48,419 bases of DNA. It comes from Chthoniobacterales bacterium. Lineage in GTDB: Bacteria; Verrucomicrobiota; Verrucomicrobiia; Chthoniobacterales; JAATET01. Of the stretch, positions 1 to 48,419 are shown in pieces. Location of the stretch: the NCBI GenBank assembly GCA_036569045.1, contig DATCRI010000062.1, forward strand, positions 1-48,419, read 5' to 3'. Every line of letters begins with the position of its first letter. Position 1 is the stretch's first letter. The translations under genes were made by a program, and so were the position numbers. The notes beneath the pieces were generated by a model. It was given only the letters and a program-made list of their open reading frames with translations, searched no databases and was not told the origin of the DNA.

Positions 1-93
1 CCGGGAAACCGTCCGATATTTCTCGCAGGAGAAGAGAAAAGCCCGTCTCCGGGCCGGCCGTTCCCCTCCCCAAACCATCCACCCATCCCCGCC

Positions 94-846
94 ATGAGAC
101 CGCTTCTCTTCGAGAACTGCCGCTCCTACCTCCTCGCCCACGCCGCCCCGCCGCCGCCGGAGACGCCACCTCCGCCGCTTCGCGCGATCACGATCTCCCG
201 CCAAACCGGAGCTGGCGCGATCACCGTCGGGCGGCTCCTCATGAACGAATTCGAAAATCGTCCGGGCCACGATCCGCATCGCCCGTGGGCGGTCTTCGAC
301 CGGGAACTCGTGCAGCGCGTCCTGCGCGACCACAAACTTCCGTCGACGCTGGAGCCCTATCTGCCGGAGGACTCCCGCCCGAAGGTCATCGACGTCATCG
401 AAGACCTGCTGGGGATCCATCCGCCGAACTGGACCCTCGTCGAACACACGAAGCACACCATCCTTCGTCTTGCCGAGACGGGGAATGTCATCATCGTCGG
501 CCGCGGCGGAAACCTCGTCACGAAGAGCCTCGGCCACGTCTTTCATGTCCGCCTTGTCGCGCCAATCAATACCCGCGTCCGCCACATTCGGGATTACTAC
601 AACCTCAGCCAGGCCGATGCCGTGGACTTCATCAAAAAGGAAGACCGCGCCCGGGCTCGCTACATCCGCGAGCACTTCGCTGCCGATGTGGAGGATTCGC
701 TCCAGTATCACCTCACGATCAACACGGGCCTCATCGGATTCCCCCAGACTGCGCATCTCATCGCGGACGCGGTCTTGCAGACGATGTCCGCGTCACCCCC
801 GCGCAATTCAGGAGCCGTCATGGCCAATATCCGGAGAGTCGAATGA
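94..846 (+). CDS. Cytidylate kinase-like family protein
   Basis: A 250-residue soluble protein resembling the cytidylate-kinase-like (AAA/P-loop nucleotide kinase) family. Residues 31-41 read AITISRQTGAG, matching the start of the family's nucleotide-binding region, and a GRGGN motif lies near residues 136-140 followed by the conserved VFHVRLVAP strand. An Arg-rich stretch (KKEDRARARYIREHF) corresponds to the LID region that contacts phosphates. The P-loop is not a textbook GxxxxGKS, which is usual for this subgroup, whose substrate is not settled. The N-terminal 29 residues are proline-rich. The ATG at 94 has no Shine-Dalgarno sequence but follows a C-rich leader, as most genes here do. The family assignment is firm; CMP as substrate is not shown. 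Confidence 0.82.
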   Translation: MRPLLFENCRSYLLAHAAPPPPETPPPPLRAITISRQTGAGAITVGRLLMNEFENRPGHDPHRPWAVFDRELVQRVLRDHKLPSTLEPYLPEDSRPKVIDVIEDLLGIHPPNWTLVEHTKHTILRLAETGNVIIVGRGGNLVTKSLGHVFHVRLVAPINTRVRHIRDYYNLSQADAVDFIKKEDRARARYIREHFAADVEDSLQYHLTINTGLIGFPQTAHLIADAVLQTMSASPPRNSGAVMANIRRVE

Positions 847-901
847 TTCCGGTGGGAGAGAATCCGAACGAGATCAGCCTCCGCATTTCTCTTCCAAAAC
901 C

Positions 902-1165
902 ATGAAATCCCACGATTCATCCGACCTCGATGGCCACCTTCCCGCCTCGTCCCCGGCGCCGCGTCCCGGCCGATCCATTCGCGCAGATCGCAGTGTGAAG
1001 TTCAGCGTGAGCATGCCGACTGATCTCGTAAACTTCCTCGATTCCCGGTGCGTGGCCTTCCGCACGGGACGCAGCGAGTTTCTGCAACTTATCGTGGATG
1101 CCGAGCGCGACCACCCGCGCCGCGAATTCACGAAACGCGCCCGCACCGCGACTCGCACCGCTTAG
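902..1165 (+). CDS. Small ribbon-helix-helix-like protein
   Basis: An 87-residue protein starting 55 bases after the kinase-like gene. Its central part (SVKFSVSMPTDLVNFLDSRC, then GRSEFLQLIVDAE) has the pattern of a ribbon-helix-helix DNA-binding domain: a short beta strand with alternating residues, then two helices with the second beginning at GRSEF. The N-terminal 35 residues are Ser/Pro-rich and probably disordered, and the C-terminus is basic (TKRARTATRTA). The open frame extends far upstream, but that part overlaps the kinase gene in another frame, so the ATG at 902 is preferred. No toxin partner is visible next to it. A CopG/Arc-type regulator is the best guess; targets are unknown. 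Confidence 0.6.
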   Translation: MKSHDSSDLDGHLPASSPAPRPGRSIRADRSVKFSVSMPTDLVNFLDSRCVAFRTGRSEFLQLIVDAERDHPRREFTKRARTATRTA

Positions 1166-1196
1166 GCAACGTTCTCCCGAAATCTCGGAAAAAGAG

Positions 1197-1268
1197 AGCC
1201 GATGGCCGGATTTGAACCGGCGACCCGCTCATTACGAATGAGCTGCTCTACCCCTGAGCTACATCGGC
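1197..1268 (-). tRNA. tRNA-Thr (anticodon CGT)
   Basis: On the minus strand a complete cloverleaf can be folded. The acceptor stem is GCCGATG/CATCGGC with T as discriminator, the D arm is GCTC-AGGGGTA-GAGC, the anticodon stem is GCTCA/TGAGC around loop TTCGTAA (anticodon CGT), and the T arm contains GGTTCAAATCC. The 3' CCA is not encoded. Anticodon CGT reads ACG threonine codons. It stands alone between the small regulator gene and lpxA. Confidence 0.96.
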
Positions 1269-1350
1269 GTGACGTCCGATCCTTCGCAGATCGGGACTGG
1301 AAAGAATGCACGGTCTGCGCCCGCGCTCAATCATAAATTGCGACGAAACG

Positions 1351-2160
1351 CTACTCGTCGGCTTCCACGTGGGCGGCGTCGGCGCCAATCGCCGCGCACA
1401 AGCCCTTGCGTCCGCGCACCTTCACGAAGTCGAGGAAGCGCCTGCCCTCCGGCCCCCACTCCATCTCGAGGCTCTTCTCGATGGCCTGGCTTACGTTCAT
1501 CCCGCTCCGATAAATCAGATTGTAGGCGCGCTTCACGTCCTGGCGGGCCTCGGCGCCGAGCCCCTTGCGACGCATCCCCACGGCATTGATGCCGCAAATG
1601 ACGTTGATGATCTTCCCGACCGTGAACGGCGGGACATCCTTGCTCCATGCGGTGCCGCCACGGATCATCGTCATGTCGCCGACGCGGATGAGCTGGTGAA
1701 ACACCGCGCCGCCGCCGAGCACGACGTCGCTGCCGACCTGCACGTAGCCAGCGAGCAGGCAGTTGTTCGCGATTACGTTGCGGTCACCGATCTCGACATT
1801 GTGGCCGGCGTGAACGCCGACCATGAGGAGGTTGCCGTTGCCAATGCGCGTGGCGGTGCCGGCCTTCGTGCCGCGGTGAATCGTCACGTATTCGCGCAGG
1901 ACATTGTCGTCGCCGATCACCACTTCGCTCGGAATCGATTCATCGTGGGCGAAATCCTGCGGAGCGGCGCCGATCACCGCGCCGTAGCCGACGAGGTTGC
2001 GAGCGCCAAGGGTCACGCGACTCGTGAGGATCGCGCGGGCCTGGATCGTGCAGTCGTCCCCGATCGTCACTTCGTCCTCGATCACCGCTCCCGGGCCGAT
2101 GGTGATATTTTTGCCCAGACGGGCGCGGGGGCTGACGATGGCGGTGGGATGAATATTCAT
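1351..2160 (-). CDS. lpxA: Acyl-ACP--UDP-N-acetylglucosamine O-acyltransferase
   Basis: A 269-residue left-handed beta-helix acyltransferase that would catalyse the first step of lipid A synthesis (3-O-acylation of UDP-GlcNAc) in the cytosol. Hexapeptide repeats run through residues 1-180 (for example IVSPRARLGKNITIGPGAVI). The LpxA signature segments are present: AAPQDF at 65-70, REYVTIHRGT at 89-98, VGVHAGHNVEIG at 115-125 with His117 and the catalytic-equivalent His120, VFHQ at 153-156 and DVPPF at 175-179. The C-terminal region RRKGLGAEARQDVKRAYNLIYR is typical of the helical domain. The usual AGH after the catalytic strand reads AGY here (Tyr139). Length is near the usual 255-265 residues. 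It implies an LPS-bearing outer membrane. It is monocistronic in this window. Confidence 0.93.
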   Translation of the reverse strand: MNIHPTAIVSPRARLGKNITIGPGAVIEDEVTIGDDCTIQARAILTSRVTLGARNLVGYGAVIGAAPQDFAHDESIPSEVVIGDDNVLREYVTIHRGTKAGTATRIGNGNLLMVGVHAGHNVEIGDRNVIANNCLLAGYVQVGSDVVLGGGAVFHQLIRVGDMTMIRGGTAWSKDVPPFTVGKIINVICGINAVGMRRKGLGAEARQDVKRAYNLIYRSGMNVSQAIEKSLEMEWGPEGRRFLDFVKVRGRKGLCAAIGADAAHVEADE

Positions 2161-2315
2161 GAACGACGGAATTCCCGGCGACAGACCGAACTCCGGCTGC
2201 CACGGCGGGGAACGAAGACATCGGCTGCTTTGCCTGGAGTGTCAAATCCCGAGCATCGCCCTCCGTTGAGAGAAAGCATTTCCAAGCCGTCCCCGGCTTG
2301 CTATGACGCCCATCC

Positions 2316-2936
2316 ATGGGCTGCCAGATTGTGGATCATCCGTTGGTGCGTGCGAAACTGACCGTGCTGCGCGATGCGGCGACGCCCTTGCAAGGTTTTC
2401 GCGATGCGTTGCACGAGTTGAGCCTCCTCGTGGGTTACGAGGCGCTCCGCGATCTCGAAGAAGAGACGTTCACCGTTCCCACGCCCCTGCAGCCCGCCCG
2501 GGGAGCGCGCATTCGCGACGCCATCTTCCTCATGCCGATCCTCCGCGCAGGTCTGGGCATGGCCGAGGCGCTCTCGGAATTGCTGCCCGATGCCCCCGTC
2601 GGCCACATCGGCATGTTTCGCGACGAACTCACGCTCGAGCCACGGCCCTACTACCTGCGCGTGCCTCCCGGCATCGCCGAGGCCAATGTCGTGTGCGTCG
2701 ATCCGATGCTGGCCACTGGCAACAGCGCCGTCTCGGCAATCGACCAGCTCAAGAAGGCGGGCGCGAAGCGGCTGCGCCTCGTGTGCGTGGTCGGATGCCC
2801 CCAGGGCGTCGAGCGCATGCTCTCCGCGCATCCCGACGTGCCAATCTATCTCGCCGCGATCGATGACGGACTCAACGAGCGCGGCTACATCGTGCCGGGC
2901 CTCGGCGACGCCGGCGACCGCTATTACGGCACGTAG
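2316..2936 (+). CDS. upp: Uracil phosphoribosyltransferase
   Basis: A 206-residue cytosolic enzyme that converts uracil plus PRPP to UMP in pyrimidine salvage. The type I PRPP-binding loop is seen as VVCVDPMLATGNSA near residues 125-138, preceded by the conserved MPILRAGLGM segment (about 73-82). The uracil-binding C-terminus YIVPGLGDAGDRYYGT ends the protein, as in all Upp proteins. Length matches the family (about 208). The ATG at 2316 follows a C-rich leader without a Shine-Dalgarno sequence. The gene ends five bases before the convergent lipoprotein gene, leaving no room for a dedicated terminator. Confidence 0.97.
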   Translation: MGCQIVDHPLVRAKLTVLRDAATPLQGFRDALHELSLLVGYEALRDLEEETFTVPTPLQPARGARIRDAIFLMPILRAGLGMAEALSELLPDAPVGHIGMFRDELTLEPRPYYLRVPPGIAEANVVCVDPMLATGNSAVSAIDQLKKAGAKRLRLVCVVGCPQGVERMLSAHPDVPIYLAAIDDGLNERGYIVPGLGDAGDRYYGT

Positions 2937-2941
2937 GCCGA

Positions 2942-3424
2942 TTACATCGGCGGCGCAAGAATGCGCACCTTGGGATCGGCCTGCCGGGCGGAGCTGAAGA
3001 TCAGGGGCGGATTCGTCGAACGCACCTCGTAACCCGTCAGCACGAATTCCGGATAGATCGTGTCGCTGGCCGGCTCATACACCCGGTCGCCCGAGAAATA
3101 GCCGCGCAGGGTGTATTCGAAATTATTGTCCGCGCCGAGGCGGCCCTGCTGGCGATCCGGCGCGAGCGTCTTCTGCTCGTTCATCATCACGAGCTTCGCC
3201 GTGCTCCAGGGTTTGCCCGGTTCGCGCACCCAGCCCCACATCTTGTAGTCCACCTTGTAGAAGCGGCGGCCGATGAAATAGTCGCCCGGCGTCTCCGCCC
3301 GGATGGCGGCATTCATCGCCTCGCGACGCGCGGCCTGCTCGGACTGCATCGTTTCGCAGCCGGGCAGCACCACGGCAAGGAGGACGGCGACAACGACGAC
3401 GGAAATACGACGGAAGGCTTTCAT
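2942..3424 (-). CDS. Putative lipoprotein of unknown function
   Basis: A 160-residue protein whose first 22 residues form a lipoprotein signal: basic MKAFRR, a hydrophobic core of valines and leucines, and a lipobox LPGC, so the mature protein would start with a lipidated Cys. I chose the ATG at 3424 because it puts the signal at the N-terminus; the frame stays open upstream only by chance. The mature part contains YKMWGWVREPGKPW and a beta-rich region with aromatic residues (TLRGYFSGDRVYEPASDT). I do not recognise a named family. It follows the methyltransferase gene by 35 bases on the same strand and is probably cotranscribed. Confidence 0.78.
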   Translation of the reverse strand: MKAFRRISVVVVAVLLAVVLPGCETMQSEQAARREAMNAAIRAETPGDYFIGRRFYKVDYKMWGWVREPGKPWSTAKLVMMNEQKTLAPDRQQGRLGADNNFEYTLRGYFSGDRVYEPASDTIYPEFVLTGYEVRSTNPPLIFSSARQADPKVRILAPPM

Positions 3425-3459
3425 GAAATCGGGCAATGCAACGGCTTCGTCAGGCAACC

Positions 3460-4218
3460 TCAACGCTTGCGCATGAGCCAGTAAATTTCGCCGGGCCACC
3501 ACGGGAACGCTCCCCCCCAGCGGAGGTTGAATCGCATCCACGCCGCGGAATTTTCCAGCGAGCTGCCCTTGCTGCGCATGAGAAACGCGCCGCTGACGAA
3601 TTCCGTCGTGCAGCCGGCCGCCTCGCCCATCTTGCGGACGCGCTCGGGCGAAAACACGCTCACGTGGCCCATCGGGCCGGCGGTCTTCCGGACGGAGGCC
3701 TGCCGCGTCGCGACGAGGAAGTCCGGAAGCACCGGGAATCCTCCGATGAGGACGCCGCCCGGGCGGATGCGCCTGGCAATCTTCGCGAGCACCGCCTCCG
3801 GCTCGAACAAATGCTCGAGCACGTGCAGGAGCACCGCGGCATCGTAATCACGCGGCAGGTCGAAGGCGGGATCCTCGAGATTCGCCTCGAAGAAGTCGTC
3901 GTAGCCGGCCTTGCGGAGTTTCTCCGTGAGCATCACCGCGTCCACGGCGGTCCAGGTGCCCAGGGCCGGCACCACCGGCGCGGACCGGACAAATTCCAGG
4001 AACTGGCCGGTGTGCACGCCGATCTCGGCGACATCCAGCGGGCGGCCGGCGCGCCCGGCTTCCACGCGCAGCAGATGGTAGCCGAACCAGTAGCGAAGCA
4101 GGCGGATCGGGTAGCGAACGGACTTCGCCTCCTTCGGCATTCCGAAGCGCTTCGTGCGCACCACGGGATTGTCGGCGAGAAAATCGATGTCCCAGTCGAG
4201 GGGCTGATAGGCTTTCAA
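3460..4218 (-). CDS. SAM-dependent methyltransferase (class I)
   Basis: A 252-residue protein with a Rossmann-type methyltransferase core. [14 protein letters not shown] (about residues 82-95) is motif I for SAM binding, [17 protein letters not shown] (about 130-146) is the acidic post-motif with the HVLEH signature of Methyltransf_11/23-like enzymes, and [12 protein letters not shown] (about 156-167) is the RPGG strand. The C-terminal part carries [16 protein letters not shown]. The substrate is not predictable; such genes often act on sugars or lipids of surface polymers. It is upstream of, and probably cotranscribed with, the lipoprotein gene. Confidence 0.8.
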
Positions 4219-4282
4219 GGGCAGGCATCCTGCGAAGCTGCTCGCAGGCGGTCAAGTTTCGCCTCACATGCGATTCCCCTGC

Positions 4283-4498
4283 ATGGATCACATCTACAAA
4301 AAAATCGAATTGGTCGGCAGTTCTTCCGAGGGCATCGAGAAGGCCGTCGAAAATGCCCTCGCCCGCGCGGCGACCTCGATCCGCAACCTGCGCTGGTTCG
4401 AGATCGTCGAGACCCGCGGCCACATCGAGGATGGCCGGATCGCGCACTGGCAGGTGACGATCAAAGCCGGCTTCACGCTCGACGCGTGCGACGCGTGA
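4283..4498 (+). CDS. Dodecin family flavin-binding protein
   Basis: A 71-residue protein from the ATG at 4283 (an ATG at 4268 would add five residues). The sequence follows the dodecin pattern: [11 protein letters not shown] at the N-terminus, [13 protein letters not shown] in the single helix, then [13 protein letters not shown], where the Trp is the residue that stacks on bound flavin, and [11 protein letters not shown] at the end. Dodecins assemble into hollow 12-mers that store or buffer flavins. The start at 4283 gives the usual length of 65-72. It ends four bases from the convergent DUF5069 gene. Confidence 0.93.
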
Positions 4499-4502
4499 TC
4501 GC

Positions 4503-4934
4503 TCAGGCCGCCTTGCCGCCGGTCGGTCGACCTTCGTCCGCGTCGATGTAGTCGAACATCACGACAATGTCGTCGCGGTCGGAGAAGCCGCTCTCCGCCT
4601 TGCGCTCGATGAGCTTCGCCACGACCTCGTCGTTCCAGCCGCGCTTGCGCATGAAATCGCTCCAGACCTCGACCTGCTCCTCCGTCGGGCGAAAGCCCTG
4701 CGAGAAACACCACTCGAGCACGGCGGCATCGTCGAGCCCCTCGCGCACGCGGGCGACGACATCGGCGTAGTCGACCTGCAGAAATTTGCAGCATCGATCG
4801 TCGAAGCTGATGCCCAGATTGGGACGCAGATCCTCGCGGAGTTCCCCGGCATCATTCAGCCGGATTTTTTCGAGCATGCGCCGAAAATAGACGATGCCTT
4901 CGATGCGGGCGTAGGGCGAACAGGGAACCTTCAT
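4503..4934 (-). CDS. DUF5069 domain-containing protein
   Basis: A 143-residue soluble protein of the DUF5069 family. Characteristic pieces are SPYARIEGIVYFRRMLEKIRL (about residues 6-26), LGISFDDRCCKFLQVDYADV (about 39-58) and DFMRKRGWNDE (about 92-102). Its ATG overlaps the stop codon of lspA by four bases (positions 4931-4934), so the two are translationally coupled and belong to the ileS-lspA-DUF5069 operon. Biochemical function is unknown; the family is frequent in Verrucomicrobiota and Planctomycetota, which supports the taxonomic guess. Confidence 0.85.
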   Translation of the reverse strand: MKVPCSPYARIEGIVYFRRMLEKIRLNDAGELREDLRPNLGISFDDRCCKFLQVDYADVVARVREGLDDAAVLEWCFSQGFRPTEEQVEVWSDFMRKRGWNDEVVAKLIERKAESGFSDRDDIVVMFDYIDADEGRPTGGKAA

Positions 4935-5419
4935 GGCTGGGCAGTATCCGGCGCGGCGGGCTTTTTTTCAAATAACGAACTGAGGATGAATATGACCGCT
5001 GCCACGCAGATGCAGGAGTCGGCGATGTTGAAGGCCGGCCACGGACTGGCGAATGGCACGTGGAGGTCGAAGAGCAGGAAATCGACGACGTAGCCGTGCA
5101 GCAGACGGTCGGTGAGATTCCCGAGGATGCCAGCCGCGAGCAGCGCCGCACCGAGGGCCATCCACCGGTCGCTGAACGCGCCGCGCCGGGCAAAAATGGC
5201 CAGCGCGATCAGGGCGACGCTCGAGAGCCCGATGAAGAACGCGTTGTTGTTCGAGAGCAGGCTGAACGCCGCGCCGGTATTGTGCCACTGGACGAGCGTG
5301 AAGAAATCCGGAATCACCGGCCGCGGGTGGTCCGGGCTGATGAAATGCAGCACGAGCGCCTTCGTCAACTGATCGAGCAGGTAAAGCGGCAGCGTCACGC
5401 CGAGGAGGAGACGGATCAT
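4931..5419 (-). CDS. lspA: Lipoprotein signal peptidase (signal peptidase II)
   Basis: A 162-residue inner-membrane aspartyl peptidase that removes signal peptides from prolipoproteins. Four hydrophobic segments are visible, beginning with MIRLLLGVTLPLYLLDQLTK. The two catalytic Asp regions are present as GNLTDRLLHGYVVDFLLF and AFNIADSCICVA. The ATG at 5419 is chosen because upstream in-frame residues are basic, non-membrane and lie inside ileS. The start overlaps the ileS stop by four bases (5416-5419) and the stop overlaps the DUF5069 start. Adjacency to ileS is a widespread arrangement. Several lipoproteins encoded in this window are candidate substrates. Confidence 0.95.
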   Translation of the reverse strand: MIRLLLGVTLPLYLLDQLTKALVLHFISPDHPRPVIPDFFTLVQWHNTGAAFSLLSNNNAFFIGLSSVALIALAIFARRGAFSDRWMALGAALLAAGILGNLTDRLLHGYVVDFLLFDLHVPFASPWPAFNIADSCICVAAVIFILSSLFEKKPAAPDTAQP

Positions 5420-8133
5420 GCCGGCACCACCTCCGCGCAGCGGTCGCAGAGATCGTCGTGAGCGGCGTCCGCTCCCACGCTCGGCACATAGCGCCAGCAA
5501 CGGGCGCAGCCGGTGTGGCTCGATTTCGCAACGGAGGCCGCGACCTCGTCACCGGCGACGAACTGCAGCTCGCTGATGATGAAAAACTCCTCGAGCTCGG
5601 CGCGATCGGCCTCGAGCCGGGCAATCTGCCCGGCCGGCGCCGTGAGCATGACCGTGGCCTCGAGCGACTTCGCGATCGTCTTCGCCTGGCGGGCGGGCTC
5701 GACGGCCTGCTGATAAACCGCGGCGCGCAGCTTCAGCCACTCGTCCACGCGCTGCTCGAGGGCCTCGTCGCGGAGCGCGGCGTCGACCTCCGGGAAGTGC
5801 TCGAGATGAATGCTCGTGGTGTGGCCTCCGAACGTCCATGCCTCGTCGGCGGTGAAGGCGAGGATCGGCGCGAGCAACCGCGTAACCGCGTCGAAGCACG
5901 TGCGCATCACGGTCTGCGTGGCGCGGCGGCGCGGGGAATTCGCGGCGTCGCAGTAAAGGCGATCCTTGGTCACGTCGACGTAAAGCGCGCTGAGGTCGAC
6001 GGTGCAGAACTGGTTCAGCGTGTCGAAGACGGTGCGGAATTCGTAGGCCTCGTAGGCCGCGCGGCATTTCGCGATGACCTCCTGGAGGCGGCTGAGCATC
6101 CAGCGGTCGATGATGGTGGCGCCGGAGAGATCGTCACCGGAGAAGCCTTCGAGATTCGCGAGCAGGATGCGCAGGATGTTGCGGAAGCCGCGGTAGCGCT
6201 CGGCGACCTGCTTGAAGACGTCTTCACCGAAGGGCACCTCGTCGGTGTAGTTCACCGTGGAGACCCACAGGCGCAGGATGTCGGCGCCGTATTGGTTGAT
6301 GAAATGCTCGGCATTCATCGGCTTCGCGTAAGTCCCCTGCTCCGACTTGGAGACCTTCTTGCGCGTGTCCTTGTCGACGACGAAGCCGTGCGTGATGACG
6401 GTGCGGTAGGGCGCGCGGCCGTGGAGCGCGATGCTCGTCATGAGCGAGCTCTGGAACCAGCCGCGGTGCTGATCGGTGGCCTCGAGATAAACGTCGGCCA
6501 CGGACGAGCCGCCGAGCTCGGGACGCTTCGCGGTGACGGCGGTGTGGGACACGCCGGAGTCGATCCAGACGTCGAGCGTGTCGTTGCGGCGGGTCGTGCC
6601 GGCGGGCAGGCCGAGCATTTCCGCCCACGCGGCGTCGTCCTTTTCGAACCAGTAATTCGTGCCGTGCTGCTCGACGAGGTCGGCGACCCGGCGGGCGAGG
6701 TCCGCGTCGAGGATCGGCGCGCCGGCGGCATCGTAAAACACCGGGAGCGGAACGCCCCAGGTGCGCTGGCGCGAGATACACCAGTCGGGCCGGGCTTCCA
6801 CGGTGCCGTAGATGCGATTGCGGCCCCAATGCGGCAGCCACGTGACACCGTCGATGGCCGAGAGCGCGTCGCCGCGAATGGCGTCGATTTTGATGAAGAA
6901 CTGCTCCACCGCGCGGAAGACGACCGGCGTCTTCGAGCGCCAGCAATGGGGGTAGCTGTGAAGGTATTTCCGCTCGCCGAGGAGCGCCTTGATTTCACGC
7001 AGGTGCGCCACGACATCGGCGTTCGCGTCGAAGACATATTTGCCGGTCCATGCGGGCATGCCGGCTTCCTCGGTGAGACGGCCGGCGTCATCGACGGGCG
7101 AAAGGATCGGCAGACCGTGCTGGCGCCCGGCGATGTAGTCGTCCGCACCGTGGCCGGGCGCAATGTGCACCTGGCCGGTGCCGGTATCCATCGTCACGAA
7201 GTCCGCCGTGATCACGCGTGACGTCCGATCGAGAAACGGATGTTTTGCCTCGAGGCCGGCGAGTTCCTCCCCGCGCACGGTGGCGACTTCGCCGAAGATC
7301 TGCAGCTCGGCTTCCTTCGCAAAGGCCTCGAGCAACGGCCGCGCGATGAAAAAGTCCTCCGCCCAGCCGTCGCGACCGAGCGTGACGAGCACGTATTCCT
7401 GCTGCGGCGAGACCGCGATGGCGACATTCGCGGGCAGCGTCCACGGCGTGGTGGTCCAGATCACCAGGTTCGCCCGGCCCGCGAGCGGACCGGTGACGAG
7501 CGGGAATTTCACGTAGATCGCCGGGTCGGTGCGATCGGCGTATTCGACCTCGGCTTCGGCGAGCGCGGTCTGCGCGCCGGTGCTCCAGTAGACGGGTTTT
7601 TTCGACTGGTAGACGAGTCCCTTTTCGACGAAGCTGGCGAACGCGCGGATGATTTCGGCCTCGTAGCCGGGATCGAGCGTGAGATACGGCTCGTCCCACG
7701 TGCCGAAGACGCCAAGGCGGCGGAACTGGCCGCGCTGCACGTCGATGAATTTCCGCGCATATTCCTCCGAGCGGCGACGCACCTCCACCGGCGAGAGCCC
7801 CCGGGATTCCTTCACGACCTTGAACTCGATCGGCAGGCCGTGGCAGTCCCACCCTGGCACGAACGGCGCGCGGAACCCGAGCATCGAGCGCGACTTCACG
7901 ATCAAATCCTTCAGCACCTTGTTCAGCGCGGTGCCCATATGCACGTCGCCGTTCGCAAAGGGAGGACCGTCGTGCAGCACGAAGAGCGGCGCATCGGCGC
8001 GGGCGGCCTGAATCTGCTCGTAAAGCCTGGCTGCCTCCCATTTCGCAAGCATCTCCGGCTCGCGGGTCGCAAGGCCCGCCTTCATCGGAAAATCGGTCTT
8101 CGGCAGGTTCAGCGTGTTCTTGTAGTCGCTCAT
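5416..8133 (-). CDS. ileS: Isoleucine--tRNA ligase
   Basis: A 905-residue class I aminoacyl-tRNA synthetase that charges tRNA-Ile. The HIGH-type motif is GDVHMG near residues 62-67 after the hallmark LHDGPPFANG. The KMSKS motif is KVSKS near residues 593-597. WDCHGLPIE and the editing-domain motif TTTPWTLPANVAI are present. The C-terminus has the zinc-binding pair CARCWRY (about 872) and CDRCAEV seen in the eubacterial type. The ATG at 8133 (MSDYKNTLNLPKTDFPM) fits the family start better than an upstream GTG at 8157. It is the first gene of the operon with lspA and the DUF5069 gene. Confidence 0.98.
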   Translation of the reverse strand: MSDYKNTLNLPKTDFPMKAGLATREPEMLAKWEAARLYEQIQAARADAPLFVLHDGPPFANGDVHMGTALNKVLKDLIVKSRSMLGFRAPFVPGWDCHGLPIEFKVVKESRGLSPVEVRRRSEEYARKFIDVQRGQFRRLGVFGTWDEPYLTLDPGYEAEIIRAFASFVEKGLVYQSKKPVYWSTGAQTALAEAEVEYADRTDPAIYVKFPLVTGPLAGRANLVIWTTTPWTLPANVAIAVSPQQEYVLVTLGRDGWAEDFFIARPLLEAFAKEAELQIFGEVATVRGEELAGLEAKHPFLDRTSRVITADFVTMDTGTGQVHIAPGHGADDYIAGRQHGLPILSPVDDAGRLTEEAGMPAWTGKYVFDANADVVAHLREIKALLGERKYLHSYPHCWRSKTPVVFRAVEQFFIKIDAIRGDALSAIDGVTWLPHWGRNRIYGTVEARPDWCISRQRTWGVPLPVFYDAAGAPILDADLARRVADLVEQHGTNYWFEKDDAAWAEMLGLPAGTTRRNDTLDVWIDSGVSHTAVTAKRPELGGSSVADVYLEATDQHRGWFQSSLMTSIALHGRAPYRTVITHGFVVDKDTRKKVSKSEQGTYAKPMNAEHFINQYGADILRLWVSTVNYTDEVPFGEDVFKQVAERYRGFRNILRILLANLEGFSGDDLSGATIIDRWMLSRLQEVIAKCRAAYEAYEFRTVFDTLNQFCTVDLSALYVDVTKDRLYCDAANSPRRRATQTVMRTCFDAVTRLLAPILAFTADEAWTFGGHTTSIHLEHFPEVDAALRDEALEQRVDEWLKLRAAVYQQAVEPARQAKTIAKSLEATVMLTAPAGQIARLEADRAELEEFFIISELQFVAGDEVAASVAKSSHTGCARCWRYVPSVGADAAHDDLCDRCAEVVPA

Positions 8134-8269
8134 CGAGAAAACCGCCTTGGATACCATTCGCCCGGGTCGGGGTCAATCCAACCGCCATTTTTCTCTGTAA
8201 ATCCTCCGGAATACATCAACTGTCTCTACGGTGTATAAAAATCTACTTGCGTGGATTGCAGACTCTGCA

Positions 8270-8713
8270 ATGATGCGCTTCGTCATGTGGATTGCCACGC
8301 CTCAGTCGAAAACTTCTCTGGAGAGACCGCCCCGGACTCATCTCAAGTGGCTGTTTTCGATTCAGCTGATCGTGGTGTCGGTGCTCTATTCGGTTTCCGT
8401 GCTCTACAACAATGCCCGGTCGAATCCCCACGGCGTCGAGACGATTCAGGATTTCTACGCCCGCTACGGGAATCCGCCTCAGGTCGAGACCTTCACGATC
8501 AATGGCCGCACGTATTATCGGGTGATCGGTGAAATCACCGCTCCCCTCGCCCTCCCCAATGGCGCGCCGCAATACATTTTCAACGCGTCGGGCCGCCTCG
8601 TGGACTGGACTCCCGCCGTGAAGAACGACCCGGATTTCGTCGCTCGCTGGAGCGACAACACGGCCAAGGAAATGGTCGTTTCGCATTTCCTCGAGCAATT
8701 CCCGCCGAACTGA
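8270..8713 (+). CDS. Small membrane protein of unknown function
   Basis: About 147 residues from the ATG at 8270. A GTG at 8231 would add 13 residues but lies on a TATAAA-like stretch and is less convincing. One transmembrane helix is visible (LKWLFSIQLIVVSVLYSVSVLY) after a short cytosolic N-terminus, followed by a soluble domain of about 100 residues containing DFYARYGNPPQVETFTING and APQYIFNASGRLVDW. That topology suggests a membrane-anchored domain on the outer face. No named family is recognised. It is transcribed divergently from ileS across a short intergenic region. Confidence 0.65.
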   Translation: MMRFVMWIATPQSKTSLERPPRTHLKWLFSIQLIVVSVLYSVSVLYNNARSNPHGVETIQDFYARYGNPPQVETFTINGRTYYRVIGEITAPLALPNGAPQYIFNASGRLVDWTPAVKNDPDFVARWSDNTAKEMVVSHFLEQFPPN

Positions 8714-8922
8714 ATCCATTTTCGGCACTGCCGACGTTCAAAGGATGCCACCATGCGGCCGGAAAACATTCTTTCGTTGCCGCGCGAATCGGAGGGATTT
8801 CCCCCCAGACAGTTCATGGGCGAGATACTGCCGCGTTTCCGTGCAAAACCTCGCGTTACCAACAGGGCAAATGCCGATTTTTCCGCGAATTCCTACTGAC
8901 GTTTCAGAGCGGTCCTGAAATC

Positions 8923-8942
8923 ATCGAGGTCACTCGATTTTT
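8923..8942 (+). promoter_or_regulatory. Hairpin with T-tract just before the giant secreted protein
   Basis: ATCGAG-GTCA-CTCGAT forms a six-base-pair stem with a four-base loop, followed by a run of T. It ends only a few bases before the ATG at 8947, so it could be a weak terminator or attenuator, or it could shape the ribosome-binding region. The rest of the intergenic stretch 8714-8922 shows no gene. Confidence 0.35.
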
Positions 8943-8946
8943 GAAA

Positions 8947-11900
8947 ATGAAATCTCCGGTCATCCTGGTGTCGGCCATTGCCGCATTCGCTTTCACGCTC
9001 GCGGCTTCCGATGGGAAGGCCGCCGAACCGACTTACCTGATGCCGACCGGACGAGGCGGCGGGCAACCCGACAACGGCATTCAGCCTTTCGATCCGAATC
9101 CGGCCGGCCCCGGTTCGCCCACGCGGCAATTCCTCACTTATGGTGCTGACGCGGATGGCAACACGATCCCGGTGAAGACCGTGCGGATTACGAACAACAC
9201 CGCAAACACCATTTATCCTGTGATTCGGGACCCCAACTCGAAGGTTCTCGCAAGCAACAAGGCAGTCGGCCTCTACGATCCCTACGATCCGCCGAATATG
9301 GAATACCGCGGCTACATCGGCTACGAGGAAGGCGGGAGCTACTATTTCGGCCTGAAGACCGGCCAGAGCATCCTCGTGCCCATTCCGCTGGTTTTCTGGA
9401 ACGGAGCGCGCATCGGAATCGGGACCGACGGGAAATACCTCGCGATCAAGGGAGGCACGCTGCCCAATCCGCTGACCTACGACGCGAACGCCTTCCGCTC
9501 CATTGCCAATGCCGCGACCAGTAACAACACGATCTCGAACGGCGTCATCATGTGGTATCGCGCCGGGAAAGCCGAAGCGCCCAACGACGACACCGAAGAT
9601 CAGCTCGCGGAGTGGACCATTCGCGACCACACCTACCTCGTCAATCCACAGATCACCGCGAGAACCAACAGCGAAATCCCGGACAACGAACTGGTCACGC
9701 TGATGAATTACGACGTCTCCAACGTGGACAATCTCTATCTGCCGGTGGCCATGGAGGCCAACGACGTGTGGGTGGTGCCGCAGGGCGCCGGCACCGGGCC
9801 GAATCCGAACCGCACAGGCTGGAAACCGGGCTCGACCCCCGATGTCTTCGGCTGGACCGGCGCCGTGAACACGATCGACTTCCTGCAATCGAAGATCCGG
9901 GTGTTCACCGCCGACAACAACCAGCTCCTCGGGCAGTATTTCGGAGGGAAGGGCTGGCCGTATTACAACATTCCCAACCCCACCAACGACCCCAAGGCGC
10001 CCCTGAAGATTCCTTCCGGCGCCAACGTCTTCGCGCAAAGCCCGCTCCGGGATGTCGAATCGAGTTACAAGGACGGCACATGGCAGACCGCGAAATACAT
10101 GCTCTCGAGCGGCGGCACGCTGCCGATCTCGGCCACCCTCGGCTGGGCCGGAGGCACGCCCGATCCCGTGGGAAGCACCACCCTGCACCTTCTCGCCGAC
10201 AACGAAATTTTCGCGTTTCTGGAGATTGGCTATCTCGTCAGCGACCCGAAGGCGGATCCCCCGCTGCCGCAGTGCATTCAGGACGGCACCACCGTCACCG
10301 GCGTCGATCGCACGGAACATACGGTCACCTTGAGCAAACCCATCCTCCAGACGACCGAGGCCCGGGCGTTCACGTTCAGCCGGCCCGTGAGCGACTACGC
10401 CTCCGAGGCCATGATCAAACTCTGGTATTCCTGGGCGCAATACTACCTCGCGCATTGGCAGGACCAGACGCCCGGCGCGCCCTCGGCCCCGGTCGCGATC
10501 AACGGAACCATCGACGCGCTGACGGCCACGCTTTCGTTCAACGAGCCGCATCCCGAGCTCGTCAAGGGCATGGCGGTCACGGGCGGCGGACTCGACAACG
10601 CGCAGACGGAGGTCGGCGTTCACCAGGGCAACGCCATCATCCTCGAAATCGCCGGCGATAAAAAATCGGTCATCCTCAGCCAGACACCGGCCACCGGCTC
10701 GACGAACGCGCCGTTCACCTTCCACCCTCCGCAAGCCCTCCTTTACACCCCCACCGCGCCGGGCGACCCCGGCTATCCGCTCATCGGCGACAAGTTCGTC
10801 TTCACCGGCGAGCCCGCATGGCACGATCCCTACACGTTCTCCCAGCAGGTCTACATGATCATGGCGTCCATGAACCAGATCGGCCAGCCGAACAACAACA
10901 ACATCTCGAAGTTCATGCAGGACATCGTCGGCGCCAACATGGGCTACATCTTCACCGACGCCGCCAAGGCAACAGTCGACGCCCAGATGGTGATCGCGAT
11001 GATCCGCGACATGATCAAGTCGGTGCTGCGCGGCGTCACCGATTTCACGAAATATCCCGACGTCGTCGATGCCCAGGGGAACCACACGGTCTGGTATCCC
11101 GACCCGGCCGAACCGCACGGCAACCAGCCATTCAATGTCTTCAACCTCGACCCGTTCGTCCGGTTCGTTCACGTCAATCTCGGATTCACGGGCTACGGAT
11201 TCTCCGTGGACGACGACACGGCTGACGTCGGTGCCGGCGGCGCCTCCCAGCTTCAGATTTCCGTCACGGAAACAGGCGGACTGAAGAACACGAATCCCTG
11301 GACCATCCAGGCGCCCTACGGCCCGATCCGAAACATCTCGCTCCTCTACTCCGGGCCCGCCAGCGCGACGAACGGCGACACGCTCTACAACGCCATCCAG
11401 AACGTCAGCAACACGACGCCGATCCGGATCACGACCCCGAGCCCGCACCGCCTCTCCGATGGCCAGAAGGTGATCATCGACCAGGTTGGCGGCGACCCCG
11501 CCGCCAATGGCACGTTCAGGATCGGCAACGTCTCCCGGTTGACGTTCGATTTGTTCGACGCTGCCACGGGCAAGATTCCGGTCGCTCCGACCGGGACCTA
11601 CACGAGCGGCGGCCGCTGGGCCTATCCGCTCCATCCTTATATCGACACGATCGGTCTCAGCATGCCCGGAAACAACCTCACCACGGTCTTCTACCGCATC
11701 ACCGGGGACGACGCGCTCGGCACCTTCCTCGGGACCTCCGTCTCCGTGAACGGCGTCGACAAGAACAAGTCCACCGGCGTCGGGTTCCGCGTCTGGCAGC
11801 TCGGTCGGCAGGATGTCGGCCGCCTCCTTCTCGACGCCGACCTCACCGACGCCAATGGCTCTCCCCTGCCCGCCGGCACCTATTCCTTCACGTTCTTCGG

Positions 11901-12204
11901 ACTCGGAGACACGATCACGCCGCCGCCGACCGCCGTCCCGACGAATGTCGGCAACACCGCCTATCTCGAAAAGCTCGGCCGCGAAGTGGTCAAGGCAAAG
12001 CAGATCGACGATCCCGAGAAACGATCCCGCGTGCTCAAGCGGCTCCGCGCCTGGATGCGAATCGTTCGGCGCGGAGTCGATCCGGATTCCCGGGAAGGCG
12101 AGCTCAAGCGCGATCTGATCAACGCCCGCACCCTCGAGGATCCCGAGCGGCGGGAAAAAGAAGTCGAGCGCATCAAGAGAAAGCTCAAGCAACTCGAGGA
12201 CTAG
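8947..12204 (+). CDS. Large secreted protein, unknown function, with FCCH-like module
   Basis: A 1085-residue protein with a signal peptide (MKSPVILVSAIAAFAF, cleavage near GKAAE). The N-terminal 350 residues are beta-rich (VRITNNTANTIYPVIRD, YGVNVDNLYLPVAMEA-like segments) and loosely recall thaumatin/GH64-like folds; this is only an impression. Residues about 440-600 hold two similar beta modules ending in FTFSRP and FTFHPP. At about residues 818-880 is a clear FCCH-type module (ITTPSPHRLSDGQKVII, then ANGTF, then TYTSGGRW), a fold found in many secreted and phage-associated proteins. The last about 85 residues change to a charged helical tail with two related segments (IDDPEKRSRVLKRLRAW and LEDPERREKEVERIKRK). 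Base use resembles the neighbours, so recent transfer is not indicated. An in-frame TTG lies at 8941. It stands alone between two unrelated genes. Confidence 0.82.
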   Translation: MKSPVILVSAIAAFAFTLAASDGKAAEPTYLMPTGRGGGQPDNGIQPFDPNPAGPGSPTRQFLTYGADADGNTIPVKTVRITNNTANTIYPVIRDPNSKVLASNKAVGLYDPYDPPNMEYRGYIGYEEGGSYYFGLKTGQSILVPIPLVFWNGARIGIGTDGKYLAIKGGTLPNPLTYDANAFRSIANAATSNNTISNGVIMWYRAGKAEAPNDDTEDQLAEWTIRDHTYLVNPQITARTNSEIPDNELVTLMNYDVSNVDNLYLPVAMEANDVWVVPQGAGTGPNPNRTGWKPGSTPDVFGWTGAVNTIDFLQSKIRVFTADNNQLLGQYFGGKGWPYYNIPNPTNDPKAPLKIPSGANVFAQSPLRDVESSYKDGTWQTAKYMLSSGGTLPISATLGWAGGTPDPVGSTTLHLLADNEIFAFLEIGYLVSDPKADPPLPQCIQDGTTVTGVDRTEHTVTLSKPILQTTEARAFTFSRPVSDYASEAMIKLWYSWAQYYLAHWQDQTPGAPSAPVAINGTIDALTATLSFNEPHPELVKGMAVTGGGLDNAQTEVGVHQGNAIILEIAGDKKSVILSQTPATGSTNAPFTFHPPQALLYTPTAPGDPGYPLIGDKFVFTGEPAWHDPYTFSQQVYMIMASMNQIGQPNNNNISKFMQDIVGANMGYIFTDAAKATVDAQMVIAMIRDMIKSVLRGVTDFTKYPDVVDAQGNHTVWYPDPAEPHGNQPFNVFNLDPFVRFVHVNLGFTGYGFSVDDDTADVGAGGASQLQISVTETGGLKNTNPWTIQAPYGPIRNISLLYSGPASATNGDTLYNAIQNVSNTTPIRITTPSPHRLSDGQKVIIDQVGGDPAANGTFRIGNVSRLTFDLFDAATGKIPVAPTGTYTSGGRWAYPLHPYIDTIGLSMPGNNLTTVFYRITGDDALGTFLGTSVSVNGVDKNKSTGVGFRVWQLGRQDVGRLLLDADLTDANGSPLPAGTYSFTFFGLGDTITPPPTAVPTNVGNTAYLEKLGREVVKAKQIDDPEKRSRVLKRLRAWMRIVRRGVDPDSREGELKRDLINARTLEDPERREKEVERIKRKLKQLED

Positions 12205-12364
12205 GACGTCACTCCCCTATCCGTCGGAACACGAGGGACCGTCTTGATTGCAGGAACGCCAGCGCCACGCATGGGTGATAATCGCAGAAACGAATTTGCG
12301 GTCGCCAGACTCGACCAAGGTTCCCCGATTGCAGCTTCGTCGACCTTCGCTACACTTCCCACCC

Positions 12365-14203
12365 ATGATGTTTCGCTCCGCCGCTGTTGCTGATGCTCCG
12401 CCCGCCACCAGGAAGACTCCGCTCCGCGCGGAGGTTGCGCTCGAAGATACGTGGGACCTGACGCCCCTCTTCGCGAACGATGCGGCGTGGGAGGCAGACT
12501 TCGCGGCGCTGGGCTCGGATTACCGGAAGATCGCTGATTTCCGCGGTCGCATCGCCGATGGCGCGAGCGTGCTGGCCGAGGCGCTGGAATTCGAGAAGAC
12601 GATCGATCTGCGCGTCGAGACGCTGAACCAGTTCGTCGCGCTGCGGACGACGGAGGACAGCGCGAACTCCGAGGCGCTGGCGCGCGAAGCCCGCTTCCAG
12701 GCGCTCTGCGTGCACATCGGCGAGGCGTTTTCGTTCCTCGGGCCGGAAATCCAGGCGCTCGATGACGCGACGTTCGGGGCCTTTCTTGCGGACCCTGCCC
12801 TCGCGGATTGGACGACGCCGCTCAAGAAACTGCGCCGACTGAAGGCGCACACGCTCTCGGCCGCGGAGGAACGACTGATGGCGCTCGGCTCGAATGCGAT
12901 GTCGGGCCACCAGGAGACGTTCTCGCAACTGACGAACGTGGACATGAAGTTCGGCGTCGTGCGCGATGGCAAGGGCCGCGACGTCGAGCTCACGCAGAGT
13001 TCGTTCTCGTCGCTGCTCGTCCAGCGCGACCCGGCCGTGCGCAAGGAGGCCTTCACGAAATTCTATACCGAGTTCGACGACCACAAGTTCACCCTCGCCT
13101 CGACACTGGCCAGCTCGGTGCGGGCGGACGTGTTCAGCGCGCGCGCGCGGAATTATCCCTCGGCGCGCGAGGCGGCGCTCTTCCGCGACGACGTGCCGGT
13201 GAGCGTTTACGACGCGCTCATTGCGTCCGTTCGCAAGAATCTGCCCGCGCTGCATCGCTACTACGACCTGCGCAAACGCCTGCTCGGGCTCGACGAGATT
13301 CACCACTACGACACGTATGTGCCAATCGTCGACGGCGTGGAGACGCATTACACGTGGAACGAGGCGGTCGACATGGTCATCGAGTCGCTCGCGCCGCTCG
13401 GCGCCGAATACACGACCGCGCTGCGCCACGGCCTGCTCGAAGGCCGGTGGGCGGATCGTTACGAGAACAAGGGCAAGCGCTCCGGCGCCTTCAGCTACGG
13501 CACCTACACCTCCCCGCCCTACATCATGATGAACTACAAGGCGGACGTTTTCTCGGACGTCTTCACGCTCGCGCATGAGGCCGGTCACTCGATGCACACG
13601 TGGCACTGCCAGAAAGCGCAGCTCTACCAGAACTACCACTACCCGATCTTCCTCGCCGAGGTAGCGTCGACCTTCAACGAGGAGCTCCTCCTCCACAACC
13701 TGCTCGAGAAGACGACGGACCTGAAGATGCGCGCGTATCTGATCAGCCGGCAGATCGATGACTTCCGCGGCACGCTCTTCCGGCAGACGATGTTCGCCGA
13801 GTTCGAGAAGCTCGCGCACGCGGCCGAGGAGGCCGGCGAGGCGCTCACCCTCGACACAATGCGCACGATCTACCGCGGGTTGCTCGATGCCTATTTCGGG
13901 CCGGACTTCGCGATCGACGAATGCCTCGAGCTCGAGTGCCTGCGCATCCCGCATTTCTACAACGCGTTCTACGTCTACAAATACGCGACCGGCCTCAGCG
14001 CCGCCGTCGCGCTGAGCGAGCAGGTGTTGAAAACCGGCGACGCGACGCGCTACCTCGGCTTCCTCAAGTCGGGCGGCTCGAAATTCCCGATCGACACGCT
14101 CGTCGAGGCGGGCGTGGACATGCGCCAGCCTTCGGCCGTCGACGCCGCGCTCGGCATCTTCGCGCAGCGCGTGGAGGAGCTCGAGGGGCTGCTCGTCGGC
14201 TGA
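12365..14203 (+). CDS. M3 family oligoendopeptidase (PepF-like)
   Basis: A 612-residue zinc metallopeptidase of family M3 that degrades short peptides in the cytosol. The active site HEAGHSMHTW lies near residues 404-413 (HEXXH plus downstream Glu in FLAEVASTFNEELL, about 430-443). The N-terminal helical segment WDLTPLFANDAAWEADF and the C-terminal FYVYKYATGLSAAVALSEQ are standard for PepF/oligoendopeptidase F. Start is ATG 12365 or the adjacent ATG 12368; both give the usual length of about 600. No signal peptide is seen. The 160 bases before it hold no gene and no clear promoter. The genes next to it give no pathway link. Confidence 0.94.
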   Translation: MMFRSAAVADAPPATRKTPLRAEVALEDTWDLTPLFANDAAWEADFAALGSDYRKIADFRGRIADGASVLAEALEFEKTIDLRVETLNQFVALRTTEDSANSEALAREARFQALCVHIGEAFSFLGPEIQALDDATFGAFLADPALADWTTPLKKLRRLKAHTLSAAEERLMALGSNAMSGHQETFSQLTNVDMKFGVVRDGKGRDVELTQSSFSSLLVQRDPAVRKEAFTKFYTEFDDHKFTLASTLASSVRADVFSARARNYPSAREAALFRDDVPVSVYDALIASVRKNLPALHRYYDLRKRLLGLDEIHHYDTYVPIVDGVETHYTWNEAVDMVIESLAPLGAEYTTALRHGLLEGRWADRYENKGKRSGAFSYGTYTSPPYIMMNYKADVFSDVFTLAHEAGHSMHTWHCQKAQLYQNYHYPIFLAEVASTFNEELLLHNLLEKTTDLKMRAYLISRQIDDFRGTLFRQTMFAEFEKLAHAAEEAGEALTLDTMRTIYRGLLDAYFGPDFAIDECLELECLRIPHFYNAFYVYKYATGLSAAVALSEQVLKTGDATRYLGFLKSGGSKFPIDTLVEAGVDMRQPSAVDAALGIFAQRVEELEGLLVG

Positions 14204-14327
14204 GAAAGTCCCCGCGACCTCCTGGCGGACCGCCCCCCGTCAGTAGAACCACCTCGCGCTTCGCGTCGGCTCGCGCCGACGTCACCACGTCGGGTGACCT
14301 CAGGCGGCCTTTCGAGCCGCGACCCGG

Positions 14328-14909
14328 CTAATTTTTCCCGGCAGCCGGAGCGTCTTTCTTGTCAGCGACTGCAGGCTGGGCGGCGTCGAGCGCCTTCTTC
14401 GCCGTGGCAAGATCGGACTGGGCTGCCCGCACCTTCTCCATCTTGTCGAAGACGGCCTGTTGCTCCGGCGTGAGGAGCGGGCGCAGTTCCTTGCGGGTCT
14501 CGTCGAGCACTGCCTTGATCTTCGCGCCTTCCTCCTTGCGGATGGCCTCGATCTTTGGCCGGGCCGCTTCCATGAGTTCCTTCGCCTTCGCTTTCTGCTC
14601 GTCCGTCAGCTTGAGCGCGTCCGCCATCGGGTGATCGCCGCACCGCTCGCCGCCAGGACCGCCCATGCCTCGAAAGCCCTTCGGTCCCATGGGCCCGCCG
14701 CGATGCATGCCCTTGTTTCTCCAATCCTTCCCGTCGGGCACCATCCCGCCTTTGTCGTCCCGATGATGCTTCCAACCGCGTTCCTTTCCAGGCGGCGTCT
14801 GCTGGTCGGCCTGGGCGGCGGCCGGCTCGGTATTCGTCGCAGCGGGGTCAGCCGCGTGGAGTGCGGCGACGGAGAGCGTCGCCAGCGCGATGAGAAACAG
14901 CTTCTTCAT
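14328..14909 (-). CDS. Periplasmic LTXXQ-motif (Spy/CpxP-like) protein
   Basis: A 193-residue exported protein with a signal peptide (MKKLFLIALATLSVAALHA). Residues 40-95 are rich in Gly, Lys, His and Met (repeats of GPMGPKGFRGMGGPGG type), which could bind metal or be disordered. The C-terminal half is helical with two LTXXQ motifs, LTDEQ at 101-105 and LTPEQ at 146-150, the hallmark of the Spy/CpxP family of periplasmic chaperone or stress sensors. The ATG at 14909 is chosen because it begins the signal peptide. It is the last gene of a four-gene minus-strand cluster containing an ECF sigma factor, consistent with an envelope-stress regulon. Confidence 0.82.
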   Translation of the reverse strand: MKKLFLIALATLSVAALHAADPAATNTEPAAAQADQQTPPGKERGWKHHRDDKGGMVPDGKDWRNKGMHRGGPMGPKGFRGMGGPGGERCGDHPMADALKLTDEQKAKAKELMEAARPKIEAIRKEEGAKIKAVLDETRKELRPLLTPEQQAVFDKMEKVRAAQSDLATAKKALDAAQPAVADKKDAPAAGKN

Positions 14910-14971
14910 GCAGGAAGCAACCCGGCATCCCGCAGGAAGTTGCAAGCGGCGCGCAGCGTGTCCCTGGCGGC

Positions 14972-15460
14972 TCAATAAAAGATCAGACGCGCCCGCTCAG
15001 TCCCCGCATCGATGAGCGCCGCGCGCCGCCCGGGAAAGGCCGCGAGTAACTGCCGATCGTCGAGGAAGTTCAGCACCGGCATTGCCAGCCGCGTCTCGGT
15101 GATGCGGATGTCCAGCGGTCGCGTATCGAGGAACGTGAGGCCGGCGAACGAGCTGCCCACGGGCGCAAAAAGCTCGCCTTGAGTGGTGACGATCTCGCTC
15201 GCCGGCAGCGGCTGGGATCGCACTACGGCGAAGCCCGTCGGCTCGGAAGACTTCGCACCCTCCCCTCGCAGAGCCGGCCGATCGAGCCGCAGAAACAACG
15301 CCACCGCCGCAACCACCAGCGCCCCCGCGACCAGCATCCGCCGCCGCGCGCGGGCTCGCCGTCGTGACCGCGAGAGACGGAGGACCTGCCGCCGCGTGGT
15401 CTCGCGCAGGCCGGCGTCGCGAGACAGCACATCGTCGAGGAGAGCGGGATCAATCTTCAT
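14972..15460 (-). CDS. Small membrane protein, possible anti-sigma factor
   Basis: A 162-residue protein with an Arg-rich cytosolic N-terminus (DVLSRDAGLRETTRRQVLRL, then SRRRARARRR), one transmembrane helix (MLVAGALVVAAVALFLRL, about residues 42-59) and an outer domain of about 100 residues with no recognised fold. Its start overlaps the end of the ECF sigma gene by 11 bases, so the two are translationally coupled. That topology and position are those of a membrane anti-sigma factor, but no zinc-binding anti-sigma signature is present, so the role is inferred from context. Confidence 0.7.
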   Translation of the reverse strand: MKIDPALLDDVLSRDAGLRETTRRQVLRLSRSRRRARARRRMLVAGALVVAAVALFLRLDRPALRGEGAKSSEPTGFAVVRSQPLPASEIVTTQGELFAPVGSSFAGLTFLDTRPLDIRITETRLAMPVLNFLDDRQLLAAFPGRRAALIDAGTERARLIFY

Positions 15461-16073
15461 GGCGCAAGCGGTGGCGGAGTTGTTCCTTCAGCCGGCCGCG
15501 CAGGCGCGCGAGCCGGGATTCCAAGGCCTTCACGGAGCATCCGGCCCGCGCGGCGAGCGCGGCCGTGGATTCCCCCTCGTCGTATTTTGCGGCAAGCAGC
15601 GCCCGATCCTCCGGCGGCAGCCCCTCGAGGCATTCGGCGAGCAATGCGGCCAGCGCATCCTCACGAGGTGGAGCGACCGGCCCGCGGAACCAGCCGGCGT
15701 AGCACTCCATCAACGCCGTGTAGCGCGAGCGCCCGCGCGCCCCGTCCACCGCGCAGCTCCGCGCCACCACCGCCAGCCAGCCCCACAGCGCCTCCTCGCG
15801 ATCGAACCGCCGCACATGCCGGGCAATCCGCACAAACGCCGCCTGCAACGCCTCGCCCGCCGCCTGCTCGTCCCCCCGGCAAAGCACGAAAAGATACCGC
15901 CGCAACCGCTCGAAATACCGCGCATGAAACTCCTCCCAAGCCGCCTCCTCCCCCGCCACGAGCCGCCGTGTGAGCGCGGCGACAGCGGCGTCTTCGTCGG
16001 ACGCATCCACACACCCGGTGACCGTGCCATCGGCTCTCAAATCCTCGACGAGTGGACTAACGGCTACATGCAT
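15450..16073 (-). CDS. ECF-type RNA polymerase sigma factor
   Basis: A 207-residue sigma-70 family protein. Region 2 is visible at about residues 35-100 (EFHARYFERLRRYLFVLCRG, AGEALQAAFVRIARHV, ALWGWLAVVARSCAVDGAR), and region 4 at about 150-200 (LEGLPPEDRALLAAKYDEGESTAALAARAGCSVKALESRLARLRGRL read in pieces) has the helix-turn-helix. It starts three bases after the stop of the STN-like gene and overlaps the membrane-protein gene downstream, so it sits in the middle of a tight cluster. Probable role: drives an envelope or surface regulon. Autoregulation is likely but not shown. Confidence 0.88.
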   Translation of the reverse strand: MHVAVSPLVEDLRADGTVTGCVDASDEDAAVAALTRRLVAGEEAAWEEFHARYFERLRRYLFVLCRGDEQAAGEALQAAFVRIARHVRRFDREEALWGWLAVVARSCAVDGARGRSRYTALMECYAGWFRGPVAPPREDALAALLAECLEGLPPEDRALLAAKYDEGESTAALAARAGCSVKALESRLARLRGRLKEQLRHRLRHED

Positions 16074-16076
16074 CGA

Positions 16077-17042
16077 TTAGAACCCGGGTGCGGGCCTCAC
16101 CTTGGACGCTCCGGTGTAAACGCCCGAGGGGTTTTCGATCGCCTCGTTGGCCTTTTGCTGCGCGGCAAGATCGCGAATCTTTTCACTCAATGCGCGGGCC
16201 TTCTCCTGCCAGTCCCCGATTTTCTTCGCCAGCACCTCATCCAATTCCGCCTGGAGTTTCACGATCTTCTCGACGGTCGGCCCGCGATCCCGCCGGAGTT
16301 GCGCAAGCACCTCGGGAATCTGCTTCACGCTCGCCTCCGGCCCGACCGCGATGAGCAGGCTCGTCTCCTTGTGAAAGCTCAACTGCGGCATCGGCTCGAC
16401 CTTTGCCATCTTCCAACCGGTCTGGACGGCCGTCGTGATGTCCTCGATGGAATAGTTCTCCAGATACGGCGCGAGCTGGAAGTAACGAGTGATCGCCGGC
16501 GTATCAGCCAATTCGCTTTGGAGACGGAGCATGTCATCCTGCGGGCCACTGGACTTTACCCACCACACGGTGTCATCCCCGAGCGGCCCGCCTCCAGATT
16601 GAAAAGTCAGACTTACTTCCGCGCGCTCTACTCTCTTTTCTCCCTCCCCGGTTCTATGAATCCAAGCCTCCGTCTTTTGGGAGATCGCCGCCACCGCTTG
16701 AAACAGCTCCGGAACGGTGACGTTGTCCAACTTCAAAGGCATGATCCTCCGATCTCCATCCTTCGGAGGAACGATCAAGTTGAGATGCTTGCCCGTTGCC
16801 TTGCTGATCGCTGCGGCCAGCTCCGCGGGCGTGCCGCCGGGGAAATCGAGGTCGAAGCGCGTGAGCTTGCTTTCGTCGGCGGGGGCGGGCGTCGAGGATG
16901 ATCCCGGCATCGGCGGGGCGGCATTCGGCGCCTCGATCGTCCGCACGATCCGACGCGGCGGCGCTCCAGAATCCTCCGCCCCGGCGGGACCGGCGATGAA
17001 GAGCAGGCATAGGGCAATGGGCAGCGGAAACAGGATTTTCAT
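16077..17042 (-). CDS. Periplasmic protein with secretin/TonB-like short N-terminal (STN-like) domain
   Basis: A 321-residue exported protein with a clear signal peptide (MKILFPLPIALCLLFIAGPAGA). Residues about 62-115 (FDLDFPGGTPAELAAAISKA, then HLNLIVPP, then MPLKLDNVTVPELFQAVAAI) match the pattern of STN/secretin N-domains: a beta-alpha-beta unit that occurs in secretins and TonB-linked signalling receptors. After a middle domain comes a long C-terminal helix (about 240-300, KIVKLQAELDEVLAKKIGDW) with coiled-coil character. No outer-membrane barrel follows. It is first in the cluster with an ECF sigma gene starting three bases downstream, suggesting a sensory or assembly role at the envelope. 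Confidence 0.7.
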   Translation of the reverse strand: MKILFPLPIALCLLFIAGPAGAEDSGAPPRRIVRTIEAPNAAPPMPGSSSTPAPADESKLTRFDLDFPGGTPAELAAAISKATGKHLNLIVPPKDGDRRIMPLKLDNVTVPELFQAVAAISQKTEAWIHRTGEGEKRVERAEVSLTFQSGGGPLGDDTVWWVKSSGPQDDMLRLQSELADTPAITRYFQLAPYLENYSIEDITTAVQTGWKMAKVEPMPQLSFHKETSLLIAVGPEASVKQIPEVLAQLRRDRGPTVEKIVKLQAELDEVLAKKIGDWQEKARALSEKIRDLAAQQKANEAIENPSGVYTGASKVRPAPGF

Positions 17043-17548
17043 GGGGTGGGCTGAGGGAAATCTCTCGCCTCATCTCCATACACGCCCGTCGCCGCGAAAA
17101 CCCTCGGATTTTTTTCGTCTGCCCCGACCGTCTACCTCGCCGTCAGCGCGAAACTTCGGTTTTGCCGCCACCGGGAGTTCCCGGTGCCTTCCGAACTTCG
17201 GTTTCGCACCGCCCTCGCCGTCGCTGGGGCCTCCAGACTTTCCCCGGAAGCGACGTCGCCGTCCCGGAGCCCTCCAGATCGAAGTCTGACCCCGACCGGG
17301 AGCTCCCGGTTGCCTCCAAACTCGAGTTTCCCTCCATCCGGGAGCTCCCGGTGGCCTTCGGACTCTTGTTTGGCCCCGCCGGCGGACTCTCGGTCGGCCC
17401 GCAGGAAAAAATCCACCATAATTCCTTGTCGATAACTGGGATAAAAGAGCGATCTTTAATTGACCGCCGCCCCGAATGATGGCATGAGGGCACGGAATCG
17501 TTCGGACCCAATCTGAACGCCAACCAACCACCAAAGAAAGGGAATCTT
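17043..17548. other. Divergent intergenic region, 506 bases
   Basis: This stretch separates the minus-strand STN/sigma cluster from the plus-strand gene at 17549. Positions 17109-17401 are filled by the 42-bp repeat array described separately. From 17403 the composition becomes AT-richer (for example TTGTCGATAACTGGGATAAA at 17427-17446), so the promoter of the plus-strand gene probably lies there, although no convincing -35/-10 pair stands out. I see no RNA gene and no conserved protein in it. Confidence 0.6.
17109..17401. repeat. Imperfect 42-bp tandem repeat array with palindromic cores
   Basis: Six clear units start at 17151, 17193, 17235, 17276, 17318 and 17360; all are 42 bases except the third, which is 41. 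The 42 bases from 17109 may be a diverged seventh. Units share an AAACT(T/C)CGGTTT-like start, a GC-rich middle and a GGTGCCTTCC-like end. In three units the middle is a near-perfect palindrome: CCGGGAGTTCCCGG at 17171, CCGGGAGCTCCCGG at 17296 and again at 17338. The unit length equals 14 codons, and minus-strand reading gives a 14-residue periodic peptide (recurring RELPV), but the 41-base unit breaks that frame. No spacer/repeat alternation as in CRISPR is present. Confidence 0.85.
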
Positions 17549-18253
17549 ATGGCCGCGAGCACCTGGAAATATCTCGACAACCAATTCGACAACGCCACCG
17601 CGGAGAGCTACCGGCGGATGTTCATCCTCTGCACGGACCACGATTCGCGCCTTGACGGCCGAAAATCCGAGCCCGCCATCGCCCCGCTCGCCGTGCGCTT
17701 CCACCCCGTTTACGAGGCCTACGCCGTCGCCTATTCCCAGTGGACCGCCGCCAGCGGCGCCACGCGCGGTGGGGTGGCCGCCGTGCAGGCGCAGCTCGAC
17801 CTGCTCTCCTCGACGAAGGCGCGCCAGTGGGACGTGAAGACCCTCGCCGTGTTCGACTCCGGCACGCCCGAGCACACCGCCATCTGGCCCGACGGTCGCG
17901 GCCCGCTGCAGACCGGCGCGATTGATCCCCGCATCGCCGCGGTGAAGGCCCTGCACACCCGCATGCAGCCCCACGCCGCCGCGCTCGGCGCGCCGCTTCT
18001 CGCCGAGGTGCTCGCCTTCCACGCCGTGCTCCTTGCCTTGCGCAATACCCAGCAGGGCCACGAGGGCGCGAAGGATGCCGACACCACCGCGCTCGAGGCC
18101 GCCCGCGTGGCCACGGCGGAGATGATGTATGGCAACCTCGGCCTGCTGATGGATGCCTTCCGCGCCACTCCCGCCGCGGTGGCCGATTTCTTCGACCTCT
18201 CGATCATCCGCGATACCACCCCGGCCGAGCCGCTGCCGGCGACGCCCGCGTAA
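17549..18253 (+). CDS. Conserved-looking soluble protein of unknown function
   Basis: A 234-residue protein without signal peptide or membrane segment. It is mainly helical and Ala-rich (for example AAVKALHTRMQPHAAALGAP). The N-terminus WKYLDNQFDNATAESYRRMF and the segment CTDHDSRLDGRK are the most distinctive parts. A purine-rich AAAGAAAGGGA lies 6-16 bases before the ATG, one of the few starts here with a Shine-Dalgarno-like sequence. It lies downstream of the repeat array and ends 18 bases from a convergent gene. I do not recognise a family and assign no function. Confidence 0.7.
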   Translation: MAASTWKYLDNQFDNATAESYRRMFILCTDHDSRLDGRKSEPAIAPLAVRFHPVYEAYAVAYSQWTAASGATRGGVAAVQAQLDLLSSTKARQWDVKTLAVFDSGTPEHTAIWPDGRGPLQTGAIDPRIAAVKALHTRMQPHAAALGAPLLAEVLAFHAVLLALRNTQQGHEGAKDADTTALEAARVATAEMMYGNLGLLMDAFRATPAAVADFFDLSIIRDTTPAEPLPATPA

Positions 18254-18271
18254 AGGGGCGGCCGCCGTCGC

Positions 18272-18901
18272 TCAATCGCTCGCCGGCACTTCCTCGGCCT
18301 TCACGACCCGCGGCTTCCCCGTCTCGTCGAAGGCGACCGTGGCGTCGAGCGCGATCGCAATGTCGACCGGCTCGTCGTTGTCGAGATAGGACACCGTCGA
18401 CGAGCCGTGAATTTCCACCGTGTTCGCATCGCCCCAGCGAAGCGCATCCCACTTGTCCCAGATGCGCCGCAGCGATGTGTCGGCCGGCTTGTTCGCGGCT
18501 TTCAGCTCCCGCTCCCGGGCGGGTTTGATGATCTCGTCAAAAAGGAGCGCCTCCGGGGAACCGAGCGGCCGAAAAGCATCCCGCTGCCTCCGAAACAAGG
18601 CCATCGTCTCGTAACGCCCGCCGGCGCGAAAATTCACCGCGACGGACCGGGAATCCTTCGACCAGACGAGCGACACCTCCTCCCCGGCGGATGCCATGAT
18701 GTCCTCCGACAAATCCGCAACGCCCTTCCCGGAACTGGTCTCCACGATCCGGGCTCCGGACACGACCCCGTCGCTCTCGATGACCTCCAGCGCGAACTTT
18801 CCATCCGGCGACGGAAATTTGCGGGCCTCGTCCGGCTCCCCGGCCCACGCCAGGGCCCCGATGCCGAGAACAAGGGCGATGATTCTTCGCAAGGCAGCCA
18901 T
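18272..18901 (-). CDS. Exported protein of unknown function
   Basis: A 209-residue protein with an N-terminal signal (MAALRRIIALVLGIGALAWA, cleavage near AWAGE). The mature part begins FPSPDGKFALEVIESDG and contains VSLVWSKDSRSVAVNFRAGG, a strand pattern like a single beta-propeller blade of WD40/PD40 type, followed by a helical and a small beta region (VEIHGSSTVSYLDNDEPVDI). The ATG at 18901 is chosen because it begins the signal peptide. It is divergent from the ECF sigma gene at 19031, with 129 bases between. No function is assigned. Confidence 0.72.
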   Translation of the reverse strand: MAALRRIIALVLGIGALAWAGEPDEARKFPSPDGKFALEVIESDGVVSGARIVETSSGKGVADLSEDIMASAGEEVSLVWSKDSRSVAVNFRAGGRYETMALFRRQRDAFRPLGSPEALLFDEIIKPARERELKAANKPADTSLRRIWDKWDALRWGDANTVEIHGSSTVSYLDNDEPVDIAIALDATVAFDETGKPRVVKAEEVPASD

Positions 18902-19030
18902 GGTGCAGCGATATCCGGGGAGAAATCGCCGGGGAAGATTCGATTGGCCGGTCGTCGGGGGATTTTTTCGCCGGAATCGAAAATTCCCGTTAAGAAAGGG
19001 TCGCCCCGCGCGTTGGCCCAGTAACCAGCC

Positions 19031-19555
19031 ATGACCCCGGAATCCTTCATCGAGCGCACCCTGCGCCGCTACGAGCGCCCGCTCGTGAGCTACGCCCGGG
19101 CGATCACCGGCGACCTGGACTCCGCGCGCGACGCCGTGCAGGAAACCTTCCTGCGCCTCAGCCGGCAGAATCTCGAGGAAATCGAGCCACGGGTCGCTCC
19201 GTGGCTCTTCTTCGTTTGTCGGAACTGCGCGCTCGATCACTGCCGGAAGATTGCCCGCTTCTCCGCCGAGCCCGTCGATGACGACGCGCCGGACCACGGC
19301 CCCTCGCCCGCCGAGAGCGCCAGCGCGCAGGAGGACGCCGCCCGCCTCCGCCACCTTATCCAGCGCCTGCCCGAGCGGCAGCGCGAACTTGTGAGCCTGA
19401 AGTTCGACGCCGGTCTCAGCTATCGCGAGATCAGCGAAGCCACGCGCCTGAGCGTCTCGAACGTCGGCGTCCAGCTCCACAACGCCATCCAGACTCTCCG
19501 CACCCTGTGGAACCGCGATCCGCTCAAGGACGCGGAAAGCCTGCCCCTGTCATGA
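19031..19555 (+). CDS. ECF-type RNA polymerase sigma factor
   Basis: A 174-residue sigma-70 family protein with region 2 at about residues 10-80 (RRYERPLVSYARAITGD, DAVQETFLRL, PWLFFVCRNCALDHCRK) and region 4 at about 110-160 (LPERQRELVSLKFDAGLSYR, then EISEATRLSVSNVGVQLHNA, the helix-turn-helix). The stop codon overlaps the ATG of the next gene by four bases (19552-19555), which couples it to the anti-sigma-like/VWA protein. This is the second ECF system within 4 kb and is not a close duplicate of the first. Confidence 0.9.
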   Translation: MTPESFIERTLRRYERPLVSYARAITGDLDSARDAVQETFLRLSRQNLEEIEPRVAPWLFFVCRNCALDHCRKIARFSAEPVDDDAPDHGPSPAESASAQEDAARLRHLIQRLPERQRELVSLKFDAGLSYREISEATRLSVSNVGVQLHNAIQTLRTLWNRDPLKDAESLPLS

Positions 19556-21915
19556 ATTCCACCGCCGATCCCCGCATCACCGCCTACGCCCTCGGCGAAC
19601 TCACCGGCCCCGAGCGCGAAGCCTTCGAACGCGAACTCGCCACCTCCACCGCCCTGCAACACGCCATGAAGGAAACCATTGCCGTCGCCGAAGCCATCCG
19701 CGCCCTCCCCTCGGAAGAAGACACCCTTCCCGAAGAGCAGCGCGCCGCTCTCCTCGCCCGCTGCGCCGGGAATCTCGAGGCTGAGGCGCGGCAGCGCGCC
19801 ATCCGTCGCCGCGTCGGCGTTCTCGGCATCACCGCGCTCGCGGCGAGCATCACCGTGGCCACGATTCTCAGCCTGCCACGGAAAACCGCAACGCCCGTTC
19901 CGACGACGCCTCTTGCCGTAAACGCCCCGCCGCCGCCAACACCGGCCGAGCAATTGCCCGCGGCCAGCCCCGCGGGCACGCCGGTGCTCCTGGCCGGAGC
20001 GGACGGCTACGTGCAGGGGCACGACACCGGAAGCCTCGTCGCCCGCCAGCAGGAAGCGCCGCTGAGCGATTCCGAAAGATCGGACCTCGTCGGGGGCGGG
20101 CGGAAAGCCGAAGACCAGGAGAGTGCCGACATCCAGACGCGCGACCGCCTGCTGGCGCAGACGAAGGGACCCGCGCCCCAGACCGCAACCGTGGCCGCCG
20201 TGGGCGCCATTGCCCCGGCCAGCGCTCCGGCAGCAGCGCTGGCGCCCGCCCAAAGCCTTGCCAAGGTCAGACAGTCTCCCGAGCAGACTGGCCCCAAATC
20301 CGAAACTTTCTTCGGCTCCCCGATGGCCGGCGCGACCGCCGATCTGGCGACCGCGCCGCGTGGCGCTGAAACGGCCGGGTGGAGCGGCGCCGTCGATGAG
20401 GTGCGGGCGTTCCGGCATCCAGAGCCGTTCGACGCAGCGATTCGGGCGGGAGCGGAACCCGATGCGGAGACTTACGCGCCGATCACCGGCAATACCTTCC
20501 AGGCCGTCACCGCGGCGCCGCTGTCGACATTCTCGATCGACGTCGATACCGCGAGTTACTCGAACGTCCGTCGCTTCCTCGTCAGCGGCCAGCAGCCGCC
20601 GGCGGACGCCGTGCGCCTCGAGGAGCTCATCAACTACTTCCCTTACAATCTGCCGCAGCCGAAGGACTCGGCGCCGTTCTCCATCACCACGGAGGTCAGC
20701 CATGCCCCATGGAACGAGCGGCATCTTCTCGCCCGCATCGCGCTGAAAGGTCGCGACGTCGCGGTGGATAAGCTCCCGCCGAGCAACCTCGTCTTCCTCG
20801 TCGATGTATCGGGCTCGATGAAAGCCGACGACAAGCTCCCGCTGCTCAAGCGCTCGCTGCGCGAACTCGTCCAGCGCCTCACGCCCCTCGACCGCGTCGC
20901 CATCGCGGTCTACGCCGGCTCCTCCGGCCTTGCGTTGCCCTCGACCAGCGGCGAAGACCAATCGCGCATCCTCGCGGCCATCGACCGCCTCGAGGCCGGC
21001 GGCTCGACGAACGGCGCATCGGGCATCCGGCTCGCCTACGAAACCGCCCGGGAAAACTTCCTCAAGGAAGGCAACAACCGCGTGATCCTGTGCACCGACG
21101 GCGATTTCAACGTCGGCGTCACCAGCCACGACGAGCTCACTCGCCTCATCGAGCGCGAACGGAAATCCGGCGTGTTTCTCTCCGTCCTGGGCTTCGGCAC
21201 CGGCAACCTCAAGGACGCCACGATGGAAAGCCTCGCCGACAAGGGGAACGGCAACTACGCCTACATCGACTCGCCCGCCGAGGGCCGGAAGGTGCTCGTC
21301 GAGCAAATGGGCGCCACGCTCTTCACGATCGCGAAGGACGTGAAGATCCAGGTGGAATTCAATCCCGCCACCGTCGCCGGCTACCGACTCATCGGCTACG
21401 AGAACCGCCTGCTCGCGAAGGAGGACTTCAACGATGACACGAAGGACGCCGGAGAAATCGGGGCCGGGCACACCGTCACCGCGCTTTACGAGATCGTTCC
21501 CGCCGGTCAGCCCCTCCCCAACGACCGCACGGTCGATCCACTGAAGTATCAACCCGTCGAACCCTCGGAATCCGACAATCCAAAATCCGAAATCCAAAAT
21601 CCAAAATCCCGCGACCTCTTCACGGTGAAGCTCCGCTACAAGGCCCCTGACGGCGACACGAGCAAGCTCATCGAGAAAGTCGTCGGGCCCGAGGCCGGAG
21701 CCTTCGACCGGGCCTCGGAAAATCTCCGCTTCGCCAGCGCGGTCGCCGCCTTCGGCATGAAACTCCGCGGCGATGCCAACGACACGCCGATGGATTGGAA
21801 CGCGATCCAGAAGATCGCCCGCGCCAGCCTCGGCGAAGATCCCGGCGCCTACCGCGCGGAATTCCTCACGCTCATCGAAAAGGCCCGGCACCTTCGCGAC
21901 TCCGACGACGAGTAG
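19552..21915 (+). CDS. Membrane protein: anti-sigma-like N-terminus plus YfbK-type von Willebrand factor A domain
   Basis: A 787-residue protein. Residues 1-85 (ITAYALGELTGPEREAFERE, EEQRAALLARCAGNLEAEAR) resemble the cytosolic part of anti-sigma factors but lack the usual His-Cys-Cys zinc ligands. A transmembrane helix follows (VLGITALAASITVATILSL, about 88-106), then a Pro/Ala-rich linker, then the YfbK N-terminal segment (FSIDVDTASYSNVRRFLV, about 327-344). Next is a VWA domain with intact MIDAS residues (DVSGSM about 417-422, STNGAS, CTDGDFNVG), and a C-terminal DUF3520-like region. Near residue 677 the sequence NPKSEIQNPKS is encoded by an inserted CCAAAAT heptamer repeat. It is coupled to the sigma gene by overlap, so it probably controls that factor. 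Whether the VWA domain senses or binds a protein partner is unknown. Confidence 0.88.
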   Translation: MNSTADPRITAYALGELTGPEREAFERELATSTALQHAMKETIAVAEAIRALPSEEDTLPEEQRAALLARCAGNLEAEARQRAIRRRVGVLGITALAASITVATILSLPRKTATPVPTTPLAVNAPPPPTPAEQLPAASPAGTPVLLAGADGYVQGHDTGSLVARQQEAPLSDSERSDLVGGGRKAEDQESADIQTRDRLLAQTKGPAPQTATVAAVGAIAPASAPAAALAPAQSLAKVRQSPEQTGPKSETFFGSPMAGATADLATAPRGAETAGWSGAVDEVRAFRHPEPFDAAIRAGAEPDAETYAPITGNTFQAVTAAPLSTFSIDVDTASYSNVRRFLVSGQQPPADAVRLEELINYFPYNLPQPKDSAPFSITTEVSHAPWNERHLLARIALKGRDVAVDKLPPSNLVFLVDVSGSMKADDKLPLLKRSLRELVQRLTPLDRVAIAVYAGSSGLALPSTSGEDQSRILAAIDRLEAGGSTNGASGIRLAYETARENFLKEGNNRVILCTDGDFNVGVTSHDELTRLIERERKSGVFLSVLGFGTGNLKDATMESLADKGNGNYAYIDSPAEGRKVLVEQMGATLFTIAKDVKIQVEFNPATVAGYRLIGYENRLLAKEDFNDDTKDAGEIGAGHTVTALYEIVPAGQPLPNDRTVDPLKYQPVEPSESDNPKSEIQNPKSRDLFTVKLRYKAPDGDTSKLIEKVVGPEAGAFDRASENLRFASAVAAFGMKLRGDANDTPMDWNAIQKIARASLGEDPGAYRAEFLTLIEKARHLRDSDDE
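21580..21607. repeat. CCAAAAT heptamer repeat (4 units) inside the VWA gene
   Basis: Four consecutive seven-base units: CCAAAAT, CCGAAAT, CCAAAAT, CCAAAAT. They sit in the linker between the VWA domain and the C-terminal domain and are translated as part of NPKSEIQNPKS. AT-rich in a GC-rich gene, so clearly foreign to local base use. A nearly identical 28-base block occurs at 25074-25101. Confidence 0.85.
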
Positions 21916-21930
21916 CGAAGAACGCCGCCG

Positions 21931-22743
21931 TCAGGACGCCGCGAAGCGAAACGCCCGGGGCTGCATGCCGGTGTGCTTCTTGAACCAGCGCGAAAAGTAA
22001 TTTTGGTCCACAAAGCCCATCGCCTCGCCGACATCCTTCACGAGCCCATTCTCGCGCAGCAGCCGCTTCGCCCGCTCGACCTGCTGCGCATTGCGATACT
22101 CGCCGAGCGTCTGGCCGGTGGACTGCTTGAAAATGCGATTGAGGTAATCGGTCTGGTAGCCCAGCCGTTGCGCGAGGTCGGCAATGCTCGCCTCTGCCGA
22201 CTCGGGCCTGCGCAACAGGCGGTCGAAATCCCGGACGAACGGCGGAACGTGATTCTGCCGCGGCGGCAGCACACTCAGCGTCCGCAAAAACACATCCGCC
22301 ACGCGCAGGGCGGCGGAGGCCACCATCAGCCGGCAGGCCGAGTCATTCGGATCGCGCAGCCGGATGAGCGTCGAGAGTTCCCGCCGGATCGCCGCGGCGT
22401 CCGCCAGCACGAGGCCAGCCACGCGAAAGCCATGTTTCGTCGCCCCGCGCAGATCGAGGTCGAGGACCAGGCAGAGCGGGCGCCGCCCCACCGTTTCACG
22501 AAAGGCGTGCTCCGTGCGCGGGGGCAGCAGCGCGACGGTGAGCGGGCGGATCTCCCGCTCCTCGCCAGCCACCCGCATCGCGCCGCGTCCGCTCAGGTAG
22601 CAGAGGATTTGCACGAAATTGTGCGAATGCTCGGAGAGACTATCGACCTCGGGCAGATGGCGGTTCAGTCGCAGACGCCGCAACGTGAGCCCTGGCAGGC
22701 GGACATTCAGCTCCTGGAGCAAAAGCGGACGGTAATTTTTCAC
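21931..22743 (-). CDS. AraC family transcriptional regulator
   Basis: A 270-residue regulator. The N-terminal 130 residues are an AraC-type cupin sensor domain (SEHSHNFVQILCYLSGRGAM, then LLPPRTEHAF), and the C-terminal about 100 residues have two helix-turn-helix motifs (SIADLAQRLGYQTDYLNRIF and VKDVGEAMGFVDQNYFSRWF, followed by KKHTGMQPRAFR), as in all AraC/XylS members. It is divergent from the uronate operon starting at 22866, with 122 bases between, so it is the likely regulator of that operon, sensing a sugar or sugar acid. It ends 15 bases from the convergent VWA gene. Confidence 0.93.
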   Translation of the reverse strand: MKNYRPLLLQELNVRLPGLTLRRLRLNRHLPEVDSLSEHSHNFVQILCYLSGRGAMRVAGEEREIRPLTVALLPPRTEHAFRETVGRRPLCLVLDLDLRGATKHGFRVAGLVLADAAAIRRELSTLIRLRDPNDSACRLMVASAALRVADVFLRTLSVLPPRQNHVPPFVRDFDRLLRRPESAEASIADLAQRLGYQTDYLNRIFKQSTGQTLGEYRNAQQVERAKRLLRENGLVKDVGEAMGFVDQNYFSRWFKKHTGMQPRAFRFAAS

Positions 22744-22773
22744 GAAACGGCGAGTCGACGAACCACGGAGCCG

Positions 22774-22801
22774 ACAAAGACAAAAATAAAGTCGTCTTTG
22801 T
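22774..22801. promoter_or_regulatory. Inverted repeat between the AraC regulator and the uronate operon
   Basis: ACAAAGAC (22774-22781), 12 bases, then GTCTTTGT (22794-22801): perfect eight-base arms in the AT-rich middle of the divergent intergenic region. The arms are separated by about two helical turns centre to centre, as expected for a dimeric regulator. Candidate operator for the adjacent AraC-type protein, inferred from position only. Confidence 0.45.
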
Positions 22802-22865
22802 GCTATTTCTCAAGGTAAACGTCATAACGCTCGCCCCTCGCCCGCGCTAGCTTTCCCCCCACAAT

Positions 22866-23657
22866 ATGTCGTCCCCAGCAGTCGTCCTTGTCACCGGCTC
22901 CAGTCGTGGTCTTGGCCGCGGCGTCGCCGAGCGCCTCGCCGCCACCGGCTACAGCGTCGCCATCCACTACGCCAGCAACTCGGCCGCCGCCGAGGAAACC
23001 GCGGAAGCCTGCCGCAGGCTGGCCCCGAATCCCGGGCAGACCTTTGCCACCGTCGGCGGCAACATCGGCACCGCCGAAGGTCGCCAGGCCCTCTTCGACG
23101 GCACGCTCGCCGCATTCGGCCATCTCGACGCTCTCGTGAACAACGCCGGCATCGCCCCCCGCGTCCGCGCCGACATCACCGAGGCCACCGAGGACATCTT
23201 CGACGAGGTCATCGCCGTCAATCTCAAGGGCCCCTATTTCCTCTCGCAGCTCGCGGTGAAATCCTGGCTGGCAAATCCCGGCAAGTCCCGCCTCTCGACT
23301 GGCTACAAGCTCGTTTTCGTCAGCTCGCTCTCAGCGAACACCGCATCGATCAATCGCGGCGAATACTGCATCTCCAAGGCCGGTCTTGCCATGGCCAGCC
23401 AGCTTTGGGCGGTGCGCCTCGCCGCCGACGGCATCCAGGTGATGGAACTTCGCCCGGGCATCATGGCCACGGACATGACCGCCGGCGTGAAGGACAAATA
23501 CGACGCGCTTCTCGCGAGCGGCCTCGTCCCGCAGATGCGCTGGGGCAGGCCCGAGGACGTCGGCACCGCCGTGGAATCCATCCTCGCGGGTCAATTCCCC
23601 TTCTCCACCGGCGATGTCATCAACCTCGACGGCGGCTTTCACCTGCGCCGCCTGTAA
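22866..23657 (+). CDS. SDR family oxidoreductase (3-ketoacyl-ACP reductase/KduD-like)
   Basis: A 263-residue short-chain dehydrogenase. The NAD(P)-binding motif TGSSRGLG is at residues 11-18, NNAG near 91-94, and the catalytic Ser-Tyr-Lys set is seen as VSSLSA and YCISKAG (Tyr and Lys about 167 and 171). RPGIMATDM and INLDGGFHLRR close the Rossmann domain, as usual. It is first in the uronate gene set, so a KduD-like role, reducing 2,5-diketo-3-deoxygluconate to 2-keto-3-deoxygluconate, is a reasonable inference. Sequence alone supports only the SDR family. The start ATG follows a poly-C leader with no Shine-Dalgarno sequence. Confidence 0.85.
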   Translation: MSSPAVVLVTGSSRGLGRGVAERLAATGYSVAIHYASNSAAAEETAEACRRLAPNPGQTFATVGGNIGTAEGRQALFDGTLAAFGHLDALVNNAGIAPRVRADITEATEDIFDEVIAVNLKGPYFLSQLAVKSWLANPGKSRLSTGYKLVFVSSLSANTASINRGEYCISKAGLAMASQLWAVRLAADGIQVMELRPGIMATDMTAGVKDKYDALLASGLVPQMRWGRPEDVGTAVESILAGQFPFSTGDVINLDGGFHLRRL

Positions 23658-23679
23658 TCTTCAGTCCTCCCTTTTGTAA

Positions 23680-25062
23680 ATGATCACTCTCCGCACCGAC
23701 CTCACGCCCGCTGCCCTTCTCCCGAAGCTGGAGAAGCTCTGGGAAGCCTCCGCTCCGAAGATCCTCTCGATCGACGCCGACGAGAAGCCCGGCAGCGCCA
23801 CGCCCGTCTTCACCGTCGCCGGCAAATACACCGCCCGCGGCTGGACCGAGTGGACCCAGGGCTTCGTCTACGGCTCCGCGATTCTCCAATACGACGCCAC
23901 CGGCGACGAAAGCTTCCTCGAGCTCGGCCGCACCCGCACGCGCGACCGCATGGCGCATCACATCACGCACATCGGCGTGCACGACCATGGGTTCAACAAC
24001 GTCTCGACCTACGGCAATCTCCTCCGCCTGATGGTCGAGGGCAAAATCCCGTTCAACCAGACCGAGAAGGATTTCTACGAGCTCGCGCTCAAGTGCACCG
24101 GCGCCGTGCAGGCTGCTCGCTGGACCGATATCGCCGACGGCGGCGGCTATATCTACTCGTTCAACGGCCCGCACTCGCTCTTTGCCGACACGATTCGCTC
24201 GCTTCGCGCGCTCTCCGTCTCGCACGCGCTCGGCCACGTCCTCATGGGCGAGAAGGACCGCAAGATTTCGCTCCTCGATCGCCTGCTCAAGCATGCGAAG
24301 ACGACCGCCGATTACGCGGTTTTCTACGGCGAGGGCCGTGATTTCTACGACCTCCGCGGTCGCACCGCTCACGAGAGCATCTTCAATCTCAACGACGGCA
24401 ACTTCCGCTGCCCGAATTCCCAGCAGGGCTACTCGCCCTTCACCACATGGACCCGCGGCCTCTCGTGGATCATGGCCGGTTATCCGGAGCAGCTCGAATG
24501 GGTCGCCACCCTCTCGGACGAAGCGCTGGAGCCGTTTGGCGGTCTCGCCGCGGTCGAGGAACTCCTCCTCAGGCCCGCGCTCGCCTCGTGCGATTTCTAC
24601 CTCGAGCACACGCCGACGGACGGCATCCCGTATTGGGACACCGGCGCTCCGAATCTCCACCGCCTCGGCGATTACCTCGACCGCCCCGCGCAGATCGACA
24701 ACGACTGGGAACCGGTCGACAGCTCCGCGGCCGCCATCGCCGCGCAGGGTCTGCTCCGCCTCGGCCGCTACCTCGAAAGCAAGGGCGACGCCCGCGGCAC
24801 GAAGTATTGGCAGGCCGGTCTGACCGTCGCCGACACCGTGCTCTCCGAGCCGTATCTTTCCACCGACCCGAACCACCAGGGTCTCATCCTGCACTCGATC
24901 TATCACCAGCCGAACGGCTGGGATTACGTCCCGCCCGGCAGCAAGGTCGCGAAGGGCGAGTCCTCGATGTGGGGCGACTATCACGCCCGCGAACTCGCCC
25001 TCTACCTGCAGCGCCTCGCCAAGGACGAGCCCTACTACACGTTCTTCGCCGGCGTCGCCTGA
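23680..25062 (+). CDS. Glycoside hydrolase family 88 protein (unsaturated glucuronyl hydrolase)
   Basis: A 460-residue (alpha/alpha)6-barrel enzyme. GH88 landmarks are DHGFNNVSTYGNLLRLM (about residues 102-118, containing the first conserved Asp), SQQGYSPFTTWTRGLSWIM (about 247-265), DWEPVDSSAAAIAAQGLLRL (about 342-361) and a final SSMWGDYHARELALYLQRL. These enzymes hydrate and release the unsaturated uronic acid left at chain ends by polysaccharide lyases. No signal peptide is seen, so it acts in the cytosol on imported oligosaccharides. It is followed by genes for 2-keto-3-deoxygluconate breakdown, which fits. The related GH105 family acts on unsaturated rhamnogalacturonyl units and is the main alternative. 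Confidence 0.86.
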   Translation: MITLRTDLTPAALLPKLEKLWEASAPKILSIDADEKPGSATPVFTVAGKYTARGWTEWTQGFVYGSAILQYDATGDESFLELGRTRTRDRMAHHITHIGVHDHGFNNVSTYGNLLRLMVEGKIPFNQTEKDFYELALKCTGAVQAARWTDIADGGGYIYSFNGPHSLFADTIRSLRALSVSHALGHVLMGEKDRKISLLDRLLKHAKTTADYAVFYGEGRDFYDLRGRTAHESIFNLNDGNFRCPNSQQGYSPFTTWTRGLSWIMAGYPEQLEWVATLSDEALEPFGGLAAVEELLLRPALASCDFYLEHTPTDGIPYWDTGAPNLHRLGDYLDRPAQIDNDWEPVDSSAAAIAAQGLLRLGRYLESKGDARGTKYWQAGLTVADTVLSEPYLSTDPNHQGLILHSIYHQPNGWDYVPPGSKVAKGESSMWGDYHARELALYLQRLAKDEPYYTFFAGVA

Positions 25063-25073
25063 GTCCCCCCAAT

Positions 25074-25101
25074 CCAAAATCGAAAATCCAAAATCCAAAA
25101 T
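25074..25101. repeat. CCAAAAT heptamer repeat (4 units) before the cupin gene
   Basis: CCAAAAT, CGAAAAT, CCAAAAT, CCAAAAT, ending three bases before the cupin ATG at 25105. It fills nearly the whole 42-base gap between the GH88 and cupin genes, where a ribosome-binding site would be. It differs from the block at 21580-21607 only in the second unit. Confidence 0.85.
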
Positions 25102-25104
25102 TCG

Positions 25105-25557
25105 ATGATCATCTCCGACCTCGCGCAAACTGAAGGCCGCCGGTTCCCGGCCCGTCGCCGCACGCAGAATCTCGTCAATGGCGTCGCGCCCATCCAGGCG
25201 TCGAACTTCGCCATGGGCAACGTCACGCTCGATCCGAACGGCGGCCAGGTTCCCTGGCACAACCAGGAGCAGGAAGAAGTCTACTTTGTCGTCGATGGCA
25301 CCGCGGAAATGTGCCTCGGCGAGGAACGTCGCACGCTCACGAGCGGCCAGGCGGTCTACATCCCGTCGGGCGTGTTCCACCAGCTCACGAACATCGGCGA
25401 CACCCCGCTGCGCATGATCTACGTCTATGGCCCCGCCGGCGATGTCGCCCACTGGCGCCAGGAACTCGACGGCACCCTCCCGCCGGCCGGCGTGGGCGAC
25501 ACGCCGCCGCTCCCCGCCGGCGCTCATCCGCAGTGCACCGACAAGCCCTCCGCTTAA
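25105..25557 (+). CDS. Cupin domain protein, candidate uronate-processing (KdgF-like) enzyme
   Basis: A 150-residue single-domain cupin. Motif 1 is [20 protein letters not shown] (about residues 50-69) and motif 2 is [19 protein letters not shown] (about 79-97), with His and Glu/Gln residues placed to bind one metal ion. A Pro-rich tail follows. Its place between GH88 and the 2-keto-3-deoxygluconate genes suggests it handles unsaturated or ketonised uronates, as KdgF cupins do, or replaces KduI isomerase, which is absent. That role is inference; generic cupins are very diverse. Its start is abutted by the heptamer repeat and has no Shine-Dalgarno sequence. Confidence 0.8.
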
Positions 25558-25618
25558 GGAATTCCCAAATCTCCCTTCAACTCCCCCTCGAGCCATTAAC
25601 ACCGAACCTCCAACCACT

Positions 25619-26770
25619 TTGAAGACACACACCGTAGGCATCATCATGAACGGCGTCACCGGACGCATGGGCACCAACCAGCACCTGCTGCGCTCCATCG
25701 ACGCGATCATCAAACAGGGCGGCGTCAAGGTCAGCCCGACCGAGGTCATCATGCCCGACCCCATCCTCGTCGGCCGCAACGAGGTGAAGCTCAAGGAACT
25801 CTGCGACAAGACCTCGGTCTTCAAGTGGACGACCGATCTCGACAGCGTGATGAACGATCCGGCCTACCCGATCTACTTCGACGCGCAGAGCACGCTTCGT
25901 CGCTTCGACGCCGTCAAACAGGCCGCCGCCGCCGGCAAGCACGTCTATTGCGAGAAGCCGACCGCGATCACTACCGACGACGCCTACAAGCTCTACGAAA
26001 TCTGCCGCGACGCCGGCGTGAAGAACGGCGTGGTGCAGGACAAGCTCTGGCTCCCCGGTCTCGTGAAGTTCATGCGCCTCAAGGAAAACGGCTTCTTCGG
26101 CGACATTCTCAGCGTGCGCGGCGAGTTCGGCTACTGGGTTTTCGAAGGCCACACCGTCCCGCCCCAGCGCCCCAGTTGGAACTACCGCAAGGAAGACGGA
26201 GGCGGCATGATCATCGACATGCTCTGCCACTGGCGCTACGTCATCGACAACCTCTTCGGCGAGGTGAAATCGGTGTCCTGCCTCGCGGCGACGCACATTC
26301 CCGAGCGCATCGACGAGGAGGGCAAGCCCTACAAGTGCACCGCCGACGACTCGGCCTACTCCACGTTCGAGCTCAAGAACGGCGTCATCTGCCACTTCAA
26401 CTCCTCGTGGAACGTTCGCGTCCGCCGCGACGACCTCCTCACCATGCAGGTCGACGGCACGAAGGGCAGCGCCATCGTCGGCCTGCGCGACGTCTGGACC
26501 CAGCACTACGGCAACACGCCGCGCCCCGTGTGGAACCCCGACATCAAGCAGCCCATCGACTTCTTCGACGGCTGGAGCAAGGTGCCCGAACAGGAGACCT
26601 ACGACAACGCGTTCAAGATCCAGTGGGAGATGTTCCTCCGCCACGTCGTGCTCGACGAGCCGTTCCGCTGGACGCTCCTCGAGGGCGCCAAGGGCGTGCA
26701 GCTCGCCGAATTCGGCCTCAAGAGCTCGGAAGAGCGCAAGTGGCTCGAACTTCCGGAACTGAAGGCCTGA
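25619..26770 (+). CDS. Gfo/Idh/MocA family oxidoreductase
   Basis: About 383 residues if the TTG at 25619 is the start; no earlier ATG fits, and the internal ATG at 25646 would cut into the dinucleotide-binding motif. The N-terminal Rossmann motif is [13 protein letters not shown] (residues 6-18), followed by CEKPTA (about 110-115), the hallmark Lys-Pro of the family that positions cofactor and substrate. A later [21 protein letters not shown] matches the C-terminal dimerisation and substrate domain with the catalytic His region. In this operon it could act on a keto-deoxy sugar acid or on an unsaturated sugar; the substrate is not predictable. Downstream is the KDPG aldolase gene. Confidence 0.85.
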
Positions 26771-26807
26771 CGCATCTCGCTCCAAACCCGAAGACCCATT
26801 TCATTCC

Positions 26808-27443
26808 ATGAGTTCCGTCCTCGATCAGCTTCACGCTGCCCGTCTCGTTCCCGTCATCGCGCTGCAATCGGCCGACCACGCCGCACCGCTCGCCGACTCG
26901 CTCCTCACCGGCGGCCTGCCCGTCGCGGAAGTCACCTTCCGCACCGCCGCCGCCGCGGAATCCATCAGGATCATGTCCGAAAAAGCCGGCCTTCTCGTCG
27001 GCGCGGGCACCGTCCTCAAGGTCGACCAGGTCAAGCAGGCCGTGGACAACGGCGCAAAGTTCATTGTCTCGCCCGGCTTCAATCCCAAGGTCGTCGGCTA
27101 CTGTGTCGAGAACAACATCCCGATCACGCCTGGCACCGCAAACCCGACCGACATCGAGATGGCGCTCGATTTCGGCCTCGAGGTCGTGAAGTTCTTCCCG
27201 GCCGAGGCCATCGGCGGCATCAAGACGCTCAAGGCCTTCTCCGCGCCCTATGGCATGATGCGCTTCATTCCCACCGGCGGCATCACCGAGGCGAACCTCA
27301 AGGATTACCTTTCGTTCCCGAAGGTCCTCGCCTGCGGCGGCAGCTGGATGGTCCCCGGCGACAAGATGGCCGAGGGCAAATTCGACGAAGTCACCGCCCT
27401 CATCGAGAGCGCCGTCGCCCTCGCAAAATCGATTCGCCCGTAA
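26808..27443 (+). CDS. eda: 2-keto-3-deoxy-6-phosphogluconate aldolase
   Basis: A 211-residue class I aldolase of the Eda family that cleaves 2-keto-3-deoxy-6-phosphogluconate to pyruvate and glyceraldehyde-3-phosphate. The catalytic Glu lies in VAEVTFRTAAA (about residues 38-48), AGTVLKVDQ in the next strand, FIVSPGFNP follows, and the Schiff-base Lys is in VVKFFPAEAIGG (Lys128). The final phosphate-binding strands read FIPTGGI and ACGGSWMVPGD. Length and motifs match the family well. It immediately precedes the KDG kinase gene that makes its substrate. Confidence 0.95.
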   Translation: MSSVLDQLHAARLVPVIALQSADHAAPLADSLLTGGLPVAEVTFRTAAAAESIRIMSEKAGLLVGAGTVLKVDQVKQAVDNGAKFIVSPGFNPKVVGYCVENNIPITPGTANPTDIEMALDFGLEVVKFFPAEAIGGIKTLKAFSAPYGMMRFIPTGGITEANLKDYLSFPKVLACGGSWMVPGDKMAEGKFDEVTALIESAVALAKSIRP

Positions 27444-27464
27444 TCTCAAAATTTTACACCAAAA

Positions 27465-28562
27465 ATGAGCATCCCACTCCGTCCCGCCTCCGAATGCCAA
27501 TACGACCTCATCTCGCTCGGCGAGGTCATGCTCCGGCTTGATCCGGGCGAAGGCCGCATCCACACCGCCCGCTCCTTCCGCGCCTGGGAAGGCGGCGGCG
27601 AATACAACGTCGCCCGCGGCCTGCGCCGCTGCTTCGGCCTCAAGACGGCCGTCGTCACCGCCTTCGCCGACAATCCCGTCGGCCGCCTCGTCGAGGACTT
27701 CATCCTCCAGGGCGGCGTCGACACCCGCTTCATCAAGTGGGCGAAGGACGACGGCGTCGGCCGCACCGTCCGCAACGGCCTCAACTTCACCGAGCGCGGC
27801 TACGGCATCCGCGGCGCCGTCGGCTGCCCCGATCGCGGCAACACCGCCGCCAGCCAGTTCAAGCCCGGCGACGTCGACTGGGACGAAATCTTCGGCAAGA
27901 TCGGCGCCCGCTGGTTCCACACCGGCGGCATCTTCGCCGCGCTCTCGGACACCACGCCCGCGTTCGTCATCGAGGCCGTGAAGGCCGCGAAGAAATACGG
28001 CACGATCGTTTCCTACGACCTGAACTACCGTCCGTCGCTCTGGAAGAGCATCGGCGGCCACGCCAAGGCGCAGGAGGTGAACCGCGAGATCGCCCAATAC
28101 GTCGACGTGATGATCGGCAACGAGGAAGACTTCACCGCCTGCCTCGGTTTCGAGGTCGAGGGCGTGGACGAGAACATCTCGAACATCGAGATCGACAAGT
28201 TCAAGGCCATGATCGACAAGGCCATCGCCGCCTTCCCGAACTTCCAGTGCACCGCCACCACGCTGCGCGCCGTGAAGACCGCCACCATCAACGACTGGGG
28301 CGCCATCGTCTGGCACGCCGGCAATTTCCACGAGTCCCGCCCGTATCCGGCGCTGGAAATCATGGACCGCGTCGGCGGCGGCGACAGCTTCGCCAGCGGC
28401 CTCATCTACGGCTTCCTCACCACCGGCGACGCGCAAACGGCCGTCGAATACGGCGCCGCCCACGGCGCGCTCGCGATGACCACCCCGGGCGACACCTCGA
28501 TGGCGTCCGTCAAGGAGGTCGAGAAGATCATGAAGGGCGGCGGTGCCCGCGTGGTCCGCTAA
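27465..28562 (+). CDS. kdgK: 2-keto-3-deoxygluconate kinase (PfkB family)
   Basis: A 365-residue PfkB/ribokinase-type sugar kinase. The N-terminal LGEVMLRLDPGEGR is the substrate strand, GGGEYNVARGLRRCFG (about residues 42-57) is family signature 1, and VGGGDSFASGLIYGFL (about 303-318) is signature 2 with catalytic Asp307. SYDLNYRPSLW and IGNEEDFTACLGFEVEG are typical of KDG kinases, which phosphorylate 2-keto-3-deoxygluconate with ATP. It lies next to eda, whose substrate it would make. An intrinsic terminator follows 30 bases after the stop, so this ends the main uronate unit. Confidence 0.9.
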   Translation: MSIPLRPASECQYDLISLGEVMLRLDPGEGRIHTARSFRAWEGGGEYNVARGLRRCFGLKTAVVTAFADNPVGRLVEDFILQGGVDTRFIKWAKDDGVGRTVRNGLNFTERGYGIRGAVGCPDRGNTAASQFKPGDVDWDEIFGKIGARWFHTGGIFAALSDTTPAFVIEAVKAAKKYGTIVSYDLNYRPSLWKSIGGHAKAQEVNREIAQYVDVMIGNEEDFTACLGFEVEGVDENISNIEIDKFKAMIDKAIAAFPNFQCTATTLRAVKTATINDWGAIVWHAGNFHESRPYPALEIMDRVGGGDSFASGLIYGFLTTGDAQTAVEYGAAHGALAMTTPGDTSMASVKEVEKIMKGGGARVVR

Positions 28563-28591
28563 GGCTCGTTCGTCCGTCGAAAAAAGAATCC

Positions 28592-28623
28592 GGGACGGCT
28601 CGCAAGGGCCGTCCCTTTCTTTT
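28592..28623 (+). terminator. Rho-independent terminator after kdgK
   Basis: GGGACGGC (28592-28599), loop of eight bases, GCCGTCCC (28608-28615), then TTTCTTTT. A perfect eight-pair GC-rich stem followed by a T-run. It lies only six bases before the first ATG of the aldehyde dehydrogenase gene. Confidence 0.9.
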
Positions 28624-28629
28624 ACCGTG

Positions 28630-30012
28630 ATGCCGATGGCCGATCCCACCTATTGGCAGAACCGCAGTCCCGGCAACCTCGATCGCCTTCTGCCGGAAGT
28701 CCGCGCCACCAGCGTGGAAGCCACCGTGGCCAACGCCCGGCACGCTGCCCCCGAGTGGGCCGCCGCCTCGCTCGACGCCCGCATCACCATGCTGCGCGAG
28801 TGCCAGGCCGTCCTTCGCGAGCAATCGGAATCCTTCGCCCGCCGCATCGCCGAGGAAACCGGCAAGCCGCTCACCGAGGCCCGCGGCGAACTGGGCGCCG
28901 TCGTCGCGAAATTCGACCTCACCATCGCCGACGCGGAGCAATTCATCGCCGACCGTGCCGTTACGGACGGTCCCCACCCCGCCCTCGTCCGCACGCGGCC
29001 CCGTGGCCCCGCCGCGGTCATCGCGCCCTTCAATTTCCCGATCCACCTCGGCCATGGCGCGACCGTCGCCTACCTCCTCGCCGGCAATCCCGTGCTCTAT
29101 AAGCCCTCGCCGCTGGCCGCCGTCACCGGCGCGGAATACGGCGCGCTGATGTCCGCCCACCTGCCCTCCGGCGTCTTCCAGATCGTGCAGGGCCACGGCG
29201 AGACCGGCCGCGCCCTCTGCGTGCACCCCGACGTGCGTGCGGTCTGTTTCACGGGCTCGATCCCTGTCGGCACCGCGCTCGCAAAGGAACTCGCCGCCGA
29301 CTACTCGAAGTCGCTCGCCCTCGAGCTCGGCGGAAAGAACGCGACCATCGTCTGCGCGGATGCCGACATCCCGCTCGCCGCCGCCGCCGTGGCGGACGCG
29401 CTCTGCCTCACCGCCGGCCAGCGTTGCAACGCCACAAGCCGTGTGCTCGTCGACGCCAGCGTGCTCGACGACTTCCTCGCCGCACTTCGCGTCGAGATCG
29501 CCCGTTACGCGCCCGGCGATCCGCTCGAGGACGCCACCCGGCTCGGCCCCGTCATCAGCGCCGCCGCCGTGGACCGCTACCGCCGCCTCACCGACCCGGC
29601 GCTTGGCGATTGGTTCATTCCCGGCTCGGCGCCCGGTCGCGTCGGCGAGAAATCCGGCCACTACGTCACGCCCGCCGTGGCGCTGGTTTCCGGGGCCGTC
29701 GCGCCCGATCCCGCGGAGGTTTTTTGTCCAATCCTTCATGTCAGCGCCGTCCACCACGAAGCGGAGGCCATTCGGCAGCACAACGCCACGCCCTTCGGCC
29801 TCACCGCCTCGATCTTCACCGCCGACCGCGAGCGCTTCGACCGCATCGGCAACGCCCTCCGCGTCGGCAACCTCTACCAGAACCTGCCGACGACCTTCTC
29901 GCCTTCCACGCTTCCCTTCGGCGGCCTCGGCATTTCCGGCAACGGCAAACCCGGCGCCCGCGGGTTCATCCGCTTCGCCGCCGACGAACAAGCCGTGCAA
30001 TGGCGCGCGTGA
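28630..30012 (+). CDS. Aldehyde dehydrogenase family protein (AstD-like)
   Basis: A 460-residue NAD(P)-dependent aldehyde dehydrogenase. IAPFNFPIHLGHGA (about 132-145) is the cofactor-binding entry, FTGSIPVGTALAKEL the Rossmann turn, LELGGKN (Glu about 233) the general-base motif, and TAGQRCNATS carries catalytic Cys266. The order and spacing are closest to succinylglutamate-semialdehyde dehydrogenase, but no arginine-catabolism genes are nearby, so the substrate is open. Start is ATG 28630 or 28636; both lack a Shine-Dalgarno sequence and lie directly after the terminator, so its expression must come from read-through or from a promoter inside kdgK. Confidence 0.88.
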   Translation: MPMADPTYWQNRSPGNLDRLLPEVRATSVEATVANARHAAPEWAAASLDARITMLRECQAVLREQSESFARRIAEETGKPLTEARGELGAVVAKFDLTIADAEQFIADRAVTDGPHPALVRTRPRGPAAVIAPFNFPIHLGHGATVAYLLAGNPVLYKPSPLAAVTGAEYGALMSAHLPSGVFQIVQGHGETGRALCVHPDVRAVCFTGSIPVGTALAKELAADYSKSLALELGGKNATIVCADADIPLAAAAVADALCLTAGQRCNATSRVLVDASVLDDFLAALRVEIARYAPGDPLEDATRLGPVISAAAVDRYRRLTDPALGDWFIPGSAPGRVGEKSGHYVTPAVALVSGAVAPDPAEVFCPILHVSAVHHEAEAIRQHNATPFGLTASIFTADRERFDRIGNALRVGNLYQNLPTTFSPSTLPFGGLGISGNGKPGARGFIRFAADEQAVQWRA

Positions 30013-30039
30013 TCCGCTTTCAATGACGTTTCTCCGTCC

Positions 30040-31191
30040 ATGAAACGCGGCTTCCTCGACAAGCTCATCCACCGCCTCAACGTCGTCCAGCCGGCCGACG
30101 TGCAGAGTTACCTCGTCGAGCTCGCCCGCGAGAAGGGCTTCCTCGAGACGATCTTCAACGCGATCCTCGAAGGCGTCATCGTCACCGATCCCAGGGGCCG
30201 CGTGATCTGGCTCAACAAGGCCGCCTGCGGCTTCTTCGCGATCCAGGCCGACGAGAGCATGGGCCGCCCGCTCAAGGAAGTCGTGCGCGGCCTCGATCTG
30301 GAATCCGTCACCGCCTCGGGCCAGACCGTGAACCGCGACCTCGAGGTCTTCTACCCGGAGACGCGCACGCTCAACTTCTACGTCGTCCCGCTCATGGACG
30401 ACGACGGCGACGAGATCGAAGGCCACGCCGTCATCCTCCGCGACGCGACCGAGACCCTGCGCTCCACCGCCGAGACAATCGAGAGCGAGCGCTTCTCCGC
30501 GCTCCAGCTCCTCGCCGCCGGCGTGGCCCACGAAATCGGAAACCCGTTGAATTCTCTCAACATCCACCTCCAGATCCTCGAGCGCCGCGCCCGCGCCCTG
30601 CCCGCAAAATCCCGCAAATCCTTCGAGGAAAGCCTCGGCATCGCCAAGGGCGAGGTCGCCCGACTCGACCACATCATCCAGCAATTCCTCCGCGCGATCC
30701 GGCCACAGGCCCTCGAGACGCATCTCGAAAATCTCAACGGGCTCGTCCAGGAATCCCTCGCCTTCCTCGAGCCCGAGCTACGCGATCGCGACATTCTCGT
30801 GGAAGCCGATCTCGCGGAGAAACTTCCCCCGGTTCAGGTGGATCGCGACCAGCTCAAGCAGGCGTTCTACAACGTCATTCGCAACGGCATGCAGGCCATG
30901 CGCGCCGGCGGCTTCCTCCGCGTGCGCACCGGCATGGACGAGACGCACTTTTTCGTGGCGTTCACCGACAACGGCGGTGGCATCGCAGCCGAAAACATGG
31001 GCCGCGTCTTCCAGCCCTATTTCTCGACGAAAAGCAGCGGCACCGGCCTCGGCTTGCTCATCGTCCGGCGCATCGTTCGCGCCCATGGCGGCGAGGTCGC
31101 CATCGAGAGCACCGAGGGGAAGGGATTGACGCTCACGATTCGCCTCCCGCGGCACGACCAGCGCGTGCGCTTCCTCGAAGCCGGAGCTTGA
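30040..31191 (+). CDS. PAS-domain sensor histidine kinase (NtrB-like)
   Basis: A 383-residue cytosolic kinase with no membrane segment. A PAS domain covers about residues 35-150 (IFNAILEGVIVTDPRGRVIW, then VVPLMDDDGDEIEGHAVIL). The phosphoacceptor H-box is GVAHEIGNPLNSL with His164. The ATPase domain carries the N box (QAFYNVIRNGMQAM), G1 (FTDNGGGIAAENMGRVFQPY) and G2 (SSGTGLGLLIVRRIV). That architecture is that of nitrogen-regulator-type kinases that partner with sigma-54 activators. No response regulator gene lies in this window, so it is an orphan here. It starts 27 bases after the aldehyde dehydrogenase stop. Confidence 0.92.
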   Translation: MKRGFLDKLIHRLNVVQPADVQSYLVELAREKGFLETIFNAILEGVIVTDPRGRVIWLNKAACGFFAIQADESMGRPLKEVVRGLDLESVTASGQTVNRDLEVFYPETRTLNFYVVPLMDDDGDEIEGHAVILRDATETLRSTAETIESERFSALQLLAAGVAHEIGNPLNSLNIHLQILERRARALPAKSRKSFEESLGIAKGEVARLDHIIQQFLRAIRPQALETHLENLNGLVQESLAFLEPELRDRDILVEADLAEKLPPVQVDRDQLKQAFYNVIRNGMQAMRAGGFLRVRTGMDETHFFVAFTDNGGGIAAENMGRVFQPYFSTKSSGTGLGLLIVRRIVRAHGGEVAIESTEGKGLTLTIRLPRHDQRVRFLEAGA

Positions 31192-31250
31192 TTTCATGCA
31201 CCTTCGCGAGGCGATCGCATCCTGGCGCTCGAATTAGCCGAACTAATGGA

Positions 31251-31279
31251 TTGAAATTTTTGCTCTCGATCGATAATTC
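31251..31279 (+). promoter_or_regulatory. Candidate promoter of the respiratory operon
   Basis: TTGAAA at 31251-31256 (good -35 match) followed at 31272-31279 by GATAATTC, giving GATAAT at 15-base or TAATTC at 17-base spacing. It is the AT-richest stretch ahead of coxB. Transcription would begin about 31284-31287, only a few bases before the GTG start at 31289. Inferred from consensus only. Confidence 0.5.
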
Positions 31280-31288
31280 CGTCCGACA

Positions 31289-32443
31289 GTGATCCGCAGG
31301 TTGCTCTCTCCATCATTTCCGACTTCCCGTTTCCGGGCCGCTGGGAAGTCCTGTCTCCCGGTTTTGCTTGCCGCGCTCGCCTGGTTTGCGCCGACCATTT
31401 CCACCCTCGCCGCGAACGATCCGATCCGCCCGATCGCGAACATGTTCGACCCGCTCGGCACGCCGGCGAAGATGATTCACGATTCATCGATCCTCGTATC
31501 GATCATCTGTCTCGTCATCTTCATCGTCGTCACGGCGATGCTTGTTTACGTCGTCATCAAGTTTCCCAGCAAGGGCGCCGAGGATGAAAAGAAGGAACCC
31601 CCGCAGGTTTACGGCAGCTCCCAGATCGAACTCGCCTGGACGGTCATCCCGATTCTCATCACGATCGTCCTCATCCTTGTCACCACCCGCACGATCGGCG
31701 AGATTCAGGACAAGAAACTTCCCAACGAAGCGCTCCGCGTTCGCGTGATCGGCCACCAGTGGTGGTGGGAACTCGAATACCTCAAGCAGGACGGTGTGGA
31801 CAAGGACGGCAAGCCGGTCTGGAAGCGCGACTTCATCACAGCCAACGAGTTGCACATCCCCGTCAGCGACAGGAACAGCACCCGTCCGACTCAGCTGATC
31901 CTCGAATCCGTCGACGTCATCCACAGCTACTGGGTGCCCCAGCTCAACGGCAAAACGGACGTCGTCCCGAATCGGACGAATCATATGTGGCTTGATCCGT
32001 GGGAAACCGGCACCTACCTCGGCAACTGCGCCGAATATTGCGGCACCCAGCACGCGAACATGCTCATCCGCGTGATCGTGCAGACGCCCGAGGATTTCGA
32101 AAAATGGTGCGCGGCCCAGCGCGCTTCCGTCGTCGAGCCGCCGGTCGGGGATGCCCTTGCCGTCGCCGGTAAGAAGGACTACTTCGCCAACTCCTGCGTC
32201 AGCTGCCACAGCATCGCCGGCACCGTCTCCCGGGGCGTCGAAGGCGGAGTCTTTGGTCCGGACCTCACGCATTTCGCTTCCCGTGCCTCGTTCGCATCCG
32301 GCATGGCGCCAATCACCTTGGACAACATCCGGGACTGGTTGCGCGACCCTCATCACCTGAAACCCGGCGTTCTCATGCCGAACATGCAGCTCACGGATAC
32401 GGAGGTCGACCAGATCGCCGCCTACCTGATGACGCTCAAATAA
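31289..32443 (+). CDS. coxB: Cytochrome c oxidase subunit II with fused cytochrome c domain (caa3 type)
   Basis: A 384-residue subunit carrying the entry copper site of an aa3/caa3 oxidase. An N-terminal signal or anchor (LPVLLAALAWFAPTISTLAA) is followed by two transmembrane helices (about residues 70-95 and 112-135), then HQWWWELEY and the CuA motif NCAEYCGTQHANM (about 248-260). The C-terminal 90 residues are a cytochrome c domain with CVSCH (303-307) and a distal Met in GVLMPNMQLTD. So electrons can pass directly from the fused haem to CuA. The start is GTG at 31289; a TTG at 31301 is an alternative. It is the first gene of the respiratory operon. Confidence 0.95.
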   Translation: MIRRLLSPSFPTSRFRAAGKSCLPVLLAALAWFAPTISTLAANDPIRPIANMFDPLGTPAKMIHDSSILVSIICLVIFIVVTAMLVYVVIKFPSKGAEDEKKEPPQVYGSSQIELAWTVIPILITIVLILVTTRTIGEIQDKKLPNEALRVRVIGHQWWWELEYLKQDGVDKDGKPVWKRDFITANELHIPVSDRNSTRPTQLILESVDVIHSYWVPQLNGKTDVVPNRTNHMWLDPWETGTYLGNCAEYCGTQHANMLIRVIVQTPEDFEKWCAAQRASVVEPPVGDALAVAGKKDYFANSCVSCHSIAGTVSRGVEGGVFGPDLTHFASRASFASGMAPITLDNIRDWLRDPHHLKPGVLMPNMQLTDTEVDQIAAYLMTLK

Positions 32444-32453
32444 TCCATTCATC

Positions 32454-34154
32454 ATGGCGCACGGCTCCAGCACCACTCCCGAAGACGATTTTGTCATCAC
32501 GCCCACCCGCCCGGGTGAGGAAAAAGGCTCCTGGTCTTCGGTCATTCAGGATCTCCTTTTCACGGTCGACCACAAGAAGCTCGGCCTCATGTATATCGGC
32601 TCCGGCCTGATCTTCTTCGTGATCGCCGGCCTGATGGCCGCGGCCATCCGCCTCCAGCTCGCGATTCCGAACGCCCACTTCCTCGAGCCGGACGTCTTCA
32701 ACCGCTTCTTCACCATGCACGGCACCGCGATGGTCTTCCTCGTGGGCATGCCGATCATCTTCGGCATGGCGAACTACCTCGTGCCTCTCATGGTGGGCGC
32801 CCGAGACATGGCCTTCCCGCGCCTGAATGCCTTCGGCTTCTGGATGTTCTTCTTTAGCGCCTGGTTCCTGTATTTCAGCTACTTCGCGGGCCCCGGTCTC
32901 TATAACGCCGGCAGCGCGCCCGACGTCGGCTGGTTCGCGTATTCCCCTCTCACCAGCAAGGCCTTCTCCCGTGGCCACAGCTCCGATTACTGGACCCTCG
33001 CCCTCCTCGCAAGCGGCGTCGGCAGTATCGCGACCGCCATCAACATCATCGTCACCACGATCAGTCTGCGCTGCAAAGGGATGACCCTCGGCCGCATGCC
33101 GCTCTTCGTGTGGACGTTCCTCGTGGTCGCGTTCCTCGTGATCATCGCGATCCCGCCGCTCTCCGCCTGCCAGATCATGCTCCTGCTCGATCGGTATCTC
33201 GGAGCGAAGTTCTTCGACACCCAGGCTGGCGGCTCTGCCGTCCTCTGGCAGCACTTCTTCTGGATCTTCGGCCACCCCGAAGTTTACATCCTCATTCTTC
33301 CCGGCTTCGCCGCAATGAACGAGATCGTGCCGGTCTTCTCCCGCAAACCGATCTTCGGCTACCCGATCATGGTCGGCGCAAACGTGATGATCGCCTTCAT
33401 TTCGCTCGGCGTGTGGGCTCACCACATGTTCACCGTCGGCATGACGTCGCTCGGCAACTCCTTCTTCGCGATCTCCACGATGCTCGTGGCCGTGCCCACC
33501 GGCATCAAGATCTTCAACTGGATCGGCACGATGTATGGCGGGAAGATCCGTTTCGAGCTGCCGATGCTGTTCTGCATCGCGTTCCTCTTCCAGTTCCTCA
33601 TCGCGGGCCTCACGGGCGTCATGCTCTCGGTTGCGCCATTCGACTGGCAGCTTAGCGACTCCTACTTCGTCGTCGCCCATTTCCACTACGTCCTGATCGG
33701 CGGCCTTCTCTTCACGATCTTCGCGACGATCTACTTCTGGTATCCGAAGTGCTTCGGCCGAATGCTCAGTCACAAGCTCGGCATGTGGCACTTCTGGCTC
33801 TTCACCATTGGCTTTCACGTCACCTTCTTCCCGCAGCACATCTCCGGCTTCCTCGGAATGCCACGCCGCATCTACACCTACGAGGCCGGCCGTGGCTGGG
33901 AGATCTGGAACATGATGTCCTCGCTCGGCGTGATCCTGCAGGCCGCCGGTATCCTGATTTTCGTCTGGAACCTCATTTATTCCTACCGCAAGGGCAAGAT
34001 CGCCGGTGATGATCCGTGGGATGCGTGGACCCTCGAGTGGGCCACCACTTCGCCGCCGCCGGATTACAATTTCGAGAAGACTCCCGAAGTGCGCAGCCGC
34101 CGCCCGCTGTGGGATCTCAAGCACCCGGACGATCCGGACTGGAAATACGAATAA
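32454..34154 (+). CDS. coxA: Cytochrome c oxidase subunit I
   Basis: A 566-residue, twelve-helix catalytic subunit. Haem and CuB ligands are all visible: FTMHGTAMVF (low-spin haem), HPEVY (His274, Tyr278: the crosslinked His-Tyr pair), HH at 323-324 in VWAHHMF, and HFHYV late in the protein. The HPEVYILILPGF motif with its Glu276 indicates an A1-type proton-pumping oxidase. Soluble termini flank the core; the C-terminal 50 residues are charged and end in DPDWKYE. It starts ten bases after coxB without a Shine-Dalgarno sequence. Confidence 0.97.
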   Translation: MAHGSSTTPEDDFVITPTRPGEEKGSWSSVIQDLLFTVDHKKLGLMYIGSGLIFFVIAGLMAAAIRLQLAIPNAHFLEPDVFNRFFTMHGTAMVFLVGMPIIFGMANYLVPLMVGARDMAFPRLNAFGFWMFFFSAWFLYFSYFAGPGLYNAGSAPDVGWFAYSPLTSKAFSRGHSSDYWTLALLASGVGSIATAINIIVTTISLRCKGMTLGRMPLFVWTFLVVAFLVIIAIPPLSACQIMLLLDRYLGAKFFDTQAGGSAVLWQHFFWIFGHPEVYILILPGFAAMNEIVPVFSRKPIFGYPIMVGANVMIAFISLGVWAHHMFTVGMTSLGNSFFAISTMLVAVPTGIKIFNWIGTMYGGKIRFELPMLFCIAFLFQFLIAGLTGVMLSVAPFDWQLSDSYFVVAHFHYVLIGGLLFTIFATIYFWYPKCFGRMLSHKLGMWHFWLFTIGFHVTFFPQHISGFLGMPRRIYTYEAGRGWEIWNMMSSLGVILQAAGILIFVWNLIYSYRKGKIAGDDPWDAWTLEWATTSPPPDYNFEKTPEVRSRRPLWDLKHPDDPDWKYE

Positions 34155-34185
34155 GCGCCCCACCTTCGCCCTTTAGCCCATCCGA

Positions 34186-34797
34186 ATGGACCAATTCATC
34201 AATCAGCCCGTTTCCTTCGCCGAAGAAGAACGCCCCTGGCGTCCCCCTTCCCTTCGCAAGGTCGGCATGCTCTGCCTGATCACGACGGAAACCGCCCTCT
34301 TTTCGATTTTCGTCGTCGCCTACCTTTTCTACATGGGCAAGAGCCTCAACGGCCCCTATCCGCACGAGATTCTCGCCTTTCCTTGGAGCGGAAGTATCGC
34401 CCTCATCGGCAGTAGCTTCACCCTCCACGCCGCAGAATGGTTCCTCAAGAAGGGCAACCGCGCGATGTTCCACCTCTGGTGGTTCATCACCATCGCGATG
34501 GGCGCCTACTTCCTCTATTTCACCGGGCACGAGTGGTATGAATTCATCTACCACCATCACCTCACGATCAGCACGAATGTCTTCGGCTCGACCTTCTATT
34601 CCCTCGTCGGTTTGCACGCCAGCCACGTCGTGGTGGGCCTCATTCTGCTCAGTATCATCCTCATCAGCAGTCTGCGCGGCAAACTTCACCACGATCACCA
34701 CGAGCACGTGGAGATGATCGGCTGGTATTGGCACTTCGTCGATGCCGTCTGGATCGTCGTCCTTACGGTCGTCTACATCCTCAGCGCGCACTACTAG
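34186..34797 (+). CDS. coxC: Cytochrome c oxidase subunit III
   Basis: A 203-residue, five-helix membrane protein. GMLCLITTETALFSIFVVAY, FTLHAAEWFLKKGNRAMF, LVGLHASHVVVGLILL and the final EMIGWYWHFVDAVWIVV match subunit III of haem-copper oxidases, including the conserved VDAVWI(V/F) end. The length indicates the short form with five helices rather than seven. It lies 31 bases downstream of coxA and three bases before the next gene, in the same operon. Confidence 0.93.
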   Translation: MDQFINQPVSFAEEERPWRPPSLRKVGMLCLITTETALFSIFVVAYLFYMGKSLNGPYPHEILAFPWSGSIALIGSSFTLHAAEWFLKKGNRAMFHLWWFITIAMGAYFLYFTGHEWYEFIYHHHLTISTNVFGSTFYSLVGLHASHVVVGLILLSIILISSLRGKLHHDHHEHVEMIGWYWHFVDAVWIVVLTVVYILSAHY

Positions 34798-34800
34798 ACC

Positions 34801-35652
34801 ATGTCTCACGATCCGCATTCCCACTCCGATCCGAATTCGGTCGAGCTCCCGATCCCAACGGCGTGGCCGATCATCTCGGCTTTCGGCATCACCTTGATGG
34901 TCGCCGGACTCGTCACCGACCCCGTCGTTTCGCTCGTTGGCTTCCTCTGTGCTCTCTCTGGCGCCATCGGCTGGTTCACCGATGTCTTCCCGCATCCGAA
35001 GCACGAGCCCTTCCCGATTCGTCACACTTCGGAATGGCCGCAGGAAGTCGTCAGCGAAGGCCGCACGGTCTCGCATCTCCATGTGGGGGAACACCACCAC
35101 CGCGAACAGATTCCCACGGCTGTTCATCCCTACACCGCCGGCTTCGTCGGCGGTCTGCTCGGCGCGGTCGTGATGGCCTTCATCGCCTGCGCCTGGGGTC
35201 TCCTCGTGGATCACAGCATCTGGTATCCGATCAACCTCCTCGCCGCGGCCGGTTATCCCGACCTCTCCACCGCCAGCACGGAGACACTCAAGCAATTCAG
35301 CCTCGCCGGTCTCATCGTTGCGACGATCACCCATCTCACCACATCGGTGATGGTCGGTCTCCTCTACACGGTGCTCCTGCCCATGCTCCCCGCCAAGCGC
35401 GAGTGGCTCTTCGGCGGCATCGTCACCCCGATCATCTGGACCGCGCTGATCTGGGCCACCCTCCGCTTCATCAATCCGACCCTCAACGAGCGCTTCGAGT
35501 GGATTCCGTTCCTCCTCAGCCAGATCGCGTTCGGCATGGTCTGCGGATTCTACGTCTACCGCTCCACCAAGGTTTCCACCCAGCAGGGCTGGACCGTCGC
35601 AGCTCGTCTCGGCGTGGAAGCCGCTCATCACCCGGGGGAGAAAAAATCATGA
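34801..35652 (+). CDS. Multi-helix membrane protein, subunit IV-like
   Basis: A 283-residue protein in the position of oxidase subunit IV. The His-rich N-terminus (MSHDPHSHSDP) is followed by a helix pair (WPIISAFGITLMVAGLVTD, then VSLVGFLCALSGAIGWF) resembling small subunit IV proteins; a loop with several His residues follows (LHVGEHHHREQIP), and then at least four more helices that are not part of classical subunit IV. I infer that the N-terminal part is oxidase-related and that the C-terminal part is a lineage-specific extension. Its stop overlaps the start of the cytochrome c gene by four bases. Confidence 0.75.
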   Translation: MSHDPHSHSDPNSVELPIPTAWPIISAFGITLMVAGLVTDPVVSLVGFLCALSGAIGWFTDVFPHPKHEPFPIRHTSEWPQEVVSEGRTVSHLHVGEHHHREQIPTAVHPYTAGFVGGLLGAVVMAFIACAWGLLVDHSIWYPINLLAAAGYPDLSTASTETLKQFSLAGLIVATITHLTTSVMVGLLYTVLLPMLPAKREWLFGGIVTPIIWTALIWATLRFINPTLNERFEWIPFLLSQIAFGMVCGFYVYRSTKVSTQQGWTVAARLGVEAAHHPGEKKS

Positions 35653-36371
35653 TCCGCTCGCGAATCCTTTCCTTCACCCTCTGCGCCCTCGCCGCGTCGG
35701 CTCTCACTGCCTGCGACGGCAAGCTCGACGTCTCCGCGCTGGATAGCTGGATGCCCGGCAAACCCAAGCGCGAGGACGCTTGGAAACCCGAAACCGCGAT
35801 CACGAGCGGCGAGGAAATCTTCGCGCAAAACTGCCTCGGCTGCCACAGCATCGGCGGCACGCCGTCTCCCTCGATCGCAATGAGCGACCCGCTCTATCTC
35901 GCGGTCATTCCCCCCGAGATCCTCAAGAGCATCATCGCGAACGGCATCAAGGTCTCCAGCATGCCCGCGTTCAGCGAAGAGCACGGCGGCAGCCTCACTC
36001 CGGAACAGATCGAGAAGCTCGTTGCCTTCATCCTTGAGAAGAAGAAGCCGATCGACGGTCCGCTCCCCGCCTACGCTGCCCCGGCCGGCAACGCCGCCGC
36101 CGGTCAGATCGCCTTCGAGACTTACTTCTCCAAGTTCCCCGGCATGACGGGCTATGGCTCGATCTCCGATCCTGCCTTCCTCGGCCTCGTCACTGACCAA
36201 TACATCCGCACGCTGGTCATCGCCGGTCGCCCTGAACTCGGCCTGCCCGATTACCGCTCCCGCGTTCCCGGCAAGGCGATGTCCGACCAGGAAATCGCCG
36301 ATGTCGTCGCATGGCTCATCTCCCAGCGCCGCAACGAGTTTGGCCAGCCGCTCACCACTACGAACCCGTAA
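35649..36371 (+). CDS. Cytochrome c lipoprotein of the respiratory operon
   Basis: A 240-residue exported protein. The first 22 residues form a lipoprotein signal (SFTLCALAASALTAC), so it is anchored by lipid at Cys22. One haem site, CLGCH at residues 62-66, is followed by a Met in VSSMPAFSEE. After about residue 145 there is a second domain with the outline of a cytochrome c fold (AAGQIAFETYFSKF to SDQEIADVVAWLIS) but with no CXXCH. It presumably shuttles electrons between the bc complex and the oxidase encoded on either side. Confidence 0.88.
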   Translation: MIRSRILSFTLCALAASALTACDGKLDVSALDSWMPGKPKREDAWKPETAITSGEEIFAQNCLGCHSIGGTPSPSIAMSDPLYLAVIPPEILKSIIANGIKVSSMPAFSEEHGGSLTPEQIEKLVAFILEKKKPIDGPLPAYAAPAGNAAAGQIAFETYFSKFPGMTGYGSISDPAFLGLVTDQYIRTLVIAGRPELGLPDYRSRVPGKAMSDQEIADVVAWLISQRRNEFGQPLTTTNP

Positions 36372-36385
36372 ACGTTTTTTCCGCA

Positions 36386-36985
36386 ATGACACCCGAGACT
36401 CCCAAGGAAACCAAGACTGATGCCTGCTGCCAGACGGGCGACGTCGCGGTGGTAGACGCCCCGCCGCCCACGACGCGCCGCCATTTCCTTTTCCAGATCG
36501 GCATCGCCCTCAACGTCGTCGCCGGCGCGCTCATCACCGTTCCCATCCTCGGTTACGTGATGTCCGCCTTCGTCAAGAAGTTCGATCTCGAGTGGACGAA
36601 TCTTGGCCCGATCAGCAACTTCCCCGAGGGCGAGATTCGCATCGCGAATTACGAGAACCCCTACCGCCGGCCGTGGGACGGTGAGACCGCGAGAATTCCC
36701 TGCTGGGTGCGCCACGTGCCCGGCGGCACCTTCCAGGTCTTCGCCATCAACTGCACCCACCTCGGCTGCCCGGTCCGCTGGTTCGCGGAATCGAAGCTCT
36801 TCATGTGCCCCTGCCACGGTGGCGCCTTCTACGAGAACGGCGACCACGCCGCCGGCCCGCCGCCCCGCCCGCTCTACACCTACGAATACCGGGTCAACGG
36901 CAGCAACCTCGAGATCAAGGCTGGCATTCTCCCGAATATCGGCAATCCCGGCAATCCCACCGAGAAAGTCAAAGGAGAAGCATGA
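36386..36985 (+). CDS. Rieske [2Fe-2S] iron-sulfur protein
   Basis: A 199-residue subunit of a cytochrome bc-type complex. A membrane anchor is seen at about residues 36-58 (FQIGIALNVVAGALITVPIL), and the cluster is bound by CTHLGC (Cys123, His125, Cys128) and CPCH (Cys141, Cys143, His144). The C-terminus follows the usual GGAFYENG and PPRPLYTYE pattern. The ATG at 36386 gives a Cys-containing cytosolic start (TDACCQTG). Its stop overlaps the cytochrome b start by four bases, so the two are translationally coupled. Confidence 0.94.
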   Translation: MTPETPKETKTDACCQTGDVAVVDAPPPTTRRHFLFQIGIALNVVAGALITVPILGYVMSAFVKKFDLEWTNLGPISNFPEGEIRIANYENPYRRPWDGETARIPCWVRHVPGGTFQVFAINCTHLGCPVRWFAESKLFMCPCHGGAFYENGDHAAGPPPRPLYTYEYRVNGSNLEIKAGILPNIGNPGNPTEKVKGEA

Positions 36986-38517
36986 TCGCGAACGCGAAAA
37001 AGAAAATCACCGACGCCGCACTCGGAGCCTTCGGCTGGCTGGATGATCGCTTCCACGTCACCGAGATTTTCGAGCACACCGCCGGCCACCACATCCCGAA
37101 GAGCACCAGCAGCTGGTTCTACGTCTTCGGCAGCGCCACCCTGCTCTGCCTGATCATCCAGCTCATCACCGGCACGCTGCTCGCGATGGTTTACGTCCCC
37201 TCCGCGGACCAGGCCTACACGACGCTTACCTACCTGAACTACGACATCCCGCTCGGCTGGATGCTCCGCGCGATCCACTACTGGGGGTCGAACTTCATGG
37301 TCGCGATCATGCTGATCCACATGACGCAGGTTTACCTGTTTGGCGCCTACAAGTATCCTCGCGAAATCACGTGGATGTCCGGCGTGCTCCTGCTCCTCAT
37401 CACGCTCGGCCTCGCCTTCACCGGCCAGGTCATGCGCTTCGACGAAGACGCATATTGGGGCATCGGCATCGGCGCATCGATCACCGGCCGCTCCCCAATC
37501 ATCGGCGGCGAAGCCGTCCAGATGCTCCTTGGCGGCCCGATCATCAACTCCGAGACCCTCTCGCGTTTCTTCGCGCTCCACGTCTTCGTGCTGCCCGGCG
37601 CCATCCTCGCCATCATCGTGCTGCACCTGCGCATGGTGCTCCTCAAGGGCATCAACGAATGGCCCACCCCCGGCGTGCTCGTCAATCGCGAGACTTACGA
37701 CAAGCACTACGCCACGATCATCCGGAAGGAAGGTATCCCCTTCACCCCGCATGGCATCGGCAAGGACCTCATCGCCGGCGCGGTCGTCATCGGCGGCATC
37801 CTCCTCTGCGCGATCATCTTCGGCCCCAAGGGACCGCTCGGCCCGCCCGACCCCACGATGATCGACGCCCATCCGCGTCCCGATTGGGCCTTCATGTGGA
37901 TCTTCGCCGTCGCGGCGCTCATGCCAGACTGGGCCGAGACCCTCGCCTTCCTCGTCATCCCGCCCATCGCCATCGCGTTCCTCTTCGCCCTGCCGTTCTA
38001 CAACAACACGGGCGAAAAGCACTGGAGCCGGCGCCCGTTCGCCGTCCTCACGGTGCTCTTCCTCTATCTCTCGCTCGGCCTGCTCACCGTGTGGGGCTTC
38101 ACCTCGCCGTGGTCGCCGGATATGATCGCCTGGCGCGCCGCTGAGACGCCCGCGCCCTTCGTGAAGGCAAAGACGCCGCTCGAGCTTCAGGGTCTCGTCG
38201 TCCTCCAGCAGAAGCAGTGCCGCAACTGCCACGCGATCGACGGTATCGGCGGCAAGCGCGGTCCCGATCTCGCCGATGTGGGCTCGCGCCTTACCGCGCC
38301 CCAGCTCGCGCGTCAGGTCATTCAGGGTGGCGGCAACATGCCAGCCTATGGCAAGAACCTCACGCCCTACGAAGTGGATGCCCTCGTCGCCTACATGGTC
38401 TCGCTCCATCCGCCCGGCACCACGCCGGCGCTCGACAGCGCGAAACCCGCCGTGTATCCCGAAGAAAATTCCAAGAAGAACGCCAAGCCCGAAGCCGCCC
38501 ATGGCGAAGCTGGCTAG
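36982..38517 (+). CDS. Cytochrome b with fused C-terminal cytochrome c domain
   Basis: A 511-residue membrane protein that forms the quinol-oxidising core. Two b-haems are bound by His99/His113 and His200/His215; the second pair has 14 residues between, as in cytochrome b6, against 13 in mitochondrial-type b. The Qo motif is PDWAF (residues 300-304), a variant of PEWY. The frame continues past the last helix into a cytochrome c domain with CRNCH (413-417) and an axial Met candidate in GGNMPAYGKN. AGGAG at 36973-36977 is one of the few clear Shine-Dalgarno sites in this window. The Rieske gene lies directly upstream. Confidence 0.93.
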   Translation: MIANAKKKITDAALGAFGWLDDRFHVTEIFEHTAGHHIPKSTSSWFYVFGSATLLCLIIQLITGTLLAMVYVPSADQAYTTLTYLNYDIPLGWMLRAIHYWGSNFMVAIMLIHMTQVYLFGAYKYPREITWMSGVLLLLITLGLAFTGQVMRFDEDAYWGIGIGASITGRSPIIGGEAVQMLLGGPIINSETLSRFFALHVFVLPGAILAIIVLHLRMVLLKGINEWPTPGVLVNRETYDKHYATIIRKEGIPFTPHGIGKDLIAGAVVIGGILLCAIIFGPKGPLGPPDPTMIDAHPRPDWAFMWIFAVAALMPDWAETLAFLVIPPIAIAFLFALPFYNNTGEKHWSRRPFAVLTVLFLYLSLGLLTVWGFTSPWSPDMIAWRAAETPAPFVKAKTPLELQGLVVLQQKQCRNCHAIDGIGGKRGPDLADVGSRLTAPQLARQVIQGGGNMPAYGKNLTPYEVDALVAYMVSLHPPGTTPALDSAKPAVYPEENSKKNAKPEAAHGEAG

Positions 38518-38577
38518 GCGACTTCGATTGGTCATGCGGGGAGTGGCCCTCGGCCCTCTCCTCGCGTAACTTCCGCG

Positions 38578-40803
38578 GTGAACTCCGCCTCCGTCGCGGC
38601 CGCCGCTTTTGCGTCCTGGAAATTCGAGCCCGGTGTCATCGCCGGGCTTCTTCTCTCCGCCATCCTTTATTTTCGGGGCTGGCGCCGCCTTCAGCGCAGC
38701 GCCCCGCACCGATTTTCCGGCTGGCGGCTGGCGTGTTTCTGGGGCGGACTCGCGACCATCTTCCTCGCCCTCACGTCTCCACTCGACGCCTTTGCGAACT
38801 TCCTGCTGAGCGTCCACATGGTGCAGCACCTCATGCTCACCATGGTCGCGCCGCCCCTCCTCCTCCTCGGCTTCCCCTATCTGCCGATTCTTCTCGGCCT
38901 GCCGCGGCGCATCACCACCCATGTCCTCGGGCCTTTCCTGATCTGGCCGCCGCTGAAGACCTTCGGCGCCTTCATCACCCATCCCCTGGTCACCCTGCCG
39001 CTGTTCTGCCTCTCGAACATCATCTGGCACGTTCCCGCCCTCTACGAACTCGCCCTCCGCTCCACCACCTGGCACCGCGTCGAGCACATCTTCTTCCTCG
39101 GCACCGCCGTGCTCTTTTGGTGGAACGTCATTCTCCCCTGGCCGAGCCATGCGAAACGCCCGCTCTGGGTCGCCGTTCCCTATCTCCTCCTCGCGGACTT
39201 CCAGAATACCGCCCTCTCCGCATTCTTCTCCTTCTACGACGGCGTCATTTATCCCACCTACGCCGCCGCCCCGCGCGTCGGCGACCTCAGCGCCCAGGCG
39301 GACCAGGCCGGTGCCGGCGCCATCATGTGGGTGCCGGGCTCCGTCGCCTTCCTCGTTCCCTGCGGCTTCATCGCCGTGCGCTTTCTCTCGCGGAAACGCG
39401 ACCCCCAGCCGCTTCCGCCGCGAGCTCCGGCGTCGCCCCCCGGCTTCGTTTCCCGACTTTGGCAGCGTCTGCCCTGGCATTCACCACGCTTTCTGCCGCA
39501 CCTCCGCCGCGTCCTCCAATTCACCCTGCTCGGCCTGGCCGCCCTCGTCGTCTGGGACGGCTTCACCGGGCCGCAAGTCAGCGCCATGAACGCCGCCGGC
39601 GTGCTCCCGTGGACCCATTGGCGCGGCCTCACCGTCCTTGCGCTCGTCTTCGCCGGAAACCTCTTTTGCATGAGCTGCCCGTTCGTGTTCGTCCGCGACG
39701 GTGCCCGCCGTCTTTTCGGCCACGCCCAGCTTCCCTGGCCCCGTTTTCTGCGGAACAAGTGGCTGCCCGTCGCCCTGCTTGTCCTCTACCTCTGGGCCTA
39801 TGAAGGCTTCGCGCTCTGGGATCGTCCATGGGCCACCGCCGCAATCATCGTCGGTTATTTCGTCGCCGCCACGCTCATCGACACGCTCTTCAAGGGCGCG
39901 AGCTTCTGCAAATACGTCTGCCCGATTGGCCAGTTCCATTTCGTCCAATCCCTCGCTTCGCCCGCCGAGGTGCGCATCAGGGAACCCGACGCCTGCCGCT
40001 CCTGCCGCACGTTCGACTGCATCAAGGGCAACGCCACCCGGCGCGGCTGCGAGCTCCAGCTCTTCCAGCCCCGCAAGTCCGGCAACATGGACTGCACCTT
40101 CTGCCTCGATTGCGTTTCCGCCTGTCCGCACGACAACGTCGCCGTCCAGCCCACCCTGCCCGGTCAGGACCTCTGGCGCGCGGGGACCCGTTCCTCTCTC
40201 GGCCGTTGGGAATCCCGTCCCGACCTCGCCGCCCTCGTCCTCGTGCTGACCTTCGGCGCTTTTGCGAACGCCGCCGGCATGCTCGCCCCGGTGCAGGCTC
40301 TCGCCCCCGCCTGGGGCCTCTCCCACCTCGCCTTCACAACACTCCTCCTTCTCGCCACGTTCAGCCTCGCAGGGATCGCGCCCGTGCTCGCCGCCGCCCT
40401 CGCCCGTCCGCAGGAGCGCATTCCCGCCCCGCTCGTTCGCACCACGGCCGCCTACGCGATCGCCCTCGCCCCGCTGGGCTTCGGCATGTGGCTCGCCCAT
40501 TTCGTCTTCCACCTCTTCACCGCCTCGCACACGCCCATCCCCGTTTTTCAGCGCCTCCTCGGTCTCGCGCCCGACTGGGCCATCGCCTCGTGGAGCTCTC
40601 CCGGCCTCCTCGCCTTCGAACTTCTCTTCCTCGACGCCGGCTTTCTTCTCAGCCTCTACGCGACCTGGCGAATTGCGAAGAACCGTTCCCGCCGTCCCAT
40701 CCGTGCCGGCCTTCCCTGGGCCCTGCTCGCCGCCGCGCTTTACCTCGCCGGCATCTGGATTATTTTCCAACCCATGCAAATGCGCGGCACCCTCACGCCC
40801 TGA
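38578..40803 (+). CDS. CtaG-like oxidase assembly protein fused to a membrane polyferredoxin
   Basis: A 741-residue protein of two joined parts. Residues about 10-275 match caa3-type CtaG oxidase assembly proteins (TSPLDAFANFLLSVHMVQHL, then NIIWHVPALYELAL and ADFQNTALSAFFSF), with about seven helices and His residues that could take copper. Residues about 310-741 are a NapH/CcoG-like membrane ferredoxin: FCMSCPF, CKYVCPIGQF (Cys444, Cys448), CRSCRTFDC (473-481) and CTFCLDCVSACP (506-517), the last being a full [4Fe-4S] motif, followed by more helices. The start is GTG at 38578. The arrangement suggests one protein serving both copper delivery and electron transfer for the oxidase. Confidence 0.88.
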   Translation: MNSASVAAAAFASWKFEPGVIAGLLLSAILYFRGWRRLQRSAPHRFSGWRLACFWGGLATIFLALTSPLDAFANFLLSVHMVQHLMLTMVAPPLLLLGFPYLPILLGLPRRITTHVLGPFLIWPPLKTFGAFITHPLVTLPLFCLSNIIWHVPALYELALRSTTWHRVEHIFFLGTAVLFWWNVILPWPSHAKRPLWVAVPYLLLADFQNTALSAFFSFYDGVIYPTYAAAPRVGDLSAQADQAGAGAIMWVPGSVAFLVPCGFIAVRFLSRKRDPQPLPPRAPASPPGFVSRLWQRLPWHSPRFLPHLRRVLQFTLLGLAALVVWDGFTGPQVSAMNAAGVLPWTHWRGLTVLALVFAGNLFCMSCPFVFVRDGARRLFGHAQLPWPRFLRNKWLPVALLVLYLWAYEGFALWDRPWATAAIIVGYFVAATLIDTLFKGASFCKYVCPIGQFHFVQSLASPAEVRIREPDACRSCRTFDCIKGNATRRGCELQLFQPRKSGNMDCTFCLDCVSACPHDNVAVQPTLPGQDLWRAGTRSSLGRWESRPDLAALVLVLTFGAFANAAGMLAPVQALAPAWGLSHLAFTTLLLLATFSLAGIAPVLAAALARPQERIPAPLVRTTAAYAIALAPLGFGMWLAHFVFHLFTASHTPIPVFQRLLGLAPDWAIASWSSPGLLAFELLFLDAGFLLSLYATWRIAKNRSRRPIRAGLPWALLAAALYLAGIWIIFQPMQMRGTLTP

Positions 40804-41351
40804 TGAAGCCTCTCGCCTTCGGAATCGCGCTTCTGCTCCTGTTGCCCGCGGCCGCGTTCGCCGACGGCGGCGCCGTCATCTCCCAGCAGGTCGTCGGGCC
40901 TTATCGCGTCACGCTCTTCGGTTCGCCTTCGCCCCTCCGCGCCGGTCCCGCCGACCTCAGCGTCATGCTCCAGGACGCCGCAACCGGAGAAGCCGTGCTC
41001 GATCGCAAGGTGGCGATCCAGGTGCAGGCCGTCACGAACGACGCGAAATCCGAGGCGTGGGTCCCGCCCTGTTGCTCGATGAAGCCCACCGTCGCCGCGA
41101 TCACCGCCACCCACGCTGTTGCGCAGAACAAGCTCCTCTACGCCGCGAACGTCCTCCTTCCCGCCAGCGGACCGCACCAGATCTCCGTCATCATCGGCGA
41201 CGGTCCCGCCGCTCCGGATGCCACCCTGCAGGCCACCGCGGAAATCGCTCCGCCGGCGCCGCCGGCCTCAGCCTACTGGGCCTACCTCGCCGCGCCGCCG
41301 ATCATCATCGCCGGCTTCGCCCTCAACCAGCGTCTGCGCCGCCGCCCGTAG
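40803..41351 (+). CDS. Exported beta-rich protein with C-terminal anchor
   Basis: A 182-residue protein with a signal peptide (MKPLAFGIALLLLLPAAAFA), a beta-sandwich-like domain (VVGPYRVTLFGSPSPLRAGP, VMLQDAATGEAVLD, HQISVIIGDGP) and one C-terminal helix (AYWAYLAAPPIIIAGFAL) ending in RLRRRP. The fold outline resembles YtkA/FixH/CopC-like exported proteins linked with oxidase or copper metabolism, but specific motifs are not enough for a name. A CC pair plus Met (PPCCSMKP, about residues 83-90) could bind metal. It overlaps the stop of the CtaG fusion and ends the respiratory operon. Confidence 0.75.
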   Translation: MKPLAFGIALLLLLPAAAFADGGAVISQQVVGPYRVTLFGSPSPLRAGPADLSVMLQDAATGEAVLDRKVAIQVQAVTNDAKSEAWVPPCCSMKPTVAAITATHAVAQNKLLYAANVLLPASGPHQISVIIGDGPAAPDATLQATAEIAPPAPPASAYWAYLAAPPIIIAGFALNQRLRRRP

Positions 41352-41365
41352 CTCCCGGCTTACGC

Positions 41366-41641
41366 TCAGGTCGCGCGGAGACTCGCGTATTCCGGATGTC
41401 GCCGCAGGTAGGCGTCCACGTAGCTGCATTGCGGCACCACCCGTAATCCCTCGGCCCGCGCGTGCTCGAGCGCCCGCTTCACCAGCTCGCCGGCGATCCC
41501 GCCTCCACGCATCTCCGGAGGCACAAACGTGTGCGTAATGACCATCCGCCCCTCCCGAATGTGATAATCCAGCACCGCCATTCGCCCCGAAAATTCCCGC
41601 TCGAATCGCCCTTTCTCAGCATCATGCCGCACGTCGCTCAT
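41366..41641 (-). CDS. GNAT-type N-acetyltransferase, short form
   Basis: A 91-residue protein of the small GNAT subgroup (YjdJ-like). Landmarks are MAVLDYHIREGRMVITHTFV, then PPEMRGGGIAGELVKRALEH, the acetyl-CoA pyrophosphate-binding loop, and VPQCSYVDAYLRRHPEYASL at the end, where the Cys and Tyr are typical. The ATG at 41641 is chosen because upstream in-frame sequence is AT-rich and non-conserved. The substrate is unknown. It is convergent with the respiratory operon (14 bases apart). Confidence 0.88.
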   Translation of the reverse strand: MSDVRHDAEKGRFEREFSGRMAVLDYHIREGRMVITHTFVPPEMRGGGIAGELVKRALEHARAEGLRVVPQCSYVDAYLRRHPEYASLRAT

Positions 41642-41666
41642 CCCCCCGATCCAGCCCCATTTACCG

Positions 41667-41763
41667 TGCGAACACCAGATTTTGTGGTTGATGACCCAAA
41701 ACCAGAATTTTTCCACCATATGGAATAATTTCGAGAAATTCGCTTGACCGTTTGCGAACACCA
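41667..41763. repeat. Pair of 11-bp direct repeats, TGCGAACACCA
   Basis: TGCGAACACCA occurs at 41667-41677 and 41753-41763, 86 bases apart, in an AT-rich gap between the GNAT gene and the next gene. Preceding bases are also similar (ACCGTG and ACCGTT). Could be a regulator site or a leftover duplication. Confidence 0.55.
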
Positions 41764-41778
41764 CGCATTTTTAAAATC

Positions 41779-41792
41779 ATCGACATGTCGAT
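41779..41792. promoter_or_regulatory. 14-bp perfect palindrome
   Basis: ATCGACATGTCGAT, flanked by runs of A/T, 51 bases before the ATG at 41843. Position and symmetry fit an operator for the downstream gene; no regulator is known. Confidence 0.4.
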
Positions 41793-41842
41793 TTTTTAAC
41801 ACGCCATCAACATCTCCTAACCCCCCCGAAAGTCCCTTTGCG

Positions 41843-42157
41843 ATGAATCCCTCCTCGCTGTCCGCCCGCACCTCGCGTTCTCAGCCCGAAGAAAGCCCAT
41901 TCTACGTTTCCCGCGAGATTGGTCGCCACCTCGAGGTGGCTGGAAACGAAAATCCGTCCATTCCCGATCTCCACACGCCGCGGCCACTGGAGACCGAACT
42001 CCGGGATCAGATCGAGCGCCTGCGCCTCGCGCTTTCGCAGATGCTGGCGCACGAAACCGGGCAGAACATCCAGGTCTTCCGCAGTCCGGCGGTGGATAAC
42101 GCGCGCCTCTGCGCCATCGCCGACAATATCTGGAACCTGCGCCGCTGGTCGGACTAG
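41843..42157 (+). CDS. Small protein of unknown function
   Basis: A 104-residue protein from the ATG at 41843. The first 50 residues look disordered (SSLSARTSRSQPEES), and the second half is helical (LETELRDQIERLRLALSQML, then NARLCAIADNIWNLRRW) with coiled-coil character. No signal peptide or membrane segment. The preceding 200 bases are AT-rich and hold the palindrome and direct repeats described separately. The following 129 bases to 42287 hold no gene. Family not recognised. Confidence 0.62.
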   Translation: MNPSSLSARTSRSQPEESPFYVSREIGRHLEVAGNENPSIPDLHTPRPLETELRDQIERLRLALSQMLAHETGQNIQVFRSPAVDNARLCAIADNIWNLRRWSD

Positions 42158-42286
42158 GTCCCCGGTCTTTCTTTCCTCTCCATCGGGACCGGCGCGGTTT
42201 GTCTGCCCGAAAAAGAACGCCATCGCTCAAAATTCCCGTGCGCCCGCGGCCGGCCGGCTGAGGTTGAATCTGCGAACTCCTTCCGC

Positions 42287-43063
42287 ATGAAAGCCCTCCT
42301 CGCCGCATCCCTGCTGCTGCTGACCTGTCTCGCCACCCCGCTGTTCGCTCAGGATTGGGCGAAGGCCCGGCTCGAGGCCTCACCCCGGCACGGCGAATGG
42401 GTGACGATTCCCCAGGGCAGCCGCGAGGTTCGCGCCTTCATCGTCTATCCCGAGGTGAAGGACAAGGCCCCCGCCGTTCTCGTCATTCACGAAATCTTTG
42501 GCCTCACGGACTGGGTGCGGGGCGTCTGCGATCAGCTCGCCGCCCTTGGCTACATCGCCATTTCGCCGGACCTCCTCTCGGGCCAGACCATCGGAGACGT
42601 GGATGCCGCCCGCTCCGCGATCGGCCAGCTCTCGCCCGATCAGGTCACCGCCGACCTTCGAGCCGTCGCCGCCTACGTCCGCAAACTCCCCGCCGCGAAC
42701 GGCCGCCTCGCCGTCGTCGGCTTCTGCTGGGGCGGCGGTCAGGCCTTCCGCTTTGCCACCAACGAGCCCGAGCTCTCCAGCGCTTTTGTCTTTTACGGAC
42801 CCGGCCCCGACGCCGCCGACCTCGCCCGCATCCAGGCCCCCGTCTACGGATTCTACGCCGAGAACGACGCCCGCATCGGCGCCACCCTTCCCGGGACCAC
42901 CGCAGAGATGAGGGCCACGGGCAAAACCTTCGAGCCCGTCACCTACCCCGGCGCCGGCCATGGATTCATGAGGGCCGGCGAGGCGCCCGACGCCACCGCG
43001 CCGAATCGCGACGCCCGCGCAGCCGCCTGGAAACGCCTCCAGTCCCTCCTCGAAAAAATTTAG
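42287..43063 (+). CDS. Exported dienelactone hydrolase family protein
   Basis: A 258-residue alpha/beta hydrolase with a signal peptide (MKALLAASLLLLTCLATPLFA). The dienelactone hydrolase fold is shown by VLVIHEIFGLTDWVRGVCDQ, YIAISPDLLSG, the nucleophile elbow GFCWGGG (Cys as nucleophile, about residue 147), YAENDARI with the Asp, and GAGHGFMR with the His. All three catalytic residues are present. True dienelactone hydrolases act on chlorocatechol products in the cytosol; an exported form more likely acts on other esters or lactones, so the substrate is open. Monocistronic. Confidence 0.9.
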   Translation: MKALLAASLLLLTCLATPLFAQDWAKARLEASPRHGEWVTIPQGSREVRAFIVYPEVKDKAPAVLVIHEIFGLTDWVRGVCDQLAALGYIAISPDLLSGQTIGDVDAARSAIGQLSPDQVTADLRAVAAYVRKLPAANGRLAVVGFCWGGGQAFRFATNEPELSSAFVFYGPGPDAADLARIQAPVYGFYAENDARIGATLPGTTAEMRATGKTFEPVTYPGAGHGFMRAGEAPDATAPNRDARAAAWKRLQSLLEKI

Positions 43064-43086
43064 GGTCAGCGCGCGCCGGGCAGACG

Positions 43087-43218
43087 TCATCCGCAGAATT
43101 TGAAGGTCACCAGATCGTGGATCGCGCCGTAAAGTCCGCCGAGAAGCCCGCCCGTTAACGTGAAGCCGAGCATTGGCCCGAGGAGCCTGCGCTCAACGAC
43201 GGGGAACAGCAGGTTCAT
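43087..43218 (-). CDS. 43-residue membrane microprotein
   Basis: An open frame of 43 codons, ATG at 43218 and TGA at 43087. It would encode one Gly-rich hydrophobic helix (LGPMLGFTLTGGLLGGLYGA) with a short polar end (IHDLVTFKFCG). It starts seven bases after the stop of the three-helix membrane gene upstream, and GGTGAG lies five bases before the ATG, a plausible Shine-Dalgarno site. That spacing, frame and site support a real gene. Function unknown. Confidence 0.6.
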   Translation of the reverse strand: MNLLFPVVERRLLGPMLGFTLTGGLLGGLYGAIHDLVTFKFCG

Positions 43219-43224
43219 TCGCTC

Positions 43225-43518
43225 TCACCGGGACGTCAGGAACGTCGACGCGACGAGAAACAGGAAACACGCGATCGCGAGGAGGACGCCCAGCGCCTGC
43301 GCAAGCTTCGGGCGGAGGATGCCCCGGTCGAGGTTTACACAGGCCGACGCGAAAGCCACCCACACGAGCGGCACGACGAACAGCCAGAGCGCGATACGGT
43401 CCAGACGCAGCAAATAAGAAGAGCCGTCGAGGCCGGGATTCGCCTGAAGCATGATCTTCAGCACAACGACACCGAGCGAAAGGAAGGCAAACTGCGTAAG
43501 CGCGAGAACTCGGATCAT
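43225..43518 (-). CDS. Small three-helix membrane protein
   Basis: A 97-residue protein from the ATG at 43518 (an upstream in-frame start at 43569 adds a basic, non-conserved stretch). Three hydrophobic segments are clear: VLALTQFAFLSLGVVVLKIM, LWLFVVPLVWVAFASACV and ALGVLLAIACFLFLVASTFL. The loops are short. No family recognised. Followed closely by the 43-residue microprotein gene. Confidence 0.7.
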   Translation of the reverse strand: MIRVLALTQFAFLSLGVVVLKIMLQANPGLDGSSYLLRLDRIALWLFVVPLVWVAFASACVNLDRGILRPKLAQALGVLLAIACFLFLVASTFLTSR

Positions 43519-43584
43519 GGAAAATTGGGAACGCCTTCGCAGCGTATCCCGCCTTCCGGCGACTGCCAAGCCGCGCCTTCCCGC

Positions 43585-43782
43585 CTATTTGCGGAATTCG
43601 CGAAGGCGGGCCATGCGCAGCTCCTGCAAGCGCTCGCGGATGCTTTTCCGCACCCGCACGGGCCGTGGCTCGGGAGCGACCGGCGGGTTTTGCGCCGCGA
43701 CCTCGCTCTGCCAGCCCGGCACGGCCGACGCCATTTCCTGCTCGAATCGAATTTCCAGCCCCGTGGGTAGGTCTCTCATCAT
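43585..43782 (-). CDS. Small basic protein of unknown function
   Basis: A 65-residue open frame. The N-terminal half (MMRDLPTGLEIRFEQEMASA) is mixed and the C-terminal half is strongly basic and helical (RVRKSIRERLQELRMARLRE). It fills the gap between two small membrane-protein genes on the same strand. The basic tail suggests nucleic-acid or ribosome contact, but this is weak. It could be a chance frame. Confidence 0.45.
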   Translation of the reverse strand: MMRDLPTGLEIRFEQEMASAVPGWQSEVAAQNPPVAPEPRPVRVRKSIRERLQELRMARLREFRK

Positions 43783-43839
43783 GACCTCGAAATGTTCACG
43801 CGTTTCCCGAAATTTTCCATCCCGTTTTCGGGCGCGGCC

Positions 43840-44046
43840 TCAGCGCGGCGCGCGATCGCGCAGCAGGAGCTCGGCCAGCAGCGTCAGGTAAAAAACGGCG
43901 CCGGCCCCAAAGAGGCTCCAACCGATCGGGGCGCGTTTGTCCCGGGGCACCCGCGTCGCGAGGGCAAGGGCGAGACCCGCGGCCGCCGTGGCTCGGGTGC
44001 CGGTCAAAAGGCCGATCTGCAACAGAGTCAGCGGATAGGTTTTCAT
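43840..44046 (-). CDS. Small two-helix membrane protein
   Basis: A 68-residue protein with two hydrophobic stretches (LLTGTRATAAAGLALALATR and LFGAGAVFYLTLLAELLL) separated by a basic loop (VPRDKRAPIG). This frame is preferred over an overlapping one because only it gives regular membrane helices. It is divergent from surE (78 bases between starts). No family recognised. Confidence 0.6.
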   Translation of the reverse strand: MKTYPLTLLQIGLLTGTRATAAAGLALALATRVPRDKRAPIGWSLFGAGAVFYLTLLAELLLRDRAPR

Positions 44047-44124
44047 GGTTCACGCTCCACCGCGCGAAGGGCGGCGTCAACGTGCCGCCTTTTCTCCGTC
44101 GCGCGGCGGGTCTAGCCTTTGTCC

Positions 44125-44814
44125 ATGAAACTTCTCCTCAGCAACGACGATGGCATCCAGGCCGCGGGCCTCGCCGCCCTGCTCGAAGCAGCGCAGGAAT
44201 TCGGCGAGCCGGTCGTCGTCGCTCCGGTCGGCCCGCAATCCGGCGTCAGCCACGCCGTCACGTGGGAAGGCGCCGTGCGCCTCGAGGACCGCGGCCCCGG
44301 CGGCTTCGCCATTCACGGCACGCCGGCGGATTGCGCCCGCCTCGGCCTGCTCCGCGTTGCGCCGGATGCCGGATGGGTGCTCAGCGGCATCAACCACGGC
44401 GGCAACCTCGGCGCCGACGTCTACTACTCCGGCACCGTCGCGGCGGTGCGCGAGGCCGTCCTCCACGGCTGGCCCGGCATCGCGTTCTCGCAATACCTCC
44501 ACCGCGACGCCCCGGCGGACTGGGTGCGCGCCACGGGCTGGGCCGCCCGCGTCCTCGCGGAATTGCTGCCGCGCCCGATCGAGCCCGGGCGCTTCTACAA
44601 CGTGAATTTCCCGCACATCGCCGCCGGCGATCCCGAACCGGAAATCGTCTTCTGCCCGCTCGACCCGAATCCCCTGCCGCTCAGCTACCGCCACGAGGAC
44701 GGCGGCCACCACGTTTACGACGGCGTTTATTTCGACCGCGCCCGCTCGCCCGGCGCCGATGTCGACACGTGTTTCTCGGGGCGCATCGCCGTCACGGAAA
44801 TTCGTCTCTTCTAA
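44125..44814 (+). CDS. surE: 5'/3'-nucleotidase SurE
   Basis: A 229-residue metal-dependent phosphatase acting on nucleoside 5'- and 3'-monophosphates. The N-terminal LLLSNDDGIQAAGLAAL (metal-binding NDDG at about residues 8-11), PQSGVSHAVTW, SGINHGGNLGADVYYSGTVA (about 88-107) and the C-terminal CFSGRIAVTEI are all family marks. The ATG at 44125 is preferred over a TTG six bases upstream. The length is a little short of the usual 240-260. Monocistronic. Confidence 0.95.
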   Translation: MKLLLSNDDGIQAAGLAALLEAAQEFGEPVVVAPVGPQSGVSHAVTWEGAVRLEDRGPGGFAIHGTPADCARLGLLRVAPDAGWVLSGINHGGNLGADVYYSGTVAAVREAVLHGWPGIAFSQYLHRDAPADWVRATGWAARVLAELLPRPIEPGRFYNVNFPHIAAGDPEPEIVFCPLDPNPLPLSYRHEDGGHHVYDGVYFDRARSPGADVDTCFSGRIAVTEIRLF

Positions 44815-44839
44815 GAATCGTCGCGTGCGCTTCGGCAGC

Positions 44840-44865
44840 CGACCTGTTACCACTGACGCAGGTCG
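44840..44865 (+). promoter_or_regulatory. Inverted repeat before the giant beta-helix gene
   Basis: CGACCTG (44840-44846) and CAGGTCG (44859-44865) are perfect seven-base arms with a 12-base spacer, ending 12 bases before the ATG at 44878. No T-run follows, so a terminator for surE is less likely than an operator or leader hairpin. Confidence 0.35.
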
Positions 44866-44877
44866 TTCGACCATCCC

Positions 44878-47826
44878 ATGAATAAAGGCCCGCTGTTTTC
44901 GGCTGTTGTCGTCGCGTCCTTCGCGATTTTCCCCTCCCTCACTCAGGCTGCGACCTATCGCGTGACCACGCTGGCCGATACCTCCCAGCCCGGCACGCTG
45001 CGATCGGCGATCCGGCAGGCGAACCAGAATCCCGGCAGCCGCATCATCTTCCGCACCGCGGGCACGATTCACCTCTCCTCTCCGCTGCCCGCCATCACGA
45101 GCAAGGTCGACCTCGACGGCACCTCGGCGCCCAGCTACCACGACTCGCCGCTCATCACCGTCGATTTCTCCGGCCACACCGGCCTCGCCGTCTCCAAGAG
45201 CGCGGATGGCACCGAGATCAAGGGCCTCTCGCTCGTGAACTCGAGCGACTCCGGCATCGCAATCCACGCGTCGAACGTCACCGTCGCGGCAAACTACATC
45301 GGCCTCGACTTCACCGGCGCGCCCCGCGGCAACGCCGGCGACGGCGTGAAGATCTTCTCGTCGTCGAACAACAACCTCATCGGCGGCTTCGATCCCGTCA
45401 CGAGCATCCGCTACTTCGACACCTCGAACGCCAGCGCCTTCACCGTCCAGCCCGTCACCGCCTGGCAGGGCCTGCGCAACTACGGCAAGGGCACGAAGAA
45501 CTTCCTCATCTGCGGCAGCTCCGACGAGGACGGCCTGCTCTACGTCGGCCCGCTCGCCGGCGGCGGCGCCAGCTACCTCGTCGACAACCCCGTCGCCACG
45601 AGCACGAGCGTCTACGGCCCCGACAACCTCGGCAACGGCCGGCTGCGCCTCGTCGGCAGCTACAAGCAGGCCAACGACACCATCTACAACCACGGCTTCG
45701 TCTGGGAAGGCCGCCTGAGCGATCTGCCCAGCGGCGGCAAGTTCCGCGCCATCAACTACCCCGGCGCCACCTACCAGTTCACCCACAGCACCATGGGCGA
45801 CCTCGCCGTGGGCAATGCGGACGGCCCCGGCAAGGGCGGCAAGTCGCCGATCGGCCCCGGCGTCGCCTACATCTACGACGTCAAGAAGGGCGCCTTCATC
45901 ACAAACATTGTTTACCCCGGCTCGAAGAGCAACACCGCCTACGGCATCTGGTATAACGGCGGCACGCGCTACACGATCTGCGGCGGCTACAGCCCGAAGC
46001 GCACGAACAATCTCAGGAACCAGGGCCGCCCGCTCGACCAGGGCCGCGCCTTCCTCGTGGACTACGATTCGCGCACGAACACGTTCTCGAACTGGGCCAC
46101 CTACCGCTATCGCAACAGCAAGCGCAGCAAGACCTACATCACGCATTTCGAGGGCATCAGCAGCGCCGAGGACGGCGTCTACACGATGAATGCCGACTCC
46201 GTGAAGCGCGGCTCCAGCGGCCCCGCGCAGGGCTCCTGGGTCTCCGTCCGCCGCCTGCCCGACGGCACGTTCAGCAAGGCCCAGTGGGTCGACCTGAACT
46301 TCGACGGCGAGCGCCGCGGCGTCACCAGCAGCAATTCCGTCTACGGCAACAACGTCGTCGGCCTCGTCGTGACCGACCAGCCCTTCGCCTACCAGGCCAC
46401 CGTCAACATCGGCTTCACGCTCTCGAACGTCATCAGCGCCAACGGCGGCAACGGCGTCGGTGTCTACGGCTCCGGCGCGAACATCATCGCGCAGAATTAC
46501 ATCGGCACCGATCCCTCCGGCAAACGCGCCCTCGGCAACCGCAAGAACGGCGTCCTCATCACCGGCCGCGCGAAGGGCAACCTCATCGGCGGCCAGGAAG
46601 TCGGCGACAACAACCCCACCGGCTCCGAGGGCAACGTGAAGCCCGTCTACGAAGTGCCGCCGCAGGGCAACGTCATCTCCGGCAACCGCGGCGAAGGCGT
46701 GCTCGTCAGCCGCGGCGCCGTGAAAAACACCCTCAGCGGCAACTTCATCGGCACCGACGCCACCGGCAACCAGGCCCTCGGCAACCGCCTCAACGGCGTG
46801 CGCTTCGACCGCGCCCCGCGCAACTCCCTCATCGGCTGCACCCTGCGGCAGAATCCCTTCGTCTTCTACAACGTCATCTCCGGCAACGGCCTCAACGGCG
46901 TGCTCGTGAAGAGTTCCAACGACATCACCATCCAGGCGAACTTCCTCGGCATCGGCGCGAATAACCACGTCCTCGTGCCGAATCGCCGCGACGGCCTCGC
47001 CGTCACCGGCTCGTCGCAGACCACCACCGTCGGCGGCGTCATCCCGCTCGGCAACGTCATCTCCGGCAACTCCGGCAACGGCATCTCCGTCTCCGGCACT
47101 GCCGGCGGCTTCGTCTCGTTCAACACCTTCGGCGGCGGGTTTGCCTTCGGCGGCGCCGCGCCCAATGGCAGGAACGGCATCCTCATCACCGCCACCGGCG
47201 GCAACCAGACCATCCAGACCTGCATCCTTTCCGGCAACACCGGCAACGGCCTCGAGATCGGCGGCGACGCCAGCGGCGTGCAGGTCACCGATACCGCCTG
47301 CGGCACGCAGACGAACATCGGCTCCGCCCTGCCCAATGGCGGCCACGGCGTCGTCTTCCGCGGCACCGCGCACAACAACGTCCTCGGCGGCCGCCAGCCC
47401 TCTGTCGAAGGCCGCACGCACTTCTCTGGCAACATGGGCTACGGCGTCGTCGTCGCCGAGGGCGCGCACGACAACGCCATCTACAACTCCGACATCGGCA
47501 TCGGCCACATCATCTCCGAGGGCACGCACCCGGCCATTCCGAACCAGCTCGGCGGCATCTACCTCGGCGCCGGCACCTCCGCCACCACCATCGGCGGCAG
47601 CGGGCTCTACGCGAACGAGATCGACGCCAACAACGGCCCCGGCATCGCCATCATCTCGTCCACCGCGAACATCATCGACAACAACAACATCCTCCAGAAC
47701 CTCACCTACGGCCTCTACGCCACCGGCGCCTGCACCGGCTCCGCCGCCACCGGCAACACCATCACCGGCAACGGCACCGCCGACGTGGAAATCTCCACCG
47801 CCACCGGCATCACCGTCACCCCGTAG
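44878..47826 (+). CDS. Giant secreted parallel beta-helix protein with inserted propeller-like domain
   Basis: A 982-residue protein with a signal peptide (MNKGPLFSAVVVASFAIFPS, cleavage near TQAAT). Residues 25-170 and 511-982 form short, Gly/Asn-rich repeats of the kind that make right-handed parallel beta-helices (NVISGNRGEGVLVSR, NNVLGGRQPS, GNFIGTDATGNQALGN recur). The N-terminal YRVTTLADTSQPGTLRSAI is a common opening of such proteins. Between about residues 171 and 510 lies a 340-residue domain with repeated blocks of the HAF-repeat type (YGPDNLGNGRLRLVGSY with HGFVWEG; AYGIWYNGGTRYTICGGY with GRAFLVDYD), suggesting a beta-propeller. No sorting signal is seen at the C-terminus. Role: cell-surface binding or polysaccharide processing is possible but not shown. 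Confidence 0.85.
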   Translation: MNKGPLFSAVVVASFAIFPSLTQAATYRVTTLADTSQPGTLRSAIRQANQNPGSRIIFRTAGTIHLSSPLPAITSKVDLDGTSAPSYHDSPLITVDFSGHTGLAVSKSADGTEIKGLSLVNSSDSGIAIHASNVTVAANYIGLDFTGAPRGNAGDGVKIFSSSNNNLIGGFDPVTSIRYFDTSNASAFTVQPVTAWQGLRNYGKGTKNFLICGSSDEDGLLYVGPLAGGGASYLVDNPVATSTSVYGPDNLGNGRLRLVGSYKQANDTIYNHGFVWEGRLSDLPSGGKFRAINYPGATYQFTHSTMGDLAVGNADGPGKGGKSPIGPGVAYIYDVKKGAFITNIVYPGSKSNTAYGIWYNGGTRYTICGGYSPKRTNNLRNQGRPLDQGRAFLVDYDSRTNTFSNWATYRYRNSKRSKTYITHFEGISSAEDGVYTMNADSVKRGSSGPAQGSWVSVRRLPDGTFSKAQWVDLNFDGERRGVTSSNSVYGNNVVGLVVTDQPFAYQATVNIGFTLSNVISANGGNGVGVYGSGANIIAQNYIGTDPSGKRALGNRKNGVLITGRAKGNLIGGQEVGDNNPTGSEGNVKPVYEVPPQGNVISGNRGEGVLVSRGAVKNTLSGNFIGTDATGNQALGNRLNGVRFDRAPRNSLIGCTLRQNPFVFYNVISGNGLNGVLVKSSNDITIQANFLGIGANNHVLVPNRRDGLAVTGSSQTTTVGGVIPLGNVISGNSGNGISVSGTAGGFVSFNTFGGGFAFGGAAPNGRNGILITATGGNQTIQTCILSGNTGNGLEIGGDASGVQVTDTACGTQTNIGSALPNGGHGVVFRGTAHNNVLGGRQPSVEGRTHFSGNMGYGVVVAEGAHDNAIYNSDIGIGHIISEGTHPAIPNQLGGIYLGAGTSATTIGGSGLYANEIDANNGPGIAIISSTANIIDNNNILQNLTYGLYATGACTGSAATGNTITGNGTADVEISTATGITVTP

Positions 47827-47915
47827 CCGATGTCCTCACGGGCCATGTCTCCCCTCGAAATCGCCGTTTTCGACCGTAAATCGTTTTGTGCCGCAGAAAC
47901 GATTGCGCGCGGGAA

Positions 47916-48071
47916 TCAGCGCAATCCCCGCGCCCGCCCCGCCTTGGCCATCGTTTTCGAGGCCTCACGAAGTTTTTCGACGATGCGCACCTTCTCAGGG
48001 TAGGAGAGCCTCGCGAGCGATTTGCGGCGCTCCCGCTTGCCGGCCAGAATTTGTCGGGTAAGCGCAGTCAT
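47916..48071 (-). CDS. 51-residue basic protein paired with nucleotidyltransferase-like gene
   Basis: An open frame from ATG 48071 to TGA 47916. The protein is basic and helical (TALTRQILAGKRERRKSLAR, then LSYPEKVRIVEKLREASKTM). Its ATG overlaps the stop of the upstream nucleotidyltransferase-like gene (48068-48071), showing translational coupling. The pattern (K-rich start, LSYPEKVRIVEKLRE) resembles small proteins that often accompany such nucleotidyltransferases in probable toxin-antitoxin pairs. Assignment rests on this context and is moderate. Confidence 0.65.
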   Translation of the reverse strand: MTALTRQILAGKRERRKSLARLSYPEKVRIVEKLREASKTMAKAGRARGLR

Positions 48072-48419
48072 GCGAGGAATCTCTCTTCGAATCTAGCCCA
48101 GGCGTCAACCAGCCCATGCCGCACCAGCACCGCGTCGAATGCCTCGGCATCGAGAGTCCCGGATTCCAGAAAAGTCAGCAGGCGGGTGAAATCCTTCGAT
48201 CGGCCCGTTTGTAGCGCAATGGCGCACAGATGCTCTGCCTTCATGACCCGGGCCAGCACCCCCTCGAAATCCACCGCCACTGCCTGCTCCACCGCTTCTC
48301 TGAGCAGCGACGACTCCGCTGGAAGAAACTGCACCGGCCATCCACAAATGTTGATCGCGTCCCCTTCCGGAAAATGCCCTCTCGCCCGCAAAAAATCGTA
48401 GATCGGCGCAAGCGTCAGC
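48068..48419 (-). CDS. Nucleotidyltransferase-like protein, C-terminal part (cut by window edge)
   Basis: At least 116 codons; the frame is open to the right edge and reads LTLAPIYDFLRARGHFP there, so the true start lies outside. The visible part (GDAINICGWPVQFLPA, FEGVLARVMKAEHLCAIALQ, TGRSKDFTRLLTFLESGTLD, RHGLVDAWARFEERF) matches the C-terminal half of the small nucleotidyltransferases related to AbiEii-type proteins. The catalytic GS...D motif would be upstream, unseen. It is coupled by overlap to a 51-residue gene, so the two may form a toxin-antitoxin-like pair. Confidence 0.72.
   Translation of the reverse strand, partial: LTLAPIYDFLRARGHFPEGDAINICGWPVQFLPAESSLLREAVEQAVAVDFEGVLARVMKAEHLCAIALQTGRSKDFTRLLTFLESGTLDAEAFDAVLVRHGLVDAWARFEERFLA

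Follow-up and report, generated by a model that had tools for sequence, protein, structure and literature searches.

The window, by which we mean the whole 48,419-nucleotide stretch of Chthoniobacterales DNA analysed here (contig 62 of a 3.43-Mb genome with 91 contigs), contains a tandem array that is followed by a leader and by a gene of an uncharacterised protein family (Table 1). An STN/ECF-sigma cluster had been proposed upstream by a sequence-only reading of this DNA; the ECF sigma gene is present, but Pfam gives no STN domain, even when hits up to E 1 are allowed.

Table 1. Positions of the array, its dyads and the adjoining features in the window
Feature	Position	Strand	Details
ECF sigma gene	15450-16073		upstream of the array
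Tandem array, six units	17128..17378	+	42/42/42/41/42/42 bp; starts 17128, 17170, 17212, 17254, 17295, 17337
Dyad A, unit 2	17171..17184	.	CCGGGAGTTCCCGG
Dyad A, unit 5	17296..17309	.	perfect palindrome CCGGGAGCTCCCGG
Dyad B, unit 5	17318..17329	.	perfect palindrome AAACTCGAGTTT
Dyad A, unit 6	17338..17351	.	perfect palindrome CCGGGAGCTCCCGG
Seventh unit, partial and decayed	17379..~17405	+	CGGCGGACTCTCGGTCGGCCCGCAGG; judged visually from the unit consensus
Leader between array and gene	17406..17548	+	
Gene of the array-associated family	17549..18253	+	234 aa, all-helical model; unmatched in Pfam, NCBIfam, PHROGs and PADLOC

The array of six units with a possible seventh, as described by the sequence-only reading, is confirmed, and so is the single 41-base unit, which is the fourth (start 17254). 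Specifically, the autocorrelation at 42 bp is 0.49 over 17109-17401, a value reached at this period by 0 of 20,000 mononucleotide shuffles (maximum 0.414) and by 0 of 1,000 shuffles when all periods from 10 to 99 are considered. TRF alone reports only 2.3 copies (17262-17357), because the remaining units have diverged. The sequence CCGGGAGYTCCCGGT occurs at 17171, 17296 and 17338, and its matches on the two strands number six versus 0.75 expected. The latter two sites lie 42 bp apart, and the distance between the first two is 125 bp, which is three units minus one lost base. Besides this first dyad (A), each unit contains a second one (B) that had been overlooked, exemplified by AAACTCGAGTTT and GAACTTCGGTTTC, with its centre 21 bp from that of the first; units other than the fifth have it in diverged form, likewise about 21 bp away from A. 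In the window unit consensus, CCGGGAGCTCCCGG is accompanied by a second dyad resembling CCAAACTTCAGTTTGG, and the two centres are separated by 21 bp. The recurring RELPV, previously read in a minus-strand frame, can be read on either strand, because it is what the palindrome CCGGGAGCTCCCGG translates to. In a genome-wide search, the unit sequence was not found elsewhere in the same genome, the pattern count being equal to that of the reversed control.

The downstream gene is a member of an uncharacterised orphan family, and the predicted structure of its product is all helical, with a mean pLDDT of 85. The family is of two types, one of 230-260 aa and the other of about 325 aa with an extra C-terminal segment, which weakly resembles Fn3 at a score under the Pfam cut-off. 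Comparison of the window protein model with the PDB gave no significant neighbour and no resemblance to a known DNA-binding protein; the S23 four-helix fold (2rld, best VIA row, Z 9.8, rmsd 2.3, 91 residues) lies within helical-bundle noise. Additionally, the gene matches no Pfam toxin family, no initiator or partition Pfam domain was seen in it, which leaves room for a novel adaptor, and a phage, plasmid or viral origin of the family was rejected, no homologue being found there.

A first search for relatives of this gene in 57 genomes returned nine matching places, including the window's own, with relatives in two other genomes. When the loci then fetched were scanned for periodicity of any length, the strongest periodicities were of 42 bp and lay upstream of the relatives. 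Later homologues were picked by protein alone (L060-L064, 16 loci from named Verrucomicrobiota genomes and a class-wide search). In 32 of 34 distinct Verrucomicrobiota loci whose gene is complete or almost complete, the weak arrays of L069, L072, L089, L092 and L096 included, a 41/42-bp array lies just upstream of the gene; among the loci fetched after the hypothesis had been formed, it adjoins the gene in 14 of 16. The arrays upstream of family genes have three to nine contiguous units. The two array-less loci, L065 (first gene) and L066, retain gene and leader, and therefore the array is either not strictly required or losable. As background, 245 kb of window and fetched sequence was divided into 408 blocks of 600 bp, of which a single one passed the periodicity threshold, with a 12-bp repeat, and none held a genuine 41/42-bp array. 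Taken together, these findings make it close to certain that array and gene form one conserved module. This module is apparently undescribed: it matches no family tested here, and literature searches on such arrays and on near systems yielded no account of it. The divergent promoter region in which the array had been placed is incidental, because the array accompanies the downstream gene across homologous loci, where the neighbours upstream lie on either strand.

Among 34 arrays, the period is 42 bp in 24 and 41 bp in 10, with no other lengths; on the protein tree, whose two deepest clades lie far apart, at least three switches between the labels 41 and 42 are seen. The unit sequence itself turns over rapidly. 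Unit identity is 0.78 where protein identity exceeds 80% and 0.50 where it is 60-80%, and it is near the shuffled level below about 60%. At L072, L073 and L075, apparently one orthologous locus, genes and flanks align at 67-79%, and BLAST finds no match between the three arrays. No consensus covers all 34 arrays; TTCGGA/TCCGAA, a motif common to some of them, occurs in 9 of 34 units versus 0.6 expected. The sequence-only reading had held that a consensus found only here, together with a spacing lost in close relatives, would speak against the array. The sequence is indeed found only here, but the second part is contradicted, because the spacing is the conserved feature.

The symmetry of the units is likewise retained. 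Dyad strength exceeds that of shuffled units (Fisher p ~1e-8, with mononucleotide shuffles as the null and units inside one array being non-independent), and paired, compensatory stem changes exceed the permutation level with p 0.003 overall and 0/500 for the 42-bp arrays. In the 41-bp arrays, the dyads are weak and no compensation above permutation was found. Units carry one or two dyads, which in several arrays lie 21 bp apart; the two strongest are spaced by 21 bp in 6 of 25 arrays and by 20 bp in three more. The edge units of arrays are decayed.

Genomes of the Verrucomicrobiae carry the module as a small, dispersed cassette. For two copies in one genome (L040/L041), a similarity of 85% begins some 75 bp ahead of the array and extends to the stop codon, beyond which the sequences are unrelated. 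Two in another (L067/L068) show 86% similarity across the array, the gene and its terminator, with unrelated flanking genes. At least eight divergent copies reside in G017, and the window's own genome has a second copy on contig 28, consisting of an array and a frameshifted gene. No empty site came to light in G001-G003, which belong to the same genus, as conservation of the sequence around the window cassette starts only at ~21.9 kb. Additionally, L062, L091 and L100 have lost an internal part of the cassette and kept the array and the 3' end, and the 3' part alone is left in L093 and L105. No transposase encoded by the cassette is recognisable.

ToxIN has the same layout, with several tandem repeats just ahead of one gene, and the array could work as RNA in a type III-like toxin-antitoxin; as RNA, the window array folds better than shuffles on either strand (z ~-4). 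However, a transcribed hairpin should favour one strand, with deviations there of the G.U and not the A.C kind, and stem deviations over 25 arrays are equally often G.U (108) and A.C (109), a lack of RNA strand bias that sets the arrays apart from ToxIN, CptIN and TenpIN. This indirect test speaks for arrays that would work as duplex DNA, with RNA as a less probable alternative. ToxIN loci have a short terminator between repeats and toxin gene (PMC8860590), whereas a simple scan found one between array and gene in only 1 of 27 leaders, with none in the leader of the window. The units here form dyads instead of a pseudoknot, and the all-helical protein model, without a Pfam toxin match, is unlike ToxN, which has five helices and seven strands (PMC8860590). 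The module is thus not a canonical type III toxin-antitoxin, and we judge a type III-like one unlikely. No promoter could be placed convincingly in the leaders, nor a convincing sigma-70 promoter in that of the window; CTTG[AT]C is present in 7 of 27 leaders versus 1.5 expected, an excess that is weak and partly due to relatedness. An identity with a known RNA family was rejected, Rfam giving nothing across the window beyond a tRNA. A coding repeat region, whether a decayed repeat-protein gene, as previously considered, or an N-terminal extension of the downstream protein, would account for a unit of 42 bp, or 14 codons, and for some open frames. Stops are present in the array frames, however, none of which stays open consistently, and in the 41-bp arrays, ten in number, the frame would shift at each unit; a coding role is rejected for the family as a whole.

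Alternatively, the array might mark where a mobile element ends on its left side and be recognised there by a transposase, either the element's own product or a nearby Y1 enzyme, with the dyads as hairpins for single-stranded transposition. The dispersed cassettes suit this explanation in that their similarity begins at or just before the array and stops at the stop codon or terminator of the gene; so do the deletion derivatives in G443 and G319, which retain the array and the 3' end, and the Y1_Tnp genes that adjoin arrays in L040 and L065 and, by reading, also in L062 and L064. Most loci, on the other hand, are without a neighbouring transposase, neither a target-site duplication nor a shared right end was found, the fragments in L093, L105 and L094 are without an array, and the cassette occupies one shared locus in L072/L073/L075. 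We regard such a mobile end as rather unlikely. The more specific suggestion of a mobile palindromic element such as REP was rejected, since the genome holds no dispersed copies of the unit and a GTAG tag is absent from it. Slippage that makes and homogenises units, with the dyads as by-products, would turn the array into a neutral minisatellite, and both the fast turnover of unit sequence and the decayed edge units would be expected of one. Yet the period of a neutral array should drift at random, and such arrays should also turn up at other places, whereas 41/42 bp holds through complete turnover of the sequence, at one position and beside one gene family; a neutral origin is accordingly quite improbable.

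We propose, with a probability of about 0.5, that the array is a multi-site DNA-binding array, the cis-part of a mobile gene cassette, whose phased dyads would be bound by protein. The arrayed binding site at every four helical turns that had been suggested from the letters survives in this proposal and gains comparative support. The array would act as double-stranded DNA with its dyad sites facing the same side of the helix, 42 bp being four turns and 21 bp two. A dimeric protein would bind the dyads cooperatively, so that several molecules would be aligned upstream of the gene, and assembly on the array would control expression of the cassette or form a partition- or recombination-like complex. 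As a guess, the candidate binder would be either the helical protein that the cassette encodes or a factor of the host. Against multi-site binding stand the array-less L065 first gene and L066, the weak and uncompensated dyads of the 41-bp arrays, the restriction of the 21-bp spacing of the two strongest dyads to 6 of 25 arrays, the dissimilarity of the protein model to known DNA-binding proteins, and the failure to place a promoter with conviction. More tentatively, it is possible that the cassettes represent an undescribed class of mobile module, in which an orphan helical protein would work with its own cis array of dyad sites, and selection would keep helical spacing and symmetry rather than sequence because array and protein would evolve together, in each cassette, as a recognition pair of their own. 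If the proposal is right, this is a recurrent module not described before, from a phylum that has received little study, and it might constitute a novel type of self-addressed regulatory or recombination system. The module would then give a directly testable rule, constant spacing with variable sequence, and a handle for finding the function of an orphan protein family.

Helically phased tandem sites beside a gene that they may serve are known from iterons with Rep and from parC with ParR, and the array resembles these in its phasing and position. It differs from them in being chromosomal, with no Rep or partition partner seen, and in having a longer unit (41/42 bp) whose sequence is not conserved between relatives. 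With REP, BIME and REPIN elements and their RAYT proteins, it shares intergenic palindromes and, at a few arrays, adjacent Y1 transposase genes; Opitutus terrae, of the same phylum, is rich in GTAG REPs (PMC3733652). Unlike REP and BIME, however, the present unit is not dispersed through the genome and lies upstream of one gene family, GTAG/CTAC is found in 1 of 34 unit consensuses, and CGTC/GACG occurs at chance. The scarcity of GTAG/CTAC (9.5 consensuses expected from mononucleotide shuffles) may be a general avoidance of TA steps. The regular repeat spacing also recalls CRISPR, but the units here are contiguous, with no unique spacers.

Several further observations concern the cassettes and their ends. 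In L067/L068 (~3590-3900), the arrays have the stem GCCATTCG/CGAATGGC in common, and their loops, ACAAATTC and GAATTTGT, are mutual reverse complements, as if the loop had been inverted. In L065, a further 42-bp array (5912-6062) has a Y1 transposase gene on one side and the next cassette on the other, and is not directly followed by a family gene. A stretch of about 60 bp with a hairpin follows the stop codon in L074 (4706-4775) and L077 (4697-4766), which are from two genomes, and ends in both at AACAACGTT, a candidate cassette boundary. An integron attC site was rejected, as the AACAACGTTAGGC string after L074 is without a paired core and recurs at no other locus.

The neighbouring genes are varied. 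In L066, a reverse transcriptase (5225-6967) that matches the DRT defence family Drt8 (E 7e-168) is carried by a 2.9-kb insertion just downstream of the array-less family gene, and in L037 a Toprim/AAA ATPase-like protein (2600-3586) resembling AriA, PtuA and GajA is encoded beside the array. A link to defence was rejected, the family having no PADLOC match and these two genes being isolated cases. Downstream of the window cassette, 19507-21915 encodes a YfbK-like von Willebrand factor A protein (Pfam YfbK_C), and short AATCCAA 7-bp tandem repeats occur at 21569-21609 and 25071-25101. A 69-bp tandem repeat that encodes a leucine-rich-repeat-like protein adjoins the cassette in L038 (203-1147), and 69-bp repeats are also present near L070, L096 and L098.
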